From: Paenibacillus sp. BIC5C1
Lineage (GTDB): Bacteria > Bacillota > Bacilli > Paenibacillales > Paenibacillaceae
Assembly: GCF_032399705.1 (NCBI RefSeq)
Contig: NZ_CP135922.1
Span: 3,100,001 to 3,164,000, forward strand
Reading direction: 5' to 3'
DNA length: 64,000 nt
Shown here one piece after another: positions 1-64,000 of this stretch. The translations under genes were made by a program, and so were the position numbers. The notes under the pieces were generated by a model that was given only the letters and a program-made list of their open reading frames with translations, searched no databases and had not been told where the DNA came from. How positions within the stretch are numbered: position 1 is the stretch's first letter; each line of letters opens with the position of its first letter.

Positions 1-1110
1 TCAGCAGCGATTGCCCAATTCTCCGGAATTGCCTTTGGCATCACATTTGTACTTTCTGCCATTTTCTCCCCCATATGGGGAGCGGCTTCCGACCGATGGG
101 GAAGGAAACCGATGCTTCTTCGAGCTAGTTTGGGCATGGCTATAGTAGTAGGTTGTATGGGATTCTCAACAAATGTGTACATGCTCATTGGACTTCGGCT
201 ACTACAGGGTGTCATCACAGGATATAGCACCGCCTGTACGACGCTGATTGCGACCCAAACCGATTCCAAACATGCGGGCTATGCTCTGGGCACACTTTCA
301 ACGGCCAACATTGCAGGTTCCTTGATCGGACCTACAATTGGTGGTTTCATCGGGGTGAATTGGGGACTCCAGAATTCATTTTTTATAACGGGTGGGCTGA
401 TGATGATAGCCTTTATTACGACCGCCTTGTTTGTGAAAGAATCGTTCACGAGAGAGGACAAAGTGGTGCTTGGCCTCAGGGAAGTATGGCGAAAAGTGCC
501 CGAGAAAAGTTTGACGATTAACTTATTCGTTACTTTTTTTGTACTCACTGTGGCCTTATATTCGGTGGAGCCTATCATTACCGTGTATATTACGCAGCTT
601 TCCGGTAACACTTCGCATGTTGCTCTGTTGGCCGGAATCGTATTCTCGGCATCAGGACTCGCCAATCTCATTGCTGCACCAAGGTTGGGCAGGCTTTCGG
701 ACCGAATAGGCGCACAGAAGGTCATATTGGTTGCTCTTCTAGCTGCCGGAATTCTCTTCATAGCACAGGCGTTTGTAGCGAGTCCGTGGCAATTGATGGG
801 CCTGCGTTTTTTATTGGGATTGGCGGCAGCCGGGCTGATTCCTTCGGTGAATACTCTGATCAAAAAAATTACACCAGCTTCACTTACAGGTAGAATGTTC
901 GGTTTCAACATGTCAGCAGGATATCTAGGAGTATTCGGCGGTGCCGTTTTAGGTGGACAAGTGGCTGCCTGGATGGGAATACGATATGTGTTCTTTATTA
1001 CCAGCGCATTGATATTGATCAATGCTGGCTGGGTGTATTTTAAGGTCTACAAAAAACTTGAAACGAATGGGAGAGAAGATCATGGAAAACTTGAAAAAAG
1101 CAGAAGCTGA
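1..1110 (+). CDS. MFS efflux transporter, N-terminally truncated by window edge
   Basis: The frame is open from base 1, so the true start lies outside the window; 369 codons remain. It is a major facilitator superfamily permease, probably a proton-driven drug or metabolite exporter in the cytoplasmic membrane. Motif A is clear (DRWGRKP, residues 31-37 of the visible part), and a degenerate copy (GRLSDRIG) marks the second six-helix half. The many hydrophobic segments are followed by a Lys/Arg-rich cytoplasmic tail. The substrate cannot be told from sequence. The 3' end overlaps the start of the isochorismatase-like gene by 29 bp, so the two are probably translationally coupled, which suggests that the hydrolase and the exporter act on related small molecules. 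Confidence 0.85.
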
Positions 1111-1675
1111 GCAGCTTACAGCCGAAAGAACAGCGTTGGTTGTGATTGATTTGCAAAAGGGGATTGTGAATAGCCCGCTACAGGCTCCACATACAGGTGA
1201 GCAGGTGGTGCAGAATGCGGCCAAGTTAGCACAGGCTTTCACGGAAAAGGGAGCCTTTGTCGTGCTTGTAAAAGTCTCGTCAGTCGATGGAAAAGACATG
1301 TTGAAACCAAAAACGGATATGGAACGGGGAGCGATTCAGTTTAGCGCAGACTGGGATCAATTCGTGCCTGAAATGACTGCCCATACTCCTTATCATACGG
1401 TTGCCAAGCGTCAATGGGGTGCGTTCTTCGGTACCGATCTTGACCTCCAGTTGCGACGTCGGGGAATAGATACCATTGTATTAAGTGGCGTTTCCACGTC
1501 GATCGGTGTGGATACTACAGCGAGAGAAGCTTATCAGCACGGTTATCAACAGATTTTTGTTGAAGATGCAATGACGGCTGCTACCAAGGAAGAGCATGAC
1601 TACGTTTGTAAAACCATTTTCCCCAGATTGGGCCGCATTCGCTCCAGTGAAGAAGTGGTTACGGCGCTGAAATAG
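1082..1675 (+). CDS. Isochorismatase-family hydrolase with Gly in place of the catalytic Cys
   Basis: 197 residues, a normal length for the isochorismatase-like fold. The ATG at 1082 is preceded by GGGAGAGA; an in-frame ATG at 1022 lies inside the MFS gene without a better ribosome site. Asp23 (VVIDLQ) and Lys109 (AKRQWGAF) match two members of the family's Asp-Lys-Cys triad. At the nucleophile position the protein reads [15 protein letters not shown], so Gly142 stands where amidohydrolase relatives have Cys. True isochorismatases such as EntB and PhzD also lack this Cys, so water-based vinyl-ether hydrolysis or a non-amidase role is more likely than nicotinamidase-type chemistry. It overlaps the upstream exporter gene and ends before a strong palindromic hairpin. 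Confidence 0.85.
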
Positions 1676-1740
1676 TATAAGCGGGTGTATAACCAGGGAT
1701 TCTGAGGCAGATAAGGATCTATCAACAATAGCGCTAAAAT

Positions 1741-1784
1741 ACTCCAAGAAGGAGACATCTGATCAGATGTCTCCTTCTTGGAGT
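1741..1784. terminator. 44-bp perfect palindrome between convergent genes, likely bidirectional terminator
   Basis: Two 22-base arms are perfectly complementary around a TGATCA centre with no unpaired loop bases beyond those forced by folding. It lies between the stop of the isochorismatase-like gene (1675) and the stop of ytaF on the other strand (1798). The T tract is poor on the plus side, and the minus side continues ATTTTAG, so termination may be better for ytaF. Confidence 0.7.
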
Positions 1785-1797
1785 TTGGCATACAAGA

Positions 1798-2421
1798 TTA
1801 GAACAAATTATTGGCTGCAATCAACAATAAGAGAACCCCGCTGACAAGTGTTCCGAACTGTCCCAATGTGAACGAACCAATACGAACGTTAGCCGCTTTG
1901 GCCCCCATCCACACGCCAAACCATACGGTAACAAAACTGCCGATGGCTGCGGTAAGGGAAATATACAAGGGGGATAGGCCCATCAGCCCGGCGCTTAGAC
2001 CATTCGTCAGTGCATTTGTCGAAAGAGCAACGCCCAGAATCAATGCTTCAAGGATTCCAATATGGTTTGATTTGTCTAAATCTACCCGTTCTGGATTTTG
2101 CAAAATAGACCCAATCCCGAGGGTTTGAGAGTCAGTCTCTTCGTGATCTTTCTTCTTGCGGGGAACCGATAATAAGATGATACGAAAACCGATAACGAGT
2201 AGGATGAATGTCCCCAGCAGTATAGGAAAAACGCCAGGAAGCACGATCGAAATCCATTTTCCGAACAAAATACCTGAATAGCTGAACAATAAACAAACAA
2301 CGGCGATCAAAAAATTCGAAAATAGGCTGATTCTGATTTTTCGGATCCCGTATGATAGTCCGACACCCAGATTGTCAAGACTCGAAGAGACGGCCAAAGC
2401 AAGAATAAGCATCCACGCCAT
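1798..2421 (-). CDS. ytaF: Sporulation membrane protein YtaF
   Basis: 207 residues, close to the usual 210 of YtaF. The protein belongs to the MntP/DUF204 fold: two repeated three-helix halves separated by a polar linker (about residues 90-120, rich in Lys, Glu and Asp). Each half carries a conserved small-residue helix with polar residues (SSSLDNLGVGLSYG at residues 12-25 and STNALTNGLSAG in the second half). A GAGGTGATTTT ribosome site precedes the ATG at 2421. In Bacillus, YtaF is a mother-cell sporulation membrane protein of unknown mechanism; the fold suggests divalent metal export. It is transcribed alone, convergent with the hydrolase gene. Confidence 0.85.
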   Translation of the reverse strand: MAWMLILALAVSSSLDNLGVGLSYGIRKIRISLFSNFLIAVVCLLFSYSGILFGKWISIVLPGVFPILLGTFILLVIGFRIILLSVPRKKKDHEETDSQTLGIGSILQNPERVDLDKSNHIGILEALILGVALSTNALTNGLSAGLMGLSPLYISLTAAIGSFVTVWFGVWMGAKAANVRIGSFTLGQFGTLVSGVLLLLIAANNLF

Positions 2422-2592
2422 AAAATCACCTCATGATCTGTAGTCTGCTCTTAATGTATGTCGTGTTGAGATTCATGTGCCCGTCCTTGAGAAAAATGCA
2501 ACAAACCGTTGTTGATGAAGAAAGAATAAGGTAAACTTTCACCACGTTGTCCCATATACTAGACTATGGATCATATCTCTGGAGGGATGCTG

Positions 2593-3246
2593 GTGAGAGC
2601 ACATGATCAAACAAAGGATTGCCATATTGGAGATTTGATCAAGCCTCTACTTGCCAGACGTGAGCTCTCGATGCGCAAATTTAGTACGTTGTGCGGAATG
2701 GACACGGCTACCATTTCTCGGATTCTGAACGGGAAGCAGCAACCGAAGCTCACACATTTGCAGATTTTTTCCGAACAGTTGGACGTTTCACTGGATCATC
2801 TTATTGAGGCTACAGGCTACAAAATCAATCATGTCAAAAGAGAGACTGAGCGGGGTATTCTGGATTCGCTTGAATCGATCAAAACGGTTCTGCAACATAC
2901 GAAATTATTGGACCTCGATATAACAACAGAGCGGATAGAACAGGAGATGGTTAAGTATGAACAATACGCACGTACGGATGAAGGGCATCGAATAATATGT
3001 AAGGAGTTTGATCTAAAAATCAATCAGATAAACGGTGCGGGACCGTTTATAGATCACTTGAAGGAAATGCATATTCAATACTGTGATGAGATTACACCCG
3101 AGAACGATCGTACTCTGATCGGTAGTGCGTTATTATACTTTATTTCGTCTGCCGATCTGATCCCGGACTATCTCTTTCCGATTGGTTATCTGGATGATGC
3201 CATTGTTGTGTATCTGGTGTTGGATCGTCTGAAGCAACGCTCATGA
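2593..3246 (+). CDS. XRE-family HTH protein with C-terminal DUF1232 membrane-associated domain
   Basis: I chose GTG 2593 because GGAGG (2581-2585) sits 7 bases before it; ATGs at 2566 and 2587 lie upstream of or against that site. The 217-residue product starts with a Cro/C1-type helix-turn-helix (about residues 12-70: MRKFSTLCGMDTATISRILNGKQQPK). A helical middle follows, and then a DUF1232 segment near the end (LLYFISSADLIPDYLFPIGYLDDAIVV), a motif found in YkvA-like proteins with short hydrophobic hairpins. The combination suggests a DNA-binding regulator tethered to, or sensing, the membrane. The target is unknown. It ends just before a terminator and appears monocistronic. Confidence 0.75.
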   Translation: MRAHDQTKDCHIGDLIKPLLARRELSMRKFSTLCGMDTATISRILNGKQQPKLTHLQIFSEQLDVSLDHLIEATGYKINHVKRETERGILDSLESIKTVLQHTKLLDLDITTERIEQEMVKYEQYARTDEGHRIICKEFDLKINQINGAGPFIDHLKEMHIQYCDEITPENDRTLIGSALLYFISSADLIPDYLFPIGYLDDAIVVYLVLDRLKQRS

Positions 3247-3269
3247 CGGGAATGGTTTGGAAGTACCCC

Positions 3270-3306
3270 AAAAGAACGGCGCGAAGTATCTCGCATCGTT
3301 CTTTTT
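3270..3306 (+). terminator. Rho-independent terminator after the XRE-DUF1232 gene
   Basis: AAAAGAACG pairs with CGTTCTTTT, with an inner GCGA/TCGC pairing, and a TTTTT run ends the hairpin. It begins 24 bases after the stop at 3246. Confidence 0.8.
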
Positions 3307-3461
3307 GATGTGAATGAATCAGATATAGTTAAAAAGAACTGTTTGAATCAATCGAAACGTCAGAGTTTTCGTATTCGCGAAAAGAAGATGCATTACAGAG
3401 AGTCATTAGACTTATGAAAGCATTAAAAAGGCTTATTTTCTATATTTTTCTATAAAAGTGC

Positions 3462-3490
3462 TTGTATATCTCATTTTGTGACTCTATAAT
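3462..3490 (+). promoter_or_regulatory. Sigma-A type promoter far upstream of the subtilase gene
   Basis: TTGTAT (3462-3467) and TATAAT (3485-3490) are separated by exactly 17 bases in an AT-rich stretch. If used, transcription starts near 3497 and leaves an untranslated leader of about 405 nt before the subtilase start at 3902. Confidence 0.55.
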
Positions 3491-3901
3491 ATACCATAAA
3501 TATACAATTTGATTCTAAATTTTATATTATATGTAATTTTAAGAGTTTGTTTGTACATAGGTTAAGAAATCTCCCGTTCTACCCAGGTCCATAATACTCC
3601 CATGTAAAGTATGCGTTCTTGCTAACGCCGGTGATTACCCTCCTTAATGCATGCGAATAAACTTCCGCTCACAAGATGGATTAATTTGAAGTCCACCTCT
3701 TCCATATATACGCTGAAATTGGCTATCTAATAATCTTTCACATACGATGTAATTTAATAACCTGTCCTGTAAAGGAGGTGAGGCTTGATGTAAGTAAACG
3801 CAATCAGTCTGTCCAGTTGAGGTTGTTTCATCGTTTCATTTAAAGAAATGGATACAGTGAATCACTGTATTACAAAAACCGGGTAAAGGGAGTGGAAAAG
3901 T
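3491..3901 (+). other. Long 5' leader of the subtilase gene
   Basis: No conventional gene is visible. The leader contains a full ribosome site AAAGGAGGTG (3771-3780) followed by TTG-ATG-TAA (3785-3793), so a ribosome could load and terminate at once. Downstream lies an 8-bp hairpin with a 3-base loop (ATACAGTG 3852-3859, CACTGTAT 3863-3870). The real ribosome site of the subtilase, AAAGGGAGTGG, is at 3885-3895. No riboswitch family is recognised. Confidence 0.4.
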
Positions 3902-6900
3902 TTGATAAAGATGAATCGTTTGCGTAAGCCGCTTTCCATGGGCCTGTCGCTTCTCCTTGCATTATCTATCATTCATCCGGTTTCAGCTGAAAACGCCGCA
4001 TCGCAGAAGATCGACATGAAATCCAGTTCGGGCAAGATCACCACCTCCAAAGTTAACGCAAAGCTGAGCAAGGAATTTGAGAGCAATGATTATGTTACTT
4101 ATCTGGTGAAAATGAAAGAACAGGTAGATACAGCCTCAGTATCCAAGCTAGCCTTGGAAAAGGCGACGATTGACAAGCAAACGGCTTCGGCAACGAAATT
4201 GTCCGTGCGAAGCACGGTTGTAAGTACTCTGCGGGAAACGGCCTCACGATCCCAGTATACCCTGGAAAGTTTTCTTGAAAAGGAACTTGACCTTGGCAAG
4301 GTCAAAGAATATAAAAGCTACTTTATCGTTAATGCACTCGCAGTAACGAGCACGAAGGAAGTCATGGAACAGATTGCACTTCTTCCCGAAGTGGATAAAA
4401 TACTGCCTAACGAGCAGCGTTATATGCAGAAAACCGAGATCAGTAGTGAAAGTGCAACAGCTGCTCCAGCAACGGAGTCTGCCAAGTCACCAGCCAAAGA
4501 GGCAGATAAGAAGGAAAGTGCGGCTGCTAACGATAAGAGCCTGCAGACAGAGAACGTTGAATGGAACATCGATTCTATCAACGCGCCAGCAGTCTGGGAT
4601 AGAGGAATCGACGGTACAGGTATCGTTGTTGCCAACCTGGATAGCGGGGTCGATTACACCCATCCAGCACTCCGCAGCAAATGGAGAGGACTTGATGCTT
4701 CGGGAAATGTCGTTGATCCCGAGCTAAGCTGGTATGATCCCCATAGCCATGCTTCCCTTCCTGCGGATGGAGATGGCCATGGTACACATACAATGGGTAC
4801 CATGGTAGGCTCCGAAGCGAATGGCACCAACAAAATCGGGGTTGCACCCGGAGCAAAATGGATTGCTGTTCGAATTTTCAATCCGAGTACGACCGATGCC
4901 ATTATACTGGATGGCGGGCAATGGCTGATTGCTCCAGTGGATGCTGAAGGAAACTTGCACCCTGAGCTTGCCCCGGATGTGGTTAACAATTCCTGGGGTG
5001 GTGGCGCAGGATTGGACGAGTGGTTCCGTCCAATGGTACAAGCTTGGCGTGATGCACAGATTTTTCCGGAATTCTCAGCCGGGAATGTGACACTGACGAA
5101 TCCGGGAGGTCCAGGTTCAGTCGCGAACCCTGCGAACTATCCAGAGAGTTTCGCAACGGGAGCAACGGATATCAACGGGAATCTAGCTTCGTTTTCCCTT
5201 CTGGGTCCTTCCCCTTATGAGGAAATTAAGCCGGAAGTTTCGGCTCCAGGTGTTAACATCCGTTCCTCTGTTCCGGGCGGTGTATACGAGGGTGGCTGGA
5301 ACGGCACGTCCATGGCAGGCCCACATACCACTGCACTGGCCGCACTCCTGCTTCAAGCCAATCATTCCCTTACGGTTGATCAGTTGGAGCAAATTATTAT
5401 GGATACAGCGACACCGAGAACAGACAGCCGGTATCCAACTTCGCCCAATAACGGCTACGGTCACGGTATTATCAATGCACTGGATGCTGTGGGCTCCGTC
5501 CTCGAAGGTATAGGGACGGTATCTGGCAGGGTTGTCACAGCAGGTGACGATCTAGAAGCGCCGGTCCTGGAACATGCGCCTGTCAATTCTGCTTTTACGG
5601 GGCTTGATATTCCACTTACTGCACGTGTTACCGATAATGTCGGTGTAACCACAGTAGAGGCTTTTGCCAAAACAAAGGGCACGAGCCAGTACGTATATCT
5701 GCCGATGAATCGAGTAGCTGGGGATGCCAAAGATGGAACTTACACAGCGACAATTCCGGCATTTCTGATCGAGTCACAAGGCTTGGAGTACTATATCCGG
5801 GTCAATGATTATGGCAATAACGGATTTGAGAGTGAAGTTTATAAGGTCGCTGTCTCCAATGGAGTTCAGCCTGGGTATCTGCAAGACTTTGAGGAAGACA
5901 ATCTGGGCTTTACCTCGGGGGGAGTTGGCAACACCTGGGCATGGGGAGCACCAACGAGTGGACCGGGAAGTGCATACTCTGGTGACAAGGTGATTGCAAC
6001 CAATCTGACAGGGACATATGCAGCCAACAGCAATGCCTACTTGCTCGCACCACCAATTGATCTTACCCAGAGCTCTGAGGGAGCTTTGTTATCCTTCAAG
6101 CACTGGTATGATTTGGAGAGCAATATCGACTTTGGCAAAGTGTACATTGCAACAGAGGATAGTGATTTCGTATTTGAAGAGGCATTGAGCTTTACAGGTG
6201 CCGGTGGAGGTTGGAAAACTCAATATATTGACTTGCGTGACTACGCCGGCCAACAGGTATTTATCAAGTTTAATCTGACCAGTGACAATTCCGTTCAAAA
6301 GGCTGGTTGGTATATTGATGACTTTTCCGTACAAGCTCCAGATGATATTGCTCCGGGAGCGCCAAGCGGATTGTCCGCTTCTGCCGACATTCTGGGGAAC
6401 GTAAACTTGTCCTGGACGGGATCGGACGATGAGGATCTGAAATCCTATAACGTGTATCGTTCAACGAATTCCGGCTCAGGTTATGAATTGCTCGGAAATA
6501 CATCATCAACAACATTTACGGATACGGCTACAGTAACAAATTCGACTTATTTTTATAAGGTAGCCGCTCTTGACTATAGTGGCAATGAGAGTGACAAGTC
6601 GAATGAGGTATCCGTTACCGTGGAGGTCCCGGAAGATATCTTCATCGACCACTTTGATGGTAGCAGCGACAATGGCTGGACTCATTCCGGCACCAAGGAT
6701 GAGTGGGAACGGGGAGTTCCCGTCGTTGGACCTGCCAATGCAGTTTCTCCGCCAAATGTATGGGCAACCGATCTGGACAGCACTTATGAGAACGGTTCAA
6801 ACTACTCTCTGGTTTCGCCAGTTGTAGACTTAACCCAGGTAGATCAAGCTACGCTGACGTTCAATCATTGGTATGAAATCGAAAGTGGATACGATTATGG

Positions 6901-9100
6901 TTATGTTGAAGCCACGAAAGACGGTGGCAACACATGGTCGGAGCTTGGTAAATTCTCTCATTCTTCAAATGGAAAACAATGGACTCCAGTATTCTACGAT
7001 CTGGCTGCACTGAAGGGGAATGAAGTTCAATTCCGGTTCAGATTGACTTCGGACAGCAGTGTCGTCAAGCAAGGCTGGTACATCGATGACTTCCGCATTC
7101 TGGGTATCGCCGCTGAGACGGTTACGGAAGATACGGCGATTGTTCTGAACAGTGACAAGCCTAAGCCGGAATATGATAATGCTTGGTACAAAGTTTCAAG
7201 TACGGACAAGGCTGAATTCAATAAAACCAAACAGGAACAGCCTGAAATACAGAAACCTGGAGCAGGCTCTGTAACGCCTCAAAGCTTGCCTGCAAGTGCA
7301 ACGGTTACCGTTCTGGAAACAGGACGTTCCGTGAAGACGGACCCAACGACAGGTAAATACAGTTTCACTCATGTGGCTGGTGATTACACGTTGAAGGCTG
7401 AGGCCTATGGCTATTATCCTCAAACGAAGACGGTAACCATCACGGATGGAAGTGGAGCAACAGCCAACTTCAATCTGGAAACCATTCCTCAAGGAAAGAT
7501 TGAAGGTATTGTGAGCGATGAGCGTACAGGGAAACCTATTGTTGGAGCATCAATTCTCGTGTTGGAAGATGCTCAAGTAGGCGCTGTTCGCACAGGAACA
7601 GATGGTAAATTTACTCTGGATGTTCTGGAAGGAAGTTATACACTGTCGATCATCGCAAAGGACTACTATAGCAAAACTGTGAATGTAACAGTGCCTGGGA
7701 ATGGTACAGCCGAAGCGAAAGTTATTTTAAAACCATTTATTGGATTTCCTGGAGAAATTGCTTATGACGATGGATCGGCTGAAAATGCAAGAGCCTTTGT
7801 GGCCGCAGATAATGCATGGGCTGTACGTATGACACCAGAATTGGAGACAGCACAGCTTACAGGTGCATCACTTCGATTCTGGAATACGGAGTGGCCAGTA
7901 CCAGGAGGAACAGCATTCAAATATGCCGTCTATGATGCCACTGGATCGGGTGGAGCACCAGGCCGATTGCTGGCGGGACCGTTCGACGGTACGGCATTGC
8001 GCAATAATCAGTGGACAACCGTTGAATTTCCCGAGCCAGTAGTGGTACAAGGCGATTTCTATATCGTATATGTTCAGACTGCAGTTGGAACGAGCGCACC
8101 AGGACTCGCAACCGATGAAAATGGTGTGAATGCAGGGCGGAGCTGGCAGCGTGTAGGCGGTGTATGGAGTACTGCACCAGCAGAAGAGGGTAATTATATG
8201 ATTCGTGCAGTTGTGAAATATCCGGTGAATGCACCTGTACTGACGCAACCGACGAACACCTATACCAACCAGCCGACATTTGATGTATCGGGAACTTCTC
8301 CAGCTTCTGGAGCCCAAATTAAGATTTATAACGGAAAAGAAATAGCGGGAACCACAACAGTGGAGAATGGAAAATTCAAGCTGAATGTTAAACTTCGTGC
8401 AGGGGTTAATGCCATAACTGCCGAGGCAGTAGTTAACGGAAAAACAACGGATCGCTCCCTTCCAGTTGTGGTCATCTTGGATCAGACAGCACCTGTGCTA
8501 ACGGTCCTTACACCTGAAGAAGGAAGTCGAATCAACACCGAAGTGGTTCATATAACCGGAGATGTACAGGACCAATTCCTCGACAAAGTGACCATTAACG
8601 GACAGAAGGTGAAATTGGAGCAAAATAGAAGCTTTAATCACCGCGTACTTGTGAATGAGGGCAAGAATACGATCACAATCATTGCGACAGATATTGCAGG
8701 CAATAAAACAACCGTGACACGGACTGTTTATGTGGAAACGTCTTTGCCTGAACTGACCAATATCTCTCCGGCTGAGGATGTACGGATTGTAGCAGGAGAA
8801 ACCGTAACAGTTTCGTTCGACAGTAACCCTAAATTACAGGCCTCTTTCCGGATTGAACTGCCATCCAATTTGAGCACACAGGCTGGCGCAGAGATTCCAT
8901 TGGTGGAAACGGAAGCTGGTCATTATACAGGCACCTATACAACTGCTTCTTCGCTGGTGCTTGAGGGTGGAGTGATCGTGATCCGTGCTCAGGACGCAGC
9001 GGGGAATAAAGTTGAAGTGGAAGCGCCCGGACGGTTGTTCGTATCTGCAGCAGAAGCTCCCGACACGAATGTCCCAGTTGACGAAAATCTGTTGCCATAA
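3902..9100 (+). CDS. bpr: Secreted multidomain subtilisin-family protease (bacillopeptidase F-like)
   Basis: 1732 residues. The TTG at 3902 is best spaced from the ribosome site; ATG 3911 is an alternative. A signal peptide (RLRKP, hydrophobic core, cleavage after HPVSA near residue 29) is followed by an inhibitor-type propeptide (about 55-175). The S8 domain (about 215-540) has the complete triad Asp247 (NLDSGVDYTHP), His293 (GHGTHT), Ser470 (GTSMAGPH) and oxyanion Asn395 (SAGN). Then come two MAM-like beta-sandwich modules of matching sequence (about 660-815 and 905-1065) flanking an FN3 domain, two carboxypeptidase-regulatory-like repeats (about 1105-1285), a jelly-roll region and Ig-like repeats. 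No LPXTG or SLH anchor is seen, so it is probably released. It is longer than B. subtilis Bpr (about 1433 residues). The role is extracellular protein degradation. Confidence 0.9.
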   Translation: MIKMNRLRKPLSMGLSLLLALSIIHPVSAENAASQKIDMKSSSGKITTSKVNAKLSKEFESNDYVTYLVKMKEQVDTASVSKLALEKATIDKQTASATKLSVRSTVVSTLRETASRSQYTLESFLEKELDLGKVKEYKSYFIVNALAVTSTKEVMEQIALLPEVDKILPNEQRYMQKTEISSESATAAPATESAKSPAKEADKKESAAANDKSLQTENVEWNIDSINAPAVWDRGIDGTGIVVANLDSGVDYTHPALRSKWRGLDASGNVVDPELSWYDPHSHASLPADGDGHGTHTMGTMVGSEANGTNKIGVAPGAKWIAVRIFNPSTTDAIILDGGQWLIAPVDAEGNLHPELAPDVVNNSWGGGAGLDEWFRPMVQAWRDAQIFPEFSAGNVTLTNPGGPGSVANPANYPESFATGATDINGNLASFSLLGPSPYEEIKPEVSAPGVNIRSSVPGGVYEGGWNGTSMAGPHTTALAALLLQANHSLTVDQLEQIIMDTATPRTDSRYPTSPNNGYGHGIINALDAVGSVLEGIGTVSGRVVTAGDDLEAPVLEHAPVNSAFTGLDIPLTARVTDNVGVTTVEAFAKTKGTSQYVYLPMNRVAGDAKDGTYTATIPAFLIESQGLEYYIRVNDYGNNGFESEVYKVAVSNGVQPGYLQDFEEDNLGFTSGGVGNTWAWGAPTSGPGSAYSGDKVIATNLTGTYAANSNAYLLAPPIDLTQSSEGALLSFKHWYDLESNIDFGKVYIATEDSDFVFEEALSFTGAGGGWKTQYIDLRDYAGQQVFIKFNLTSDNSVQKAGWYIDDFSVQAPDDIAPGAPSGLSASADILGNVNLSWTGSDDEDLKSYNVYRSTNSGSGYELLGNTSSTTFTDTATVTNSTYFYKVAALDYSGNESDKSNEVSVTVEVPEDIFIDHFDGSSDNGWTHSGTKDEWERGVPVVGPANAVSPPNVWATDLDSTYENGSNYSLVSPVVDLTQVDQATLTFNHWYEIESGYDYGYVEATKDGGNTWSELGKFSHSSNGKQWTPVFYDLAALKGNEVQFRFRLTSDSSVVKQGWYIDDFRILGIAAETVTEDTAIVLNSDKPKPEYDNAWYKVSSTDKAEFNKTKQEQPEIQKPGAGSVTPQSLPASATVTVLETGRSVKTDPTTGKYSFTHVAGDYTLKAEAYGYYPQTKTVTITDGSGATANFNLETIPQGKIEGIVSDERTGKPIVGASILVLEDAQVGAVRTGTDGKFTLDVLEGSYTLSIIAKDYYSKTVNVTVPGNGTAEAKVILKPFIGFPGEIAYDDGSAENARAFVAADNAWAVRMTPELETAQLTGASLRFWNTEWPVPGGTAFKYAVYDATGSGGAPGRLLAGPFDGTALRNNQWTTVEFPEPVVVQGDFYIVYVQTAVGTSAPGLATDENGVNAGRSWQRVGGVWSTAPAEEGNYMIRAVVKYPVNAPVLTQPTNTYTNQPTFDVSGTSPASGAQIKIYNGKEIAGTTTVENGKFKLNVKLRAGVNAITAEAVVNGKTTDRSLPVVVILDQTAPVLTVLTPEEGSRINTEVVHITGDVQDQFLDKVTINGQKVKLEQNRSFNHRVLVNEGKNTITIIATDIAGNKTTVTRTVYVETSLPELTNISPAEDVRIVAGETVTVSFDSNPKLQASFRIELPSNLSTQAGAEIPLVETEAGHYTGTYTTASSLVLEGGVIVIRAQDAAGNKVEVEAPGRLFVSAAEAPDTNVPVDENLLP

Positions 9101-9177
9101 TCGAACAATCAAGAAGAGGCGTATATTCCAGTTCAGCTTCAAATAGAAACAGAAATGATATCTGAACATGTAAATTG

Positions 9178-9219
9178 AAAAGCCGACAAGCTCACGAGAT
9201 AGTGGCTTGTCGGCTTTTT
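9178..9219 (+). terminator. Rho-independent terminator after the subtilase gene
   Basis: A 14-bp stem (AAAAGCCGACAAGC with its complement ending GGCTTTT) closes a 13-base loop and runs into TTTTT. It lies 78 bases after the stop. Confidence 0.9.
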
Positions 9220-9330
9220 GTGTGTAAATTCAGGAGGTATTGCCTAAGATTCGTTCAATGATATTGCATATGATGCATCAGATTAATGTAACAGCGAATG
9301 TGTTGAATTTGAAAACAGGAGGAACGATCT

Positions 9331-10089
9331 GTGGGTATTGAGAAATCACAACCGTTACGAAGCAAATGGCTTAAAACAAAGCAGCTTATCAATAATGACT
9401 CAATAAAACCGTTCATACCTGATACACAAAAGTTTAACAAGGTGAATCTAAAATCTATGATAGCCAGATATGGGATGTTATATATCAAGCCTGAAATAGG
9501 AACCCATGGAATGGGCGTAATAAGGGCTGAGATGAAAAATCAACAGGATTTTGCGTATCAGATAAATCAAAAGCGTCTGACGTTCAATAGCTTCGATTCG
9601 TTCCATAAAAGTCTTGCACATGTTGTAAATCAGAGAAGCTATCTTATTCAGAGAGGGATTCATCTGCTAAAACACAATAAAAGGCGCTTTGATATCCGCG
9701 TCATGGTGCAGTTAAGCCCAAAACAGCTGTGGGAAGCAACGGGGGTCATTGGCCGACTTGCACATCCCCAAAAAATAGTAACCAATTATCATAACGGCGG
9801 TCAGCCAGTGGATATTCACAAACTACTGGAATCTCACGTATCCGCCAAGCGCAGCAAAGAACTGATTCAGGAAATGAATGAGCTTGGTGTTGTGATCGCT
9901 CGTCATATGAATAAGAAATACACGCGATTGAAGGGAATTGGCGTGGATATTGGACTGGATCAAAGTCTGAAACCTTGGGTCATTGAAGTGAATGCCAAGC
10001 CGGACCCTTATATATTTAATCAATTAAAAGACAAGACGATGTATCGCAAGGTAATCCGGTACTTCCGTTACACAGATCATAAGCCATAA
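9331..10089 (+). CDS. YheC/YheD-like ATP-grasp protein
   Basis: 252 residues, starting at GTG 9331 after CAGGAGGA. The ATP-grasp signature is visible: nucleotide-binding loop YIKPEIGTHGMGVIRAE (about residues 50-66), a basic strand RFDIRVMVQ (about 118-126) and the metal-binding end GIGVDIGLDQ...PWVIEVNAKPDP (about 205-228). Members of this family (YheC/D of Bacillus) are found with the spore coat. They are presumed ATP-dependent carboxylate-amine ligases, but substrates are not established. It is smaller than YheC/D (about 360-450 residues) because the N-terminal part is reduced. It is a single gene flanked by terminators on both sides. Confidence 0.8.
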   Translation: MGIEKSQPLRSKWLKTKQLINNDSIKPFIPDTQKFNKVNLKSMIARYGMLYIKPEIGTHGMGVIRAEMKNQQDFAYQINQKRLTFNSFDSFHKSLAHVVNQRSYLIQRGIHLLKHNKRRFDIRVMVQLSPKQLWEATGVIGRLAHPQKIVTNYHNGGQPVDIHKLLESHVSAKRSKELIQEMNELGVVIARHMNKKYTRLKGIGVDIGLDQSLKPWVIEVNAKPDPYIFNQLKDKTMYRKVIRYFRYTDHKP

Positions 10090-10141
10090 AATCTTCAACC
10101 TAACTTTGGACATCCTTGATTTCGAACGGTTACATGCAGCG

Positions 10142-10184
10142 AAAGCTTCCTATTATCACGAATTGGTGAGCAGGAAGCTTTTTT
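10142..10184 (+). terminator. Rho-independent terminator after the ATP-grasp gene
   Basis: AAAGCTTCCT pairs with AGGAAGCTTT across a 20-base loop, followed by a T run. Confidence 0.85.
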
Positions 10185-10216
10185 GCTTGTTTTCTTAAGA
10201 AGGTCATTCTGATTCA

Positions 10217-10246
10217 TGTCGTAATTTTATATAGTTATTGTCGTAA
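10217..10246 (+). promoter_or_regulatory. Paired direct repeats TGTCGTAA, candidate AraC-type operator
   Basis: TGTCGTAA occurs at 10217-10224 and again at 10239-10246, start-to-start 22 bp, about two helical turns. Direct half-sites at this spacing are typical of AraC-family binding, and an AraC gene is the second gene of the operon below. No clear -35/-10 pair could be assigned. Confidence 0.3.
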
Positions 10247-10326
10247 GTTCCTATTAAAATTAGATCAGGTCTGTGTTAATTTATAGTTAGATGTCAGAAT
10301 ATCATATAGTATGGAGGTTAATCATA

Positions 10327-11331
10327 GTGACCATTCGAATAGGTAAAATAAGCTTATGGCACGTACATGCCTGGGATTATATTAAACAGGCTCAGGAGCA
10401 CGAAGATACGGTGATGGCTGCTGTATGGGATGAAGATGCCAAGCGTGGACAGGAAGCTGCTGAACGTCTGAATGTACCATTCTATGCTTCGCTTGAAGAT
10501 ATGCTGGCACAGGACAACATCGATGCCGTCATTGTAGATGCACCGACACGTCTTCACGAAGAAGTGATTACTGCTGCTGCAAAAGCGGGCAAACACATTT
10601 TTACAGAGAAAGTTATCGCTTCAACTATTAAAGAAGTAAATACAATCATTTCGGATGTACAGGATAACGGAGTGAAAATGACGGTTTCTTTACCGCGTTT
10701 GAACGATGGATATACATTAACGATTCAAGATGTTTTGAACCAAGGACTACTTGGTAAGGTAACTTATGTTCGTGTGCGTCTATCGCATAACGGTGCGATT
10801 GCCAATTGGTTGCCTGAGCATTTTTACGATCTAAAAGATTGTCAGGGAGGGGCACTAATTGACCTCGGTTGTCATCCGATGTATCTGACGAATCTGTTCC
10901 TGGGTCAAGAAGTGACAGGTGTTAATGCTAATTTTGGATATGTTACTGGAAAAGAAGTGGAAGATAATGCGGTAGCTACCTTACTTACGGATTCCGGAGC
11001 GATCGGTGTGGTCGAGGCTGGATTTGTGAACAGTCATTCGCCGTTTGCGATAGAAGTGCATGGTACGGAGGGTACACTGTTATACGGAACACCGGACGAT
11101 AAGCTATTGATTCGCACGAATGTTGGTTCAGATCAACAGAAAGAATGGACGGAAATTCCTTTGCTGGACAGAAGAGAAAGCGCATTCAGCCAGTGGGTAT
11201 CCCATATTCAAAATAATACGAGTGCTACCGAGAATTTGCAGACGGCTACTCAGTTAACTCGCCTGATGGAGGCGGCCAACCTTTCTGCGAAGGAAGGGCG
11301 CAAAATCTCCTTGAAGGAGTTACAGGGATAG
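10327..11331 (+). CDS. Gfo/Idh/MocA-family oxidoreductase, variant nucleotide loop
   Basis: I place the start at GTG 10327, which has GGAGG 9 bases upstream (10313-10317); the in-frame codon at 10291 precedes the ribosome site. 334 residues. The protein aligns by pattern with the family: Rossmann half with DAVIVDAPTRLHEE and AGKHIFTEK, then a substrate half with GGALIDLGCHPMY. Two family hallmarks are altered: the N-terminal glycine loop GxGxxG reads IGKISLWHVHAW, and the EKP motif reads EKV. It may still bind NAD(P) weakly or in another mode. The substrate is probably a sugar or cyclitol derivative. It is followed after 19 bases by the AraC gene and then a canonical paralogue, so the three form one operon. 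Confidence 0.8.
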   Translation: MTIRIGKISLWHVHAWDYIKQAQEHEDTVMAAVWDEDAKRGQEAAERLNVPFYASLEDMLAQDNIDAVIVDAPTRLHEEVITAAAKAGKHIFTEKVIASTIKEVNTIISDVQDNGVKMTVSLPRLNDGYTLTIQDVLNQGLLGKVTYVRVRLSHNGAIANWLPEHFYDLKDCQGGALIDLGCHPMYLTNLFLGQEVTGVNANFGYVTGKEVEDNAVATLLTDSGAIGVVEAGFVNSHSPFAIEVHGTEGTLLYGTPDDKLLIRTNVGSDQQKEWTEIPLLDRRESAFSQWVSHIQNNTSATENLQTATQLTRLMEAANLSAKEGRKISLKELQG

Positions 11332-11350
11332 GGTATTGGGAGGTGCCGCA

Positions 11351-12274
11351 TTGAGCCGATATCCTTTTGAGAAGATGCTTGAACGACAGGATATCCTGGA
11401 AAGGCTGGATGTCTCGATTCTGTGGGGGCACTACGAAATACGCGTACTGCGATTTCATCTGACTTCTTTTCCAGCAGGCAGAATCGTTGATTTTCATAAC
11501 CATGCAGAATTCGAGTTACATTTCATCCCTAGAGGGAAAGGGAAAGTCATTCTGGGGGATGAGATGCATCCGCTCTCTGAAGGCATGCTGTATTTAACGG
11601 GCCCGGGTCTTGTTCATTATCAGGAGGCGGATTCACAAGAGGCCATGGATGAATTATGCCTACACGTGGATATCATCGAACATCCCAGAGAGGGTGTAGA
11701 TCCGTGGGAGGCAGCAGAATCAGAGGAAACGATCGAAAAGCTTAGAACACTTCCGCTTGTTCCGGTACATGATTATCATCGCGCCATGAATTGCTTCTTG
11801 GAAGCCTATGAGGCTTGTGACCGAAAACTGATCGGATATTACACGTCTATTAAGCAGCAGGTAATCAGTATTCTGCTGAAGACTGTCCGAGCCTACGATA
11901 TCGGAGGAAATCGGGCGGAAGCTCCCGTGCGAGACATGTCGGTGTACAGGTACGATTATGCCATTCAGTATATGGAGGCAAATCATCCTTCGGCAGTAAC
12001 GCTGGAGAATGTAGCGGAGAAGCTGCATATTAGCAGCAGACAACTGCAACGCATCTTTTATCAGGTTCAACCGGAAATGCCTTTCAGCCGTGTGTTGGAG
12101 GATATCCGCCTGCGCGCGGTATGCCGCAATCTGGAAGAAAGTAATGTTTCCATCGAGCAAATTGCCCTGGCTTCAGGGTTTACCAATGCGAATTATTTGC
12201 ATGCTGTTTTTCGCAAGCGTCTGGGGATGACCCCATCGGCTTTCCGTAAAATGAAACAACCAAACCAAAAGTGA
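11351..12274 (+). CDS. AraC-family transcriptional regulator with N-terminal cupin
   Basis: TTG 11351 follows GGGAGGTG (11338-11345), so it is preferred over the in-frame codon at 11336. 307 residues. The N-terminal cupin sensor contains VDFHNHAEFELHFIPRGKGKVIL, the usual sugar-binding beta barrel of this family. The C-terminal 100 residues hold two helix-turn-helix units (ENVAEKLHISSRQLQRIFYQ and IEQIALASGFTNANYLHAVFRK). It sits between two oxidoreductase genes and probably controls this operon in response to a carbohydrate-like ligand, perhaps through the direct repeats at 10217-10246. Confidence 0.85.
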   Translation: MSRYPFEKMLERQDILERLDVSILWGHYEIRVLRFHLTSFPAGRIVDFHNHAEFELHFIPRGKGKVILGDEMHPLSEGMLYLTGPGLVHYQEADSQEAMDELCLHVDIIEHPREGVDPWEAAESEETIEKLRTLPLVPVHDYHRAMNCFLEAYEACDRKLIGYYTSIKQQVISILLKTVRAYDIGGNRAEAPVRDMSVYRYDYAIQYMEANHPSAVTLENVAEKLHISSRQLQRIFYQVQPEMPFSRVLEDIRLRAVCRNLEESNVSIEQIALASGFTNANYLHAVFRKRLGMTPSAFRKMKQPNQK

Positions 12275-12286
12275 GGGTGATTAGAT

Positions 12287-13384
12287 ATGAGTAAAACGTA
12301 TCGTGTAGGGATTATTGGCTGTGGCGGGATTGCAAACGGCAAACATCTGCCAAGTCTGAGCAGGCTTGATAATGTTGAACTGGTTGCTTTTTGCGATATC
12401 GTTCAGGAACGTGCCGAAGAAGCCAAAGAAAAGTATGGTAGTGCCGAAGCACAGGTATACACGGATTATCAAGAATTACTTCAGGATGCGACAATTGATA
12501 TTGTTCATGTTCTTACGCCAAATATCTCTCACGCAGAGATTTCGATTGCTGCACTGGAATCCGGAAAACACGTTATGTGTGAAAAACCAATGGCCAAGAC
12601 TTCTGCTGAAGCGCAAAAAATGCTTGAAGCAGCGGAGCGTACTGGTAAAAAACTGACTATCGGATACAATAACCGTTTCAGAGAAGACAGCTTATACCTG
12701 AAGCAGATGTGTGAAGCTGGCGAACTGGGTTCGATTTACTTTGCCAAAGCACATGCGATTAGAAGAAGAGCGGTACCGACTTGGGGTGTTTTCCTTGATG
12801 AGGAGAAACAAGGCGGCGGACCGTTGATTGACATCGGTACACACGCACTTGACCTGACACTCTGGATGATGGATAACTATCAACCGAAGGTTGTTCTGGG
12901 CACAACGTATCACGAGCTTTCACAAAGAGAAAATGCAGCCAATGCATGGGGCCCTTGGGACCCGGAGAAATTCTCGGTTGAAGATTCCGCTTTTGGTATG
13001 ATCGTAATGGAGAATGGCGCGACAATTATGCTGGAGTCCAGCTGGGCGCTCAATTCACTGGATGTGGATGAAGCGAAATGCAGCTTGAGCGGAAGCGAAG
13101 CGGGTGCGGATATGAAGAATGGTTTGCGCATCAATGGTGAGAAATTCAGCCGTTTGTACACCAACGAAATTGAACTGAGTGCAGGCGGTGTCGCTTTCTA
13201 CGATGGGAAGAGTGAAAGTGCACCGGATGTAGAGATGAGAAAGTGGATCGAAGCGATCGATAAAGATCTGGAGCCGGTTGTAACACCTAAACAGGCTTTG
13301 GTAGTTTCACAGATCCTGGAGGCACTCTATGAGTCTGCTCGCACAGGTAAAGCCGTTTACATGAACGAATCCAATCAAGCCTAG
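12287..13384 (+). CDS. Gfo/Idh/MocA-family oxidoreductase
   Basis: 365 residues, starting 12 bases after the AraC stop with GAGGGTGA as ribosome site. The Rossmann loop is canonical (VGIIGCGGIANGKH, residues 7-20). The catalytic-region motif is also canonical (HVMCEKPMAKT, about residues 92-102), with GGGPLIDIGTHALDLTLWMM further on, carrying the conserved Asp and His of the active site. The enzyme oxidises or reduces a hydroxyl on a sugar, inositol or amino-sugar using NAD(P); the precise substrate is unknown. It is the last gene of the three-gene operon, whose terminator has been split by the IS element that follows. Confidence 0.9.
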   Translation: MSKTYRVGIIGCGGIANGKHLPSLSRLDNVELVAFCDIVQERAEEAKEKYGSAEAQVYTDYQELLQDATIDIVHVLTPNISHAEISIAALESGKHVMCEKPMAKTSAEAQKMLEAAERTGKKLTIGYNNRFREDSLYLKQMCEAGELGSIYFAKAHAIRRRAVPTWGVFLDEEKQGGGPLIDIGTHALDLTLWMMDNYQPKVVLGTTYHELSQRENAANAWGPWDPEKFSVEDSAFGMIVMENGATIMLESSWALNSLDVDEAKCSLSGSEAGADMKNGLRINGEKFSRLYTNEIELSAGGVAFYDGKSESAPDVEMRKWIEAIDKDLEPVVTPKQALVVSQILEALYESARTGKAVYMNESNQA

Positions 13385-13393
13385 AATGAATTT

Positions 13394-13407
13394 AAAAACC
13401 CTTTGTC
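13394..13407 (+). terminator. 5' arm of a rho-independent terminator interrupted by the IS element
   Basis: The run AAAAACCCTTTGTC stops at the left IS boundary. Its partner arm GGACAGAGGGTTTTTT is found beyond the right IS end at 14723-14738. Removing the element and one copy of TGTC restores a 15-bp stem with a single G-U pair, a 9-base loop and a T run. Confidence 0.8.
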
Positions 13408-13491
13408 TGGTATTATCCCCTTTAAGTAGACACTTGAAAAAACCTTCATGTTATCATGAGGGTTCAAGTGACACTTGGAGGGGATATTTTT

Positions 13492-13812
13492 ATGGCCAAA
13501 AAAGGACAAACATTTCAGACGTATACCGAAGAGTTTAAATTGAATGCAGTTAGATCCTATGTCGAAGGTTCTTCAAGTTACAAAGTGGTCGCTGATCGCG
13601 AAGGAATTCGAAACTGTTCACAACTGAAGGTGTGGGTAAAAAAATGGAAAAACGGGGAAGTGTTTGATGAGCGAAAAAACAATGTTCCGAATCCAATGAA
13701 AGGACGTCCTCGTACTGCCTTTAGCAGTGTAGAAGAAGAACGGGATTACCTTCAAGCACAGGTGGATTATTTAAAAAAGCGGTATCCAAATCTAGTAAAG
13801 GAGAAGCGCTGA
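13492..13812 (+). CDS. IS3-family transposase OrfA (HTH protein)
   Basis: 106 residues from ATG 13492, with GGAGGGG 8 bases upstream. It has a helix-turn-helix that binds the IS ends (TYTEEFKLNAVRSYVEGSSS and the following SYKVVADREGI) and a C-terminal heptad-like segment (YLQAQVDYLKK). It contains the slippery heptamer A-AAA-AAG at 13773-13779, read in the zero frame as L-K-K, where ribosomes can slip back one base to enter orfB. Unslipped translation ends at 13812 and gives the short OrfA, which in this family usually regulates transposition. Confidence 0.9.
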   Translation: MAKKGQTFQTYTEEFKLNAVRSYVEGSSSYKVVADREGIRNCSQLKVWVKKWKNGEVFDERKNNVPNPMKGRPRTAFSSVEEERDYLQAQVDYLKKRYPNLVKEKR

Positions 13813-14672
13813 GCCAACGGGAGAACTACGATATCATAGACGAATTGCGCTGCTCGCATGGCATTACACGCCTATTATCGATTACAGGAATACCCCGTTC
13901 CAGTTACTACAAATGGCGAGCAACACAGCCGCAGCGAGACGCAAGACAAGACCGTGAGCGTGAGATCAAAGAACACATGATGGCTATTCATTTTGCAAAC
14001 CGAGAGTTTGGTTATCCTCGCATGACAACGGCGTTGTGGGAGGCTGGTCTGAACGTTAATCACAAGAAAGTATGGCGAATCATGCGGGAACTATCGATCC
14101 AATCGGTAATTCGTAAGAAGCGGAAGAAGTCCAGCTATACGCCATCTGTGATTTATCCGAATCGCCTGAAGCGCCAGTTTCATGCGACAGCACCCCAGCA
14201 AAAAATGGTGACGGATATTACCTATATTCCGAATGGAAGTACATTTGTTTACCTGTCCGTGATTCAAGACCTGTTCAACAATGAGATTGTAGCTTGGCAG
14301 TTGTCTAAACGGAACGATGTTCAGCTCGTATTGGATACGGTGGAACAATGGACACAAAAAAGAGACGTTTCAGAAGCCGTGCTCCATTCGGATCAGGGCT
14401 TCCAATACACGTCTCAGGCGTACAACACACGATTAAAAGCATTCGGCGTGAAGGGCAGCCACTCTCGCAAAGCAACCTGCCTAGATAACGCATGCATCGA
14501 ATCCTTCTTTTCGCATCTCAAGACAGAGAAGCTGTACCTTAACCAGTGTAATTCAGAAGTAGAGATTCGACAAGCCGTGGAAGATTATATGTACAATTAC
14601 AACTACCGACGCTTTCAAGCCAAACTCAAACAGCGCGCACCGATTGAATATCGATGCGCACTGGCAGCATAG
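13779..14672 (+). CDS. IS3-family transposase OrfB, DDE catalytic part, made as OrfAB by -1 frameshifting
   Basis: The -1 frame is open from the slippery site through to 14672. A slip at A-AAA-AAG joins 96 OrfA residues to 297 from this frame, giving a 393-residue transposase. The joint reads LKK then AVSKSSKGEALSQREN, which matches the usual IS3 linker. The integrase core has all three acids: Asp in MVTDITYIP, Asp in VLHSDQGFQY and Glu in NACIESFFSHLK. A TTG at 13845 could give free OrfB, but no good ribosome site precedes it. No stop or deletion interrupts the gene, so the element looks active. Confidence 0.9.
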   Translation, partial: AVSKSSKGEALSQRENYDIIDELRCSHGITRLLSITGIPRSSYYKWRATQPQRDARQDREREIKEHMMAIHFANREFGYPRMTTALWEAGLNVNHKKVWRIMRELSIQSVIRKKRKKSSYTPSVIYPNRLKRQFHATAPQQKMVTDITYIPNGSTFVYLSVIQDLFNNEIVAWQLSKRNDVQLVLDTVEQWTQKRDVSEAVLHSDQGFQYTSQAYNTRLKAFGVKGSHSRKATCLDNACIESFFSHLKTEKLYLNQCNSEVEIRQAVEDYMYNYNYRRFQAKLKQRAPIEYRCALAA

Positions 14673-14722
14673 CTTTTTTTATCTGTCTACTTGACAGGGG
14701 TAAGACCATGTCCTGATCTTGA

Positions 14723-14738
14723 GGACAGAGGGTTTTTT
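14723..14738 (+). terminator. 3' arm and T run of the IS-split terminator
   Basis: GGACAGAGGGTTTTTT complements the arm at 13394-13407 on the other side of the IS. On its own it cannot form the original hairpin unless the transcript runs through the whole element. Confidence 0.75.
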
Positions 14739-14829
14739 GGCCTTTTATACGCTATCGATTCGTCTATACCATTCTCTACTTCTGAACGTATGATGAAAAA
14801 ACATATTTGTGCAGAAAAGAGGGTATGTC

Positions 14830-15543
14830 ATGACAGCAAATAAAACGGGAAACGGTGTCTCTATTATAGTATGTACCAATCGGCCACAATTCTTTGACAA
14901 TATCCTGCAAAATTACAATCGACAGCGCTATAAGGCAAAAGAGCTAATCATCATTTTGAATCATGACAGCATGAATCTGCAATTATATCAAAATCGCGTT
15001 CGAAAACATGCAAATGTTAGCGTATATCAAGTACCAGAAAGCATATCGCTTGGACAAAGCCTGAATGCCGGGATTACCCGAGCCCGATTCCCGTTGATCG
15101 CCAAATTTGATGATGATGACTACTACTCGCCATTTTATTTGAAAGAACAAGTGAATGGACTAAAACGAACGAAAAGCGATATTGTGGGCAAACATTCATG
15201 TTTGGTTTACTTGGGTGCTTCAAAAACGCTGCTGGTGAGATCACCCAAAGAAAAGAATAAATATGTGGAATTTATACAAGGCGGCACACTTCTGTTCAAA
15301 AGGGAGATATTGAAGAAGGTTCGTTTCACGGATCGTTCCGTTGGAGAAGATGTAACCTTTCTAAGACAATGCAGAAAAAGAGGATTCAAAACCTATGCTA
15401 CGTCACCATATAACTATGTGTATCACCGGAGACAAAATAAAAAAAGTCATACCTGGAGAGCAGATGATAGCTTTTACCTGGAAGGAAGCAAACGGTTAGC
15501 AGTTACGGAAGATTTCAGATCATATGCAGATAAGGGATTATAG
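14830..15543 (+). CDS. Family 2 glycosyltransferase
   Basis: 237 residues from ATG 14830; AGAGGG lies 6 bases upstream, so the earlier GTG at 14809 is less likely. The GT-A fold is clear: VSIIVCTNRPQ at the N-terminus binds the nucleotide sugar, SLGQSLNAGITRA follows, and IAKFDDDDYYSP (about residues 90-101) is the metal-binding DXD region. GEDVTFLRQCRKRGF near the C-terminus resembles the catalytic ED motif. There is no membrane segment, so it acts in the cytoplasm or at the membrane surface on an unknown acceptor. It stands alone between the IS and a terminator. Confidence 0.85.
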   Translation: MTANKTGNGVSIIVCTNRPQFFDNILQNYNRQRYKAKELIIILNHDSMNLQLYQNRVRKHANVSVYQVPESISLGQSLNAGITRARFPLIAKFDDDDYYSPFYLKEQVNGLKRTKSDIVGKHSCLVYLGASKTLLVRSPKEKNKYVEFIQGGTLLFKREILKKVRFTDRSVGEDVTFLRQCRKRGFKTYATSPYNYVYHRRQNKKSHTWRADDSFYLEGSKRLAVTEDFRSYADKGL

Positions 15544-15560
15544 AGGGGATAATTCAAACT

Positions 15561-15599
15561 AAAAAGATGTGTCTGTCTAATGCAGATGCATCTTTTTTT
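15561..15599 (+). terminator. Rho-independent terminator after the glycosyltransferase
   Basis: AAAAAGATG pairs with CATCTTTTT, with TCTG/CAGA pairing inside, followed by a T run. Confidence 0.85.
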
Positions 15600-15652
15600 G
15601 TTTGGAAAACGGGCCGAGTTGAAAACTATTTATAAAATCATCAAAAAAAGTA

Positions 15653-15704
15653 TTGCATATCTGTTTAGTCGGAATTATATTAATGGTATAAGGTCTAGAC
15701 CATT
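15653..15704 (+). promoter_or_regulatory. Promoter and candidate GntR/FadR operator of the peptide operon
   Basis: TTGCAT (15653-15658) and TATATT (15676-15681) are 17 bases apart. Immediately after the -10 lies the dyad AATGGT (15682-15687) ... ACCATT (15699-15704), enclosing the perfect palindrome GGTCTAGACC (15692-15701). TGGT/ACCA half-sites are usual for FadR-group GntR regulators, and a repressor here would block initiation. The gene below encodes such a regulator, which suggests autoregulation. Confidence 0.55.
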
Positions 15705-15723
15705 TACAGATCGGAGTGTTCAC

Positions 15724-16473
15724 ATGTCCAGTACGTTTTCATTTCGTTTTGAAAAAGTATCTACCAAAAAGGTCAGTGAATTTATTAGAGAACAACTGGA
15801 GGAAGCCATCATACTAAAAGAATTAATGAGTGAAGAACAGCTTCCTTCTGAACGAGAATTGGCCGAGATTTTTAATGCGAGTCGCATTACGGTACGTGAG
15901 GCGTTATCCACGCTGGAAGACAAGGGTCTGATTGAGAAACGCGTGGGAGCTAAGGGTGGAACTTTTGTCTTGCCTTTGACAGCCAATTCTCATAAACGCA
16001 CAAGAGAAGAAATTAAACGGGATTGGGAACAGATGCTGAAAGTGTTTGAATACCGAACCATTATTGAGCCGGAAGCGGCTTTTCTGGCTGCTGAGCGGAT
16101 TACTGCAGGCGAGCTTGAGCTGCTGGAAGCTTATATGGAGCAAAGCATTGAACCTCATTGTACAAGGGAATGGTTCCGGGCTCTGGATGTGAAGTTCCAT
16201 CTAACCATTGCCAAGGCTTCTGGGAATCCTTACTGTGAGGCCGCTGTGAGACAGATCAGAACAAAAATTAATCCGGCATTGGATCTGATGCCATATGATG
16301 ACCGAATCCGCTCCGTCAATCATGGGATACATATGGAGATTCTTGAAGCACTGAAAGCACATGACAGTATCAAGTCCCGGGAAACAATGAAAAGACATAT
16401 TGAATTCTCGGCTGATGCGATCTATGCGCGACTGGTATCAGAATCGGATGATAAAAAAGGGGATGAGAACTAA
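15724..16473 (+). CDS. GntR-family (FadR subfamily) transcriptional regulator
   Basis: 249 residues from ATG 15724, preceded by GGAGTG. The winged HTH is at residues 12-80 (EQLPSERELAEIFNASRITVREALSTLEDKGLIEKRVGAKGG), with the standard GntR signature. The helical FCD ligand domain fills the rest: EYRTIIEPEAAFLAAER, then KFHLTIAKASGNPY and the C-terminal HMEILEALKAHD...MKRHIEFS, with Asp/His residues that bind a metal in many members. The stop overlaps the ATG of the M20 gene (TAATG), so it heads the operon and probably represses it until an acyl-amino acid or peptide signal is present. Confidence 0.88.
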   Translation: MSSTFSFRFEKVSTKKVSEFIREQLEEAIILKELMSEEQLPSERELAEIFNASRITVREALSTLEDKGLIEKRVGAKGGTFVLPLTANSHKRTREEIKRDWEQMLKVFEYRTIIEPEAAFLAAERITAGELELLEAYMEQSIEPHCTREWFRALDVKFHLTIAKASGNPYCEAAVRQIRTKINPALDLMPYDDRIRSVNHGIHMEILEALKAHDSIKSRETMKRHIEFSADAIYARLVSESDDKKGDEN

Positions 16474-17684
16474 TGGACCAATCACAACTATATCAACTCG
16501 CACAAGCATTGCAGCCCCAACTCATTGCCTGGCGGAGAGATTTTCATCGCCATCCGGAAATCGGCTATGAGGAGTTCAGAACGTCAGAGATCGTAGCCAA
16601 ACATTTGGAAAGCCTGGGTCTTGAAGTAACGCGCAATGTCGGAAAAACCGGAGTGGTAGGTTTGCTGAGGGGAGAGACTGAGGGCCCCACGTTTGCACTT
16701 CGGGCAGATATGGACGCATTGCCTATACAGGATCAGAAGTCGGCTGAGTACAGTTCCCAAGTAGAAGGCAAGGCGCATCTGTGCGGGCACGACGCCCATA
16801 CAACCATTCTGATGGGAGCGGCTGAGCTGCTAACGAGCCTCGGCCGACCGAAGTCGGGCAACATCAAATTTGTGTTCCAGCCTGCGGAGGAAGGATTGGC
16901 AGGTGCACGTGCCATGATTCAGGATGGAGTACTTGAAAATCCGAAGGTGGACGCGATCGCAGGACTGCATATGACTCCAGGACAAGATACGGGTACCGTC
17001 GGGGTAAGCAAAGGCGTAGCGTTTGCTTCGGCAGACCGTCTGGTAATTCGGGTACTTGGCAAGGGTGGACATGCTGCGAGGCCGCATGAAGGTATCGATG
17101 CCATTGCTGTATCTGCTCAGGTCATCACTGCACTACAGAATCTGGCTAGTCGTATGGTAGACCCGCTGGAGCCTGTTGTGGTAACGATTGGTAAAATCAC
17201 CGGGGGCTACATGGGAACAGCAATTGCACCGGAGGTTGAGATGATCGGCACGGTTCGAACACTCTCTCCAGCCATTCGTGAACGCATGCCAGCCTTGATT
17301 GAACAGGTCGTAAGTGGGGTGTGCAGTTCGTTCGGGGCTGGTCACGAGGTCATCTATGGCGATGGTTACCCCGTAGTGGTTAACGATCTGGGTATGGTTG
17401 ACCTGCTGACGGAGACCGTTGACGGACTCGAATGGGCGAAGGGATGGAGCAGTATTCCACCATCCACGGGTGGAGAAGATTTCGCATTCTATTGTGAACA
17501 GATTCCGGGTGTTTTCTTCCGATTGGGTTCAGGAAACGAGGAAGAGCGAACTCGTTATCCGCTTCACCATCCGATGTTCGATCTGGATGAGGCGGTCATG
17601 CCATATGGTGTGGGCATGCTGTCCGCCGTAGCGCTTGAATTTTTGGCAAGACACACAACTTCTGAGGGGGAGCATGGAAAATGA
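16473..17684 (+). CDS. M20-family N-acyl amino acid amidohydrolase
   Basis: 403 residues, a normal length for the hippurate/N-acetyl-amino-acid hydrolase group. The N-terminal WRRDFHRHPEIGYEEFRTSE, the metal-binding LRADMDALPI and LCGHDAHTTILMGAAELL (with the Cys and two His ligands) and PAEEGLAGARAMI (catalytic Glu) are all intact, as is the C-terminal STGGEDFAFY. The lid domain begins near GKGGHAARPHEG. It is a cytosolic dinuclear metal enzyme that removes acyl groups from amino acids or short peptides. Its GTG/ATG context overlaps both neighbours, which indicates translational coupling within the peptide operon. Confidence 0.9.
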   Translation: MDQSQLYQLAQALQPQLIAWRRDFHRHPEIGYEEFRTSEIVAKHLESLGLEVTRNVGKTGVVGLLRGETEGPTFALRADMDALPIQDQKSAEYSSQVEGKAHLCGHDAHTTILMGAAELLTSLGRPKSGNIKFVFQPAEEGLAGARAMIQDGVLENPKVDAIAGLHMTPGQDTGTVGVSKGVAFASADRLVIRVLGKGGHAARPHEGIDAIAVSAQVITALQNLASRMVDPLEPVVVTIGKITGGYMGTAIAPEVEMIGTVRTLSPAIRERMPALIEQVVSGVCSSFGAGHEVIYGDGYPVVVNDLGMVDLLTETVDGLEWAKGWSSIPPSTGGEDFAFYCEQIPGVFFRLGSGNEEERTRYPLHHPMFDLDEAVMPYGVGMLSAVALEFLARHTTSEGEHGK

Positions 17685-19246
17685 AAAAAAGACAATGGAC
17701 TGGCATGTGGATCACATTATTGGCTGTAGTACTGGTGCTGAGCGCTTGCGGTGGCAAGACCACTGGCACGGATAGCAATTCAGCATCAAGTGAATCTGGC
17801 AGTAGTTCTTCTGCCAGCACTACGCTTACCATCGCAGCTGCTACGGATATTGAGAGCTTTGACCCGCACAACAACAATAATACATCCAGTGAAGCGGTGC
17901 TGGTCAACGTATTTGATTATCTAATCAAAAATGATAGTGAACAGAAGAAGGTTCCAGGTCTCGCAACTACATGGGAGCAAGTGAATGACACCACATGGCG
18001 CTTCAAGCTGCGTGAAGGAGTGACCTTCCATAACGGTGATCCATTCACCTCAGCAGATGTGAAGTATACACTGGAGCGCGTAGCCAAAGACAGCACTCTG
18101 AAACAAAACAGCTACTTCAAAAACATTGTAGAAGTGAAAGTGGTCGATGAATATACGGTAGATATTATTACCGACGGACCAGATCCGTTGCTGCTTAATC
18201 GTCTGTCCAAGATGGGGGCTGGCATTCTGCCTGCCAAATATATTAAGGATAATGGGTTTGATAAATTCCTGAAACAACCTGTTGGCACAGGTCCATATAA
18301 GTTTAGTAAATGGACAAAAGATGATCGCGTCGAACTTGTGAAAAATGAAAATTACTTCGATGGTGAACCGAAATGGAATGAGGTTGTATTCCGTGTCATC
18401 CCCGAAGCTTCCACACGTGTATCTGAACTGCTGGCAGGTGGTGTTGATATCGCAGCTTCCATTCCGTCGACAGATATTGCCCGCATTGAAGGAGAAGCAG
18501 ACAAGAAGATTGTCAAAGCGCCGATTCAGCGTGTACTTCAGTTGATTTTCCGCCAAACAGAGGGCAGTGTCACAGCTGATCCGAAGGTTCGGGAGGCTAT
18601 TGATCTGGCAATCGACAAGCAGGGCATTGTAGACAGCATTGCCGGAGGTGCAGGTATTGTGACTCGCACATCCGTAACACCTGGTAACTTTGGGGCAGAT
18701 CCTTCGTTGTACCAAACATCACTTTATGATCAAGAGAAGGCGAAGCAGCTGTTACAGGAAGCAGGTTATGCAGAAGGTGAAGCGGAGATGACCATCTCGG
18801 TATCCTCACAGTACAAAGAGCCTGCCGAAGTTGTGGCAGCGATGCTGGAGCAAGTGGGCTTCAAAATTAATCTGGACGTGCTTGAACCAAGTGCTTTCAG
18901 TGAACGTTACAGTTCCAAATCATTCAAGGAAATCTTCATGATTGGAATTGGTAATTCCCTCTTTGATGCTTCAAATAACTACAATCGGTACATGTTGGAC
19001 GAGGCCAAAGGAGAGTCGGATTATAACAATCCGGAAGTGGAGAAATTGCTTCAGTCCGCACTGGTTAACATGGACCCGGCATCCAGGGAGAAAGAGTACC
19101 AGCAAGTACAGCAAATTCTTGCTGAAGATCGCCCAGCTGTGTATTTGTACCAGATGGAAGGGGTATATGGTACCGATAGCCGTGTGAACTTCGAGCCGCG
19201 CAGCGATGAAATGTTCTATGCTGACGAGATTACACCTGCACAGTAA
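17681..19246 (+). CDS. Peptide-type ABC transporter substrate-binding lipoprotein (family 5)
   Basis: 521 residues. A lipoprotein signal is present: basic MKKRQ, hydrophobic core and lipobox LSAC (Cys at about residue 23), followed by a Gly/Ser-rich linker. The mature domain has family-5 hallmarks: IESFDPHNNNN near the start, LREGVTFHNGDPFTSADVKYTLER and GTGPYKFSKWTKDDRVELVKNENYF. This dipeptide/oligopeptide-binding type captures peptides outside the membrane. It overlaps the M20 stop by 4 bases. A terminator-like hairpin follows, so it may be made in excess over the permeases. Confidence 0.92.
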   Translation: MKKRQWTGMWITLLAVVLVLSACGGKTTGTDSNSASSESGSSSSASTTLTIAAATDIESFDPHNNNNTSSEAVLVNVFDYLIKNDSEQKKVPGLATTWEQVNDTTWRFKLREGVTFHNGDPFTSADVKYTLERVAKDSTLKQNSYFKNIVEVKVVDEYTVDIITDGPDPLLLNRLSKMGAGILPAKYIKDNGFDKFLKQPVGTGPYKFSKWTKDDRVELVKNENYFDGEPKWNEVVFRVIPEASTRVSELLAGGVDIAASIPSTDIARIEGEADKKIVKAPIQRVLQLIFRQTEGSVTADPKVREAIDLAIDKQGIVDSIAGGAGIVTRTSVTPGNFGADPSLYQTSLYDQEKAKQLLQEAGYAEGEAEMTISVSSQYKEPAEVVAAMLEQVGFKINLDVLEPSAFSERYSSKSFKEIFMIGIGNSLFDASNNYNRYMLDEAKGESDYNNPEVEKLLQSALVNMDPASREKEYQQVQQILAEDRPAVYLYQMEGVYGTDSRVNFEPRSDEMFYADEITPAQ

Positions 19247-19284
19247 CATCAGACAGAACAACCTGTTATGACAAGGATAAGCCG

Positions 19285-19326
19285 AGAACGGCAGGGACTG
19301 TACCACGTTCCTGTCGTTCTTTTTTA
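19285..19326 (+). terminator. Intra-operon terminator/attenuator between binding protein and permeases
   Basis: AGAACGGCAGG pairs with CCTGTCGTTCT (one G-T pair) and is followed by TTTTTT at 19321. It is a full rho-independent signal located inside an operon. Partial read-through would give the high binding-protein to permease ratio common for such transporters. Confidence 0.75.
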
Positions 19327-19345
19327 GAAGGAGGTGGACAGAGAA

Positions 19346-20263
19346 ATGGGCAAATATGTACTTAAGTCACTACTGCAGGTTATTCCGGTCCTGTTCATTG
19401 TTTCACTAATCGTATTTATATTAGTCCGCGTCACGGGTGACCCGGTTGCTCTGATGCTGCCCGAAACAGCAACTGCTGAAGACCGCGCTGTATTAACGCA
19501 GGCACTCGGATTGGACCAGCCGTTATACACACAGTATATGAAGTTCCTTGGCAGCGCTTTGCAGGGAGACTTTGGTCAATCCTTCCGTTATGGAGAACCT
19601 GCTTTACAGCTTGTACTGGAACGATTACCGGCCAGCTTTGAACTGGCTGTTGCAGCGATGTTTTTTGCCATTGTTATGGCTGTACCGCTTGGAGTTGCCT
19701 CAGCAGTCAAACGTAATACGTTTACCGATCTGATCATCTCCGGGATATCGGTCATTGGTAAAGCTATGCCGAACTTTTGGATGGGCATCATGCTCATTTT
19801 GTTATTTTCCGTGATGTGGGGAGTTTTGCCTGTATCTGGCCGCGGCGGAGTATCACATCTGATATTGCCTGCCTTTACATTAGGGGTCGGGCTTGCTGCT
19901 CAGATGACTCGTCTGATTCGCTCTAGCATGCTGGAAATTCTGAGTCAGGATTACATCCGTACAGCACGAAGCAAGGGGCTTGGAAGGATGGTCGTGATTG
20001 GCAAACATGCGTTTCGTAACGGATTGATTCCGGTCGTAACGATTATGAGTTTGCAGTTTACAAGCTTGATTGGTGGGACATTGATTACGGAGACGGTATT
20101 CTCCTGGCCCGGGCTGGGTCAGTTGCTGGTTGTTGCAGTCAACACCCATGACATGGCGATTGTACAGGCAGCTGTTTTTGTTATTGCGTTTATCGTGGTT
20201 GTAACGAATATTCTGACGGACGTGGCCTACCGACTGCTTGATCCACGCATTAAATACGATTAG
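19346..20263 (+). CDS. Peptide ABC transporter permease, DppB type
   Basis: 305 residues from ATG 19346, with AAGGAGGTG upstream. Six membrane segments are visible, starting at VIPVLFIVSLIVFILV. The DppB N-terminal pattern RVTGDPVALMLPE...LGLDQPLYTQYMKFL is present. The EAA loop that contacts the ATPase reads DYIRTARSKGLGRMVVIGKHAFRNGLIPVVT. The gene lies downstream of the attenuator and 15 bases before the partner permease. Confidence 0.9.
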   Translation: MGKYVLKSLLQVIPVLFIVSLIVFILVRVTGDPVALMLPETATAEDRAVLTQALGLDQPLYTQYMKFLGSALQGDFGQSFRYGEPALQLVLERLPASFELAVAAMFFAIVMAVPLGVASAVKRNTFTDLIISGISVIGKAMPNFWMGIMLILLFSVMWGVLPVSGRGGVSHLILPAFTLGVGLAAQMTRLIRSSMLEILSQDYIRTARSKGLGRMVVIGKHAFRNGLIPVVTIMSLQFTSLIGGTLITETVFSWPGLGQLLVVAVNTHDMAIVQAAVFVIAFIVVVTNILTDVAYRLLDPRIKYD

Positions 20264-20278
20264 AAGGAGGTGCAATCG

Positions 20279-21205
20279 ATGACAGGCAGCAATGAAATGC
20301 CAATGCCGGGTGCACAGGAACATGAGAATGTACGTACACCAACAGGACTTCGCTATATCTGGAAACAACTGATCGTCAGCAAGACCGGAATATTTGGTGC
20401 TGTGCTCGTTTTGTTGGTTGTGTTAATCGCCATATGGGCACCTCTGTTAACGAGTCATGACCCTGGTGCAGTGAATCCCATCAATCGTCTTAAACCGCCA
20501 GCTTGGCTTAATGGGGGAACGGCTGAATACTGGCTGGGTACGGATAATCTGGGCAGGGACATGTGGAGCCGAATCGTATATGGTGCGCGTGTTTCATTAA
20601 TCGTAGGAATGGGAGCAGTCATCGTGTCCGGAATCATCGGTGCCATTCTTGGTCTCTTGTCCGGATTTTACGGAAAATGGCTGGATGCAGTTATTATGCG
20701 CGTGGGTGATGCATTCATGGCCATCCCTACCATTCTGTTTATGCTCGTTGTGATGGCTATTGTGGGGCCTGGGATTACGACACTGATATTGGTTATCGGT
20801 GTGACGAACTGGGTTCCTTTCACCCGTGTGGTCCGCAGTGAAGTGTTAAGTATCAAGGAACGGGACTTTGTTCACGCTGCAAGATCGATCGGTGCCAAGA
20901 ATGGGAGATTGATTCTAAAACACATTCTGCCGAATATCTTATCTTCCTTTATCGTGATCTGCGGTATGAATGTTGGGACCACGATCATAATGGAAGCTTC
21001 GCTCAGTTTCCTGGGCCTGGGCATTAAGCCACCTGACATTTCCTGGGGAGGTATGCTCAGTGATGGAAGACAATATGTAGCAACAAGCTGGTGGGTGGCA
21101 ACTTTCCCTGGATTGGCAATTACCCTGACGGTTCTAGGTGTCATTTTCCTGGGAGATTGGCTGCGCGATGTACTTGATCCACGTACGGATACAAACAAGA
21201 AATAA
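20279..21205 (+). CDS. Peptide ABC transporter permease, DppC type
   Basis: 308 residues from ATG 20279, with GGAGG 8 bases upstream; the GTG at 20270 is inside the ribosome site. An N-terminal cytosolic stretch precedes the first helix (TGIFGAVLVLLVVLIAIWAPLL). The DppC signature GTDNLGRDMWSRIVYGARVSL and the EAA loop DFVHAARSIGAKNGRLILKHILPN follow. It pairs with the DppB-type protein to form the channel. No ATPase gene (DppD/DppF) follows; the operon goes on to a peptidase, so energy-coupling subunits must come from another locus. Confidence 0.9.
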   Translation: MTGSNEMPMPGAQEHENVRTPTGLRYIWKQLIVSKTGIFGAVLVLLVVLIAIWAPLLTSHDPGAVNPINRLKPPAWLNGGTAEYWLGTDNLGRDMWSRIVYGARVSLIVGMGAVIVSGIIGAILGLLSGFYGKWLDAVIMRVGDAFMAIPTILFMLVVMAIVGPGITTLILVIGVTNWVPFTRVVRSEVLSIKERDFVHAARSIGAKNGRLILKHILPNILSSFIVICGMNVGTTIIMEASLSFLGLGIKPPDISWGGMLSDGRQYVATSWWVATFPGLAITLTVLGVIFLGDWLRDVLDPRTDTNKK

Positions 21206-21225
21206 GAAGAACGGAGAGGAGAGCC

Positions 21226-23265
21226 ATGGACATGAATAAAAGACCGATCTTGCCAGAGGACTTATATCATTACCGCTGGATTAGCCAGCCTGTAATCAAT
21301 CAGGATGGTCAGGTGGCGTATGTTGAACAGACGATTGATCAGCAGAAAAATGAATATATTACGCAAATTCGTGGCGTTTCACTTGATGGCAGTAGGGACA
21401 AGCCGCTTACTGACGGAGTAAAGGATTCATCTCCTTCCTGGTCACCAGATGGAACACAGCTCGCTTTTTTACGATTGGAAAGTGGGGGTAAAGGGTTGTG
21501 GACCCTTGTCTCAGGTGATACAAAGGCTATAAATCTCATCTCGCCTGAGCGCAAGCTTTTACAATTTGTCTGGTCTCCGGATGGGCAATATATTGCATTT
21601 ACAAGTAAAGTTGTGGAAGGCAAAGAAGAAGCGATGGTAGACAAAGAATCAAAGACAGAAGAACCACCTAGGGTAATTCCCCTGCGCGGCAAGGTGTTTG
21701 AACGTACGACACCCAAGGCGGAAGGCTCCGGCTGGTGGGATGGTCTGAATAGCCATCTGTTTGTATATGAGATTGGAAGTGGAAACATCACACAGGTCAC
21801 AACCGGATCATGGAATGTTACTGCTCCGGTCTGGTCGCCAGACGGTCAGGCTATTTCCTTCATTTCCAAGCAGGTACAGGATGAGGGGGCGGATGCGGAT
21901 CTGTTGTACTTTGCAGATGTACATACCGTGAAGCTGGCAAGCGGCGAGCAGTATAGAGTAACGAATTCCAGTCTTCAGGTGAGCCAGTTCGCCTATTCAC
22001 CCGACGGAGAGCAGCTGGTTCTGATCGCCAGCGACCGAGAGTATGGCAGTGGAAGTCACAATAGACTATATGAAGTGCCGAGTAGTGGAGGTATTCCAAA
22101 GCAGCTGGCACCTGATGTCGATATGCAGTTGGGGAACGCAGCACTTGGGGACATGAAATCGGCAAGTCCATCCCCGTCGCCACTGATGGATGACCATCAT
22201 GCGCAACTTACGGCATATATATTGGGTACCCGGGGTGGAAATGTGGACGTGTATCAATTCACCGAGGATGGGCATTGTCAATCCGTTACGGGAAGCGGGG
22301 AGAAGGATGTATATCAATATACCCTGTCACCTGATGGTAAGACGCTGGTCATTGGTACATTGACTGAGGATCACCCTGGAGAACTGTACCGTGTGGATAT
22401 TAACAGTGGTGTTATGTTCAGACTCACCCGGCGCAACGATGAATTTTTGGCAGGTTTGGAAGTCAATGTACCTGAACGTGTCGAGTTTACTTCGTCAGAC
22501 GGATGGCCTATCCAGGGTTGGTTAGTGAAGCCGGCTCTGCAGAAATCGGATACGAAAGTGCCGATGATCTTACAGATTCACGGTGGACCGCATGCCATGT
22601 ATACAGGCATCTTCAGCCACGAAATGCAGACACTTGCTGCACAGGGGTATGCCGTCCTATGGGTGAATCCCCGAGGAAGTATGGGGTACGGGCAGGAATT
22701 CGCCAGAGCTTGCCGCGGAGATTTTGCCGGGGGAGACTGTCGAGATCTGCTTGAGGCGGTGGACTATGCACTGGCAACATATGATTTTCTGGATGAAACA
22801 CGTCTTGGTATAGGTGGGGGCAGTTACGGAGGTGTCATGACCAACTGGATCGTTGCTCATACCCATCGGTTTAAGGCGGCAGTAACGCAGCGCTGTATAT
22901 CCAATTGGTTGTCCTTATATGGAACAAGTGATATTGGAATCTCTTATGTGGAGGGCGTAATAGGCGGCAATCCGGCAGAACATCCAGATATGTTATGGTC
23001 TCGTTCTCCCCTTGCTCATGCGCACAAGATTGAAACACCACTTCTGATTATGCATGGAGAGCAAGATTATCGTACACCGATCGGACAAGCGGAGGAGTTA
23101 TATACGACGTTAAAACGATTTGGAAAAACGACTAAACTGATTCGATATCCAGGCTCCAATCATACTTTGCTCAAAAGCGGAAAACCCTCGCTGCGCGTGG
23201 ATAGCTTTGAACAGGTAAATGCCTGGTTTAATCAATACCTCAGAGATGGAGAGGGTGGAGTATGA
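21226..23265 (+). CDS. S9-family serine peptidase (acylaminoacyl-peptidase-like)
   Basis: 679 residues. The N-terminal half is a beta-propeller with repeated WSPDG blades (PSWSPDGTQLAFL, VWSPDGQYIAFTS, VWSPDGQAISFIS, AYSPDGEQLVLIA), which limits access to small peptides. The C-terminal alpha/beta hydrolase domain carries Ser533 (GGSYGG), Asp614 (HGEQDYRTP) and His646 (GSNHTLL), a complete triad. There is no signal peptide, so it is cytosolic and would cleave imported oligopeptides or N-blocked peptides. Its partners are the M20 enzyme and the importer of the same operon. The ribosome site GGAGAGGAG precedes ATG 21226; ATG 21232 is an alternative. Confidence 0.9.
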   Translation: MDMNKRPILPEDLYHYRWISQPVINQDGQVAYVEQTIDQQKNEYITQIRGVSLDGSRDKPLTDGVKDSSPSWSPDGTQLAFLRLESGGKGLWTLVSGDTKAINLISPERKLLQFVWSPDGQYIAFTSKVVEGKEEAMVDKESKTEEPPRVIPLRGKVFERTTPKAEGSGWWDGLNSHLFVYEIGSGNITQVTTGSWNVTAPVWSPDGQAISFISKQVQDEGADADLLYFADVHTVKLASGEQYRVTNSSLQVSQFAYSPDGEQLVLIASDREYGSGSHNRLYEVPSSGGIPKQLAPDVDMQLGNAALGDMKSASPSPSPLMDDHHAQLTAYILGTRGGNVDVYQFTEDGHCQSVTGSGEKDVYQYTLSPDGKTLVIGTLTEDHPGELYRVDINSGVMFRLTRRNDEFLAGLEVNVPERVEFTSSDGWPIQGWLVKPALQKSDTKVPMILQIHGGPHAMYTGIFSHEMQTLAAQGYAVLWVNPRGSMGYGQEFARACRGDFAGGDCRDLLEAVDYALATYDFLDETRLGIGGGSYGGVMTNWIVAHTHRFKAAVTQRCISNWLSLYGTSDIGISYVEGVIGGNPAEHPDMLWSRSPLAHAHKIETPLLIMHGEQDYRTPIGQAEELYTTLKRFGKTTKLIRYPGSNHTLLKSGKPSLRVDSFEQVNAWFNQYLRDGEGGV

Positions 23266-23738
23266 GCCGTGTTCAACTATCCATTCCTGTAGCTCTGTTC
23301 GTGGAAAATGTGCTGACGAGCGGTGAACCGGGCGAATTAATCATTGATTATTTGCAGAGAAAAGACTTCTCTTCGTTGTTATCCAAGATTAAGGAACCAA
23401 CGATGGATATGAAGGAGAGACTGGACACAGCAGCTGAAGTTGGAGACAACTGGGAAGAGGCCATACGAAGCAGAGTCTATGAATTCAAATTTTTGCATAT
23501 TAACGCCCTGAAAAGACTGCTCTATTTCCGGTTTGATCTCAAGGTAGAACAGGATTATATCCAGAATGAACTGTCACTGAAACATATTCACCTGACCTTA
23601 CAAGAGATCGAGTTGCTGCAATTGTTGGTTGGCAGACAGTGGATTGTGCAAGAAGAAAAACAAAACCAAGACGAGCATAGAGACAAGGGGGGAGATGTAT
23701 CGTTTCGCATCCCTGTTCATATCCGATTGAAGTACTAG
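23262..23738 (+). CDS. Conserved-looking protein of unknown function at the end of the peptide operon
   Basis: 158 residues, overlapping the S9 stop by 4 bases (ATGA), so it is translationally coupled. No domain is recognised. The sequence is soluble, mostly helical by composition, with acidic middle segments and a polar tail (EEKQNQDEHRDKGGD) before a short beta-like end. It has no membrane segment, Cys cluster or nucleotide motif. The position implies a role tied to the peptidase or its regulation, but this is only context. Confidence 0.75.
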   Translation: MSRVQLSIPVALFVENVLTSGEPGELIIDYLQRKDFSSLLSKIKEPTMDMKERLDTAAEVGDNWEEAIRSRVYEFKFLHINALKRLLYFRFDLKVEQDYIQNELSLKHIHLTLQEIELLQLLVGRQWIVQEEKQNQDEHRDKGGDVSFRIPVHIRLKY

Positions 23739-23758
23739 CTAAACACATTTATGGAGCC

Positions 23759-23788
23759 AAAAAGCCGCGTTTTTCGCGGTTTTTTTTA
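23759..23788 (+). terminator. Rho-independent terminator ending the peptide operon
   Basis: CCGCG (23765-23769) pairs with CGCGG (23775-23779), with flanking A and T runs, ending in eight Ts. Confidence 0.9.
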
Positions 23789-23927
23789 TTAGAAGTAGCT
23801 ACGTTTTTTAGAAAAAAGTAACTTGACTTTTGCAGACGTTTAAGCAGGTACTTGACAGCCGTATGGTATATTATAAAAAGCTCTTTAATGGTGAACACAT
23901 GATAATCTACAAGATGAGGTGTACGTG

Positions 23928-24533
23928 ATGTATCAATATAAGGATCAGGAGTATGAAGGTGTGCATTTTGAAGGACGTGACTTGCGTTATGGAGAACTAA
24001 TCAGCTGTGTTTTCAAACAGTGTACCTTTATGAACGCTTCGATGGAAGAAATCGAGACAAGCAACTGCCGTTTTATCGAGTGTGACTTTAAAGGTGCTTC
24101 CATGAATGGCTCCATCCATAGAGAATCGGCGTTTGAAAACTGTTTATTTGGCGGTGCTAATCTTTTTGCTTCCAAATTCACTTCCTGCAAGATGACTGGA
24201 TCGGACTTTTCAGGTGCACAAATGGATGGTATTACTCTAAGTCAGGGTGATTGGTCTTATACGAATCTGAGACATACCCGATTGGGCAAACAGGATTTGC
24301 GAGGAATTCGTTTCTTTGAAGCTGACTTTACGGATACGGATTTTACGAAAGCAGATCTGAGAGACTGTGATCTCACAAGAGTAGTTTTAAGCAGAGCCAA
24401 GCTGCAAGGGGCCGACCTTAGAGGCGCTAACCTGGAAGGAATCGATCTGAAATCATTGGATATTAAAGGTGTGCGTTTGGATCGCGAACAAGCGGTTCTA
24501 TTTGTACGCTCTTATGGTGCGAAAGTAGATTAA
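23928..24533 (+). CDS. Pentapeptide-repeat protein (Qnr/McbG-like size)
   Basis: 201 residues from ATG 23928 (TGAGGTG upstream). Nearly the whole protein consists of A(D/N)LXX-type five-residue units, e.g. CRFIECDFKGASMNGS, CKMTGSDFSGAQMDG, ADFTDTDFTKADLRDCDL and AKLQGADLRGANLEG, so it should fold as a right-handed square beta-helix. Two blocks are separated by a short irregular stretch (LSQGDWSYTNLRHTRLGKQ), as in Qnr proteins, which mimic DNA and protect gyrase from quinolones. The length is slightly under Qnr (about 215). Gyrase protection is possible but not shown; many such proteins have unknown roles. It is monocistronic. Confidence 0.85.
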   Translation: MYQYKDQEYEGVHFEGRDLRYGELISCVFKQCTFMNASMEEIETSNCRFIECDFKGASMNGSIHRESAFENCLFGGANLFASKFTSCKMTGSDFSGAQMDGITLSQGDWSYTNLRHTRLGKQDLRGIRFFEADFTDTDFTKADLRDCDLTRVVLSRAKLQGADLRGANLEGIDLKSLDIKGVRLDREQAVLFVRSYGAKVD

Positions 24534-24549
24534 GCTGAACCAGAAATAA

Positions 24550-24576
24550 GAAACCGCCTATAAGGCGGTTTTTTTG
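24550..24576 (+). terminator. Rho-independent terminator after the pentapeptide-repeat gene
   Basis: AAACCGCC and GGCGGTTT form the stem with a 4-5 base loop and a T run. The T run merges with the left arm of the next inverted repeat. Confidence 0.9.
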
Positions 24577-24604
24577 ATATGGAAGTATTCCTATTCCATA
24601 TCAA
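24574..24604. repeat. 11-bp perfect inverted repeat upstream of the small membrane protein gene
   Basis: TTGATATGGAA (24574-24584) is repeated inverted as TTCCATATCAA (24594-24604) with a 9-base spacer. It could be an operator or a second hairpin; there is no T run after it. Confidence 0.5.
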
Positions 24605-24672
24605 GCAATTTGCAGGAATAAGAGATATAAACTAGAAATTATAAATAAGTTTCAAATAAAAGGAGGCCGTTT

Positions 24673-25056
24673 ATGTCGCCTACATTAATTACTATTGTTG
24701 CTGTTATTGGCTTTGGGCTTATAACAGGCACAATCACTATGATTATGGTATTTAAACTGCTCCGTAACAATAAACAGAGACATCACCTTCGAAAGAGTGT
24801 TTTAAGGGATGGAATTCCCGCAGAGGCGATAATTCATGACATTACACAAACTTCATCCAGTATGGATGGAAGGCCGGGAGTTCGATTGGATTTGACCGTA
24901 ACTCAAGTTGACGGCCGTACCTTTCCCACGATTGTAGAAACATATATCCCGGTTACACATATTCCCCAATTCCAGAAAGGAAGTGTCATTCACGTAAGAT
25001 ACATAGCAAACGGAAATGAACGAAAGGTTGAAGTGGAGGATGCTTACATCCCGTAA
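24673..25056 (+). CDS. Small membrane-anchored protein, unknown function
   Basis: 127 residues, ATG 24673 with AAAAGGAGG upstream. One N-terminal membrane helix (LITIVAVIGFGLITGTITMIMV, residues 4-25) is followed by a basic stop-transfer (KLLRNNKQRHHLRKS). A cytosolic beta-rich domain of about 80 residues comes next (DGIPAEAIIHDITQTSS, RPGVRLDLTVTQVDGRTFPTIVETYIPV, GSVIHVRYIANGNERKVEV). The pattern recalls DUF3592-like or oligonucleotide-binding-fold membrane proteins, but I do not recognise a family. It ends directly before the GNAT gene's leader. Confidence 0.75.
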   Translation: MSPTLITIVAVIGFGLITGTITMIMVFKLLRNNKQRHHLRKSVLRDGIPAEAIIHDITQTSSSMDGRPGVRLDLTVTQVDGRTFPTIVETYIPVTHIPQFQKGSVIHVRYIANGNERKVEVEDAYIP

Positions 25057-25128
25057 TTGAACTTGAATTTGAAAAACTTAGCTGAGACAAATAAAACAGA
25101 AATCGATTTAATCCAGGGGGGGTATTTT

Positions 25129-25665
25129 TTGGAATTCATTAAAACCTATGATATGGATTTGAACGAAGAATGGTCAACGAATCTTCAGGAATTGCTTATT
25201 GCCAGTTTCCCAGAGGTTTATCCGAAAGACCGATTGTTTTTCCAGCAAATTCCACATTGCAGAATATTAGCATTCACTTCGGATAATCAACTGATTGGGC
25301 ATGTAGGATTAGATTACAGAATGATGAATTTGAATGGAAAAGCAATAAGAGTCCTGGGTATCATTGATCTGTGTGTTTCCACTGCACATCGCTCTCAAGG
25401 GATCGGTTCCTTGCTGCTAGCGGAAGTGGAGAAGCTGTCCAAAGGGCATATTGATTTTGTGCTATTATTTGCTGATCATGAAGGCTTATATAGTAAAAAT
25501 GGATACAAAACGGTTAACAACACTTGTAAGTGGTTGAAAATTGAGCATGAAACCTTAACAACAATTGGAGTTGGAATTCAGAAGGTTGAGGGGTTAATGG
25601 TTAGAGAAGTCGGAGCCATGCCATGGAGTGAAGGAGAACTCGATTTTTTAGGTTATCTGTACTGA
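25129..25665 (+). CDS. GNAT-family N-acetyltransferase
   Basis: I take TTG 25129, which has AGGGGGG six bases upstream; the frame is open back to 25057 but without a ribosome site there. 178 residues. The acetyl-CoA site is evident: DLCVSTAHRSQGIGSLLLAEVEKL contains the motif A R/Q-x-x-G-x-G/A (RSQGIG). The conserved beta-alpha ending LYSKNGYKTVNN is also present. The N-terminal PEVYPKDRLFFQQIPHCRILAF resembles acetyltransferases related to AAC(2')/NodA-like groups. The substrate is unknown. It starts 73 bases after the small membrane protein and ends before a terminator. Confidence 0.82.
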   Translation: MEFIKTYDMDLNEEWSTNLQELLIASFPEVYPKDRLFFQQIPHCRILAFTSDNQLIGHVGLDYRMMNLNGKAIRVLGIIDLCVSTAHRSQGIGSLLLAEVEKLSKGHIDFVLLFADHEGLYSKNGYKTVNNTCKWLKIEHETLTTIGVGIQKVEGLMVREVGAMPWSEGELDFLGYLY

Positions 25666-25726
25666 GTACAAAGAGCATTCACCCAAAAAGAATGAGAAAT
25701 ACTTGAGCCCATAAAAAAGGTGATCG

Positions 25727-25751
25727 AGCCACGAAATTTCGTGGTTTTTTT
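25727..25751 (+). terminator. Rho-independent terminator after the GNAT gene
   Basis: AGCCACGAAATTTCGTGG folds into a tight hairpin and is followed by seven Ts. Confidence 0.9.
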
Positions 25752-25786
25752 GTGTTTTAGGAGGATTTGTTCATAAAATTAATTTG

Positions 25787-25964
25787 TTGATAAATCTCAA
25801 ATTGATAAATTTTATTTATCGAAGTGAAATTGAATTTCATTCATGAAAGTTTCATGGGTTCGTTTACATGCCATAGAAAATATTTTATAATTGTCATCGG
25901 AAGAACTGTAACTAACTAAAAGTTACTTGGTGTTAAAAGTAAATTAAAAAGACGTTAAAACGTC
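25787..25964 (+). promoter_or_regulatory. Regulatory region and promoter of the malic enzyme gene
   Basis: The promoter TTTACA (25863-25868) and TATAAT (25886-25891) has a 17-base spacer. Upstream are a direct repeat TTGATAAAT (25787-25795, 25802-25810), the dyad GATAAAT-TTT-ATTTATC (25804-25820), the dyad GAAATT-G-AATTTC (25826-25838) and the dyad ATGAAA-G-TTTCAT (25843-25855). In the leader, GACGTT-AA-AACGTC (25951-25964) is another perfect dyad. A dicarboxylate-responsive regulator is plausible, since malic enzyme genes in Bacillus respond to malate. Confidence 0.5.
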
Positions 25965-25995
25965 AAGAGACATCATGAAAGAAGGCAATCAGTAA

Positions 25996-27696
25996 ATGAA
26001 CTCATTTTTTGTAGATTCTGATGGAAACTTGAAAACCTCTTTGAAAGGTAAGGATGTTCTGTCCAATCCTATGTTGAACAAGGGTACTGCCTTTAACGAA
26101 GAAGAAAGAAGAGAGCTTAACCTGAATGGCATCCTGCCACCGATGGTTTTAAATATTGAAGAACAAGTGAGTCGGGTATATCAGCAATTGCAAAATGAAT
26201 CGGATAATTTGCGGAAAAGCATCATGCTTAGTGATTTGTTCAACCGAAATATTGTACTATTTTACCGACTAATGAAGGATCATCTTAGTGAAATGCTGCC
26301 GATTGTGTATACACCTACGGTCGGACAAGCTATCCAGGAATATAGCCATCAGTACCACAGACCAGGTGGTCTATATTTATCCATTGATGATATGGATGGG
26401 CTGGAGGAAGCTTTCCGCAACAGTGGATTACATGCTGGAGATGTGGATTTGATTGTGGTGACCGACTCGGAAAGTATTCTGGGTATCGGAGACTGGGGCG
26501 TTGGCGGCATTAAAATTGCAATTGGTAAACTCGCGGTTTATACAGCAGCCGTAGGCGTTGATCCAAGCCGTGTATTGCCTGTTGTGCTGGACGTGGGAAC
26601 CAATAATCCCAAACTGCTTAATGATCCATTGTATGTAGGTAATCGCCATGAACGTATTCGCGGGGAAAAATATGAGCAATTTATCGAAGCCTTTGTGAAA
26701 GAAACAACAAAGTGGTTCCCGGATGTGCTTCTGCACTGGGAAGACCTGGGCAGCGTGAATGCCAGAAATATTATTCAGAAATATGGGGAAGAACTGCTTA
26801 CGTTTAATGATGATATACAGGGGACGGGTGCGGTAACACTTGCGGCGATTATGTCCGGGGTTCAAGTGACGGGTGTACCTCTTCGTGAGCATCGTGTTCT
26901 TGTATTTGGTCCAGGGGCCGCTGGTATTGGCAACGCGGATCAGATTCGTGACGCCATGATGGAAGAAGGGCTTGAGCAGGAGGAAGCGGAGAGCCGCTTC
27001 TGGGCATTCGATTACCGCGGAATCCTTACCGATGAGACGGAAGGTCTATTTGAATTCCAGAAACCATATGTACGTAAAGCTGCCGAAGTGAAAGATTGGG
27101 TATTGAATGAGCAGGGGCAGGTCAGTTTGCTGGAAGCTGTGAAACAGATTAAACCAACGATTCTGATCGGGACGTCCGGTGTGCCAGGTGCCTTTAATGA
27201 ACAAGTTATCAAAGAAATGGTGAAGCATGTGGAACGTCCAATCATTATGCCCATGTCCAACCCAACCTCGCTTGCCGAGGCAGCACCAAGAAGCTTAATT
27301 GAATGGACGGATGGCAAAGCACTCATTGCAACAGGCAGTCCATTTGAACCGGTCATGTTTAATGACACGTTGTATGAAATTGGTCAATCCAATAATGCTT
27401 TTGTGTTCCCTGGTTTGGGTCTGGGAGCGATTGTAGCGAAAGCATCTAAATTCACCAAAAACATGTTCACCGCAGCTGCAGTGGCCGTAGCTAATTCAGT
27501 AGACTCCTCTGCCCCAGGTGCTCCACTTCTGCCCAGAGTGAAAGAACTGCATGCTGTTTCGTACAAAGTTGCAGTGGCGGTCGCCAAGGCGGCAGTGGAA
27601 GATGGCGTTGCGCGTGTAGAGCTGAAAGACGTTGAAGAGGCTGTAAAAGCTGCCATGTGGCATCCGGTGTACAAACCGCTGTATGCGGCTGTTTAA
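25996..27696 (+). CDS. NAD-dependent malic enzyme (oxaloacetate-decarboxylating malate dehydrogenase)
   Basis: 566 residues, the long SfcA/MaeA type. It converts malate to pyruvate and CO2 with NAD(P) reduction. The catalytic Tyr region [18 protein letters not shown] and the catalytic Lys region [21 protein letters not shown] are present, as is the metal-binding [17 protein letters not shown]...[16 protein letters not shown]. The dinucleotide loop [21 protein letters not shown] follows. Ribosome site AAGAAGG precedes ATG 25996. The gene is monocistronic under a strong promoter with several upstream dyads, consistent with induction by C4-dicarboxylates. Confidence 0.93.
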
Positions 27697-27701
27697 TAAT
27701 T

Positions 27702-27806
27702 GAATACAGCGCGTAGTGACTATAAATCCTTATGGGTCTACTAAGGTGAATTTAGATTCTAATAGGGGCTCAAATTGATTTCTCGCCTTGACCCATGGCT
27801 GTATTC
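27702..27806 (+). ncRNA. Candidate structured RNA, family not recognised
   Basis: Four nested complementary segments fold into one long hairpin: GAATACAGC (27702-27710) with GCTGTATTC (27798-27806), ATGGGTC (27732-27738) with GACCCAT (27790-27796), AAGGTGA (27743-27749) with TCGCCTT (27783-27789, one G-T) and ATTT with AAAT inside. The right side is nearly continuous, while the left side has a 21-base bulge and a 4-base bulge. It starts 6 bases after the malic enzyme stop and precedes a small ORF. It could be a leader RNA, a 3' UTR element or an sRNA. Confidence 0.45.
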
Positions 27807-27859
27807 CATGTTAAGTTTCTGATATTAAATTGTTGAGCTTTTAAAAGGGGGATAGAGCA

Positions 27860-27988
27860 ATGACTGAATTAGAGGTTGTAGATGTTTATGTGGACCTGTC
27901 AACGAACATGAACACTGACATGGTTCACAACATAACTAATCAGAATCCGGTACTTTATCCTCCTATGCATAGATCATCTTGGCGTTAA
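27860..27988 (+). CDS. Small ORF, 42 residues, unknown
   Basis: ATG 27860 has a strong ribosome site AAAAGGGGGAT (27843-27853) at good spacing. The peptide starts MTELEVVDVYVDLSTNMNT and ends YPPMHRSSWR. The first half is acidic with Val/Asp alternation, the second Asn- and Pro-containing with a basic end; there is no membrane helix or Cys. A hairpin TGGCGT/ACGCCA (27980-28002) overlaps the stop codon, and a terminator follows at 28034-28076. It may be a free small protein or a translated leader; no partner enzyme is adjacent. Confidence 0.5.
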   Translation: MTELEVVDVYVDLSTNMNTDMVHNITNQNPVLYPPMHRSSWR

Positions 27989-28033
27989 GTTCTTAGACGC
28001 CAGGTTTCTTTATCGTATAGTCAGGTTGATGTA

Positions 28034-28076
28034 ACGCAAAAAAGCACCGGTGAATGGGGGCTTTTTTGCGTTTTTT
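28034..28076 (+). terminator. Rho-independent terminator downstream of the 42-codon ORF
   Basis: ACGCAAAAAAGC (28034-28045) and GCTTTTTTGCGT (28060-28071) form a perfect 12-bp stem, followed by TTTTTT. It isolates the small ORF from the ABC-F gene, unless it acts as an attenuator. Confidence 0.9.
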
Positions 28077-28135
28077 CATTTGAGGATATTCTAATCACTC
28101 TGACACGACAAATATGTCATTCATGCAAGAGCGGA

Positions 28136-28165
28136 TTGAAATTCTGAATTATGTTCAAATATAAA
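28136..28165 (+). promoter_or_regulatory. Promoter of the ABC-F gene
   Basis: TTGAAA (28136-28141) and TATAAA (28160-28165) have an 18-base spacer, leaving a leader of about 65 nt. The leader contains GAGGGACC followed by ATG-TCG-TAA (28177-28185), a two-codon ORF that could serve ribosome-mediated regulation. Confidence 0.5.
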
Positions 28166-28235
28166 GTGAGGGACCATGTCGTAATAAATATCCCGTCGGT
28201 TTACTTTTATATTTCACATAAAAAGGATGATCTTT

Positions 28236-29714
28236 ATGTCTTTAATTAACGTTACGAACCTAACTTTTGCCTATGATGGCAGTTACGATAATATATTTGA
28301 AAATGTGAGTTTTCAGCTGGACTCCGATTGGAAATTGGGCTTTACCGGAAGGAACGGCAGAGGCAAAACGACGTTCCTAAATCTGCTGCTTGGTAAATAT
28401 GAATACAGCGGAACTATTTCTGCGAATGTTAGCTTTGAGTACTTTCCTTTTCAGGTTGAGAATAAAGAAGCTATGACTCTAGATGTCATTGAGGAGGTCT
28501 ATCCTGAATATTTACACTGGCAGTTGGTGCGAGAGCTTAACTTGTTAAAAGTTTCCGAAGATATCCTGTATCGGCCTTTCGATTCCTTGTCAAATGGAGA
28601 ACAAACGAAGGTGATGCTGGCTGCCTTGTTCTTGAAGGATAATCGATTTTTGCTCATTGATGAACCTACCAATCATCTCGACATTCATGCGAGAAAACTC
28701 GTCAGTAATTATCTTCGTAGCAAAAGTGGATTTATTCTGGTGTCGCATGATCGATCCTTTCTGGATAACAGCGTAGACCACATCCTGTCCATTAATAAAA
28801 ATAACATTGAGATTCAGAGAGGGAACTTCTCCGCTTGGTGGGAAAATAAACAAAGGCAAGATCAGTTTGAACTTGCAAGTAATGAGAAATTAATAAAGGA
28901 CATCAAGCGTTTATCCGATTCTGCCAAACGGACGGGTGGATGGTCGCATGAAGTGGAAAGAACCAAAAATGGTACGAGAAATTCCGGTTCAAAGGTGGAT
29001 AAAGGCTATATTGGACACAAGGCTGCCAAAATGATGAAACGTTCCAAAAATATTGAGCAGAGACAGCAATCTGCCATCCAAGAAAAGTCCAAACTGCTCA
29101 AAAATATCGAAAATGCAGAACGCCTCCAGATTCATCAACTGGATTTTCACAAAAAAGAACTTGTCGAATTGGAACATGTGTCGATTGCATACGGCTCCAA
29201 TACGGTATGTAAGGACGTGTGTTTCACAGTTGAGAAAGGGGATCGTATTGCACTTTATGGTAAAAACGGATCGGGGAAATCAAGCATCCTTAAACTGATC
29301 TGTGATGAGGATATCCCTTATACAGGTCATTTTCGAAAGGATCATCAGCTTAAGATCTCCTATGTGTCGCAGGACACGTCTGATCTCGGCGGCCAATTAT
29401 CGGATTATGCTGTCACGCAGGGAATCGATGAAAGCCTGTTTAAATCGATACTAAGAAAGCTTGATTTTTCCAGGCTGCAATTGGAGAAGGATATCTCAAC
29501 GTATAGCGCAGGCCAAAAAAAGAAGGTGCTGATTGCCAAAAGTCTCAGTGAGCGAGCTCATTTGCACATTTGGGATGAACCTCTCAACTTTGTTGATGTC
29601 ATCTCTCGTATGCAAATTGAAGACTTGCTGCTGGAGTACTCCCCAACCCTTCTGTTTGTAGAGCATGACAGTGAATTTTGCGCAAATATTGCAACCAGAA
29701 TTATCGAGTTATGA
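28236..29714 (+). CDS. ABC-F ribosomal protection protein, Lsa-like
   Basis: 492 residues from ATG 28236; the earlier ATG 28227 lies in the ribosome site AAAGGATG. Two nucleotide-binding domains without membrane helices are present: Walker A GRNGRGKTT (about 38-46), signature LSNGEQTK, Walker B FLLIDEPTNHLD, then second Walker A GKNGSGKSS and signature YSAGQKKK. The second Walker B is degenerate (LHIWDEPLNFVD), as in the Lsa group. The linker (about 190-300) is basic and helical; in relatives this interdomain arm reaches the peptidyl transferase centre and displaces lincosamides, pleuromutilins and streptogramin A. The N-terminal MSLINVTNLTFAYDGSYDNI closely resembles Lsa proteins. Resistance is a family-based prediction. 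Confidence 0.88.
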   Translation: MSLINVTNLTFAYDGSYDNIFENVSFQLDSDWKLGFTGRNGRGKTTFLNLLLGKYEYSGTISANVSFEYFPFQVENKEAMTLDVIEEVYPEYLHWQLVRELNLLKVSEDILYRPFDSLSNGEQTKVMLAALFLKDNRFLLIDEPTNHLDIHARKLVSNYLRSKSGFILVSHDRSFLDNSVDHILSINKNNIEIQRGNFSAWWENKQRQDQFELASNEKLIKDIKRLSDSAKRTGGWSHEVERTKNGTRNSGSKVDKGYIGHKAAKMMKRSKNIEQRQQSAIQEKSKLLKNIENAERLQIHQLDFHKKELVELEHVSIAYGSNTVCKDVCFTVEKGDRIALYGKNGSGKSSILKLICDEDIPYTGHFRKDHQLKISYVSQDTSDLGGQLSDYAVTQGIDESLFKSILRKLDFSRLQLEKDISTYSAGQKKKVLIAKSLSERAHLHIWDEPLNFVDVISRMQIEDLLLEYSPTLLFVEHDSEFCANIATRIIEL

Positions 29715-29742
29715 GCAAAAGGGAAAGATAAAAGGTATATTC

Positions 29743-29768
29743 TAAGAGTCGCCGCTTGGCGGCTCTTA
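29743..29768. terminator. Hairpin after the ABC-F gene
   Basis: TAAGAGTCGCCG and GGCGGCTCTTA fold into a short-loop hairpin 29 bases after the stop. The T run is weak (AATCATT), so termination efficiency is uncertain. Confidence 0.6.
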
Positions 29769-29936
29769 ATCATTACATCTATCTTTGCAATACATAACCA
29801 ATCATAGGTGATGCTTGTTACGTGTTCAGACATCGGAATTGTGAGCAACTATGCTATAATTTTATAGTCACAGCCAATCAAATGAGGGTTCATTGAATCA
29901 ATTTATTGAATATATTCTCCAAGAGGTGTAAACCCG

Positions 29937-30503
29937 TTGAAAAAAGAAATGACATCGATGAAGCAAACGAGACTTAATTCCATCCTGGACGAAGCGACCA
30001 AACTGCTGATTGAAAAGCCCAATGCATCCATGAATGATATCGCAGACTCTGCAAAAATCGGCATTGCGACTCTTCATCGTTACGTGGAGAGTCGTGAACA
30101 ATTAATGGTTTTTCTGGGCTTGCGTGCGATCGAGGTGGTCAGTGAGGCCATGCAAAACGTTCATCTGGATGAGGAAAACTGTGAAACGTATATTCCGGAA
30201 CTGATCGAAGTGCTCATTCCGTTAGGGGATAAAATATTTTTCCTTACCCATGACGCAGCTATACACTATAACCCTGAGATTGAAGGAGCAGATTTGAAGC
30301 TGAGAGAACCTATACTGCATGCGGTCAGCTTGTTGCAGCAAAAGAATTATTTTCGCCAGGATGTCAATAAAAACTGGATTGTAGATGTGTTGTATTCTAT
30401 CCTGTTTCTGACGTGGCAGCAGGTTGTAAGTGGTGACATTGCTCGTAAATCAGCAGCTTCGCTAGTTGTGGATACGTTCTATCATGGTTTTAGGGCCAGA
30501 TAA
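29937..30503 (+). CDS. TetR/AcrR-family transcriptional regulator
   Basis: 188 residues from TTG 29937, with AGAGGTG 8 bases upstream. The N-terminal three-helix DNA-binding domain is present: TRLNSILDEATKLLIEKPNASMNDIADSAKIGIATLHRYVESREQL, with the family's HRYV recognition-helix end. The C-terminal all-helical ligand domain ends LVVDTFYHGFRAR. No partner gene is adjacent in the same operon; the ABC-F gene is upstream on the same strand, so control of that gene is only a guess. Confidence 0.85.
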   Translation: MKKEMTSMKQTRLNSILDEATKLLIEKPNASMNDIADSAKIGIATLHRYVESREQLMVFLGLRAIEVVSEAMQNVHLDEENCETYIPELIEVLIPLGDKIFFLTHDAAIHYNPEIEGADLKLREPILHAVSLLQQKNYFRQDVNKNWIVDVLYSILFLTWQQVVSGDIARKSAASLVVDTFYHGFRAR

Positions 30504-30542
30504 GTAGCCGCTACCTTATAGCAACGTACATTAATGCAAAAT

Positions 30543-30605
30543 AACACCCCATTGTGGAGTCGGTCGTGTCATTGGATACGGACTCACTTTGGAGGTGTTT
30601 TTTTT
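30543..30605 (+). terminator. Rho-independent terminator after the TetR gene
   Basis: AACACCCCATTGTGGAGTC pairs with the complementary stretch ending GGAGGTGTT, and eight or more Ts follow. The loop is large (about 20 bases). Confidence 0.8.
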
Positions 30606-30852
30606 GCGTGGAGAGCTATCGGCGCTACTTGAAAGGCGCATATTTTGTTTTCGGTACATATTCATATTTTAACAGAGTTCAGAATTTAAGATTTAAAACT
30701 TACAAAAAATGATATAAATTTCTAGTAGATTCAAATCATTACCAAAATAATACAGTGGATCTGCGACAAGGAGGTCGATAATCTGCACTGAACACGGTAC
30801 CGTTTCAACTCGCTTTTACACTCATTCCATCATATCCAACAGGAGGGATTCC
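30606..30852 (+). other. Intergenic region without a recognised gene
   Basis: AT-rich to about 30750. AAGGAGGTC at 30771-30779 resembles a ribosome site, but no start codon follows at a usable distance. No convincing promoter pair was found, although one should exist here for the cluster beginning at 30853. Confidence 0.5.
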
Positions 30853-32007
30853 ATGCTTTACACCATTATTGTGCCAGTTAACCAGGACTATAACATTTTG
30901 AACCTGTTCACGGACTCATTGCTACGGACTGTAAGCCCGTCCACTCAAATCATTTTTATCAACGATGGTTCCGGTTCTGCTGTCTCACAGCATTTGGAGA
31001 AACTGAAACAAGAGGTTAGAGAAGGTGTAACGATTGAAATTCTTCAGCATGATTTTCCACTTGGCTGTGCCGTATCAATCAATAGCGCGCTTCGGCGAGC
31101 AGAGGGAGATTATATTTTCTTCCTGGATTCCGATACGATTCTTCAACCGAACTGGCAATTAATGATGAAAGAGACGATGGACAGCGACATCACAATCGGT
31201 ATGATTGGCGGTGTTCTGCTCTATCCGCAAACGGGAGGCGTGCAGCATTGTGGAATTGCATTTGCCGATACAATTGGTCGCCACTTATTTCTGAACGCTT
31301 CGCCTGAAGATATTCCGAAGGAAACATTTTCAGTTCAGCTTGTCGTATTCGCCATGTTTGGCATGAAGAGGGAAGTGTATGAAACGGTAGGCGAGCTGGA
31401 TGAAAAGTTCTTTAACGGATATGAGGATTTTGATTATCAGATGCGAGCACGGGCAGCCGGATATGATACGGTCATTAATCCGAATATTCTCGCCTATCAC
31501 TGGGAACGGAGCAGTGGCATTCATCGCAACTTCAACCGGAAAAACAATCTGGCACGTTTCTGGAAAAAGTGGGGTGGGGAAATTGAAGCCGATGTTTGGC
31601 CATTTGTATTCGGTCATCTGAAAGAACAGCTGGATAGTCAGAGTGAATATCAGCATCTGCCGATCGTTGGCATTGATCTTGCAGAGGTTCGCAGTGACGC
31701 GGATACGTTCTGGACCAAGCTGGAGGAAGCTGATATTGCACCTGTTGCTGAGGTACGTGACTATTCCAACCGTTTTAACTCGAATGGAGCCATTTGGCTA
31801 CCGCAGGTTCTGGGCAAGGAGCTGATTCATAGCGAGAACCGATTATTGTTTCTGGTGGACAATTTCGCCCGGTTGTTGGAAAACCGTTACTGGATAGAGA
31901 TGAGACATGCTCATCGGGCTAAAGATCTGATTATTGATCTGTATGGCAATGTCATCACCATGGATCGTATATATGATGGCTGCTGGCCAGGCTCCAAAGT
32001 TCGCTAA
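30853..32007 (+). CDS. Family 2 glycosyltransferase heading the 31-37 kb cluster
   Basis: 384 residues, ATG 30853 after AGGAGGGATT. The GT-A domain (about 1-250) shows YTIIVPVNQDYN, LGCAVSINSALRRAEGDYIFFLDSDT (DXD metal site) and GYEDFDYQMRARAAGY (catalytic acid region). A C-terminal domain of about 130 residues (250-384) is unlike typical GT2 proteins and may bind an acceptor or carrier. It is 34 bases upstream of an aminotransferase gene on the same strand, which suggests glycosylation of an amino-containing product of this cluster. Confidence 0.85.
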   Translation: MLYTIIVPVNQDYNILNLFTDSLLRTVSPSTQIIFINDGSGSAVSQHLEKLKQEVREGVTIEILQHDFPLGCAVSINSALRRAEGDYIFFLDSDTILQPNWQLMMKETMDSDITIGMIGGVLLYPQTGGVQHCGIAFADTIGRHLFLNASPEDIPKETFSVQLVVFAMFGMKREVYETVGELDEKFFNGYEDFDYQMRARAAGYDTVINPNILAYHWERSSGIHRNFNRKNNLARFWKKWGGEIEADVWPFVFGHLKEQLDSQSEYQHLPIVGIDLAEVRSDADTFWTKLEEADIAPVAEVRDYSNRFNSNGAIWLPQVLGKELIHSENRLLFLVDNFARLLENRYWIEMRHAHRAKDLIIDLYGNVITMDRIYDGCWPGSKVR

Positions 32008-32040
32008 CGCACAAACCAAGTAAACAGGGAGGAACCAAAG

Positions 32041-33321
32041 GTGAAATCAAAAGAGAGCACGCTGGATCGTGCCGTAAGGTTTACACGGAATCTGGAGTGG
32101 TTGGAACATGTCGAAAAGGTTATTCCGAGCGGATGCAGTACGTTAGCCAAAGCACCAGAACGCTTATTTCCGGGATATACACCCGTATGCTGCGCAGAGG
32201 CACGCAATTCCCGTTTTATCGATATCGATGGAAATGAATGGTTGGATTGTGAGATGGCCATGGGTACGGCTCCATGGGGACATGCACGACATGAAGTTCA
32301 ACTGACCGTCATCCATCAGCTGAAAAAAGGGACAAGTTATTCTATTCCTGCTGACATTGAACTTGAATGCGCTGAATTGATTTTGGAACGGTTTGAAGGC
32401 CGCTACCCCTCATTGCGGTTCACCAAAAGTGGCGCCGATGCAGTCAGTGGAGCCGTACGTCTGGCTCGTGCGGGAAGTGGCAAAAGCAGGGTCATCGCGA
32501 CGGCCTATCATGGGTGGCATGACTGGTCTGCCTATGGGTACTATGGCCGCGAAACGAAAGAACGAGGCATCCCCGTGGATATCGAACGCACAACAATCTG
32601 GATAGAAAAGCCCTCACCAGAGCGTATCGAGGCCCAAATCCAATCCTCTCCCGAGGATATCGCCTGCATTGTCCTTTGTCCAAATGAATGGAAACGTGAG
32701 CCGTTGGCACAAGTTGTTTCCCTATGTCGGTCATTGGATATCATTGTCATATTTGATGAAGTCACCTCAGGCATACGAATGGGCAAGCAAGCTACAGCTG
32801 GGGAATATGATATCTGGCCGGATCTGCTCTGTATTTCCAAAGGCATGGCGAATGGACTGCCACTCGCAGCCGTAATGGGGCCAGAACATCTGATGTCATT
32901 ATCAGGACAGGTCAGATTCAGCAATGCCCATTCCAGCGAGACCACTGCACTAGCGGCAGCGATTGCATGTGAGAGATTGATGAAAAGCGCTAAAGTATGG
33001 CCGAGCTGGCGCGAGGCTACTATCCGGATTATGGATCTGATTGAAGCTGAACTCGTACTTCTTGGATTAACCGATCAATTGGTGCTGAAGGGTACTTATG
33101 CGAGTTTCTCCATTAGCTCTATTTCGGAGGAAAACTTTCATACTGATCCTTTTCGAGAGTTTATGGTCAAACGAATGGCCCACTTCGGAATATTCACCAA
33201 AGGGTACTTTATTTTCTCTGATGCTCATACCCGGGAAGAATTATTGTGGGTGGAAGAAGCTCTCTTGCAGACACTATCCGACTGGAAAGAAGTTCTGAAA
33301 CAGGAACACTTTTCGAATTGA
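32041..33321 (+). CDS. Class III pyridoxal-phosphate aminotransferase (GSA-aminomutase-like)
   Basis: 426 residues from GTG 32041 (GGGAGGAACC upstream). Class III motifs: PGYTPVCCAEARNSRFIDIDGNEWLD near the N-terminus, RFTKSGADAVSGAVRLARA (cofactor phosphate contact), AYHGWHDW (ring stacking), IIVIFDEVTSGIRMG (Asp for pyridine nitrogen) and CISKGMANGLPLAAV with PLP Lys267. The fold is that of glutamate-1-semialdehyde aminomutase, but there is no heme pathway gene nearby. Amination of a keto sugar or polyol is a more likely role in this cluster. A 247-bp leader separates it from the dehydrogenase gene. Confidence 0.85.
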   Translation: MKSKESTLDRAVRFTRNLEWLEHVEKVIPSGCSTLAKAPERLFPGYTPVCCAEARNSRFIDIDGNEWLDCEMAMGTAPWGHARHEVQLTVIHQLKKGTSYSIPADIELECAELILERFEGRYPSLRFTKSGADAVSGAVRLARAGSGKSRVIATAYHGWHDWSAYGYYGRETKERGIPVDIERTTIWIEKPSPERIEAQIQSSPEDIACIVLCPNEWKREPLAQVVSLCRSLDIIVIFDEVTSGIRMGKQATAGEYDIWPDLLCISKGMANGLPLAAVMGPEHLMSLSGQVRFSNAHSSETTALAAAIACERLMKSAKVWPSWREATIRIMDLIEAELVLLGLTDQLVLKGTYASFSISSISEENFHTDPFREFMVKRMAHFGIFTKGYFIFSDAHTREELLWVEEALLQTLSDWKEVLKQEHFSN

Positions 33322-33327
33322 GATTTA

Positions 33328-33478
33328 CGAAAACGTTTAAAATTATATTCAAATTATATTCGTTGAACTATTCATTTACACGTGAACGGAGAGGACAGAA
33401 TAAACCTGAAAAAGCGGAGCGGTCGCCTTTATCCCCGGATTTTCCCCTTTTAAAAAGAATTAAAAAATCTGGGGATAA
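33328..33478 (+). promoter_or_regulatory. Structured and repeat-rich leader of the dehydrogenase gene
   Basis: A cre-like box CGAAAACGTTTAAA (33328-33341, 12 of 14 positions) is followed by a perfect 11-bp tandem repeat AAATTATATTC (33340-33350, 33351-33361). Further on TTATCCCCGGATTTT (33429-33443) pairs with AAAATCTGGGGATAA (33464-33478) with one G-U pair, forming a 15-bp stem with a 20-base loop and no T run. The dehydrogenase starts 90 bases later. Confidence 0.5.
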
Positions 33479-33568
33479 CAGCGATTGGAAGGTTGTTCTG
33501 TCATCGGAGTGGATTGTGTAAAATCTTTATTTCAACTTATATAAAACATCGACTAGGAGGAATATTCA

Positions 33569-34600
33569 ATGAAAGCACTCGTATATCAGGATCTTAAACA
33601 GGTGACTTACCAGGATATTGAGGAGCCAACCATTCAAAAGCCAAACCAGGTAAAAATTAAAATCTATGGTTCAGGTATTTGCGGTACAGACCTGAATATT
33701 GTCAAAGGCAAAGTGCCTGCGAATAAAGGGACGATTATTGGTCATGAAGGTGTCGGCACAGTAGTTGAGGTGGGCGATGAAGTTCGTGGTTTCAAGATCG
33801 GTGATCGGGTATTGGTTGATCCCACGCAATCTTGCGGTACCTGCTCCTATTGCCGCGAAGGTCTGTTCATCTATTGCGAGAATTTTGATGACTATCAAGT
33901 AGGCATGACGACACACGGAACCTTTGCTGAATATTTTGTTGGGGACGAAAAGTATATCTATGCCATCCCGGATTCCATGAGCTGGGAAACGGCCATGATG
34001 ATCGAACCACTGGGATGTGTACTTCAGACGTTCATGAAAGCAGGGACTAAGCCTAGTGACTCTGTACTGGTCCTCGGTTCTGGTGCAATCGGTTCCCTGT
34101 GTCAGCTTGTGAGCAAACGATTGGCAAGGCTTACTGTAGGCACGGAAGTTGATCCATTCCGCAAAGAGTTCGCTTCAGAGATCGCGGATCATGTGTTCTA
34201 TCCTCAGGATCTGACACTGGATAAAGTATACGCGATCAATAATAACAAGAAGTTTGATATTGTAGTGGACGCGGTTGGTAACCAGCTTCATGTAGGCTTT
34301 GAGATGATTGCCAAAGGCGGCAAGATCATTCCCATGGGTTATGACGACAGCTATGAGGTCACGTTCAAATCAACTGCCGTGATTAATGATGGCATTAGTA
34401 TCATTGGTGCGGTAGCTAATCACTCGATGATCAGTACAGCATTGAAATTTGCACAAAGTATTCCGGAACTGGAGCAAATGGTTACCTCTACGGAACTGCT
34501 GAGTGATTATGAACAGGCATTCAATGGGACAATCGGTTATCATCTGCGTACCGGAGAGAAATTGCCCATGAATTCGGTTAAAACAGCTCTGATCTTGTAA
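33569..34600 (+). CDS. Zinc-dependent medium-chain alcohol/polyol dehydrogenase
   Basis: 343 residues, ATG 33569 with AGGAGG upstream. The catalytic zinc ligands are present: Cys in SGICGTDLNI and His-Glu in IIGHEGVGTV. So is the four-Cys structural zinc lobe (CGTCSYCREGLFIYC). The NAD-binding Rossmann loop reads VLVLGSGAIGSLCQL. The closest activity class is sorbitol/threonine/galactitol dehydrogenase-like oxidation of secondary alcohols. In context it could produce the keto group that the class III aminotransferase aminates, or act after amination as in azasugar pathways. Confidence 0.88.
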   Translation: MKALVYQDLKQVTYQDIEEPTIQKPNQVKIKIYGSGICGTDLNIVKGKVPANKGTIIGHEGVGTVVEVGDEVRGFKIGDRVLVDPTQSCGTCSYCREGLFIYCENFDDYQVGMTTHGTFAEYFVGDEKYIYAIPDSMSWETAMMIEPLGCVLQTFMKAGTKPSDSVLVLGSGAIGSLCQLVSKRLARLTVGTEVDPFRKEFASEIADHVFYPQDLTLDKVYAINNNKKFDIVVDAVGNQLHVGFEMIAKGGKIIPMGYDDSYEVTFKSTAVINDGISIIGAVANHSMISTALKFAQSIPELEQMVTSTELLSDYEQAFNGTIGYHLRTGEKLPMNSVKTALIL

Positions 34601-34613
34601 GCATGTAGACATT

Positions 34614-34663
34614 AGCGGTTTTACCGCTGCGAAAAGCAGGAATACGCAGCGGTGAAACACCGC
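34614..34663 (+). repeat. Alternating complementary segments between dehydrogenase and MFS genes
   Basis: AGCGGT (34614-34619), ACCGCTGCG (34623-34631), CGCAGCGGT (34645-34653) and ACCGC (34659-34663) can pair 1:2, 2:3 or 3:4. The 2:3 stem has 9 bp. Such mutually exclusive pairings occur in attenuators, but no T run follows. Confidence 0.4.
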
Positions 34664-34682
34664 AGAAAAGGGGAGATATCGA

Positions 34683-35927
34683 TTGAAGCTGCTACAGGAT
34701 TTGCCGAGAAATCCGCGGTACTCCATCTTACTTGAACCGGTATGGGCCATTCCGGGCACGATTGTTCTTTTTTATGCTCCCTTATATATGAAGGAAGCCG
34801 GACTTTCGGATATTGAAATTGGTTTGATCAATTCGGTGAATCTTTACTTTGCCTTTATATTTCAGTTATTTGCGGGTTCAATCACGAATAAGCTTGGTCG
34901 CAAGCGAACAACACTGATTTTTGATCTGATAGCCTGGAGTGTTCCCATGTTCATCTGGGCGTTTTCCCAGAATTTTTGGTTGTTTTTGATCGCTTACCTG
35001 TTGAATGCAACCTCCAAATTTGTGACAGTTTCCTTCAACTGTCTCATTATCGAGGATGTTGAGGAACACAAGCGCTCCAAGGTATTCGCCATTCTTAACA
35101 TGATCATTACTGGTGCTGGAGTACTTACACCGATCGCCGGGGTAGTGATTGCCGATTTTGGCATTGTGCCAACACTAGCCAGTATTTATTTTGTCGGTGG
35201 CATCCTCATGACCGTCATGTTCTTCATTCGCAACCGATATACGGATGAGACCGCAGTAGGGAAGGAACTTATGGGAATGCATAGCCAGACCCGGGTGATT
35301 CAGAGTCTGGCTTCCAGTCTGCGACTTTTCGGCAAATCGTTCTACAAACGGAGGCTTTTACCGATTATTCTCATCACGGTGCTTTCCAATCTGATCCTGC
35401 AGCTGAACTTTTTTCAGGTGATTTTTTTCAAGGAACAGTTAAAATTCAATGATCAGATTATTTCATTTATCCCGGTCGTCACCGCAGTAACCGTCATGCT
35501 CTTGTATTTAGTCATTATCCCGCGTCTGAAACGGCGTTCAGAAGAAACGTATGTCAGTTTCTCGATCATTCTGAGTACAGTGGGTGCAATACTTTTTCTG
35601 TTGATACCTGCGGGGAATATGGCCATGTTATTTCTGACTCTAATTATACTTGCGGCAGGCAATTTCATCTTGCAAACGTATCGGGATTCACTGCTTATGA
35701 ACCGATTGGGTACACATGAAAAAGCAGATATGTTCTCGGCTGTGCAGACCGTTATGACGTTAACAGCGATTCCATCAGGTTACCTGACAGGGCTGCTGTA
35801 TCACTATAACCCCGTGCTGTTATTCAGTGTCATTCTTGTACTTTATATCGTACTCATGGTCATCATGTTATTCCTCCCTGATCCCCGGAAACACTCCCAG
35901 GCAATCAGTACTTACAAAAATATGTAG
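34683..35927 (+). CDS. MFS transporter of the 31-37 kb cluster
   Basis: 414 residues from TTG 34683 with GGGGAGA upstream. Twelve hydrophobic helices are apparent. Motif A is present in the first half (ITNKLGRKRTTLIFD, about residues 66-80). The central loop between helices 6 and 7 is long and polar (RNRYTDETAVGKELMGMHSQ). The N-terminus LLEPVWAIPGTIVLFYAPLYMKEAGLS is like that of sugar or drug MFS carriers of Gram-positive bacteria. It could export the cluster's product or import its precursor. It lies 82 bases after the dehydrogenase. Confidence 0.85.
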   Translation: MKLLQDLPRNPRYSILLEPVWAIPGTIVLFYAPLYMKEAGLSDIEIGLINSVNLYFAFIFQLFAGSITNKLGRKRTTLIFDLIAWSVPMFIWAFSQNFWLFLIAYLLNATSKFVTVSFNCLIIEDVEEHKRSKVFAILNMIITGAGVLTPIAGVVIADFGIVPTLASIYFVGGILMTVMFFIRNRYTDETAVGKELMGMHSQTRVIQSLASSLRLFGKSFYKRRLLPIILITVLSNLILQLNFFQVIFFKEQLKFNDQIISFIPVVTAVTVMLLYLVIIPRLKRRSEETYVSFSIILSTVGAILFLLIPAGNMAMLFLTLIILAAGNFILQTYRDSLLMNRLGTHEKADMFSAVQTVMTLTAIPSGYLTGLLYHYNPVLLFSVILVLYIVLMVIMLFLPDPRKHSQAISTYKNM

Positions 35928-35992
35928 GAGAAGGGGTTTTCTGTATATGAAACGAATATATAATACAGAAAATGAACCTGGGAGGCATAGCA

Positions 35993-36586
35993 ATGACAAA
36001 CGTATTTGCAACAGAAACAAGAAACCAAATGAACTGGATTAATGAGCCGAAGAGCTGGTCTTATACCGATCAAGGAGTTCTAATTGTAGAAGCTCAGGCT
36101 GATACGGACTTTTTTCAAGATCCAGCGGGTAAGCATATCCGTGCAACCGCGCCATTTCTGTCGATGCCGGTGCCTAACGATTTTGAAATGACGACCCAGC
36201 TAACCGTGGACATGCAACATCAGTATGATTCCGGATGTTTGATGGTGATGGCGGATGAGCGAAACTGGTGCAAACTTTGTTTTGAGTATGATGGAAAAGC
36301 GGCGACCATTGTGTCGGTAGTAACAAAGGAAGGTTCATCCGACGATTGTAATTCGGTTGAAGTTCCCGTAACCAATCCTTATCTGCGCATACGCAAAGTG
36401 GAGGACTGCATTTCATTCTTTTATTCACCCGATGGGGTGGAATGGAAATTAATTAGATATTTCGGCATGCCGATAGAGGGGGAGATCCGGGCTGGAGTTG
36501 TTGGACAGTCACCAGCCGGAACGGGATGCACCTGTCACTTTTTGTCGATGAATGTTACCCGTCCGGACGTGACTGCACGCTTCTAA
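35993..36586 (+). CDS. DUF1349 beta-sandwich protein
   Basis: 197 residues from ATG 35993 with GGGAGG upstream. The sequence matches the DUF1349 lectin-like jelly roll: NWINEPKSWSYTDQGVLIVEAQADTDFFQD, then a central YDSGCLMVMADERNWCKLCFEYDG and YLRIRKVEDCISFFYSPDGVEWKLIRYF. The concanavalin-like fold often binds carbohydrates. There is no signal peptide, so it is cytosolic. Its exact function is unknown. It is 65 bases downstream of the MFS gene and just before the HAD gene, whose ribosome site is hidden in a hairpin. Confidence 0.85.
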   Translation: MTNVFATETRNQMNWINEPKSWSYTDQGVLIVEAQADTDFFQDPAGKHIRATAPFLSMPVPNDFEMTTQLTVDMQHQYDSGCLMVMADERNWCKLCFEYDGKAATIVSVVTKEGSSDDCNSVEVPVTNPYLRIRKVEDCISFFYSPDGVEWKLIRYFGMPIEGEIRAGVVGQSPAGTGCTCHFLSMNVTRPDVTARF

Positions 36587-36591
36587 GCCCA

Positions 36592-36625
36592 TCTCCCTGC
36601 CAATCGGCTGATCATTGGAGGGAGA
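36592..36625 (+). promoter_or_regulatory. Hairpin sequestering the ribosome site of the HAD gene
   Basis: TCTCCCTGCCAAT (36592-36604) pairs with ATTGGAGGGAGA (36614-36625) with one bulge. The right arm is the Shine-Dalgarno of the HAD gene (GGAGGGAG, 36617-36624). The DUF1349 stop codon ends 5 bases before the hairpin, so terminating ribosomes could melt it and couple translation. Confidence 0.55.
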
Positions 36626-36633
36626 AAAGCGGA

Positions 36634-37275
36634 ATGGTAAAAGCTTTTATTTTGGATTTTGATGGACTTATTGTGGACACGGAGACACCTTGGTTCTATG
36701 CTTTTCGCGATATTTATAAAGAGCATGGACTTGAACTTGGCCTGGAGCTTTGGTCGAAAAATGTAGGGACATCGTTTGAAGAATTTCATCCTTTTCTATA
36801 TCTGGAGCAAGCGTTGCAAAAACCGATCGATCATGATCATATCAAGTTGCTCTCTGAACAGAAATATGAAGCATATCTGGGGCAGGCAGCCATTCTTCCA
36901 GGCGTGCATGAGCTGCTCCAGTCTGCCCGTAAAAAAGGGATTGGGCTTGCCGTTGCTTCCAGTTCTACCCGGGATTGGGTTCATGGTTATTTGCGGACAC
37001 TCGGCATTTTCGAACTATTTGATGTCATTCATACAGCAGAGGACGTCAAGCGGGTCAAACCGGACCCGGAATTGTATCTGCTTGCCCTGGAGAGTCTCGG
37101 GATCGGGGCGTCCGAAGCGGTTGTGTTCGAAGACTCACCGAATGGACTGAAGGCAGCCAAAGCCGCGGGGATTCGCTGTGTCATTGTGCCTAACGAGGTA
37201 ACGCGTAATCTGGAATTCTCGAAGTATGATCTGCGGTTAACCTCGCTGGCAGAGATCACGATGGAAATTCTTTAA
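36634..37275 (+). CDS. HAD-superfamily phosphatase (beta-phosphoglucomutase-like)
   Basis: 213 residues from ATG 36634, chosen for its position after GGAGGGAG. HAD motifs are complete: FILDFDGLIVDTE (motif I, nucleophile Asp and acid Asp), AVASSS (motif II), KRVKPDPELYL (motif III Lys) and VVFEDSPNGLKAAKAAG (motif IV). A helical cap between motif I and II is of the beta-PGM/phosphatase C1 type. It should dephosphorylate a small sugar phosphate or interconvert one. Within the cluster it could remove phosphate from an aminated sugar intermediate. It overlaps the end of the AraC gene on the other strand by 4 bases. Confidence 0.87.
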   Translation: MVKAFILDFDGLIVDTETPWFYAFRDIYKEHGLELGLELWSKNVGTSFEEFHPFLYLEQALQKPIDHDHIKLLSEQKYEAYLGQAAILPGVHELLQSARKKGIGLAVASSSTRDWVHGYLRTLGIFELFDVIHTAEDVKRVKPDPELYLLALESLGIGASEAVVFEDSPNGLKAAKAAGIRCVIVPNEVTRNLEFSKYDLRLTSLAEITMEIL

Positions 37276-38105
37276 CCCTGGTATTGCTTGCGTAACTCAA
37301 TAGGAGAGATCCCTTCATATTTTTTGAAAACGGATCCAAAATAACTGGCGCTGTTGAAACCGACAGCCCGAGCAATCTCGTGGGCCGTTATTCCAGCGTT
37401 ATGGACGAGCATTTCCTTGGCCTTCAATAACCGATATCGTGTCAGATAATCAAGCGGAGTCATTTGGAATTCCTTTTTGAATATCCGATTTAGATGCTGT
37501 TCGGTGACGTCCATTTGCTGAGCCAGCATGGAGAGCGAGATATCCTGATCATAATTTTGCTTGATAAAAGTAACCAGTCCGCCCAGCTTTAATCGGGCAT
37601 CCGAACGTTCATAAGCACCATAACGATCGCCATCAATCGTTAACCTGACCAGAAGCATGTACAGCAATGCGGATACGTGCCAGATCTGATCCTTGTGCCG
37701 GGACTGTAGCGCCAACGTTATTTCATGCAGCAGGATATGAAGCATTCCATCCGGCTTGAAGGCGCGCAGCTCCCCGATTTGCAAGGTATGCAGAAACCGT
37801 GGCAATAAATAGCCATTAAAAGACAGACAATCGAACAACAATGAATCACTCAGATTGTCGTAACGATATGTCACCTCCGGAAACATAATAAGAGCTGTTC
37901 CTTTTCGAATTGAAAACTCATGATTTTGGGCTGCGATTTTCCCTGTTCCCCCGATACACTGCACAATACTGTAATCCCGCGAATGGCCGTTCCAATTCAT
38001 TAATTCATCTACGGTCAGCTGGTTTTGACCTGTAATCATAAGCGGCATATCGGGATCCAGTGAATTCCCCATACTAGGTTTCGGCATCGTTGTGTTATTC
38101 CTCAT
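37272..38105 (-). CDS. AraC-family transcriptional regulator, convergent with the cluster
   Basis: 277 residues. The N-terminal half is a cupin-like sensor (YSIVQCIGGTGKIAAQNHEFSIRKGTALIMFPEVTYRY). The C-terminal half has two HTH motifs (LSMLAQQMDVTEQHLNRIFKKEFQM and AHEIARAVGFNSASYFGSVFKKYEGISPIELRKQ). It converges on the HAD gene with a 4-bp overlap of stop codons and may regulate the aminotransferase/dehydrogenase cluster or the oxidase gene that is divergent from its start. Confidence 0.88.
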   Translation of the reverse strand: MRNNTTMPKPSMGNSLDPDMPLMITGQNQLTVDELMNWNGHSRDYSIVQCIGGTGKIAAQNHEFSIRKGTALIMFPEVTYRYDNLSDSLLFDCLSFNGYLLPRFLHTLQIGELRAFKPDGMLHILLHEITLALQSRHKDQIWHVSALLYMLLVRLTIDGDRYGAYERSDARLKLGGLVTFIKQNYDQDISLSMLAQQMDVTEQHLNRIFKKEFQMTPLDYLTRYRLLKAKEMLVHNAGITAHEIARAVGFNSASYFGSVFKKYEGISPIELRKQYQG

Positions 38106-38296
38106 TTCGTTAAAGGTCGTGTGCGTAAATGGCGTGGATACAGCGTTAAAAGAAACCTGATTTGAATTATATTACATAAATAACATTTTATCGAAAACCT
38201 TTTAGGAACATGTATCATAATGTCGATGCCGTACCATTATCAGACGAAGCAGTATGCGTTATAATGGTTACAGTGATTTAGGAAAGGGATGCAGTC

Positions 38297-39427
38297 ATGA
38301 AGAAAGTCATCGTCGTAGGATCAGGAATTCTTGGGGCTTCCACAGCGTATCAATTGGCAAAACGGGGTGCGGAAGTTCTTATTATAGACCGGAAAGATCG
38401 GGGACAGGCTACGGATGCTGCTGCCGGGATTATTTGTCCATGGTTATCTCAGCGCCGTAATCAGGATTGGTATCAGCTTGCCAAGGCAGGTGCACGTTTT
38501 TATCCCGGGTTGATTGAAGAACTCAAGAGTGAAGGGGAAACGGAAACAGGTTATGCTCAAGTTGGCGCTCTTAGTATCCATACGGATGTGGAGAAAATTA
38601 ACAAGATGCAGGAGCGGGCACAACTTCGTAAAGAAAATGCGCCGGAGATTGCCGATATTACCCGTCTGGATGCAAAAGAAACCCATGAGCGTTTTCCTCT
38701 TCTGGAGGAGAACTTTCAGTCAGTCTACATCAGCGGAGCTGCGCGTATCGATGGACGCGCGCTGCGTGATGCTTTAATTCGATCGGCTCAGCGAAATGGG
38801 GCGGTCCTGATGAATGGGGACGCGACACTTCAATATGAATCGGACCGAGTAACTGGAGTGGTTGTTGAAGGTAAAGTCATATCGGCTGACGAGGTTATTG
38901 TGTGTGCCGGCGCTTGGGCTAATGAACTGTTGAAGCCCTTGGGCATTGATTTTAAGGTTCATTATCAGAAGGCGCAAATTATGCACTTGCAGGTTCACGA
39001 TCGAGAGGACACTGGGAACTGGCCTGTTGTCATGCCTCCTTCGGATCAATATCTGTTAGCCTTTGATCAACAGAAGATTGTGATCGGAGCGACTCACGAA
39101 AATGATACTGAAGGATACGATACAAGAGTAACCGCAGGCGGAATGCAGGAAATTTTGAATAAAGGATTGGAACTGGCTCCCGGTTTAGCTGATAGCACGT
39201 TTCAGGAAGTAAGAGTAGGATTTCGTCCATTTACACCAGGTTTTCTTCCAGTAATGGGTGCTGTTCCAGGTTGGAATGGTTTGATCACAGCCAACGGGCT
39301 TGGAGCGTCTGGTCTAACGATGGGGCCTTTTATTGGAAGTCAACTTGCCAAATTGGCTCTGGGTATGGATTTGGATATCGATATTCAGCCATATGACCTT
39401 GGAAAAGCAATGGATGATCAGAAATGA
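38297..39427 (+). CDS. FAD-dependent amine/D-amino acid oxidoreductase (DAO family)
   Basis: 376 residues, ATG 38297 after GAAAGGGATG. The FAD-binding Rossmann loop is at the start (VIVVGSGILGASTAYQLAKRGAEVLIIDR, residues 4-32). The next FAD motif is AAGIICPWLSQRRN, and the C-terminal cofactor loop reads VRVGFRPFTPGFLPVMG...GLGASGLTMGPFIG. The type is the DadA/glycine-oxidase group that oxidises amino or imino acids. No ThiO-specific context is certain, but tenA and a TPP riboswitch follow, so a link to thiamine (glycine oxidation) is possible. The 9-base gap to the coiled-coil gene implies an operon. Confidence 0.85.
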   Translation: MKKVIVVGSGILGASTAYQLAKRGAEVLIIDRKDRGQATDAAAGIICPWLSQRRNQDWYQLAKAGARFYPGLIEELKSEGETETGYAQVGALSIHTDVEKINKMQERAQLRKENAPEIADITRLDAKETHERFPLLEENFQSVYISGAARIDGRALRDALIRSAQRNGAVLMNGDATLQYESDRVTGVVVEGKVISADEVIVCAGAWANELLKPLGIDFKVHYQKAQIMHLQVHDREDTGNWPVVMPPSDQYLLAFDQQKIVIGATHENDTEGYDTRVTAGGMQEILNKGLELAPGLADSTFQEVRVGFRPFTPGFLPVMGAVPGWNGLITANGLGASGLTMGPFIGSQLAKLALGMDLDIDIQPYDLGKAMDDQK

Positions 39428-39435
39428 GGTGAACT

Positions 39436-39726
39436 ATGACGTATTCACAGCGCTTAACCCACGGCTACTCCTCAGACATCATCTATCTGGAGCACCAGAT
39501 TGCCATCGAAGAAGAGGAATTGGCAAAAGCTGAGGAAAAGCGGCGGACATACGAATCGGATTTAGATCAGTTAAGGACGTCTCCCGGGCATCATTCAACT
39601 TCAGCAACGAACGTCTCTAATGAGCAAAAATGGGTCGATGAATTAAACAAATTACAAAGTATAATTAAGGATATCCGGACCCGACTTAAGAACTTGCAAG
39701 AAGATTTAGCAGAACTTGAAGATTAA
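39436..39726 (+). CDS. Small coiled-coil protein, unknown
   Basis: 96 residues, ATG 39436 directly after GAGGTG. Two helical stretches show heptad spacing: IIYLEHQIAIEEEELAKAEEKRRTYESDLDQL (about 14-46) and WVDELNKLQSIIKDIRTRLKNLQEDLAELE (about 66-95). A Ser/Thr/His-rich hinge lies between. It is very acidic and has no membrane helix. No family is recognised. It is 9 bases downstream of the oxidase gene. Confidence 0.7.
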   Translation: MTYSQRLTHGYSSDIIYLEHQIAIEEEELAKAEEKRRTYESDLDQLRTSPGHHSTSATNVSNEQKWVDELNKLQSIIKDIRTRLKNLQEDLAELED

Positions 39727-39736
39727 TAGGAATGGA

Positions 39737-39765
39737 TTGACATTTGGAAAAACACATGTTGTAAT
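39737..39765 (+). promoter_or_regulatory. Promoter of the tenA transcript
   Basis: TTGACA (39737-39742) and TGTAAT (39760-39765) with a 17-base spacer. The predicted start near 39772 lies just before the riboswitch. Confidence 0.7.
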
Positions 39766-39776
39766 AAGCCTGAGCT

Positions 39777-39860
39777 ATTTGCAGGGGGACTGTTCGCAGT
39801 TGAGAAGGTTAAAACCTGACCCTTTGAACCTGTTAGTTAAGACTGACGTAGGGAGCAAAT
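39777..39860 (+). ncRNA. TPP (THI-box) riboswitch
   Basis: The conserved THI-box core is present: GCAGTTGAGAAGG, then ACCCTTTGAACCTG and GACGTAGGGA. P1 is ATTTGC (39777-39782) with GCAAAT (39855-39860). The same GCAAAT can instead pair with ATTTTGC (39877-39883) in an antiterminator that also contains ACATG/CATGT, and this antiterminator overlaps the left arm of the terminator at 39882. Bound TPP should stabilise P1, free the terminator and stop transcription. Confidence 0.92.
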
Positions 39861-39881
39861 GACATGTACTCATGTTATTTT

Positions 39882-39912
39882 GCCCTTGCCGAAAATAGGT
39901 CAAGGGCTTTTT
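39882..39912 (+). terminator. Riboswitch-controlled terminator upstream of tenA
   Basis: GCCCTTG (39882-39888) pairs with CAAGGGC (39901-39907), followed by TTTTT. The left arm overlaps the antiterminator. Confidence 0.88.
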
Positions 39913-39991
39913 GGTCTGCATTTTGTACGACAGAACGCGATAGCTGGATGTGAAGCGGGACATTATGATTTTAATAAAAGGAGAAATGATC

Positions 39992-40663
39992 ATGTCATTT
40001 TCGAGAACGTTAAAAGACAAGTCCAGAGCCGTATGGGAAGATGGATACAACCATCCTTTTTTACACGAGATGGGAAAAGGCACATTGGATCAGGAAGCGT
40101 TTAAGTTTTATCTTCTTCAGGACTATACATATCTGATTGAATATGCGAAGATTTTTGCCATGGGTGCGGTGAAGGCGACAGATGAAAAACTGATGACGAA
40201 CTTTACGGTGATTCAACACGCTATTCTGTACGAAGAAATGGATTTGCATCGAAATTATATGAATGGATTTGGGATTACACTGGATGGAAATCATGCTGTC
40301 AAACCATCACTATACAACAAGGCGTATACGTCGAATATGATGAGTGTTGCACAAACAGGTGGGGTAGCCGAAATCATCGCCGTCATTTTCCCTTGTGCAT
40401 GGACGTATTACGACTATGCCACAAGATTAAAAGAACAATATCGAGATTCATTAGAGGGCAATTTCTATCAGACTTGGATCGAAAATTATGCAAGTGATGA
40501 ATTCCGCGACTCATTCGAATGGTTCTATGATACACTTGATGCATTATGTGAACATAAAACCGAGCAGGAGCTGGAGGCCATAGAAGACATATTCAGAAGA
40601 AGTGTTGAATTTGAATATCTGTTCTGGGATATGGCGTATAAACGGCAACTCTCGTACTTCTGA
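39992..40663 (+). CDS. tenA: Aminopyrimidine aminohydrolase TenA (thiaminase II)
   Basis: 223 residues from ATG 39992 with GGAG 8 bases upstream; ATG 39986 is an alternative. The catalytic Cys135 lies in VIFPCAWTYYDYA at the same number as in B. subtilis TenA. Other active-site segments are YEEMDLHRNYM, EWFYDTLD and the C-terminal EFEYLFWDMAY with the conserved Glu. TenA hydrolyses aminomethyl-HMP derived from degraded thiamine, salvaging the pyrimidine for TPP. The TPP riboswitch upstream controls it. Unlike many loci, no thiO/thiS/thiG/thiD genes follow, so this is a salvage-only unit. Confidence 0.93.
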   Translation: MSFSRTLKDKSRAVWEDGYNHPFLHEMGKGTLDQEAFKFYLLQDYTYLIEYAKIFAMGAVKATDEKLMTNFTVIQHAILYEEMDLHRNYMNGFGITLDGNHAVKPSLYNKAYTSNMMSVAQTGGVAEIIAVIFPCAWTYYDYATRLKEQYRDSLEGNFYQTWIENYASDEFRDSFEWFYDTLDALCEHKTEQELEAIEDIFRRSVEFEYLFWDMAYKRQLSYF

Positions 40664-40694
40664 TGAATGCAATCTACTACAACCAGAGATAAGG

Positions 40695-41240
40695 ATGAAC
40701 ATACAGATGGACAATCGTGAGGAACGTATCTATTTACGATTTTTGAATGTGGAGGACGCGCCGACACTGCTGGATTTGCAGATCCGGAACCGGGCTGTTT
40801 TCGAAGAGATATCGGCAAGTGAACGATCGGAGACATTCTATACACTGGAGGGTCAAGTTGCACTTCTCGAAGGTTGGAGCAAGGCCAGGGAAGAAGGGAA
40901 ACGATACTCTTTCGGGATCTTCCTGAACCATACACATGAGCTCATTGGAGAGATTTCTCTGTTCGAACTTGAACTGGATTCCACAGCCAAATGGATTGTC
41001 GGTTATGTGCTGGATCAGGTACAGAATGGCAAGGGATACATGAGTGAAGCCCTTCGGCTAGCCCTGGATTTCGCCATGAATGAAGCGGGAATAAAACGAG
41101 TGGAGGCAGGTGCACTTCCCGACAATGCCGGATCAATTCGAGTGTTGCGTAAAGCGGGCTTCCAGGAAACAGATCGCCAGAATATTAAAATCAAGGGGAT
41201 TTGGAAAGAACATGTGATGTTTGCAGTGGATTTGCAGTAG
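40695..41240 (+). CDS. GNAT acetyltransferase, RimJ/RimL type
   Basis: 181 residues if it starts at ATG 40695; ATG 40707 is the alternative, and neither has an ideal ribosome site. The fold order is that of RimJ/RimL-type acetyltransferases: IYLRFLNVEDAPTLLDLQIRNR at the N-terminus, ELIGEISLFELELD, then WIVGYVLDQVQNGKGYMSEALRLALDFA with the acetyl-CoA loop QNGKGYM. It ends NAGSIRVLRKAGFQETDRQ. It could acetylate protein N-termini or a small amine. It begins 31 bases after tenA and may be cotranscribed. Confidence 0.82.
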   Translation: MNIQMDNREERIYLRFLNVEDAPTLLDLQIRNRAVFEEISASERSETFYTLEGQVALLEGWSKAREEGKRYSFGIFLNHTHELIGEISLFELELDSTAKWIVGYVLDQVQNGKGYMSEALRLALDFAMNEAGIKRVEAGALPDNAGSIRVLRKAGFQETDRQNIKIKGIWKEHVMFAVDLQ

Positions 41241-41289
41241 ATTATTAGATGTCTTGAAGTGAACCGCTCAAATCATCCAGGGGGAGCTT

Positions 41290-42189
41290 ATGAATAAACG
41301 GAAACAAATGTTATTGGACTCAGCACTTGTGCTCTTTGAGAAACATGGAGTAACCAACACCTCCATTCAAATGATCCTAGACGAGTCAGGTGTGTCCAAA
41401 GGAACATTTTATAAATTCTTTGGTTCCAAGGATGATTGTATTCTTGCCATTCTAGAGCAGCGTGTAGAGGAAGATATGATGATTCGCAAAGATTTGGAGA
41501 GCCGAAGCTATGCATCCGATTTTGACTTACTGGTAGATCAAATTATGGTTCCGATGATTTTGCCGGAAAAAAAGCTTGTTGTGGAGCTATTCTGGACAGG
41601 CTTCTACTCTGGAGAATGCAATCTGGAGAACTTGACTCGTATGCAGTTAAATTGGTTATCTGACCGACTGGTTCAGGTATTTGGTGAAGAATTGAAACCC
41701 TTTGCTTATGAAGGGGCTATTTTTGGTTTTGGCATGATACATCAAATCTCGAATATGTGGAGAAACTTCCAACTTGCCCAGCCGAATTGGAAGCATCTTG
41801 TACCCAAAATCCTGATTTACATTGAAATTTTGCTTCGTTCCATGCTGGAAAGACAAGAGCATATTATTGATTTTCCAAGTCTGTTGGTGATCGCTCCTGG
41901 TTCCAAAGAAATTGCACTGGATAAAAACAACCTGATTGCGAGTCTTCAGAAATTCAGTCATTCCATTCTCCACTCGGAAGCGTCTATGAAAGCGAAAGAA
42001 CTGACCAAAGGGCTGCTTGCTTTAGTCGAGCAGAAAGAGATCAATATTTCCATGTTGGAAGTAACGCTGCAAGCGTTTCAAACGGAATTTGAATTGTCTT
42101 CTCTGAACTGCGAAGCTAGTATGATTGTCAAAGATTGTAGCTTATATCTCGAACAAATCAGACAGGGTCCGATGGATAGCACGAAATAG
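41290..42189 (+). CDS. TetR-family regulator with extended C-terminal region
   Basis: 299 residues, ATG 41290 after GGGGGAG. The N-terminal DNA-binding domain is standard (LLDSALVLFEKHGVTNTSIQMILDESGVSKGTFYKFFGSKDDC). The rest, at about 240 residues, is longer than the usual 140, with hydrophobic helices and a distal segment (about 190-299) that may form a second ligand or dimer module. The gene converges on the EmrB/QacA-type exporter gene 165 bp downstream, which is a typical partner for such a regulator, although a second TetR gene lies at the exporter's other end. Confidence 0.83.
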   Translation: MNKRKQMLLDSALVLFEKHGVTNTSIQMILDESGVSKGTFYKFFGSKDDCILAILEQRVEEDMMIRKDLESRSYASDFDLLVDQIMVPMILPEKKLVVELFWTGFYSGECNLENLTRMQLNWLSDRLVQVFGEELKPFAYEGAIFGFGMIHQISNMWRNFQLAQPNWKHLVPKILIYIEILLRSMLERQEHIIDFPSLLVIAPGSKEIALDKNNLIASLQKFSHSILHSEASMKAKELTKGLLALVEQKEINISMLEVTLQAFQTEFELSSLNCEASMIVKDCSLYLEQIRQGPMDSTK

Positions 42190-42251
42190 AGCACACCTTA
42201 ACACAGCGTTTATCCCTGAAGTGGAGAGGCTTCTGTTTATTTGTAATACAC

Positions 42252-42305
42252 AAAAAAAGCGGCAGATTGGACGTAAAGCTTAGGGTCCTAATCTGCCGCT
42301 TTTAT
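42252..42305. terminator. Bidirectional terminator between the TetR and exporter genes
   Basis: AAAGCGGCAGATT pairs with AATCTGCCGCTTT, with inner GGAC/GTCC pairing; A and T runs flank both sides, so it can serve both strands. Confidence 0.88.
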
Positions 42306-42353
42306 ATAAGATACGATAGGCTCTACATGAAGTAATTCATGTAAATGTTGTTC

Positions 42354-43853
42354 TTAATTTGTATTCATCGAGACTTTTTGTCTTACAGGCTGCTTGGAGT
42401 CTTCCTCCGTCGCTTGTTTGGTACGTTTGATGAAGAAGGAAAGTAGCAATCCGAGAACGGCAATACCGATAATGACTACATAAGCATCATTAATTCCCTG
42501 GATCATGGATTCCATTCCCAACTGCTGCTGGGTTAAGCCTTTGGCTGCACCCGTTGCCACCATATCCTGTACATGTGCCGTTGTGCGACTAGTCATTACA
42601 CTTACGAGCAATGAAGTACCCACAGCGCCAGCTACTTGTCTCACGGTGTTGGATATCGCTGTACCGTGTGGCCCAAGTCTTGGAGGCAGTTGATTCAAAC
42701 CTGCCGTTTGGATAGGCATCATGAGCAAGGCCATACCAATTCGGCGACCTGTTGACATTAATACCAGGTAAGTATAACTGGTAGAATCCGATAGATCAAT
42801 GAAACCAATGGTGGTTACGATCGTGATAACCATCCCGATAATCGCCAGCCATTTTGCACCAAACCGGTCAAACAATCTACCTGTTATTGGCATCAGGAAG
42901 CCCATGACAAGTGCCCCTGGAAGCAATAATAATCCGGACTCCAATGCAGTGTAACCCCGTGCATTTTGGAGGTATAAAGGAAGCAACATCATATCAGCAT
43001 ACATGATCATCGTGATCGCGATATTAATGACCGTGGTCAGTGAGAACATATTATACTTGAAAGCACGCAGATCGAGCAGCGGATTTGTAGACGCGAGCTG
43101 TCTCCATGTGAACAGTCCAAGAGCAACTACTCCTGCTACAAGGCATATGATTACTTCAGCGCTTGACCATCCCAGACTTCCCGCCCGACTGAAGCCGTAC
43201 AGCAATGCACCGAATCCAATCGTGGACAGCAACACGCTGAGTGTGTCGAACTTGAGTTTGATTCGTTCCGATACATTTTTGAGATATACAAACGCAAAAC
43301 CAATAACAATAACAGTTAGTGGGATCATCCCGTAAAACATCGTTTGCCATGTGTAGTTCTCAAGAATATATCCAGCAAGTGTCGGCCCAATCGCTGGAGC
43401 GAAAATGATGGCAAAACCGACCATGCCCATCGCGGCGCCCCTTTTCTCAGGAGAGAACAGGGTTAGAATGACATGCATCAACAATGGCATGATAATACCA
43501 GCACCAGCTGCTTGAACCATACGTCCTGTCAACAATGTACCGAAATTACTCGCAAGGGCAGATATAATCGTACCGATGAGGAAAATAAACATCGAAGCTT
43601 GAAATAATTGCCGTGTCGAAAAGCGTTGCATGAAATAGGCCGTGATAGGAATGAGTACACCATTCACCAGCATGTAGCCTGTCGTAAACCATTGGGCTGT
43701 TGCTGCTGAGATATTAAAATCCCCCATCAGCTCCGGAGTTGCCACGCTCATAACGGTTTGGTTCAATGTGGCAAGAAATGCACCCAAAATCATAACAAAC
43801 AGTATGGGGCCCTTTTTTACGTCATCTTTTTCTTTTAATCTAGCCTGACTCAA
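42354..43853 (-). CDS. EmrB/QacA-type (DHA2) multidrug MFS exporter
   Basis: 499 residues if it starts at TTG 43853, which has AAAGGAT 8-9 bases upstream on the minus strand; the frame extends to a TTG at 43871. About fourteen hydrophobic helices are present. The DHA2 N-terminus reads ILGAFLATLNQTVMSVATPELMGDF, followed by QWFTTGYMLVNGVLIPITAYFMQRFSTRQLF (motif A-like). Motif C is present as GFAIIFAPAIGPTLAGYI, a marker of exporters. It is divergent from a TetR regulator at 44074, the classic arrangement for a drug-inducible efflux pump. Confidence 0.9.
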   Translation of the reverse strand: MSQARLKEKDDVKKGPILFVMILGAFLATLNQTVMSVATPELMGDFNISAATAQWFTTGYMLVNGVLIPITAYFMQRFSTRQLFQASMFIFLIGTIISALASNFGTLLTGRMVQAAGAGIIMPLLMHVILTLFSPEKRGAAMGMVGFAIIFAPAIGPTLAGYILENYTWQTMFYGMIPLTVIVIGFAFVYLKNVSERIKLKFDTLSVLLSTIGFGALLYGFSRAGSLGWSSAEVIICLVAGVVALGLFTWRQLASTNPLLDLRAFKYNMFSLTTVINIAITMIMYADMMLLPLYLQNARGYTALESGLLLLPGALVMGFLMPITGRLFDRFGAKWLAIIGMVITIVTTIGFIDLSDSTSYTYLVLMSTGRRIGMALLMMPIQTAGLNQLPPRLGPHGTAISNTVRQVAGAVGTSLLVSVMTSRTTAHVQDMVATGAAKGLTQQQLGMESMIQGINDAYVVIIGIAVLGLLLSFFIKRTKQATEEDSKQPVRQKVSMNTN

Positions 43854-43874
43854 TCCATTCCATCCTTTCAATCC

Positions 43875-43899
43875 ACACGTGACTAAATTTACAACGTGT
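43875..43899. promoter_or_regulatory. Candidate operator between the exporter and TetR genes
   Basis: ACACGT (43875-43880) and ACGTGT (43894-43899) form an inverted repeat with 13 bases between. It lies just upstream of the exporter start in the 220-bp divergent region. No other dyad stands out in that AT-rich gap. Confidence 0.3.
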
Positions 43900-44073
43900 T
43901 GTATAGTTTACATTGTATTTATTGAATTATATACATATTCCCGGAGATTACAATTTACGATTTTGGGTATTTTCGTTGCTTATTTTACGAAAAAATAAAA
44001 TATGTCGTCTAATTCGGAAATAAACGACTGATCATTTAAAATTGTAATTTTTAAAATTTGAGGAGTGATTTGC

Positions 44074-44679
44074 ATGAAGAACGAAAAGAAGTCTGCTACA
44101 GATCCTCGTATACTTCGTACAAGACAGTTGATTCGTGATGCTTTTGTAGATCTTTTACAGGAAATGGACATCGAGAAACTATCCGTCAATCGGATTGCAG
44201 AACGAGCGACGATCAACCGCGTGACCTTCTATCTGCATTATCGGGATATCACAGACATGATGGAGAAAATGGCGGATGAGATGATTGAGCACATTGAACG
44301 GATTGTGGATGAACATGCACCTCAATTTGAGTATGCTGCCAAAGATGATGGTTGGCCAGTACTAGTGAAATTGCTTGAACACTTTGCTGATCACTCCAAA
44401 TTCTATCGCGTCGTTCTCGCGTCCAGACGAACACCCATTTTTACGGAGAGACTATTGAAATTGCTAACGAAACTCGTTTCAGCCAAGATTGAAAGTTTGG
44501 AGCTGGGAAGCACACTTGAACAAGCAGGTATCCATAAGGAGATCGCCATCTGGTACAGTTCTTCAGCCCTGATTGGGACCATTGTATCCTGGCTTCGCAA
44601 TGACATGCCTTATGCACCTCATTTTCTAGCCAAACAGTTCTCTTTAATTCGCGCTTATTCTTACAATGATTTGATATAA
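44074..44679 (+). CDS. TetR-family regulator divergent from the exporter
   Basis: 201 residues from ATG 44074 with GAGGAG 8 bases upstream. DNA-binding domain: RILRTRQLIRDAFVDLLQEMDIEKLSVNRIAERATINRVTFYLHYRDI, with the TFYLHY recognition-helix end seen in the YxaF/DhaS-like group. The ligand domain is helical and ends FLAKQFSLIRAYSYNDLI. It most likely represses the divergent MFS exporter and itself. A hairpin follows the gene. Confidence 0.88.
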   Translation: MKNEKKSATDPRILRTRQLIRDAFVDLLQEMDIEKLSVNRIAERATINRVTFYLHYRDITDMMEKMADEMIEHIERIVDEHAPQFEYAAKDDGWPVLVKLLEHFADHSKFYRVVLASRRTPIFTERLLKLLTKLVSAKIESLELGSTLEQAGIHKEIAIWYSSSALIGTIVSWLRNDMPYAPHFLAKQFSLIRAYSYNDLI

Positions 44680-44684
44680 AGAAA

Positions 44685-44731
44685 AAAAACATCTAGCTAT
44701 TGTCAGAATCAACCATACGCAGATGTTTTTC
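44685..44731. terminator. Bidirectional terminator between the TetR gene and the membrane protein gene
   Basis: AAAAACATCT pairs with AGATGTTTTT across a 26-base loop, with A and T runs on either side. Confidence 0.75.
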
Positions 44732-44745
44732 AAGAATTTAATGGG

Positions 44746-45405
44746 CTACTCTCCTATCGGAGTTCGTAATATCATATACAGCCCGATGAGTGCTGCCAGG
44801 GCACCAAAAATGATGCCTGACATTCCATTGTAAAAGGTGGGATCCCCTTTGAATGAAAATGACATGATCGCAGTTTGTGTTAATGAAAGTGAGATCAATG
44901 ATGAAGAGAAGTTCGTCAGTTTGATGGCTTCAATGACCGGTTCATTATTTCGTCTCGCCATAATGGCACCACCTAAAGAAACCGCGATTTCGGTAAAAGT
45001 AACGGCAGCTATGATGAAGGCGACATAATGAGGATAATGTGTTCTGCTGCCTGTAACAAATAATAATTTACTGCAATAAATGATGTACACCGCACTTGAA
45101 GCGAGCACAATATTACCTATAAATCGGTATGCAGCGTATTGTTTTTTTAGGATTTCCTCCGGGCTGGAATCATCAAGATTCGAGTCCTCATGTGCTTTTG
45201 CTGCGTAATACTTGGCAACAGCGATGCCGATATTATAAAAGGCGTTAATGCATAAAAAGAAGGAGAGCGTAAAAATCCCTAAGAGTATTTTTCCAACTGC
45301 GATAAGGGCATTTAGTGGAATAGATAATTTTGCAAAGTAGATAATGCGATTATTTTTAACTTTAAAGACAGATTCTCCTCTATTCACTGGACGTATCCAA
45401 TTCAC
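44746..45405 (-). CDS. Six-helix membrane protein, unknown function
   Basis: 219 residues from GTG 45405; GGGAGGG lies 6 bases upstream on the minus strand, so the ATG at 45438 is not preferred. Hydrophobic helices: IPLNALIAVGKILLGIFTLSFFL, FIGNIVLASSAVYIIYCSKLLF, YVAFIIAAVTFTEIAVSLGGAI and ISLSLTQTAIMSFSF, plus two more. A charged cytosolic loop (KAHEDSNLDDSSPEEILKKQ) follows the second. Its first half faintly recalls cation-diffusion facilitators, but the usual His/Asp metal ligands are absent. The promoter region toward the P450 gene contains paired dyads. Confidence 0.7.
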   Translation of the reverse strand: MNWIRPVNRGESVFKVKNNRIIYFAKLSIPLNALIAVGKILLGIFTLSFFLCINAFYNIGIAVAKYYAAKAHEDSNLDDSSPEEILKKQYAAYRFIGNIVLASSAVYIIYCSKLLFVTGSRTHYPHYVAFIIAAVTFTEIAVSLGGAIMARRNNEPVIEAIKLTNFSSSLISLSLTQTAIMSFSFKGDPTFYNGMSGIIFGALAALIGLYMILRTPIGE

Positions 45406-45565
45406 TGTATCCCTCCCGAACGAAACCCCGATGTACAAAGAATGGCCTAGTGTTCAAGCATACCATAGTAAACCATATGGTCCACGTTTTAGGTTTAGAC
45501 ATGTTCATGCTTACCTATCTGTAATCCTGTATTATAACCGTTAAGAACTTAATTTTCGTCATAAA

Positions 45566-45654
45566 TATACTATTAGTATAAAAACACACCTTAAAATATC
45601 CAAAATATGAATATAGTTCAAAAGTTTCATTCCAAATAATATACGGTTGGTATA
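45566..45654. promoter_or_regulatory. Two matching dyads TATAC-N5-GTATA upstream of the P450 gene
   Basis: TATAC-TATTA-GTATA (45566-45580) and TATAC-GGTTG-GTATA (45640-45654) share flanking A-rich bases; 17 of 22 aligned positions agree. Their centres are 74 bp apart, about seven helical turns. They lie in the 404-bp divergent region between the membrane protein gene and the P450 gene, which otherwise shows no gene. Confidence 0.5.
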
Positions 45655-45809
45655 AAATTGTTGTGCGCTGAACTGTCAATTCATGTGCCAACCAAAGGAG
45701 GAATGAAAAGGAACCGAAGAACTGGAGTGACGCCGTGGCATGATTATCAAAGGACATGGAAGAAATCCCTCTTTGCACTGAATAAAAATAGTTTTAAGGC
45801 GGTGTTTGG

Positions 45810-47042
45810 ATGTACAAAGAAGTGATTCGAGTTCACGATATAACCAATTTTCAGTCCAGATCGGAAGAGTTTTTTCCACTTCACTGGTTTCGGAAAATGT
45901 TGTCGGAAAAACCTGTTTACTATCATGAGGATACGGATACCTGGAATGTATTCAGATATGACGATGTTAAGCAGGTACTAAGCAATCATGAATATTTTTC
46001 ATCCGAAGGCTTAAGAACAACCATTGCAGTTGGGGCGAAAAACAAGGAAGGCACACCGCCGGACAAAATGAATATTTCGAGCATAGATCCACCGCGTCAT
46101 CAAAAAAGCCGTTCGTTGCTCTCTGCTGCTTTTACACCCCGCAGCCTGAAAAACTGGGAGCCGCGGATTCGGAACATTGCGAAGCAGCTGGTGGAGGATA
46201 TTGAACTTAATACAACGATCGACATCGTGCAAGCCCTGGCAGCGCCATTGCCTTCCATGGTTATGGCAGATTTGTTGGGCATACCGCTGACGGACAGCCA
46301 CCGCTTCAAAAGCTGGGTAGATATTCTGTTTCAACCCGCCAATAGAGAAAATGCAGAGGAAATGGAACTGAAAAAGCAAGTCGCAGCACAAGAGTATTAT
46401 CAGTTCCTTTATCCCATTGTCGTTCAGAAACGGACTCAGCCTGGCGACGATATCATTACAGACCTGTTGAAAGTGGATGTGGATGGCGATAAGTTTTCCG
46501 ATGATGAGGTTGTTCGAACCACAATGCTCCTGCTGGGGGCTGGTATCGAAACCACCAGTCACATGGTTTCCAGTACATTTTATTCTTTTCTCTATGATGA
46601 GCCCAACTTGTATGTTCAATTACGAGGGAACCCTGAGTTGATCCCACTTGCGGTAGAAGAGATGCTTCGTTATCGCTTCCATAATGCCAAGCGGCACCGG
46701 ACCGTGAAGAAGGATAATAATCTGTTGGGTGTTGAATTGAAAAAAGGGGATGTCGTTATTTCCTGGATGAGTGCGGCGAATATGGATGAAAAAATATTTG
46801 AAAATCCATTCGATTTGAACATTCACCGTCCCAATAACAAAAAACACCTTACCTTTGGCAATGGTCCACATTTCTGTCTGGGTGCTCCACTGGCGAGAAT
46901 GGAATTGAGTGTTGCTTTGACTGCATTTGTAGAAAGAGTGCCTTCCATCGAATCGGTTGAATCATTTGAGTTGGAAAACAACCTGACCGTCTCGGCTCCA
47001 GGCCAGTCTCTGACATACTTGCCTGTGAAGATTGTTCATTAA
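45810..47042 (+). CDS. Cytochrome P450
   Basis: 410 residues, a soluble class I bacterial P450. I-helix oxygen motif AGIETTSH (about residues 240-247); K-helix ExxR in EEMLRYR; heme loop FGNGPHFCLGAPLARME with the thiolate ligand Cys356. AAGGCGGTG precedes ATG 45810. It needs a ferredoxin or flavodoxin partner, none of which is in this window. The substrate is unknown; the family (CYP109/107-like by pattern) often hydroxylates fatty acids, steroids or polyketides. It stands alone with a terminator after it. Confidence 0.9.
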   Translation: MYKEVIRVHDITNFQSRSEEFFPLHWFRKMLSEKPVYYHEDTDTWNVFRYDDVKQVLSNHEYFSSEGLRTTIAVGAKNKEGTPPDKMNISSIDPPRHQKSRSLLSAAFTPRSLKNWEPRIRNIAKQLVEDIELNTTIDIVQALAAPLPSMVMADLLGIPLTDSHRFKSWVDILFQPANRENAEEMELKKQVAAQEYYQFLYPIVVQKRTQPGDDIITDLLKVDVDGDKFSDDEVVRTTMLLLGAGIETTSHMVSSTFYSFLYDEPNLYVQLRGNPELIPLAVEEMLRYRFHNAKRHRTVKKDNNLLGVELKKGDVVISWMSAANMDEKIFENPFDLNIHRPNNKKHLTFGNGPHFCLGAPLARMELSVALTAFVERVPSIESVESFELENNLTVSAPGQSLTYLPVKIVH

Positions 47043-47074
47043 GAAGAAGATAACTATCATATAGTCCAAATAAC

Positions 47075-47119
47075 AAAAGCCGTAGATTTGATGCTTACAG
47101 CATCCGATCTACGGCTTTT
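47075..47119 (+). terminator. Rho-independent terminator after the P450 gene
   Basis: AAAAGCCGTAGAT and ATCTACGGCTTTT form a 13-bp stem, with GATGC/GCATC pairing in the loop. Confidence 0.9.
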
Positions 47120-47281
47120 AAAACGTTCAGGTTATTTTCTGAAATGCCGACCAGTTGTTCTCATGTTGAATAAGGGGAGCCTTCATTCATTCGTCTCGAT
47201 TATCTTTCCCAATGAATATTTCATTGTTTTTTGTGCTAGGATGGTTCATAGAATTAAACCATTCGACAGAGGGGAAGGTTC

Positions 47282-47647
47282 ATGGCTAAACAGGATCGCA
47301 TGAAAAGATTGGCAAGTGAATTTAATGATTGTCAACAAGCACTGGTTGCTATTGGAGATCAGACACGTCAGTCCATTATTATGGCATTAATTCAGAGTGA
47401 AATAGATAGTGATCGGGGAATCCGTGTGGGGGACCTGGCCAAACAGACCAATTTATCTCGTCCAGCGGTCTCCCATCACCTGAAGATATTAAAAGATGCA
47501 AATCTCATTGAAGTGAGTCGGGAAGGCACCATGAATTTTTATTTTCTGGATATTACGAGAAGTGATTTCTCGAAGCTTAGGAAACTTTTTGGCAATATTG
47601 AAGCATTTCTTCATGAATTTCAGGACGAATCGTCCGAAGGAGAGTGA
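47282..47647 (+). CDS. ArsR-family transcriptional regulator
   Basis: 121 residues, ATG 47282 after GAGGGGAAGG. A winged HTH fills the centre: LVAIGDQTRQSIIMALIQSE, then RVGDLAKQTNLSRPAVSHHLKILKDANLIEVSREGTMNFYFL. No CxC metal-binding motif is present in the usual helix, so it is not an obvious metal sensor. It is separated by only four bases from the NAD(P)-binding protein gene, which is its likely target or partner. Confidence 0.88.
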   Translation: MAKQDRMKRLASEFNDCQQALVAIGDQTRQSIIMALIQSEIDSDRGIRVGDLAKQTNLSRPAVSHHLKILKDANLIEVSREGTMNFYFLDITRSDFSKLRKLFGNIEAFLHEFQDESSEGE

Positions 47648-47651
47648 GTAT

Positions 47652-48290
47652 ATGAATATCATTATTTTTGGAGCAACCGGAAGAACAGGAAATGAGCTGA
47701 TGTTACGAGCACTGGAAGCAGGCCATACAGTTACTGCATTTGTTAGAAATCCATCCAAGATTAGTGTGTCACATCGTAATCTGAACGTAGAGAAGGGTGA
47801 GGCAACACGTTATTCGGATATCAACGATGTGCTGAGCAAGGAGAAATATGATGCTGTTTTTTCAGTGTTGGGTGCCAAAGGAATGTTTAAAAGGGACTTG
47901 CCTTTGATTGATGCCATGAAGAACATCGTGCGGGCAGCGGAGAATAACGATACCGGGAAACTCATTCACGTATCCTTTATCGGTGTTCATCCAGACGCAG
48001 GGAAACTGGGCTTTTTATACAAGTACATCATCCCAACATTCATGACCAACTTGCTTCGCGATCACCGGGAAAAGGATGCAATCATCACCAGCAGCAAGCT
48101 CAATTGGGTTTTGATTCAACCTCCGGTTCTTACATCAGATGTTTACAATGGAAACTATATTCATGAGGCAGAGATTCATGGGGATAACTCACGCAAGCTG
48201 AAGCTGTCCCGAAGTCATTTGGCTGAATTTATGCTTAAGCTGGCAAATGATCATACGTATGACAAAAAAGCTGTTTACGTAACAGAGTAA
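47652..48290 (+). CDS. NAD(P)-binding oxidoreductase, NmrA/SDR-a type
   Basis: 212 residues from ATG 47652 with GAAGGAGAG upstream. The N-terminal Rossmann motif is IIIFGATGRTGNELMLRALEAGHTVTAFVRNPSK, and the middle reads YDAVFSVLGAKGMFKRDLPLIDAMKNIV. The catalytic Tyr-x-x-x-Lys of true SDRs is not evident, as in NmrA-like or BVR-B-like reductases, which use bound NADPH for redox sensing or flavin/quinone reduction. It is cotranscribed with the ArsR regulator. Confidence 0.87.
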   Translation: MNIIIFGATGRTGNELMLRALEAGHTVTAFVRNPSKISVSHRNLNVEKGEATRYSDINDVLSKEKYDAVFSVLGAKGMFKRDLPLIDAMKNIVRAAENNDTGKLIHVSFIGVHPDAGKLGFLYKYIIPTFMTNLLRDHREKDAIITSSKLNWVLIQPPVLTSDVYNGNYIHEAEIHGDNSRKLKLSRSHLAEFMLKLANDHTYDKKAVYVTE

Positions 48291-48332
48291 AGAGTGACTT
48301 ACAAGAGTAAACATAAATATCATATGAGAAGA

Positions 48333-48608
48333 TCACATTAGAGGCGTTTGCGATGAATGCTCGAAGTGGTCTTCTTTTTGCGTCATATCTTGGTTTGTGT
48401 TAGGGACGGAAAACCGCTGAGCGAGAAGCTGTTGTTCCTTGATGAGCAGATCGATTTTATGGTGAAGATGGTCCAATTGTTTGTTGTAATGCTTGTAGGT
48501 ATAGAATCCAATTACAGCCTTAATTGCGAAGAACATAACAGCAGCCGCAATAATCAATATATAGTTAGAAGCAATATGTCTGATCCAGCTATTGATTTCG
48601 CTTATCAC
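48333..48608 (-). CDS. Small single-pass membrane protein
   Basis: 91 residues from GTG 48608, with the strong site AAAGGAAGG 6 bases upstream on the minus strand. One membrane helix (YILIIAAAVMFFAIKAVIGFY, about residues 16-36) is followed by a helical, charged segment (YKHYNKQLDHLHHKIDLLIKEQQLLAQRF) with heptad-like Leu/Ile spacing and a polar tail. It may oligomerise or scaffold at the membrane. The plus-strand frame over this region has no ribosome site. Confidence 0.65.
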   Translation of the reverse strand: MISEINSWIRHIASNYILIIAAAVMFFAIKAVIGFYTYKHYNKQLDHLHHKIDLLIKEQQLLAQRFSVPNTNQDMTQKEDHFEHSSQTPLM

Positions 48609-48796
48609 GTATATCCTTCCTTTCGCAAGAAATGCAGATTACTTCTATTCATTGCCTTTACCATAAGAAAGATTACGTGGAAAATGTTCTCAAATGATTT
48701 CATTCGGAAGCGTGATTAAGCATGGCAACATTGTGTTTATTCCTCTTATTCAGTAGAATTATTTTAAATTAATATTTTCCAAAGGAGAGCAAACAC

Positions 48797-49756
48797 GTGC
48801 TGGAACTCAGCTTTAATGACCCGGAAAAACTGGTAACTGTAACCCACGCTTTGTCGACTCGTTCCCGGATAGACATTCTCCAGCTTCTTAATTCCAACAA
48901 ATTAAACATTATTGAAATTGCAGAAGCACTTAACCTGCCGGTCTCAACGGTAGCCAACCATATTAAAGTGCTGGAGGCAGCCCATTTAATACATACGGAG
49001 ATGCTCCCGGCCTCTCGCGGGGCCATGAAGGTTTGCAGCCGCAATTATGATGATATTCATATTGCCCTTAATCGGGTGAATTCCTTTCCCGCACGGGATA
49101 CCAATATCTATGAAGTGCAGATGCCGATAGGGCATTACAGCGACTGTGAAGTAGCGCCGACATGCGGCATGGCGAGTACGGAGGATATGATTTTGAAGGA
49201 AGACGACCCGGCAAGCTTCTATCATCCCAAGCATATTGATGCTCAAATCATCTGGTTGGCAAAAGGGTATTTGGAATATTTACTTCCTATGGATATTCCG
49301 CAAGGTGCAACGATTGAAGCTTTGGAATTGTCCATGGAAATCTGTTCTGAAGTAGCGACCTATAACAATGATTGGCCCTCGGATATTTCCGTTTGGGTGA
49401 ATGGTACTGAGATCGGGATGTGGACTAGTCCCGGAGATTTGGGCGACCGTCGTGGTAAACTGAATCCGGTATGGTGGTCTGATGGTTCCACTCAATACGG
49501 TATTCTCAAAAAATGGCGTGTGGACAGCAACCAGACCATGCTGGACAAGGAGAAAATTTCGGATGTGTCCCTGTCAGATCTTCATCTTGAGGATAAACCC
49601 AAGTTAAGATTACGCATTGGAATCCATCCGGATGCCAGGCATCAGGGAGGCATGAACCTGTTTGGCAATGAGTTCGGGGACCATGAACAGAACATTATTA
49701 TGCAGGTAAGGTATACCATGAATGCGGGTGATAAGGATGCGAGATATGCCAAATAA
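48797..49756 (+). CDS. ArsR-type HTH regulator with large C-terminal sensor domain
   Basis: 319 residues from GTG 48797 with AAAGGAGAG upstream. The winged HTH covers residues 8-75 (VTHALSTRSRIDILQLLNSNKLNIIEIAEALNLPVSTVANHIKVLEAAHLI). About 240 residues follow (to 319). They are beta-rich, with many Trp/Asp/Gly motifs (CEVAPTCGMAS, WPSDISVWVNGTEIGMWTSPGDLGDRRGKLNPVWW) and look like a carbohydrate-binding jelly roll. It overlaps the following AraC gene by 11 bases and probably co-regulates the GH43/GH2 genes. Confidence 0.8.
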   Translation: MLELSFNDPEKLVTVTHALSTRSRIDILQLLNSNKLNIIEIAEALNLPVSTVANHIKVLEAAHLIHTEMLPASRGAMKVCSRNYDDIHIALNRVNSFPARDTNIYEVQMPIGHYSDCEVAPTCGMASTEDMILKEDDPASFYHPKHIDAQIIWLAKGYLEYLLPMDIPQGATIEALELSMEICSEVATYNNDWPSDISVWVNGTEIGMWTSPGDLGDRRGKLNPVWWSDGSTQYGILKKWRVDSNQTMLDKEKISDVSLSDLHLEDKPKLRLRIGIHPDARHQGGMNLFGNEFGDHEQNIIMQVRYTMNAGDKDARYAK

Positions 49757-50594
49757 CGATACTTCATTTATCGTGAGTATCGAGCGTTTTAAACCGAACT
49801 TGTTTCATCTGGAGCAGGGTGAAGGTTTATTCAAATCCCATTCACATGCCTATGATGAATTGACACTTATACTGGATGGAGAAGGGTATTATAGTTCACC
49901 AGAGCAGAATGTCAAAGTGGTTGCAGGTGACCTCATTATGATCCCGCCAGAGCTGTATCACGGTTATGTCTGTACCGAGCCATGGCAGGGCATTTCCGTA
50001 CATTATTACCATGACTCCTTGCCCGTGCATTGTCGATATCTCTTCCATGGGCAGGAGCATCAGAGGAATCGCATTCAGCTTGCCCATCTCAATCAAGACA
50101 GTCTTCGCTGGGCAGATATCAGTTTGTCCGAATTAGAAAAGGAATGGCGTTCCGAAGACAAGCAGAGTATTGACTCCAGTCATTTAATCCGTCTAGCGCT
50201 GGAGACTGCACTGCTACTGTTCCAGCGGAATTGCTCAGTCAATGCTTCTCATGCTGTTAAAGATCCAACGGTTCAAGGCATCATTCAGGAAGTACTGAAA
50301 GAGATCCATTCGTCTTACTACACGCCGATTACGGTTAGTGAATTGGCCTCCCGACACTTTCTGTCGGAGAGCAATCTGCGAAAGAAATTCACAGAAACGG
50401 TGGGGGTTTCTCCAAAGCAGTACATTATCAATCTTCGTTTAATGGAAGCCAAACGACTGTTACAACAAACCAACAAAGCGGTTGAAAGGATATCTTCGGA
50501 AGTAGGGTTCACCTCGTCCAGCCGATTTTATGATTATTTTGTCAGATCTGTAGGAGTTACCCCACTCGAATGGCGGATGCAGAACATTCAGTAA
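49746..50594 (+). CDS. AraC-family regulator of the glycoside hydrolase block
   Basis: 282 residues from ATG 49746, inside the end of the ArsR-type gene; ATG 49737 is a possible alternative. Cupin sensor: FKSHSHAYDELTLILDGEGYYSSPEQNVKVVAGDLIMIPPELYHGY, with the His residues that bind sugars in AraC-type proteins. The C-terminal 100 residues form two HTH motifs (VSELASRHFLSESNLRKKFTETVGVSPKQYI and RISSEVGFTSSSRFYDYFVRSVGVTPLEWRM). Its position immediately before a GH43 gene suggests an arabinose- or xylose-oligomer activator. Confidence 0.88.
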   Translation: MPNNDTSFIVSIERFKPNLFHLEQGEGLFKSHSHAYDELTLILDGEGYYSSPEQNVKVVAGDLIMIPPELYHGYVCTEPWQGISVHYYHDSLPVHCRYLFHGQEHQRNRIQLAHLNQDSLRWADISLSELEKEWRSEDKQSIDSSHLIRLALETALLLFQRNCSVNASHAVKDPTVQGIIQEVLKEIHSSYYTPITVSELASRHFLSESNLRKKFTETVGVSPKQYIINLRLMEAKRLLQQTNKAVERISSEVGFTSSSRFYDYFVRSVGVTPLEWRMQNIQ

Positions 50595-50604
50595 AGCTCC
50601 AATA

Positions 50605-50637
50605 GGAAAAACCGTCTTGAGGGCGTTTTTTTTCGAC
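50605..50637 (+). terminator. Weak terminator after the AraC gene
   Basis: CGTC and GGCG (one G-T pair) with adjoining A and T runs and one bulged C; eight Ts follow. Confidence 0.5.
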
Positions 50638-50677
50638 CGACGAAATCGCTTGAAGGTTGTCTTTTTTTACAACCAAA

Positions 50678-50723
50678 TTAAAGCGTTTTCACAATTGTCC
50701 GCAAACCAATCCTGCCAGATAAT
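50678..50723 (+). promoter_or_regulatory. cre-like box and promoter of the intracellular GH43 gene
   Basis: TTAAAGCGTTTTCA (50678-50691) matches 13 of 14 positions of the CcpA consensus TGWAANCGNTNWCA. TTGTCC (50695-50700) and GATAAT (50718-50723) follow with a 17-base spacer. A CcpA site directly before the -35 fits carbon catabolite control. Confidence 0.6.
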
Positions 50724-50757
50724 AGAAAATAGCATGACATGAAGGGAGAGATAAGAA

Positions 50758-51708
50758 ATGACAACCAGTACATTTTGTAACCCGGTGGCGTTGCAGTCCG
50801 CAGACCCTTGGGTCTATAGGCACTCCGATGGCAATTATTATTTTATGCGCACACGCTCTAATTATCTGGAGCTTATTCAGTCCCCTCGATTATCGCAAAT
50901 TAATGAAGGGACTCGGAAAATCATTTGGTCACCGGAACCTGGAGGGCGTTACAGCCATCATTTGTGGGCACCGGAAATCCATTTTTTGAATGGGAAATGG
51001 TACATATACTTTACGGCCAATGATGGGGGAGGGGACGATTCACGGCGGATTTGCGTGCTGGAGAATGAAAGCCCGAATCCACTGGATGGCGAGTGGGTAT
51101 GGAAGGGGGCTCTGGACACTCCTGTCCCTGGTTTGGATGGTACCGTGCTGAAACTGGATGGTCAGCTCTATTTTCTGTACGCAGGCTACGGTCATTTTCC
51201 GGACTATGGATCAGCGATCTATATTATGCGGATGTCTAACCCTTACTCTCTGACAGGCGACCATGTGCTGTTAACGGCTCCAACCTTTTCGTGGGAAAAG
51301 CAAGGCGGAATGGCCATTAATGAAGGTCCGGTTACGCTGCATCGCAATGGACGGGTTTTTCTGATTTTCTCGGCCAGCACAACCTGGTCAGAAGATTATG
51401 CACTTGGTATGTTGACCATGAATGAAGAGGATGATCCGATGCTGACTTCATCATGGACCAAGTCCCCGCAGCCCGTTTTTCGGAAAAGTGTGGAAAATGG
51501 AGTATATGCCACAGGACACAATAGCTTCACAACGTCACCGGATGGTATGGAGGATTGGATCGTATTTCATGCCCTTCCTGCGGCGGGTGCAGATACCGGT
51601 TTAAGGGCAACGCGCATTCAAAAATTTGAATGGAACAGGGATGGAACACCTGATTTTGGTATACCTTTCAGCGATGATCATGCGCTCCAAGTTCCATCGG
51701 GAGAGTAA
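50758..51708 (+). CDS. Intracellular GH43 arabinosidase/xylosidase-type glycoside hydrolase
   Basis: 316 residues, ATG 50758 after GGGAGAGA. A single five-bladed beta-propeller without a signal peptide. The three GH43 acids are in place: Asp16 (SADPWVY, general base), Asp127 (LDGTVL, pKa modulator) and Glu189 (NEGPV, general acid). HHLWAPEIHFLNGKWYIYFT is also typical. It would hydrolyse alpha-L-arabinofuranosides or beta-xylosides taken up as oligomers. It resembles the secreted GH43 at 53922 in motif order, so the two may act on the same polymer outside and inside the cell. Confidence 0.9.
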   Translation: MTTSTFCNPVALQSADPWVYRHSDGNYYFMRTRSNYLELIQSPRLSQINEGTRKIIWSPEPGGRYSHHLWAPEIHFLNGKWYIYFTANDGGGDDSRRICVLENESPNPLDGEWVWKGALDTPVPGLDGTVLKLDGQLYFLYAGYGHFPDYGSAIYIMRMSNPYSLTGDHVLLTAPTFSWEKQGGMAINEGPVTLHRNGRVFLIFSASTTWSEDYALGMLTMNEEDDPMLTSSWTKSPQPVFRKSVENGVYATGHNSFTTSPDGMEDWIVFHALPAAGADTGLRATRIQKFEWNRDGTPDFGIPFSDDHALQVPSGE

Positions 51709-51727
51709 GACATAAGACTCGAGAATA

Positions 51728-51973
51728 GTGGATGAGTATGCCTATAGTTACAATTATTTTGTAATTAAAGAGGGAATAGATAAACGCTACGGTGAAAATG
51801 TATGTTGTCATGAGATGAAGAAGGCTATGTTCATGTTAGCTTTGAATAGGATTATATCGCGCATTAACAGCGGTTCGACGGTGTTTATCAGTGATGTAAT
51901 CAACTTTCCCATGCTGTTTGAAGGGAAAAAAGCAGGAATATTAGATATATTTTATTACAAGAAAATAAATTGA
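51728..51973 (+). CDS. Possible small protein, uncertain
   Basis: 81 codons open from GTG 51728. There is no convincing ribosome site, and an internal ATG at about 51815 is no better placed. The translated sequence is AT-rich in codons (many AAT, ATT, TAT), unlike the flanking hydrolase genes; its end (INSGSTVFISDVINFPMLFEGKKAGILDIFYYKK) looks protein-like. It may be a degraded gene or a recently gained ORF. It ends inside the promoter region of the GH2 gene. Function unknown. Confidence 0.3.
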   Translation: MDEYAYSYNYFVIKEGIDKRYGENVCCHEMKKAMFMLALNRIISRINSGSTVFISDVINFPMLFEGKKAGILDIFYYKKIN

Positions 51974-52007
51974 AAACGTTGACATCTAATTATTGTGTAA
52001 TTATACT
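51971..52007 (+). promoter_or_regulatory. Consensus cre box overlapping the GH2 promoter
   Basis: TGAAAACGTTGACA (51971-51984) matches all 14 positions of the CcpA consensus. Its last six bases are the -35 box TTGACA (51979-51984); TATACT (52002-52007) is 17 bases further. Bound CcpA would directly block RNA polymerase. Within the spacer AATTA-TTGTG-TAATT (51988-52002) is a further dyad. Confidence 0.75.
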
Positions 52008-52110
52008 TTGATTCAAATACAGAACAAATATTGCACCATTGTTGTGTCCACCATTCCAATACTGATGGTATACATCGGTTCAATCAAAGGTTAATAGGAG
52101 TGATTTGCAG

Positions 52111-53865
52111 ATGAATGAACAAAAGTTGAAACCAATCCCACGCCCTGAGTATCCCCGGCCTCAATGGGTACGAAGTAATTGGATCAATCTGAACGGAACT
52201 TGGCAGTTCGAAATGGATCATGGCAAAAGTGGGAAAGAACGCGGTTATGAGCAGTCCGAGCATGCCCTCTCAGGAACAATCACTGTTCCGTTTTGTCCAG
52301 AGAGTAAGCTGTCCGGAGTGGCCTATACCGATTTTATGGCGGCAGTATGGTACAAACGGGAATTCTCGATCCCGGAAACTTGGATGAATGGACGCATTTT
52401 GCTTCATTTTGGCGCTGTTGATTACGAAGCCGAGATCTGGGTCAACGGAAAAGCCGCTGGCAGGCATCGGGGAGGCTATTCGCCATTCCATTTGGACATC
52501 ACATCCCATGTTTCGCCAGGGGCGAATGTGGTCACGGTCTATGCCGAAGACGATGTGCGTTCTGGACTTCAGCCGCGAGGGAAACAGAGCGAACGATTCC
52601 ACTCGCATGGCTGTGATTACACGCGGACGACCGGCATCTGGCAAACGGTGTGGCTGGAGCAGGTGCCAGAGGTGTATCTCTCTGACATGAAAGTCGCCGC
52701 TGATCCGGATAATGCTTGTGTGCACCTGGACCTGAAAATATGCGGTAACGCTGCTGGAGGGGAGCTGGCTGCAATTGCCCGCTTTGACGGCCAGGATGTA
52801 GGGTCCGCAACAGTGGTTCTTCATGGACCTGCTGTGAAGCTTACTATTCCATTATCCGAAATCCACTTATGGGAGCCGGGGAACGCCAAACTGTATGACT
52901 TGGAACTGAAGCTGCATGGGCAGAATCAGACCAGCGATACGGTTGACTCATATTTCGGACTGCGGACAGTGAGGTTGGATGGCATGGCTTTTCGCATCAA
53001 TGAGAAATCTGTTTTTCAGCGGCTCGTGCTGGATCAGGGCTTTTACCCGGATGGGATCTACACGGCACCCAGCGACGATGATCTGCGCAAAGACATCGAG
53101 ATCTCCATGGGACTTGGCTTTAATGGAGCGAGACTGCACGAAAAGATGTTTGAACCGCGTTTCCTGTATTGGGCTGATCAGCTTGGTTACCTGGTATGGG
53201 GAGAACACGCCAACTGGGGACAGGATATTACAACAACCGAAAGTCTCGCACGGTTCCTGCCGGAATGGATGGAAGGCATGGAACGTGACTTCAATCATCC
53301 ATCGCTTATCGGCTGGTGTCCGTTCAATGAAACGTGGGATCGCGATGGAACCCGGCAGGATAACGATGTGCTCCGCGTTGTCTATGAGATGACTAAACGT
53401 ATGGACCCGACTCGTCCTGTCATTGACACCAGCGGCAACTTTCATGTGGTGACAGATATCTTCGATTTGCATGACTATGATCAGAACCCGGAAACGTTCC
53501 GGGCCAGATATGAACCGATGAAAAGCGGCGGGGAAGTATTCAATACGTTTCCGGAGCGGCAGACGTATGAAGGGCAGCCTTATTTTATTAGTGAGTATGG
53601 CGGTATCTGGTGGAATCCGGATCAGCAAGATGAGAAAGCTTGGGGCTACGGGGACAGACCACAATCCGAAGAAGCTTTCATTGCACGTTATGAGGGACTA
53701 ACCAATGTCCTGCTGGACCATCCAAAGATGTTTGGTTTTTGTTATACCCAGCTATACGATGTGGAACAGGAAGTGAACGGACTGTACACCTATGACCGTC
53801 GTCCCAAATTCGACCCGGAAACGATTCGTCGCATTAACACCCGCAAGGCTGCCATCGAAGATTGA
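52111..53865 (+). CDS. GH2-family glycoside hydrolase (beta-galactosidase-like), compact form
   Basis: 584 residues from ATG 52111 with GGAGTG 8 bases upstream; TTG 52105 lies too close. Order: N-terminal sugar-binding jelly roll (RPQWVRSNWINLNGTWQFEMD), beta-sandwich, then the TIM barrel with acid/base Glu407 (CPFNETWDRDG) and nucleophile Glu495 (FISEYGGIWW). It lacks the large C-terminal domains of LacZ (1024 residues), so it is a three-domain form. No signal peptide: it acts in the cytosol on beta-galactosides, beta-glucuronides or arabinopyranosides released from hemicellulose. A full cre box covers its promoter. Confidence 0.9.
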   Translation: MNEQKLKPIPRPEYPRPQWVRSNWINLNGTWQFEMDHGKSGKERGYEQSEHALSGTITVPFCPESKLSGVAYTDFMAAVWYKREFSIPETWMNGRILLHFGAVDYEAEIWVNGKAAGRHRGGYSPFHLDITSHVSPGANVVTVYAEDDVRSGLQPRGKQSERFHSHGCDYTRTTGIWQTVWLEQVPEVYLSDMKVAADPDNACVHLDLKICGNAAGGELAAIARFDGQDVGSATVVLHGPAVKLTIPLSEIHLWEPGNAKLYDLELKLHGQNQTSDTVDSYFGLRTVRLDGMAFRINEKSVFQRLVLDQGFYPDGIYTAPSDDDLRKDIEISMGLGFNGARLHEKMFEPRFLYWADQLGYLVWGEHANWGQDITTTESLARFLPEWMEGMERDFNHPSLIGWCPFNETWDRDGTRQDNDVLRVVYEMTKRMDPTRPVIDTSGNFHVVTDIFDLHDYDQNPETFRARYEPMKSGGEVFNTFPERQTYEGQPYFISEYGGIWWNPDQQDEKAWGYGDRPQSEEAFIARYEGLTNVLLDHPKMFGFCYTQLYDVEQEVNGLYTYDRRPKFDPETIRRINTRKAAIED

Positions 53866-53921
53866 ACGTTGCAGGTCAGGTGCGCGCATGATTCATAATC
53901 CTATAGGGAGCGTGGCTGTAG

Positions 53922-55322
53922 ATGAAAATAATGAATTACAGGAACAAATTGTTGCTGGCCTTATGTGCATTTCTTATTTTCCCAATGGGACAGACGACGC
54001 ATGCAGCGACCGTTCAGAATAACTTCTACAATGTCGTGATGCAGGATGGAGCAGATCCTTGGGTCTACAAGCACACTGACGGATTTTATTATTTCACCAA
54101 AACAACTGGTGACAACGTTACCATCTGGAAGTCAGCTCAATTAACAACCATTGATGCGGCTCCAACCACTGTGGTGAATACGGGTTGCTGCGGCATCTGG
54201 GCTCCAGAGCTTCATTACATCAATGGTGCATGGTACATCTATTATGCCAAGGATGATGGAGACAACGTCAATCACCGCATGTATGTCATGGAAAATACGT
54301 CAGCTGACCCCACACAGGGAACCTGGCAATACAAAGGACAGATTACGGATCCCACTAACAAGTGGGCTATCGATGGGACGGTATTACAGGTGACCGGACA
54401 GCTCTACTTCATCTGGTCGGGCTGGGAAGGAGATACGAATGTTAGGCAGAATCTGTACATTTCCCATATGAGTAATCCCTGGACCATCGATTCAAATCGT
54501 GTGGAGATTTCACGACCAACGTATGCCTGGGAAACCAATCATTCCCCGAATGTAAATGAAGGACCGCAGGTGATCGTTCGAAACGGTGTCATCAGTCTTG
54601 TGTATTCGGCAAGTGGCAGCTGGACCAATGATTATTGTCTGGGGCTTATTACCGCCAACGCCTCAAGCAATTTGCTGAATCCGGCATCATGGAACAAGCG
54701 CAGTCAGCCTATCTTCCAATCGGGGAACGGCTTGTATGGTCCGGGTCATCATTCCTTTACGAAATCACCTGATGGGACTGAGGACTGGATCATGTACCAT
54801 ACAGCGAAATTCAATAATTCCGGATGGAATCGTGAAATTCGTTTACAGAAGTTCACCTGGAATGCCGACAATACCCCGAACTTGGGTACACCGGTGAATC
54901 CCAACGCACCTATTGCTCTACCTTCGGGAGAGCAATCAATCGTTCGATATGAAGGAGAAGAGGGAACTTTTGGAGGGATCGCTTATGCATCCCAGAGTCC
55001 TTCTGGTTCAGGCAATATGAAAGCCGGTCATATCGATACGGCGGACAGCTATGTAGAATTTAACGTTAATGCAGCAACTGCGGGCCCGTATATTCTACTG
55101 GCGAGGACAGCGAATGGCACAACAGGCGGTAACTGGTCCAACCTGTTGCTAAGAGTGAATGGAGGCACATCCAGTCCTTTCTACATTACGAATAAGGGAT
55201 GGGAGAACTGGGGACTGTCTACAGCGAGAGTTCAGCTAAAGGCTGGTGTGAACAAAATTCGTTTCTCCAAAGGTGAAGGCTATGGAGAACTGGACTCCTT
55301 TGATATCAAACCTGTAAATTAG
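53922..55322 (+). CDS. Secreted GH43 glycoside hydrolase with C-terminal carbohydrate-binding module
   Basis: 466 residues. A signal peptide (MNYRNK, hydrophobic core, cleavage near THA-A, residue 29-30) directs export. The GH43 propeller (about 35-325) has Asp45 (GADPWVY), Asp151 (IDGTVL) and Glu213 (NEGPQV). A CBM6/35-like jelly roll fills about residues 335-466 (IVRYEGEEGTFGG, ADSYVEFNVN, GVNKIRFSKGEGYGELDSFDIKPVN). It likely attacks arabinoxylan or arabinan outside the cell, feeding the intracellular GH43 and GH2. The start is 57 bases after the GH2 stop, so it is probably in the same cre-controlled operon. Confidence 0.92.
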   Translation: MKIMNYRNKLLLALCAFLIFPMGQTTHAATVQNNFYNVVMQDGADPWVYKHTDGFYYFTKTTGDNVTIWKSAQLTTIDAAPTTVVNTGCCGIWAPELHYINGAWYIYYAKDDGDNVNHRMYVMENTSADPTQGTWQYKGQITDPTNKWAIDGTVLQVTGQLYFIWSGWEGDTNVRQNLYISHMSNPWTIDSNRVEISRPTYAWETNHSPNVNEGPQVIVRNGVISLVYSASGSWTNDYCLGLITANASSNLLNPASWNKRSQPIFQSGNGLYGPGHHSFTKSPDGTEDWIMYHTAKFNNSGWNREIRLQKFTWNADNTPNLGTPVNPNAPIALPSGEQSIVRYEGEEGTFGGIAYASQSPSGSGNMKAGHIDTADSYVEFNVNAATAGPYILLARTANGTTGGNWSNLLLRVNGGTSSPFYITNKGWENWGLSTARVQLKAGVNKIRFSKGEGYGELDSFDIKPVN

Positions 55323-55342
55323 AGATTGATAAATCCGATTCG

Positions 55343-55381
55343 AACCCTGCTGGTGTCCATTTGGACATTGGCGGGGTTTTG
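55343..55381 (+). terminator. Rho-independent terminator after the secreted GH43
   Basis: AACCCTGC and GCGGGGTT with inner TCCA/TGGA pairing, followed by TTTT. Confidence 0.8.
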
Positions 55382-55411
55382 TGATTTGAAATTGAAAACT
55401 TTCCGATTCCA

Positions 55412-55428
55412 TTCATATTCAGTTCATA
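55412..55428 (+). promoter_or_regulatory. TTCATA-N5-TTCATA direct repeat upstream of the ABC exporter
   Basis: TTCATA (55412-55417), TTCAG, TTCATA (55423-55428): an 11-bp period typical of OmpR/PhoB-type response regulator sites. The same repeat occurs before both hydrolase genes at 62327 and 63435. It is 47 bases upstream of the ATPase start. Confidence 0.6.
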
Positions 55429-55474
55429 AAAGTACGATATTCTTCCCCTATAAACGATATGGGAGGAACCACAA

Positions 55475-56506
55475 TTGACAAACATACAGCAAAGAACAAC
55501 AGGTAATGAACTTGGAGATTGGGCCATTGAAGCAGAGGGTCTTGTAAAAATCTTCGGAGATAAGCGTGCAGTTGATGGTGTAAATCTGAATGTAAAGGCA
55601 GGTACAATTTATGGCGTGCTGGGTCCGAATGGAGCAGGGAAAACAACAACAATTCGTATGCTGGGCACACTGCTTCGGCCCGATGGAGGATCAGCCAAAA
55701 TATTCGGGCATGATGTGGTGAAGGAGTCACATATCGTACGCCAGCTGATTGGACTTACAGGGCAATACGCATCGGTTGACGAGTCACTTAGTGCCAACGA
55801 AAATTTGATGATATTTTCACGGCTCCTGGGTCTTGGCCACACAGAAGCGAAGCGCAAGACAGCCGAGCTGCTCGAAGAATTCGGCTTGACGGAGGCGGCG
55901 AAACGTCCGATCAAAGGGTTCTCGGGAGGCATGCGCCGCCGTCTGGATCTGGCAGCAAGTCTTATTGCTCAGCCGCCGCTGATCTTTCTGGATGAACCGA
56001 CGACGGGACTTGACCCGAGGACACGTGCACAGATGTGGAATACGATTCGCCAGTTGGTCAAGACGGGCTCAACGGTGCTTCTGACCACACAATATCTTGA
56101 TGAAGCGGATCAACTGGCCGATCGTGTGGCGGTAATCGATCAGGGCCATGTCGTTGCCGAAGGCACGGTGGATGATTTGAAAGCATCAGTTGGCACTGCA
56201 TCACTTCAACTACGTATCCAGGAACCGACACGGATTGAACACGCCCGTCAGATTGTGGAGCAGATCCTTCGAACAGATTCCAGCGTATCAGCGGAAGCAG
56301 GAAAGATTACTGCACCGATGGCAAATGCGAATATTGCAGCAGATCTGCTGATTGCCTTCCGCTCCGCAGGCATTGACCTGGCAGAGATGAGTGTACAGAA
56401 ACCCACACTTGATGAAGTATTTCTTACCATTACGGGCCAAGGTGCGAGCGGCAATACGTCTCATACGTCTCAAGAATCAAAAGCAGTGGAGGAGTTGCAA
56501 GTATGA
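55475..56506 (+). CDS. ABC transporter ATPase, DrrA-type drug exporter
   Basis: 343 residues from TTG 55475 with GGGAGGAACC upstream. Walker A GPNGAGKTTTIRML, signature FSGGMRRRLDLAASL and Walker B PLIFLDEPTTGLD, followed by the switch TTQYLDEADQLADRV. The C-terminal extension of about 100 residues (ASLQLRIQEPTRIEHARQIV...PTLDEVFLTITGQ) is the DrrA-type domain. It powers the ABC-2 permease encoded by the next gene, with which it overlaps by 4 bases. Export of a hydrophobic antibiotic or lipid is likely. Its promoter carries the TTCATA repeat. Confidence 0.92.
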   Translation: MTNIQQRTTGNELGDWAIEAEGLVKIFGDKRAVDGVNLNVKAGTIYGVLGPNGAGKTTTIRMLGTLLRPDGGSAKIFGHDVVKESHIVRQLIGLTGQYASVDESLSANENLMIFSRLLGLGHTEAKRKTAELLEEFGLTEAAKRPIKGFSGGMRRRLDLAASLIAQPPLIFLDEPTTGLDPRTRAQMWNTIRQLVKTGSTVLLTTQYLDEADQLADRVAVIDQGHVVAEGTVDDLKASVGTASLQLRIQEPTRIEHARQIVEQILRTDSSVSAEAGKITAPMANANIAADLLIAFRSAGIDLAEMSVQKPTLDEVFLTITGQGASGNTSHTSQESKAVEELQV

Positions 56507-57318
56507 ACAGTACAATAGCGAAACAAAACCCAAGCCGTAGGCTGAGAAAATACACAAGCTTTGGGCAAACCGTCCGAAATTCCTTAACGATGGCTTATCG
56601 CGGAATTTTGAAGGTTCGACGAACACCAGAGCAATTATTCGATGTCACCCTACAGCCGATCATTTTCACATTGATGTTTACGTACATTTTTGGTGGTGCG
56701 GTCTCGGGAAACATTCAAGCTTATTTGTTGGTCATTATTCCGGGTATACTTGTGCAGACAGTAATTACAAGCTCAGTCGTTACGGGTGTGCAATTGCGTG
56801 AGGATATGGATAAAGGGGTGTTTGACCGATTCAAATCACTGCCTATAGCGCGTATTGCGCCACTGGCCGGAGCACTGCTGGCAGACACGATCCGATATAC
56901 TATTGCAACATCCCTTACCTTTGCGATCGGCTATTTATTGGGATATAGCCCTGCAGGTGGATTGGGTCATGTCGCCATGGCTGGATTGCTGGTTATTGTG
57001 TGTGCTTGGGCGATCAGTTGGATTTTTGCTTTTCTCGGTGTTATTGCGCGTACAGCGTCCAGTGTACAAGGGATTTCCATGCTCGTATTGTTTCCGCTCA
57101 CCTTTGCTTCGAATGCTTTCGTTCCGGTAGATACGATGCCAAATTGGCTTCAGTGGATTGTTAATGTCAATCCGATATCCCATTTGGTCTCAGCTGTACG
57201 GGATTTGGCGAATCAAGGTACAATGGGCACAGATCTAGTGACTAGTCTTGCTGGAGCGGCGGTTATTGTAGCCATTTTTGCACCATTAACAGTCCGGGCA
57301 TATATGCGCAGAACGTAA
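56503..57318 (+). CDS. ABC-2 type permease, DrrB-type
   Basis: 271 residues, overlapping the ATPase stop by 4 bases. Six hydrophobic helices are visible, with the ABC-2 signature near the end (MLVLFPLTFASNAFVPVDTMPNWLQWIVNVNPISHLVSAVRDLANQG). The N-terminal cytosolic helix (MAYRGILKVRRTPEQLFDVTLQPIIF) contacts the ATPase in relatives. With the ATPase it forms the exporter. It is followed by a hairpin and then by the first two-component system. Confidence 0.9.
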   Translation: MNSTIAKQNPSRRLRKYTSFGQTVRNSLTMAYRGILKVRRTPEQLFDVTLQPIIFTLMFTYIFGGAVSGNIQAYLLVIIPGILVQTVITSSVVTGVQLREDMDKGVFDRFKSLPIARIAPLAGALLADTIRYTIATSLTFAIGYLLGYSPAGGLGHVAMAGLLVIVCAWAISWIFAFLGVIARTASSVQGISMLVLFPLTFASNAFVPVDTMPNWLQWIVNVNPISHLVSAVRDLANQGTMGTDLVTSLAGAAVIVAIFAPLTVRAYMRRT

Positions 57319-57360
57319 TTGAAAATCATAACATTTTCTGGAAATGTTGAGTTATCAGGA

Positions 57361-57394
57361 AAGAGACGTTATGCCTTCATGGTATGAGGTCTCC
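57361..57394 (+). terminator. Hairpin between exporter and response regulator
   Basis: AGAGAC ... GTCTC with inner TATGCC/GGTATG (wobble pairs). The T content after it is low, so partial read-through into the regulator gene is likely. Confidence 0.5.
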
Positions 57395-57447
57395 TTCTTG
57401 AAGGGGTGTGAAGTATAAGGCAAAGTTAAAAAATGGAGGTGATCACT

Positions 57448-58122
57448 TTGACAAGCATATTGGTCGTTGATGACGACCCGCATATCCGAGAGTTGGTAGG
57501 ACATTTTTTACAGCAGGAGGGTTTGCATATAATTGAGGCTGTTGACGGTTTGGATGCACTGCGATTACTCGCTGACCATAAGGTTGACCTTGTCGTTCTC
57601 GATATTATGATGCCAGGCATGGATGGATGGGAATTGTGCCGCCAATTGCGACAGCAGACGGATCTACCACTACTGATGTTGACGGCCAAAGGGGAAACCT
57701 CGCAGATCATCAAGGGTTTTACCCTGGGAACTGATGATTATCTGGTGAAGCCTTTTGATCCGCTGGTGCTGGTTGCACGGGTGAAGGCTTTATTGAAACG
57801 ATATCGGATTATGACTTCACAAGTGATCTTTCTTGGTGAACTGGTTCTACGGGGGGATACGTTTGAGTGCAAGAAAGGTGATCAGGATATTGTGTTGCCA
57901 CGCAAGGAATTTGAACTGCTGTTCACCCTTGCGAGTTATCCTGGCAAAACCTTTACCCGTGATCAGTTAATCGAAAAGATCTGGGGTTATGATTACGAAG
58001 GGGACGAGAGGACCATTGATGTGCATATCAAGCGGCTTCGTGAACGGTTTCCGGAGGAAGAGCATGCTTTCGTCATTCGTACCATGCGAGGTTTGGGCTA
58101 TCGCCTGGAGGTAAGGCAATGA
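57448..58122 (+). CDS. OmpR/PhoB-family response regulator (system 1)
   Basis: 224 residues. GGAGGTGAT (57435-57443) sits 8 bases before TTG 57448; the ATG at 57433 is inside that ribosome site. The receiver domain has the acid pair DDD (8-10), phosphoacceptor Asp52 (VVLDIMMPGMDGW) and switch Lys in YLVKPFDP. The winged-helix output domain (about 130-224) reads LPRKEFELLFTLASYPGKTFTRDQLIEKIWGYDYEGDERTIDVHIKRLRERF. It overlaps its kinase by 4 bases. The adjacent exporter with a TTCATA-N5-TTCATA promoter is its probable target. Confidence 0.93.
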   Translation: MTSILVVDDDPHIRELVGHFLQQEGLHIIEAVDGLDALRLLADHKVDLVVLDIMMPGMDGWELCRQLRQQTDLPLLMLTAKGETSQIIKGFTLGTDDYLVKPFDPLVLVARVKALLKRYRIMTSQVIFLGELVLRGDTFECKKGDQDIVLPRKEFELLFTLASYPGKTFTRDQLIEKIWGYDYEGDERTIDVHIKRLRERFPEEEHAFVIRTMRGLGYRLEVRQ

Positions 58123-59198
58123 AGAGGAAGGAGCCTGGATTTCTTCATATTGCCAGAAACGTCATTCTGGTATCTTTGGCCCTGTTTTCCTGCTGGACAG
58201 CGGCTTTCTACCTTACGAGATATGTGTATTCATTTATCCCATGGGAACCACATGAATTGCTTGCTTTTCTGATTAATGCCATGCTGGGGTTCGTTTTCTT
58301 TGGAATAGGCATTACATTCATCGGTCCGCTGGTTAAAGGCAGGCAGTATGAATTTTTTAATGAGATGATTCAGGCTTTGAAAAGTATTTCCCGGGGGGAT
58401 TTTCGTGTGAATCTGGATCCTGAATTTGCCAATAGAAACGGGAGACAGCGAAATCCCCACCCGTTTGTGCAGTTGGTTGAGAGTATCAATGATATGGCGG
58501 CAAATTTGAAAGTGATGGAAGATTTGCGTCAGGAATTCATCTCTAATGTTTCCCATGAAATTGGATCGCCGCTTACGTCAATCAGCGGCTTCGCCAGAGC
58601 GCTGAAAAATAAAGATATGGACCAGGAGACACGGGAAAAGTATCTGACAATTATTGAGACGGAATGTGTTCGTTTGTCCAGACTCAGTGACAATTTAATG
58701 AAACTCGCCGTTCTGGATTCATCCGAGCATGCATCTCATAAAACAACTTACCGATTGGACCGGCAGCTGGTGACTCTGGTTCTGGCTTGCGAACCCCAAT
58801 GGGATGAGAAGAAAATTGATATGAACGTAGAGCTGGAAGAAGTTGGAATTTTTGCTGATGAGGACTTGATGATTCAGTTGTGGATCAATCTGATTCATAA
58901 TGCAATCAAGTTCACGCCAGAAGGCGGAAAAATTGATGTTTTCCTTACAGAAAGTGATGGCAAGGTCAGTGTACGTATTACTGACAGTGGACCCGGCATC
59001 ACCAAGCAGGATCAGCTTCGCATATTCGAACGGTTCTACAAAGCGGATCAATCCCGGACACGTGCCTTGGGCGGCAGTGGGCTGGGCCTTTCCATCGTGC
59101 ATAAAATTGTGGAGATGCATAAGGGTGCGGTCTCCGTGTTCAGTGAACCTGGAGAAGGTGCGACATTTACTGTACAGATACCTGTCCATTCAGAATAA
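58119..59198 (+). CDS. Sensor histidine kinase, short-loop membrane type (system 1)
   Basis: 359 residues. Two membrane helices (about 10-32 and 45-67) are separated by only about 12 residues (YVYSFIPWEPHE), so no external sensor domain exists. This is the layout of intramembrane-sensing kinases that watch antibiotics or transporters. A HAMP-like segment (LKSISRGDFRVNLD) leads to the HisKA box with His146 (NVSHEIGSPLTSI). The HATPase domain has an N box (LIHNAIKFTPEGG), DSGPGI and GGSGLGLSIVHKI. It overlaps the regulator and is followed by a terminator. Confidence 0.93.
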   Translation: MKRKEPGFLHIARNVILVSLALFSCWTAAFYLTRYVYSFIPWEPHELLAFLINAMLGFVFFGIGITFIGPLVKGRQYEFFNEMIQALKSISRGDFRVNLDPEFANRNGRQRNPHPFVQLVESINDMAANLKVMEDLRQEFISNVSHEIGSPLTSISGFARALKNKDMDQETREKYLTIIETECVRLSRLSDNLMKLAVLDSSEHASHKTTYRLDRQLVTLVLACEPQWDEKKIDMNVELEEVGIFADEDLMIQLWINLIHNAIKFTPEGGKIDVFLTESDGKVSVRITDSGPGITKQDQLRIFERFYKADQSRTRALGGSGLGLSIVHKIVEMHKGAVSVFSEPGEGATFTVQIPVHSE

Positions 59199-59200
59199 TA

Positions 59201-59244
59201 AAAAGGGTAATCGATGGATGTTGTCCGTCAATTATCCTTTTTTT
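59201..59244 (+). terminator. Rho-independent terminator after two-component system 1
   Basis: AAAAGGGTAAT pairs with ATTATCCTTTT (one G-U pair) across a 20-base loop; seven Ts follow. Confidence 0.85.
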
Positions 59245-59325
59245 CAATGAATTCGGCTGTTATTGTACAAAATAAGGTATATAAGCGATAATCTGCAGGG
59301 GAGCTAATACATAAGGCTGCAAGGA

Positions 59326-60078
59326 GTGAGCAATCTGCTGATATCTTCCACTCACCTACAACGTCTGATTGATGTGATGAATTCATTACCGATTCAACCA
59401 AAGTACTCCAAAGCACAGCTGCTGATTAAGGATTTGAAATTAAGCTCAGCGGGAGAGGTGGAGATGTTCTACTCTCCACATAATGAATATATCAATCCTT
59501 CCGCAAAAGTCATGCTTGTGGGCATCACACCAGGTTGGCAGCAAATGGAGATTGCATATAGAACGGCTATCCAGGTTTTGAAAGCACACAAATCATACGA
59601 GCAAGCTTGTAAAGAAGCCAAAATATCGGCAAGAATGGCCGGCTCCATGCGCAGCAATTTGATTCAAATGCTCCAGGAAATAGGCTTGCATGAATATGTG
59701 AAAGTGCCCCATGTGCAAAGGCTATTTGAAGCAGATTGTACATTGTTACATACAACTTCTCTGATTCGATATCCAGTCTTGGTAAACAAACAAAATTATA
59801 ATGGACACCAGCCTTCCATTCTTAAAAATACATTTTTATATCAAGCCGTACTTGAGTCTTTTCTGCCTGAGTTGGAACAGTTGAAGTATCCTCTTATCAT
59901 TCCCTTAGGAAAGTCAGTGGAGGCTGTACTACATCAATTGCTTGATGAACATCGGATAAAAGAAGGGAAAATTTTATGGGGATTTCCACATCCATCGGGT
60001 GCCAATGGTTCTCGTGTGAAACAGTTTCTTCATACCAAGACTGGCATGCAGAACATTCTAAGGGAGTGGCGTCATTAA
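59326..60078 (+). CDS. Uracil-DNA-glycosylase-superfamily-like protein
   Basis: 250 residues. The start is uncertain: GTG 59326 is the first start, but AAGGAG overlaps it; no ATG lies nearer than about 59374. VMLVGITPGWQQMEIAYR (about 66-83) matches the first UDG motif GxxPG, and GKILWGFPHPSGANGSRVKQF (about 217-237) the second motif HPSGAN. The usual catalytic Asp/His of canonical Ung enzymes is not obvious, so DNA glycosylase activity is not assured. It is encoded between two sensor systems but has its own promoter region. Confidence 0.65.
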   Translation: MSNLLISSTHLQRLIDVMNSLPIQPKYSKAQLLIKDLKLSSAGEVEMFYSPHNEYINPSAKVMLVGITPGWQQMEIAYRTAIQVLKAHKSYEQACKEAKISARMAGSMRSNLIQMLQEIGLHEYVKVPHVQRLFEADCTLLHTTSLIRYPVLVNKQNYNGHQPSILKNTFLYQAVLESFLPELEQLKYPLIIPLGKSVEAVLHQLLDEHRIKEGKILWGFPHPSGANGSRVKQFLHTKTGMQNILREWRH

Positions 60079-60167
60079 ATTTCTTACTTGCTTCTTGCTT
60101 TTTACAAATTCAATAATAGTATAATGATTACGACTACATGACATGGAAACAGGAAAAGAGGAAACAC

Positions 60168-60842
60168 ATGCCTACAATACTGGTTGCTGACGATGATCCG
60201 AACATTCGTGAACTCGTCTGTTTATTTTTGAGAAATGATGGATTTGAAACGGCTGAAGCTGCGGATGGCAAGGAGGCACTGACCGTTTACGGCTCAACAC
60301 ATGTCGATCTTGTTGTGCTTGATATCATGATGCCTATCATGGATGGTTGGACATTATGCAAGGAGCTGCGAAGAGCCAATCCAGATCTTCCGTTGCTCAT
60401 GCTGACGGCGAGAGGGGAGACCTGGGAGAAGGTGAAGGGATTCGAACTGGGAACGGATGATTATCTGACAAAACCGTTTGATCCATTGGAGCTCACGGCA
60501 CGTGTTCGAGCATTACTGAAGCGATACAAAATCGGCTCCACGCAGACGATCCATTTCGGCAACGTCATTCTGGATCGACAAACCTACAAGGTGACGAGCG
60601 GAACAGAGTCGCTTACGTTGCCGCTGAAGGAATTCGAATTGCTCTATAGACTCGCTGGAACGCCCGGACAAGTCTATACACGTGAGCAATTGATTGATCA
60701 AATCTGGGGAATTGATTACGCCGGTGATGATCGAACAGTAGACGTACATATTAAACGCCTGCGTGAACGGTTCGCAACAACACCCGATTTTCGGATTGAA
60801 ACGGTGCGAGGTCTGGGGTACCGGCTTGAGGTTTACGAATGA
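60168..60842 (+). CDS. OmpR/PhoB-family response regulator (system 2)
   Basis: 224 residues from ATG 60168 with AGAGGA upstream; an in-frame start at 60138 lacks a site. Receiver: DDD at 8-10, Asp52 (VVLDIMMPIMDGW), Lys in YLTKPFDPLE. The winged-helix domain LPLKEFELLYRLAGTPGQVYTREQLIDQIWGIDYAGDDRTVDVHIKRLRERF is very close to that of system 1, including the recognition helix (RTVDVHIKRLRERF against RTIDVHIKRLRERF), so both may bind the same DNA site. It overlaps its kinase gene by 4 bases. Confidence 0.93.
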   Translation: MPTILVADDDPNIRELVCLFLRNDGFETAEAADGKEALTVYGSTHVDLVVLDIMMPIMDGWTLCKELRRANPDLPLLMLTARGETWEKVKGFELGTDDYLTKPFDPLELTARVRALLKRYKIGSTQTIHFGNVILDRQTYKVTSGTESLTLPLKEFELLYRLAGTPGQVYTREQLIDQIWGIDYAGDDRTVDVHIKRLRERFATTPDFRIETVRGLGYRLEVYE

Positions 60843-62206
60843 TTAGATCGTTATATATCCGTGTGGTCCTGACATTTCTGGTCTCCGTCATCGCCGGCAC
60901 GGTCATTTCTTTTTTTGTGTCCACGATGATATTCGAAGATCAATTGAATGAAAATGCTCAAATTAACATACGTAACTTCGGCCAGGATATCGTGCAGATT
61001 TACAAGACCCTTCCATTAAGTGAAGCAGAATCGTACGTTAGTGGAATGAAGCTACTGAATTCATATCATATTCGAATTTACGATGCAACGGGTCAGTTCC
61101 AGTCGTATGGAAAGCTTAACGGACATAAATCGGCCACGGTGACGAAAGAGCAACTAAAGAAAGTGCTAGATGGAGGCGTAGTTCAGGACAATCCGAATGG
61201 TATTGCAACAGTTCTTTTAGGTTTGCCGGTGAAAACGGAAATGGGAGCGAAAGCGATGTTTTTTGAGACACTCACTCCCCCTTCTTCCTTGTTTGTCGTC
61301 CAATGGGCTTCGATCTTTGCAACTTGTTCATTGATTGCAGGAAGTATTATCATTCTGATTGCTTCCATATTTCTGGTTAGACCGATCAAAAAACTGACAA
61401 AAGCAACGAAGCGGATCGCTGCTGGAGATTTCAACGTCAAGCTGAATATTAAGCAAACCGGAGAACTGGGCACACTGGCGCGCAGTTTCGAAGAAATGAT
61501 TCATGATTTGCAGCAGTTGGAGCAGATGCGCAGGGAATTTGTAACGAATGTGTCACACGAGGTTCAATCTCCGCTGACTTCGATATCCGGTTATGCTCAA
61601 GCACTGAAACAAGTAAATCTCTCAGAGCAAGAACGAAGCCGATATCTTGAGATTATCATCGCTGAGGCGAAGCGGATGTCCAAAATGAGTGATAATCTGC
61701 TCAAGCTGAGTATGCTTGAATCGCAGTCACAGCAACCACGACTTAGCACACTTAGCCTGGATGAACAGATCAGGCGGGTCATTGTAACTCTCCAGCCGCA
61801 ATGGTCTGCTCGCAACATTCACTTTGAGCTCGATCTCCAAGCTGTTAAAGTATTGGCTGATCACGACCAACTGAACCAGGTATGGACGAATATTCTCAGC
61901 AACGGTATCAAATTTTCAAAGGATGGCGGCGTAATTCACGTCAGCACCAAGCAGGATATCAAGAACGTGACTATTCGAATCTCCGACACAGGTATCGGTA
62001 TCCCTCTTGAAGACCAGAAGCGCATATTCGAACGATTTTTCAAGTCGGATCGTTCTCATAGTCGCAAGTATGACGGCAGTGGTATGGGACTTGCTATCGT
62101 TAAACAGATTGTATCGCTTCATCAAGGGGACATTCGAGTAGAAAGTGAACCTGGTCAGGGAACGACTTTTATTGTCACGTTGCCAATCACTCCACCAACG
62201 GAATAG
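60839..62206 (+). CDS. Sensor histidine kinase with extracytoplasmic domain (system 2)
   Basis: 455 residues. Membrane helices at about 8-30 and 158-182 flank an external domain of about 125 residues (QLNENAQINIRNFGQDIVQ to LPVKTEMGAKAMF). A HAMP domain (VRPIKKLTKATKRIAAGDFNVKLN) is followed by HisKA with His240 (NVSHEVQSPLTSISGYAQAL) and HATPase with N box (ILSNGIKFSKDGG), DTGIGI and GSGMGLAIVKQI. The external domain has no recognised family. It is cotranscribed with its regulator and ends before a strong terminator. Confidence 0.93.
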   Translation: MIRSLYIRVVLTFLVSVIAGTVISFFVSTMIFEDQLNENAQINIRNFGQDIVQIYKTLPLSEAESYVSGMKLLNSYHIRIYDATGQFQSYGKLNGHKSATVTKEQLKKVLDGGVVQDNPNGIATVLLGLPVKTEMGAKAMFFETLTPPSSLFVVQWASIFATCSLIAGSIIILIASIFLVRPIKKLTKATKRIAAGDFNVKLNIKQTGELGTLARSFEEMIHDLQQLEQMRREFVTNVSHEVQSPLTSISGYAQALKQVNLSEQERSRYLEIIIAEAKRMSKMSDNLLKLSMLESQSQQPRLSTLSLDEQIRRVIVTLQPQWSARNIHFELDLQAVKVLADHDQLNQVWTNILSNGIKFSKDGGVIHVSTKQDIKNVTIRISDTGIGIPLEDQKRIFERFFKSDRSHSRKYDGSGMGLAIVKQIVSLHQGDIRVESEPGQGTTFIVTLPITPPTE

Positions 62207-62269
62207 TTAATTTTACAGGATAAGGTGGATATGTAGAATATCCATCCGATTGTCTAAACCATATTTTCT

Positions 62270-62321
62270 GGCCACGTTTCACATGCAAGCTTCCTCGCAT
62301 GTGAAACGTGGCCTTTTTTTT
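62270..62321 (+). terminator. Strong rho-independent terminator after two-component system 2
   Basis: A perfect 17-bp stem (GGCCACGTTTCACATGC and complement) closes a 10-base loop and ends in eight Ts. Confidence 0.95.
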
Positions 62322-62326
62322 GTTAG

Positions 62327-62343
62327 TTCATATTCCGTTCATA
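62327..62343 (+). promoter_or_regulatory. TTCATA-N5-TTCATA direct repeat upstream of hydrolase 1
   Basis: TTCATA (62327-62332), TTCCG, TTCATA (62338-62343), directly after the terminator T run. Sequence past the repeat (TTGTCGTCATG) resembles that after the copy at 63435. Confidence 0.65.
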
Positions 62344-62434
62344 TTGTCGTCATGATGAGGACATCTTTGATAGTTAATCTTGAATTAAAGGCTTGTTACA
62401 GCCATTAAACAGATGAGGACAGGAGCAGATGAGT

Positions 62435-63415
62435 GTGACACAAGAAACGGAGAAGAAACAGTCGGGTGGATCCAAAACAAAGAAAGTGTTAAACATTTTG
62501 CTTAAGGTATTAGGTGCAATCGTTATAGTCATTCTACTTTTCGTGGCCACCGTGTATAGCGTTAACAAAATTAGCAGTCATTCGGAGCAAAAAAGAATGG
62601 AAACGTATGGACAGCGCGTATCTGTAGATGGAAAACAGATGAATGTCAGCATTCAAGGAAAAGGAGAAGAAACGATCGTCCTTTTACCAGGGTTTGGAAC
62701 AGCGTCACCTGCACTTGATTTTAAGCCACTTATTTCAGAACTATCCCCATATTATAAAGTCGTCGTGGTTGAACCTTTTGGTTATGGATTGAGTGATCAG
62801 ACCGAAAGGGAGCGCAGTACAGCAAATATCGTAAGTGAAATCCACGAAGCGTTGCAAAGTCTTCATATTGATCGTTATATCCTTATGGGTCATTCCATTT
62901 CCGGGATCTATAGCCTGGATTATGTGAACAAATATCCAAACGAAGTAAGTGCATTTGTCGGACTGGATAGCAGTGTTCCAACAATCAGTGAACAAAAGAT
63001 TGATTCTTCAGATACGCAACCGATTAAATGGTTCCGTAACTTAGGATTCGCACGATTACAATTGAAACTGAGTGCTGATCCTTATGATGGACTGCCTTAT
63101 GATGAGCAGACTAAAGAACAATTGAACATTATGATCCGAAAAAATATGTATAATACCACTCAATTAAATGAGGCAGAGAGTATGTATTCCAACTTTAAAG
63201 CAGCTGAACAGCTAACGTTCCCTGTTAATCTGCCGGTTCTATTCTTTGTTCAAAAGAATCATCCGGCAGCGGAGAATTGGATTCCCGAGCATGAGAAGCT
63301 TATAGAGAACACTGTGCATAGTGAAGTGGTGCTGCTGGAAGCGAATCATTATTTGTATCGTTCCCACGCCAAAGAAATTGCGGAAAAATTCAGGGGGTTT
63401 ATGACGTCCCAGTAA
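62435..63415 (+). CDS. Membrane-anchored alpha/beta hydrolase 1
   Basis: 326 residues counted from GTG 62435, which has AGGAG 9 bases upstream and is conserved in the next paralogue; ATG 62429 is only 3 bases from that site. A basic N-terminus precedes one membrane helix (VLGAIVIVILLFVATVYSV), so the catalytic domain should face outside. Nucleophile Ser154 lies in GHSISG, and LLPGFGTASPALDFK holds the oxyanion loop. Asp178 (GLDSSVP) and His305 (EANHYLY) complete a plausible triad. The substrate is unknown; esterase, lipase or antibiotic-inactivating roles are possible. The TTCATA repeat upstream suggests control by an adjacent response regulator. Confidence 0.82.
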   Translation: MTQETEKKQSGGSKTKKVLNILLKVLGAIVIVILLFVATVYSVNKISSHSEQKRMETYGQRVSVDGKQMNVSIQGKGEETIVLLPGFGTASPALDFKPLISELSPYYKVVVVEPFGYGLSDQTERERSTANIVSEIHEALQSLHIDRYILMGHSISGIYSLDYVNKYPNEVSAFVGLDSSVPTISEQKIDSSDTQPIKWFRNLGFARLQLKLSADPYDGLPYDEQTKEQLNIMIRKNMYNTTQLNEAESMYSNFKAAEQLTFPVNLPVLFFVQKNHPAAENWIPEHEKLIENTVHSEVVLLEANHYLYRSHAKEIAEKFRGFMTSQ

Positions 63416-63434
63416 GTAATAATTTATTTGCTTG

Positions 63435-63451
63435 TTCATATTCAGTTCATA
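63435..63451 (+). promoter_or_regulatory. TTCATA-N5-TTCATA direct repeat upstream of hydrolase 2
   Basis: TTCATA (63435-63440), TTCAG, TTCATA (63446-63451), followed by TTGACGTCACG. No terminator separates it from hydrolase 1, so the second gene may be both independently regulated and read through. Confidence 0.65.
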
Positions 63452-63545
63452 TTGACGTCACGGGGAGTACATTTTCATCGGTTAAGATTTCATTAGCAGC
63501 AAAGAAGAAAGCCGAACTAACAGTTCAAGACAGGAGAAGATGAGA

Positions 63546-64000
63546 GTGACACAACCAGAGGAAAAGAAAGCGAAGAATGGATCGAAGGCCAAGAAAGTAC
63601 GGAATATTATACTTAAAATACTAGGAGCAATCGTAATCGCCATTATTTTGTTTCTAGGTATTGTTTATATCACGAATGTGATCAGTAGCAATTCCGAAGC
63701 GAAAAAGATTGAGCCTTATGGTCAGCACGTATCTGTAGACGGGAAAAATATGAATGTGCTCATTCAAGGTGAAGGCAAGGAAACGATTGTGCTTCTGCCC
63801 GGTTTTGGAACAGCGACACCAGCGCTTGATTTCAAGTTGCTTATTGATGAATTATCTCCATATTACAAAGTTGTTGCAGTTGAGCCTTTCGGTTACGGAT
63901 TAAGTGATGGAACAGAAAAAGAAAGAACCACAGAAAATATCGTAAGTGAAGTTCATGAAGCTCTGCAGCAACTTGATATTCATCAGTATATGCTCATGGG
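63546..64000 (+). CDS. Membrane-anchored alpha/beta hydrolase 2, truncated by window end
   Basis: About 151 codons are visible, starting at GTG 63546 (ATG 63540 is 3 bases after AGGAG). It is a tandem paralogue of hydrolase 1: the same basic N-terminus, membrane helix (ILGAIVIAIILFLGIVYI), then PYGQHVSVDGKNMNVLIQGEGKETIVLLPGFGTATPALDFK and VVAVEPFGYGLSDGTEKERTT. The window ends at MLMG, just before the expected nucleophile Ser. Its upstream TTCATA repeat parallels that of hydrolase 1. Confidence 0.8.
   Translation, partial: MTQPEEKKAKNGSKAKKVRNIILKILGAIVIAIILFLGIVYITNVISSNSEAKKIEPYGQHVSVDGKNMNVLIQGEGKETIVLLPGFGTATPALDFKLLIDELSPYYKVVAVEPFGYGLSDGTEKERTTENIVSEVHEALQQLDIHQYMLM

Follow-up and report, generated by a model that had tools for sequence, protein, structure and literature searches.

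The three copies of the direct repeat TTCATA-N5-TTCATA in the window (the whole 64,000-nt stretch of DNA that was analyzed) are best explained as sites for regulators of the HssR/HitR type, with a predicted two-unit site at an exporter operon and predicted four-unit arrays at two hydrolase genes (rough probability 0.82). The split in promoter geometry, taken together with the co-occurrence of one kinase, HK2, with the four-unit promoters and the failure of the other, HK1, to follow them, indicates that the three sites probably belong to two sub-regulons, RR1/HK1 with the exporter and RR2/HK2 with the hydrolases. The new element is the putative promoter geometry, that is, two versus four units, with the presumed −10 element at base 27 or at base 49 of the box. 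Sites, positions, conservation, and co-occurrence were read from the sequence, and we infer binding, activation, cognate pairing, signal, and substrates. All window features with coordinates below are on the + strand.

The 17-bp repeat, which we take to be a match to the HssR box known from Staphylococcus aureus, occurs three times in the window, where a mean of 0.03 is expected from 100 dinucleotide shuffles (maximum 1). An earlier note on this DNA had placed one copy before the exporter, one before hydrolase 1, and one before hydrolase 2; all three were found at these positions and on the claimed strand, and the promoter placement was borne out. The whole genome (7.08 Mb) contains five exact matches to TTCATA-N5-TTCATA, and the two outside the window have unrelated spacers. 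The pattern TTCATATTCNGTTCATA has three exact matches in the same 7.08 Mb, all in the window, and none with one mismatch. The boxes are not at random positions, as a same-strand gene lies downstream of nearly every box in the 60 loci examined. The exact box is present in 50/75 genomes of the genus (control matches, 0) and in 194/394 of the family (control matches, 1). With up to three mismatches allowed, the 17-mer alone gave 171 matches versus 59 for the reversed pattern and was rejected as too noisy to define a regulon; the whole-genome scan was improved by requiring the −10 position as well. For the two-unit pattern, one mismatch yielded 21 matches versus 5 in the control, so only its six exact matches were used. 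A literature search on the half-site letters returned nothing on this repeat among the matches listed, nor does the accessible text of PMC12153329 mention it.

The exporter operon (55412–59198) begins with a two-unit direct repeat of 11-bp units (55411–55432), an exact match with a geometry common to 18/18 HitP promoters. This single repeat precedes a DrrA-type, HitP-like ABC exporter ATPase (55475–56506; TIGR01188, 361.9 bits versus a cut-off of 312.45), a HitQ-like ABC-2 type permease (56503–57318; PF01061), RR1, a HitR-like OmpR/PhoB-type regulator identified by Pfam domains and regulator comparison (57433–58122), and HK1, a HitS-like histidine kinase (58119–59198) that has two membrane helices but hardly any external domain. 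These four genes form a HitPQRS-like set. Judged by hydropathy only, the helices of HK1 are at 7–25 and 47–65, with no external domain, and HK1 would fit the intramembrane-sensing type of kinase; a homologue search with HK1 returned general kinase names only. In each of 22 genomes with HK1, a box lies upstream on the same strand, 0.86 to 2.72 kb away, and in 21 of them the distance is 2.62 to 2.72 kb. The presumed −10 element of the exporter promoter, TATTCT (55438–55443), begins at base 27 of the box. An alternative, TATAAA, begins at base 38, and the mean match to TATAAT is about equal at the two positions (4.06 and 4.17, respectively); TAnnnT, on the other hand, is found at base 27 in 18/18 HitP promoters and at base 38 in 0/18. 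Base 27 is hence preferred, though not proved, as the likely −10 of the hit promoter.

The second regulator, RR2 (60138–60842), which we assign to the hydrolase promoters, is followed by HK2 (60839–62206), a histidine kinase whose external sensor domain comprises ~140 residues. Downstream lies the four-unit array of hydrolase 1 (62326–62336, 62337–62347, 62348–62358, and 62359–62369, the last two units being weaker), with a presumed −10 element TAATCT (62375–62380) that begins at base 49 of the box. Hydrolase 1 (62429–63415; PF00561) is an α/β hydrolase with one N-terminal membrane helix, in which S156 and H307 are invariant among 31 aligned relatives. The arrangement is repeated at hydrolase 2, with a four-unit array at 63434–63477, a presumed −10 element TAAGAT at 63483–63488 (again base 49), and an α/β hydrolase gene that occupies 63540–64000 and extends to 64529 in the genome. 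The two hydrolases are 73% identical over the 153 in-window residues of hydrolase 2. Past the window end, the cluster continues with a third pair, RR3 and its kinase, and more hydrolases; 55/77 named hydrolase loci have RR2 or RR3 at ≥80% identity. Solved structures matched the regulators and hydrolases at a general level, with no substrate indicated. NCBIfam returned no family above its cut-off among the 25 best for each regulator and kinase, and RR1 and RR2 scored below the curated PhoB cut-off (205.8 and 212.7 bits, respectively, versus 296.2).

The hydrolase promoters differ from the exporter promoter by two extra, weaker units between the distal pair and the −10 element. The conserved stretch there spans ~54 bp, not 17. 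TAnnnT is at base 49 in 120/121 hydrolase promoters, exactly two 11-bp units (22 bp) further downstream than base 27. Over 167 distinct boxes, 156 have TAnnnT at one of these two positions; elsewhere, its mean frequency is 1.6% and its highest 18%. Neither spacing fits 6/23 boxes before unclassified genes and 4/5 before RR1-like genes, and the site of SerH_c, a gene close to RR3, is two-unit, which means that four units are not the rule throughout the RR2/RR3 cluster. It could be argued that only the distal pair binds a response regulator and that the conserved bases 23–41 of the hydrolase promoters are the site of a different protein. The proximal units do differ from the distal pair (CGTCAY and GKACAT), and unit 3 is hardly above background in the unit matrix, with a negative mean score (−9.9 versus −12.2 at the next-best chance position) and, by class, a rank below fourth for hydrolase 2, hydrolase 3, and SerH_b. 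However, the proximal units keep the CA core, the exact 11-bp phase, and high conservation; plotted against shift, resemblance to the first unit has maxima at 11, 22, and 33 bp; and the −10 element is shifted by exactly two units, which makes a separate protein site rather unlikely.

The tandem paralogy of hydrolases 1 and 2 might suggest that the boxes are nonfunctional left-overs of gene duplication. This reading is hardly credible, since the identical geometry precedes nonhomologous genes (SerH_b and exporters) and is kept in genera whose hydrolases are ~60 to 70% identical. It is further contradicted by the four-unit pattern in 168/388 family genomes (0 control matches) and by a box with at most two mismatches in 70/77 hydrolase loci from several genera, searched over 300 bp upstream plus ~60 bp of the gene. 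Reversed regions gave 0/77 with up to four mismatches allowed, and random windows from the hydrolase loci gave 68/1540, a number that includes real neighboring boxes. In 5/77 hydrolase loci the box is absent (best match, six mismatches).

As claimed before, two OmpR/PhoB-type regulators are encoded between the sites, RR1 and RR2, 60% identical and with near-identical helices (RT[IV]DVHIKRLRERF), which we take, by PhoB, to be the recognition helices; the OmpR/PhoB-type site format and two-component control that went with this claim are likewise supported. With such helices and the same core half-sites, one shared regulon, with all three sites served by either regulator (chiefly RR1), has to be considered, the more so as HssRS and HitRS are described in the available part of PMC3968170 as cross-regulating each other's promoters; RR1 and RR2 may by the same token share sites. 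The distribution of the kinases makes a shared regulon improbable. HK1, the hit kinase, does not explain the occurrence of four-unit promoters, as it is absent from 39/51 four-unit genomes of the genus and 10/22 HK1 genomes lack four-unit promoters. The presence or absence of HK2, by contrast, agrees with that of the four-unit promoter in 75/75 genus genomes (51/51 with an HK2-type kinase and 0/24 without), although the Fisher value for this co-occurrence overstates its strength because the genomes are related. The small regulon proposed in the earlier note thus stands as an exporter and surface-hydrolase gene set of envelope- or drug-stress flavor, but not as a single regulon with three equivalent sites: a two-unit promoter at the exporter goes with RR1/HK1, and four-unit promoters at the hydrolases go with RR2/HK2.

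The genome encodes six HssR-like two-component systems (TCSs), with identity falling to 44% after the sixth, and each of the six has a repeat with at most three mismatches before a neighboring exporter or hydrolase gene. Boxes that match more closely in letters (two mismatches) lie at 904769, 2859401, and 1764239 near three of these TCSs, either on the opposite strand or at a greater distance, and one of them also has TAnnnT at base 49. The scan for a box with a fixed −10 also pointed to a Na+/H+-exchanger gene (PF00999) as a further candidate target, and its site is kept in 7/7 cases (the genome itself and six close orthologues). Box plus fixed −10 is a search pattern specific enough to list whole-genome candidates.

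In the mechanism that we propose, phosphorylated HssR/HitR-type response regulators would occupy the 11-bp half-sites of the repeats in a head-to-tail arrangement and bring RNA polymerase to promoters in which the −10 element lies at a fixed distance, the six systems of the genome sitting beside their own presumed targets. The hitPQRS-like operon would drive itself from its two-unit site, most likely via RR1/HK1, and from 60138 onward RR2/HK2 would drive the hydrolase genes from four-unit arrays, each with a near-perfect distal pair, a divergent yet conserved proximal pair, and a −10 element moved 22 bp downstream. The probable task of the exporter, the membrane-anchored α/β hydrolases, and the β-lactamase-fold hydrolases (which carry an export-type helix at the N terminus) is to remove or degrade compounds that act on the envelope; for the last group, work on a D-stereospecific peptidase suggests a possible role, as far as the available text of PMC9541196 goes. 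More tentatively, geometry rather than sequence might separate the paralogous TCSs, with RR2 using four units and base 49, and RR1 and HssR two units and base 27. If so, a 22-bp change would transfer a gene between the two systems.

HssRS and HitRS are a good case for asking how closely related TCSs keep from switching on each other's targets, because insulation partly fails there (PMC3968170, in the portion at hand). Here, one genome combines six relatives, a nearly constant recognition helix, one half-site, and two sharply separate promoter layouts, and one of the layouts coincides perfectly with one type of kinase in the genus sample, so that specificity through geometry can be put to a direct test.

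Judged from sequence comparison, the window system appears to belong with the known HssR/HitR group, having HssR-like OmpR/PhoB-type regulators and a direct repeat of 11-bp period in target promoters. In Bacillus anthracis, hitPQRS combines a direct repeat, an ABC exporter, and a TCS, with a link to envelope stress (partial text of PMC3968170), and the window operon shows the box–exporter–RR–HK layout described for it. HK1 also seems to resemble the HitS-type kinase, which is intramembrane-sensing with a short external loop (PMC3968170 and PMC7790381, excerpts; the hit repeat is described there as related to the hrt repeat). The window operon differs from HitRS–HitPQ by its neighbor, another TCS, which is linked to hydrolases and four-unit promoters.

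The heme system HssRS–HrtAB shares the regulator family and the 11-bp direct repeat, and base-27 spacing is found both in this genome and in a Listeria stretch (hssRS–hrtBA by gene order) with TAnnnT at base 27; in Listeria, mutation of such a repeat showed that it is needed for HssR-dependent induction (PMC6305404, accessible portion). RR2 is 50% identical to the regulator that adjoins hrtBA-type genes in the genome itself and 51% identical to the corresponding one in Listeria. With box type and regulator family in common, the window TCSs might be taken for the heme sensor HssRS itself, but this is very improbable: no hrtAB-type target genes are adjacent to them, the window exporter genes are of another type, and the hrtBA-type genes (FtsX permease and ABC ATPase) adjoin another TCS at 1752148–1756069 with its own box, an hss–hrt-like locus elsewhere in the genome. 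The predicted sites of the HssR/HitR-type regulators finally resemble the Pho boxes of PhoB/PhoP, which consist of 11-nt direct units bound head-to-tail in simple and complex operators of varying unit number (PMC4415409, in part). They differ in half-site and regulator, and here the split between two and four units follows the type of kinase.

Exact copies of the direct repeat TTCATA-N5-TTCATA lie on the + strand at 55412-55428, 62327-62343, and 63435-63451, as the earlier note had claimed, and 0.03 repeats would be expected per shuffled window. The gene calls of that note were likewise borne out. A scan of the complete genome (7,078,281 bases) returned five exact copies, and the spacer TTCNG occurs in the window's three alone. 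The sites at 62327 and 63435 read GTTCATATT-NN-GTTCATATT, the sequence of the S. aureus HssR box. No relevant paper was among the matches listed by a literature search with the half-site letters.

The exact box was found in 50 of 75 Paenibacillus genomes (control, 0) and in 194 of 394 Paenibacillaceae genomes (control, 1). In each sample, the first 30 of the matching genomes listed (30 of 50 and 30 of 194, respectively) contributed one locus apiece. The resulting 60 loci contained 64 boxes, of which 62 have a same-strand gene start within -90 to +400 bp. The remaining two boxes stand before genes whose start calls are over-long, one HitP-like (exporter ATPase) and one encoding a relative of the response regulator RR1 (57433-58122). 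Among the genes 3' of boxes are those for hydrolases and HitP, for regulators resembling RR1, and for MsbA-type exporters and an AcrB-type protein. Another such gene, at L175 (1537-2736), has its box immediately 5' and encodes a Tet(X)-related monooxygenase, which scores 193 bits, far below the Tet(X) family cut-off of 750. One case (L080) looks spurious. Among 77 hydrolase loci from named genomes (from the best 80 of 143 relatives), 70 carry the box with ≤2 mismatches and 72 with ≤3, and no box was found in five. T runs often precede the box in hydrolase loci; in the window, an inverted repeat with a T run after it (62270-62321) looks terminator-like by eye and lies immediately 5' of the box of hydrolase 1.

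Across the 72 box-bearing hydrolase promoters, about 54 bp are conserved, and T49, A50, and T54 (numbered from the box start) are invariant. Similarity of the first 11-bp unit to shifted copies was 0.73, 0.43, and 0.59 at 11, 22, and 33 bp and ≤0.41 elsewhere, and the best starts for a unit matrix were 11 (16.4), 0 (16.0), 33 (1.1), and 22 (-9.9), the next scoring -12.2. Hence, the fourth unit is clear and the third is weak; by class, hydrolases 2 and 3 and SerH_b, a beta-lactamase-fold hydrolase, do not have unit 3 in their top four.

The collected loci hold 167 distinct boxes of consensus TTCATAYTCNGTTCATA, related sequences from which identical segments alone were removed. In 32 of them the presumed -10 element, TAnnnT, begins at base 27 and in 126 at base 49; 156 have it in at least one of the two positions. 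It lies at base 27 in all 18 HitP promoters and at base 49 in none, whereas in hydrolase-type promoters, including two boxes without a called ORF, it lies at base 49 in 120 of 121 and at base 27 in none. The boxes that fit neither spacing are 6 of the 23 ahead of unclassified genes, 4 of the 5 ahead of RR1-like genes, and one ahead of a hydrolase gene.

Searching the genome with RR2 (60138-60842) returned the protein itself and regulators 82%, 63%, 60%, 53%, and 50% identical, the next being 44%. Each of these six two-component systems has a repeat with ≤3 mismatches 5' of an adjoining gene. In genome coordinates, boxes lie at 3155412 before the hit-type exporter; at 3162327 and 3163435 before the hydrolases; at 3170738 and 3176238 (reverse) before SerH_b and SerH_c, both of beta-lactamase fold and near RR3; at 903641 before SerH_d; at 2854488 before a MacB-like exporter; and at 1754212 before hrtBA-type genes adjoining an HssRS-like pair. 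The last locus (1752148-1756069; L051, 6148-10069), with the HssRS-like pair, hrtB/hrtA-type genes, and its own box, is this genome's likely heme system. All eight sites fit the base 27 or base 49 spacing, with a chance probability of about 1e-12 to 2e-10 for a rule derived partly from the same sites. The three distant stretches also hold 2-mismatch boxes at 904769, 2859401, and 1764239, all reverse and none in the positions of the boxes listed above; one has TAnnnT at base 49, and two match neither spacing.

The window cluster extends to about 76.2 kb in window coordinates and includes hydrolase 2 (63540 onward), a PAF-acetylhydrolase-like protein, SerH_a, RR3/HK3, SerH_b, a third alpha/beta hydrolase, and SerH_c. 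Hydrolases 1 (62429-63415) and 2 each have a single N-terminal membrane helix; an alpha/beta hydrolase domain is present in hydrolase 1, whose S156 and H307 are invariant among 31 aligned sequences. SerH_a to SerH_d each combine a PF00144 domain with an N-terminal hydrophobic helix, and SerH_d has four extra C-terminal helices. Judging by these sequences, the gene set may comprise surface enzymes and exporters that handle envelope-active compounds, perhaps antibiotics of neighbors. A gene between the window's two systems (59326-60078) has weak, below-cut-off similarity to the uracil-DNA-glycosylase superfamily and is kept in all six named loci having both HitP and RR2.

Sensors of the HK2 type (HK2, 60839-62206) and four-unit promoters were fully concordant in the 75 genus genomes (both in 51, neither in 24), with HK2 called at a threshold placed post hoc in the gap between the 51 genomes (best E ≤3e-78) and the next best match (2.5e-29). 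Shared descent weakens this statistic but leaves the pattern unaffected. In contrast, HK1 (58119-59198) was called in 22 genomes (E ≤7.5e-146, two weaker matches of about 1e-103 to 1e-106 excluded; 27 candidates scored per genome); 39 genomes with four-unit promoters are without HK1, and 10 with HK1 are without such promoters. A same-strand box lies 5' of HK1 in 22/22, at 2.62-2.72 kb in 21 and 0.86 kb in one. Based on the HK2 concordance, the HK1 non-concordance, and the box 5' of HK1, we assign the exporter site to RR1/HK1 and the hydrolase sites to RR2/HK2 as putative pairings.

The two-unit pattern had 186 matches in the genus against 15 for the reversed pattern, in 67 of 75 genomes, and the four-unit pattern occurred in 168 of 388 family genomes (control, 0). 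In the own genome, the four-unit pattern matched three known sites only, even at 3 mismatches (control, 0), and the two-unit pattern gave six exact matches, five known and one new. The new site (3853249-3853280, reverse; L213, 8249-8280) has TAnnnT at base 27 and lies about 72 bp 5' of a Na+/H+-exchanger gene (PF00999), distant from all six systems. In a comparison covering 13 of 30 loci obtained, it was kept in 7/7 loci (own plus six close orthologues, 88-100% identical), three of which have an additional opposite-strand box, and was found in 0/6 loci of a relative with 43% identity.

Both the regulator family and the repeat are already known. The literature searched, mostly without subscription papers, gave no Paenibacillus link to HssR or HitRS, and a thin search gave no description of a four-unit HssR-type array among the matches listed. 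Since Pho-box operators already vary in unit number (PMC4415409), the four-unit array is a variation on a known theme.

For Listeria hrtAB, mutation of the direct repeat showed its requirement for HssR-dependent induction (PMC6305404). An unannotated Listeria record, called hssRS-hrtBA by gene order and Pfam and assumed to hold the same promoter, has a 3-mismatch repeat, and TAAACT lies at its base 27. An exporter and two-component locus on a Priestia plasmid, a single case, shows the base 27 spacing as well. On a second Priestia plasmid, also a single case, the regulator has the variant helix HTLNVHINR with the variant box TTGAT. In Priestia megaterium plasmid locus L216 (4899-4966), whose regulator has a variant helix, an RND exporter gene and a two-component system diverge from two boxes with a variant half-site; one has 3 mismatches, and the other, with 5, was picked up solely through TAnnnT at base 27.

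The window operon 55475-59198 (HitP-like ATPase, 55475-56506; HitQ-like permease, 56503-57318; RR1/HK1) shares the layout reported for the hit system of B. anthracis (PMC3968170). In that species, hitPQ and hitRS follow a related repeat, HitRS activators are compounds thought to stress the envelope, HitRS and HssRS cross-regulate, and four nucleotide differences set each promoter's response (PMC3968170). HK1 has two membrane helices and hardly any external part, a topology described for HitS (PMC7790381).
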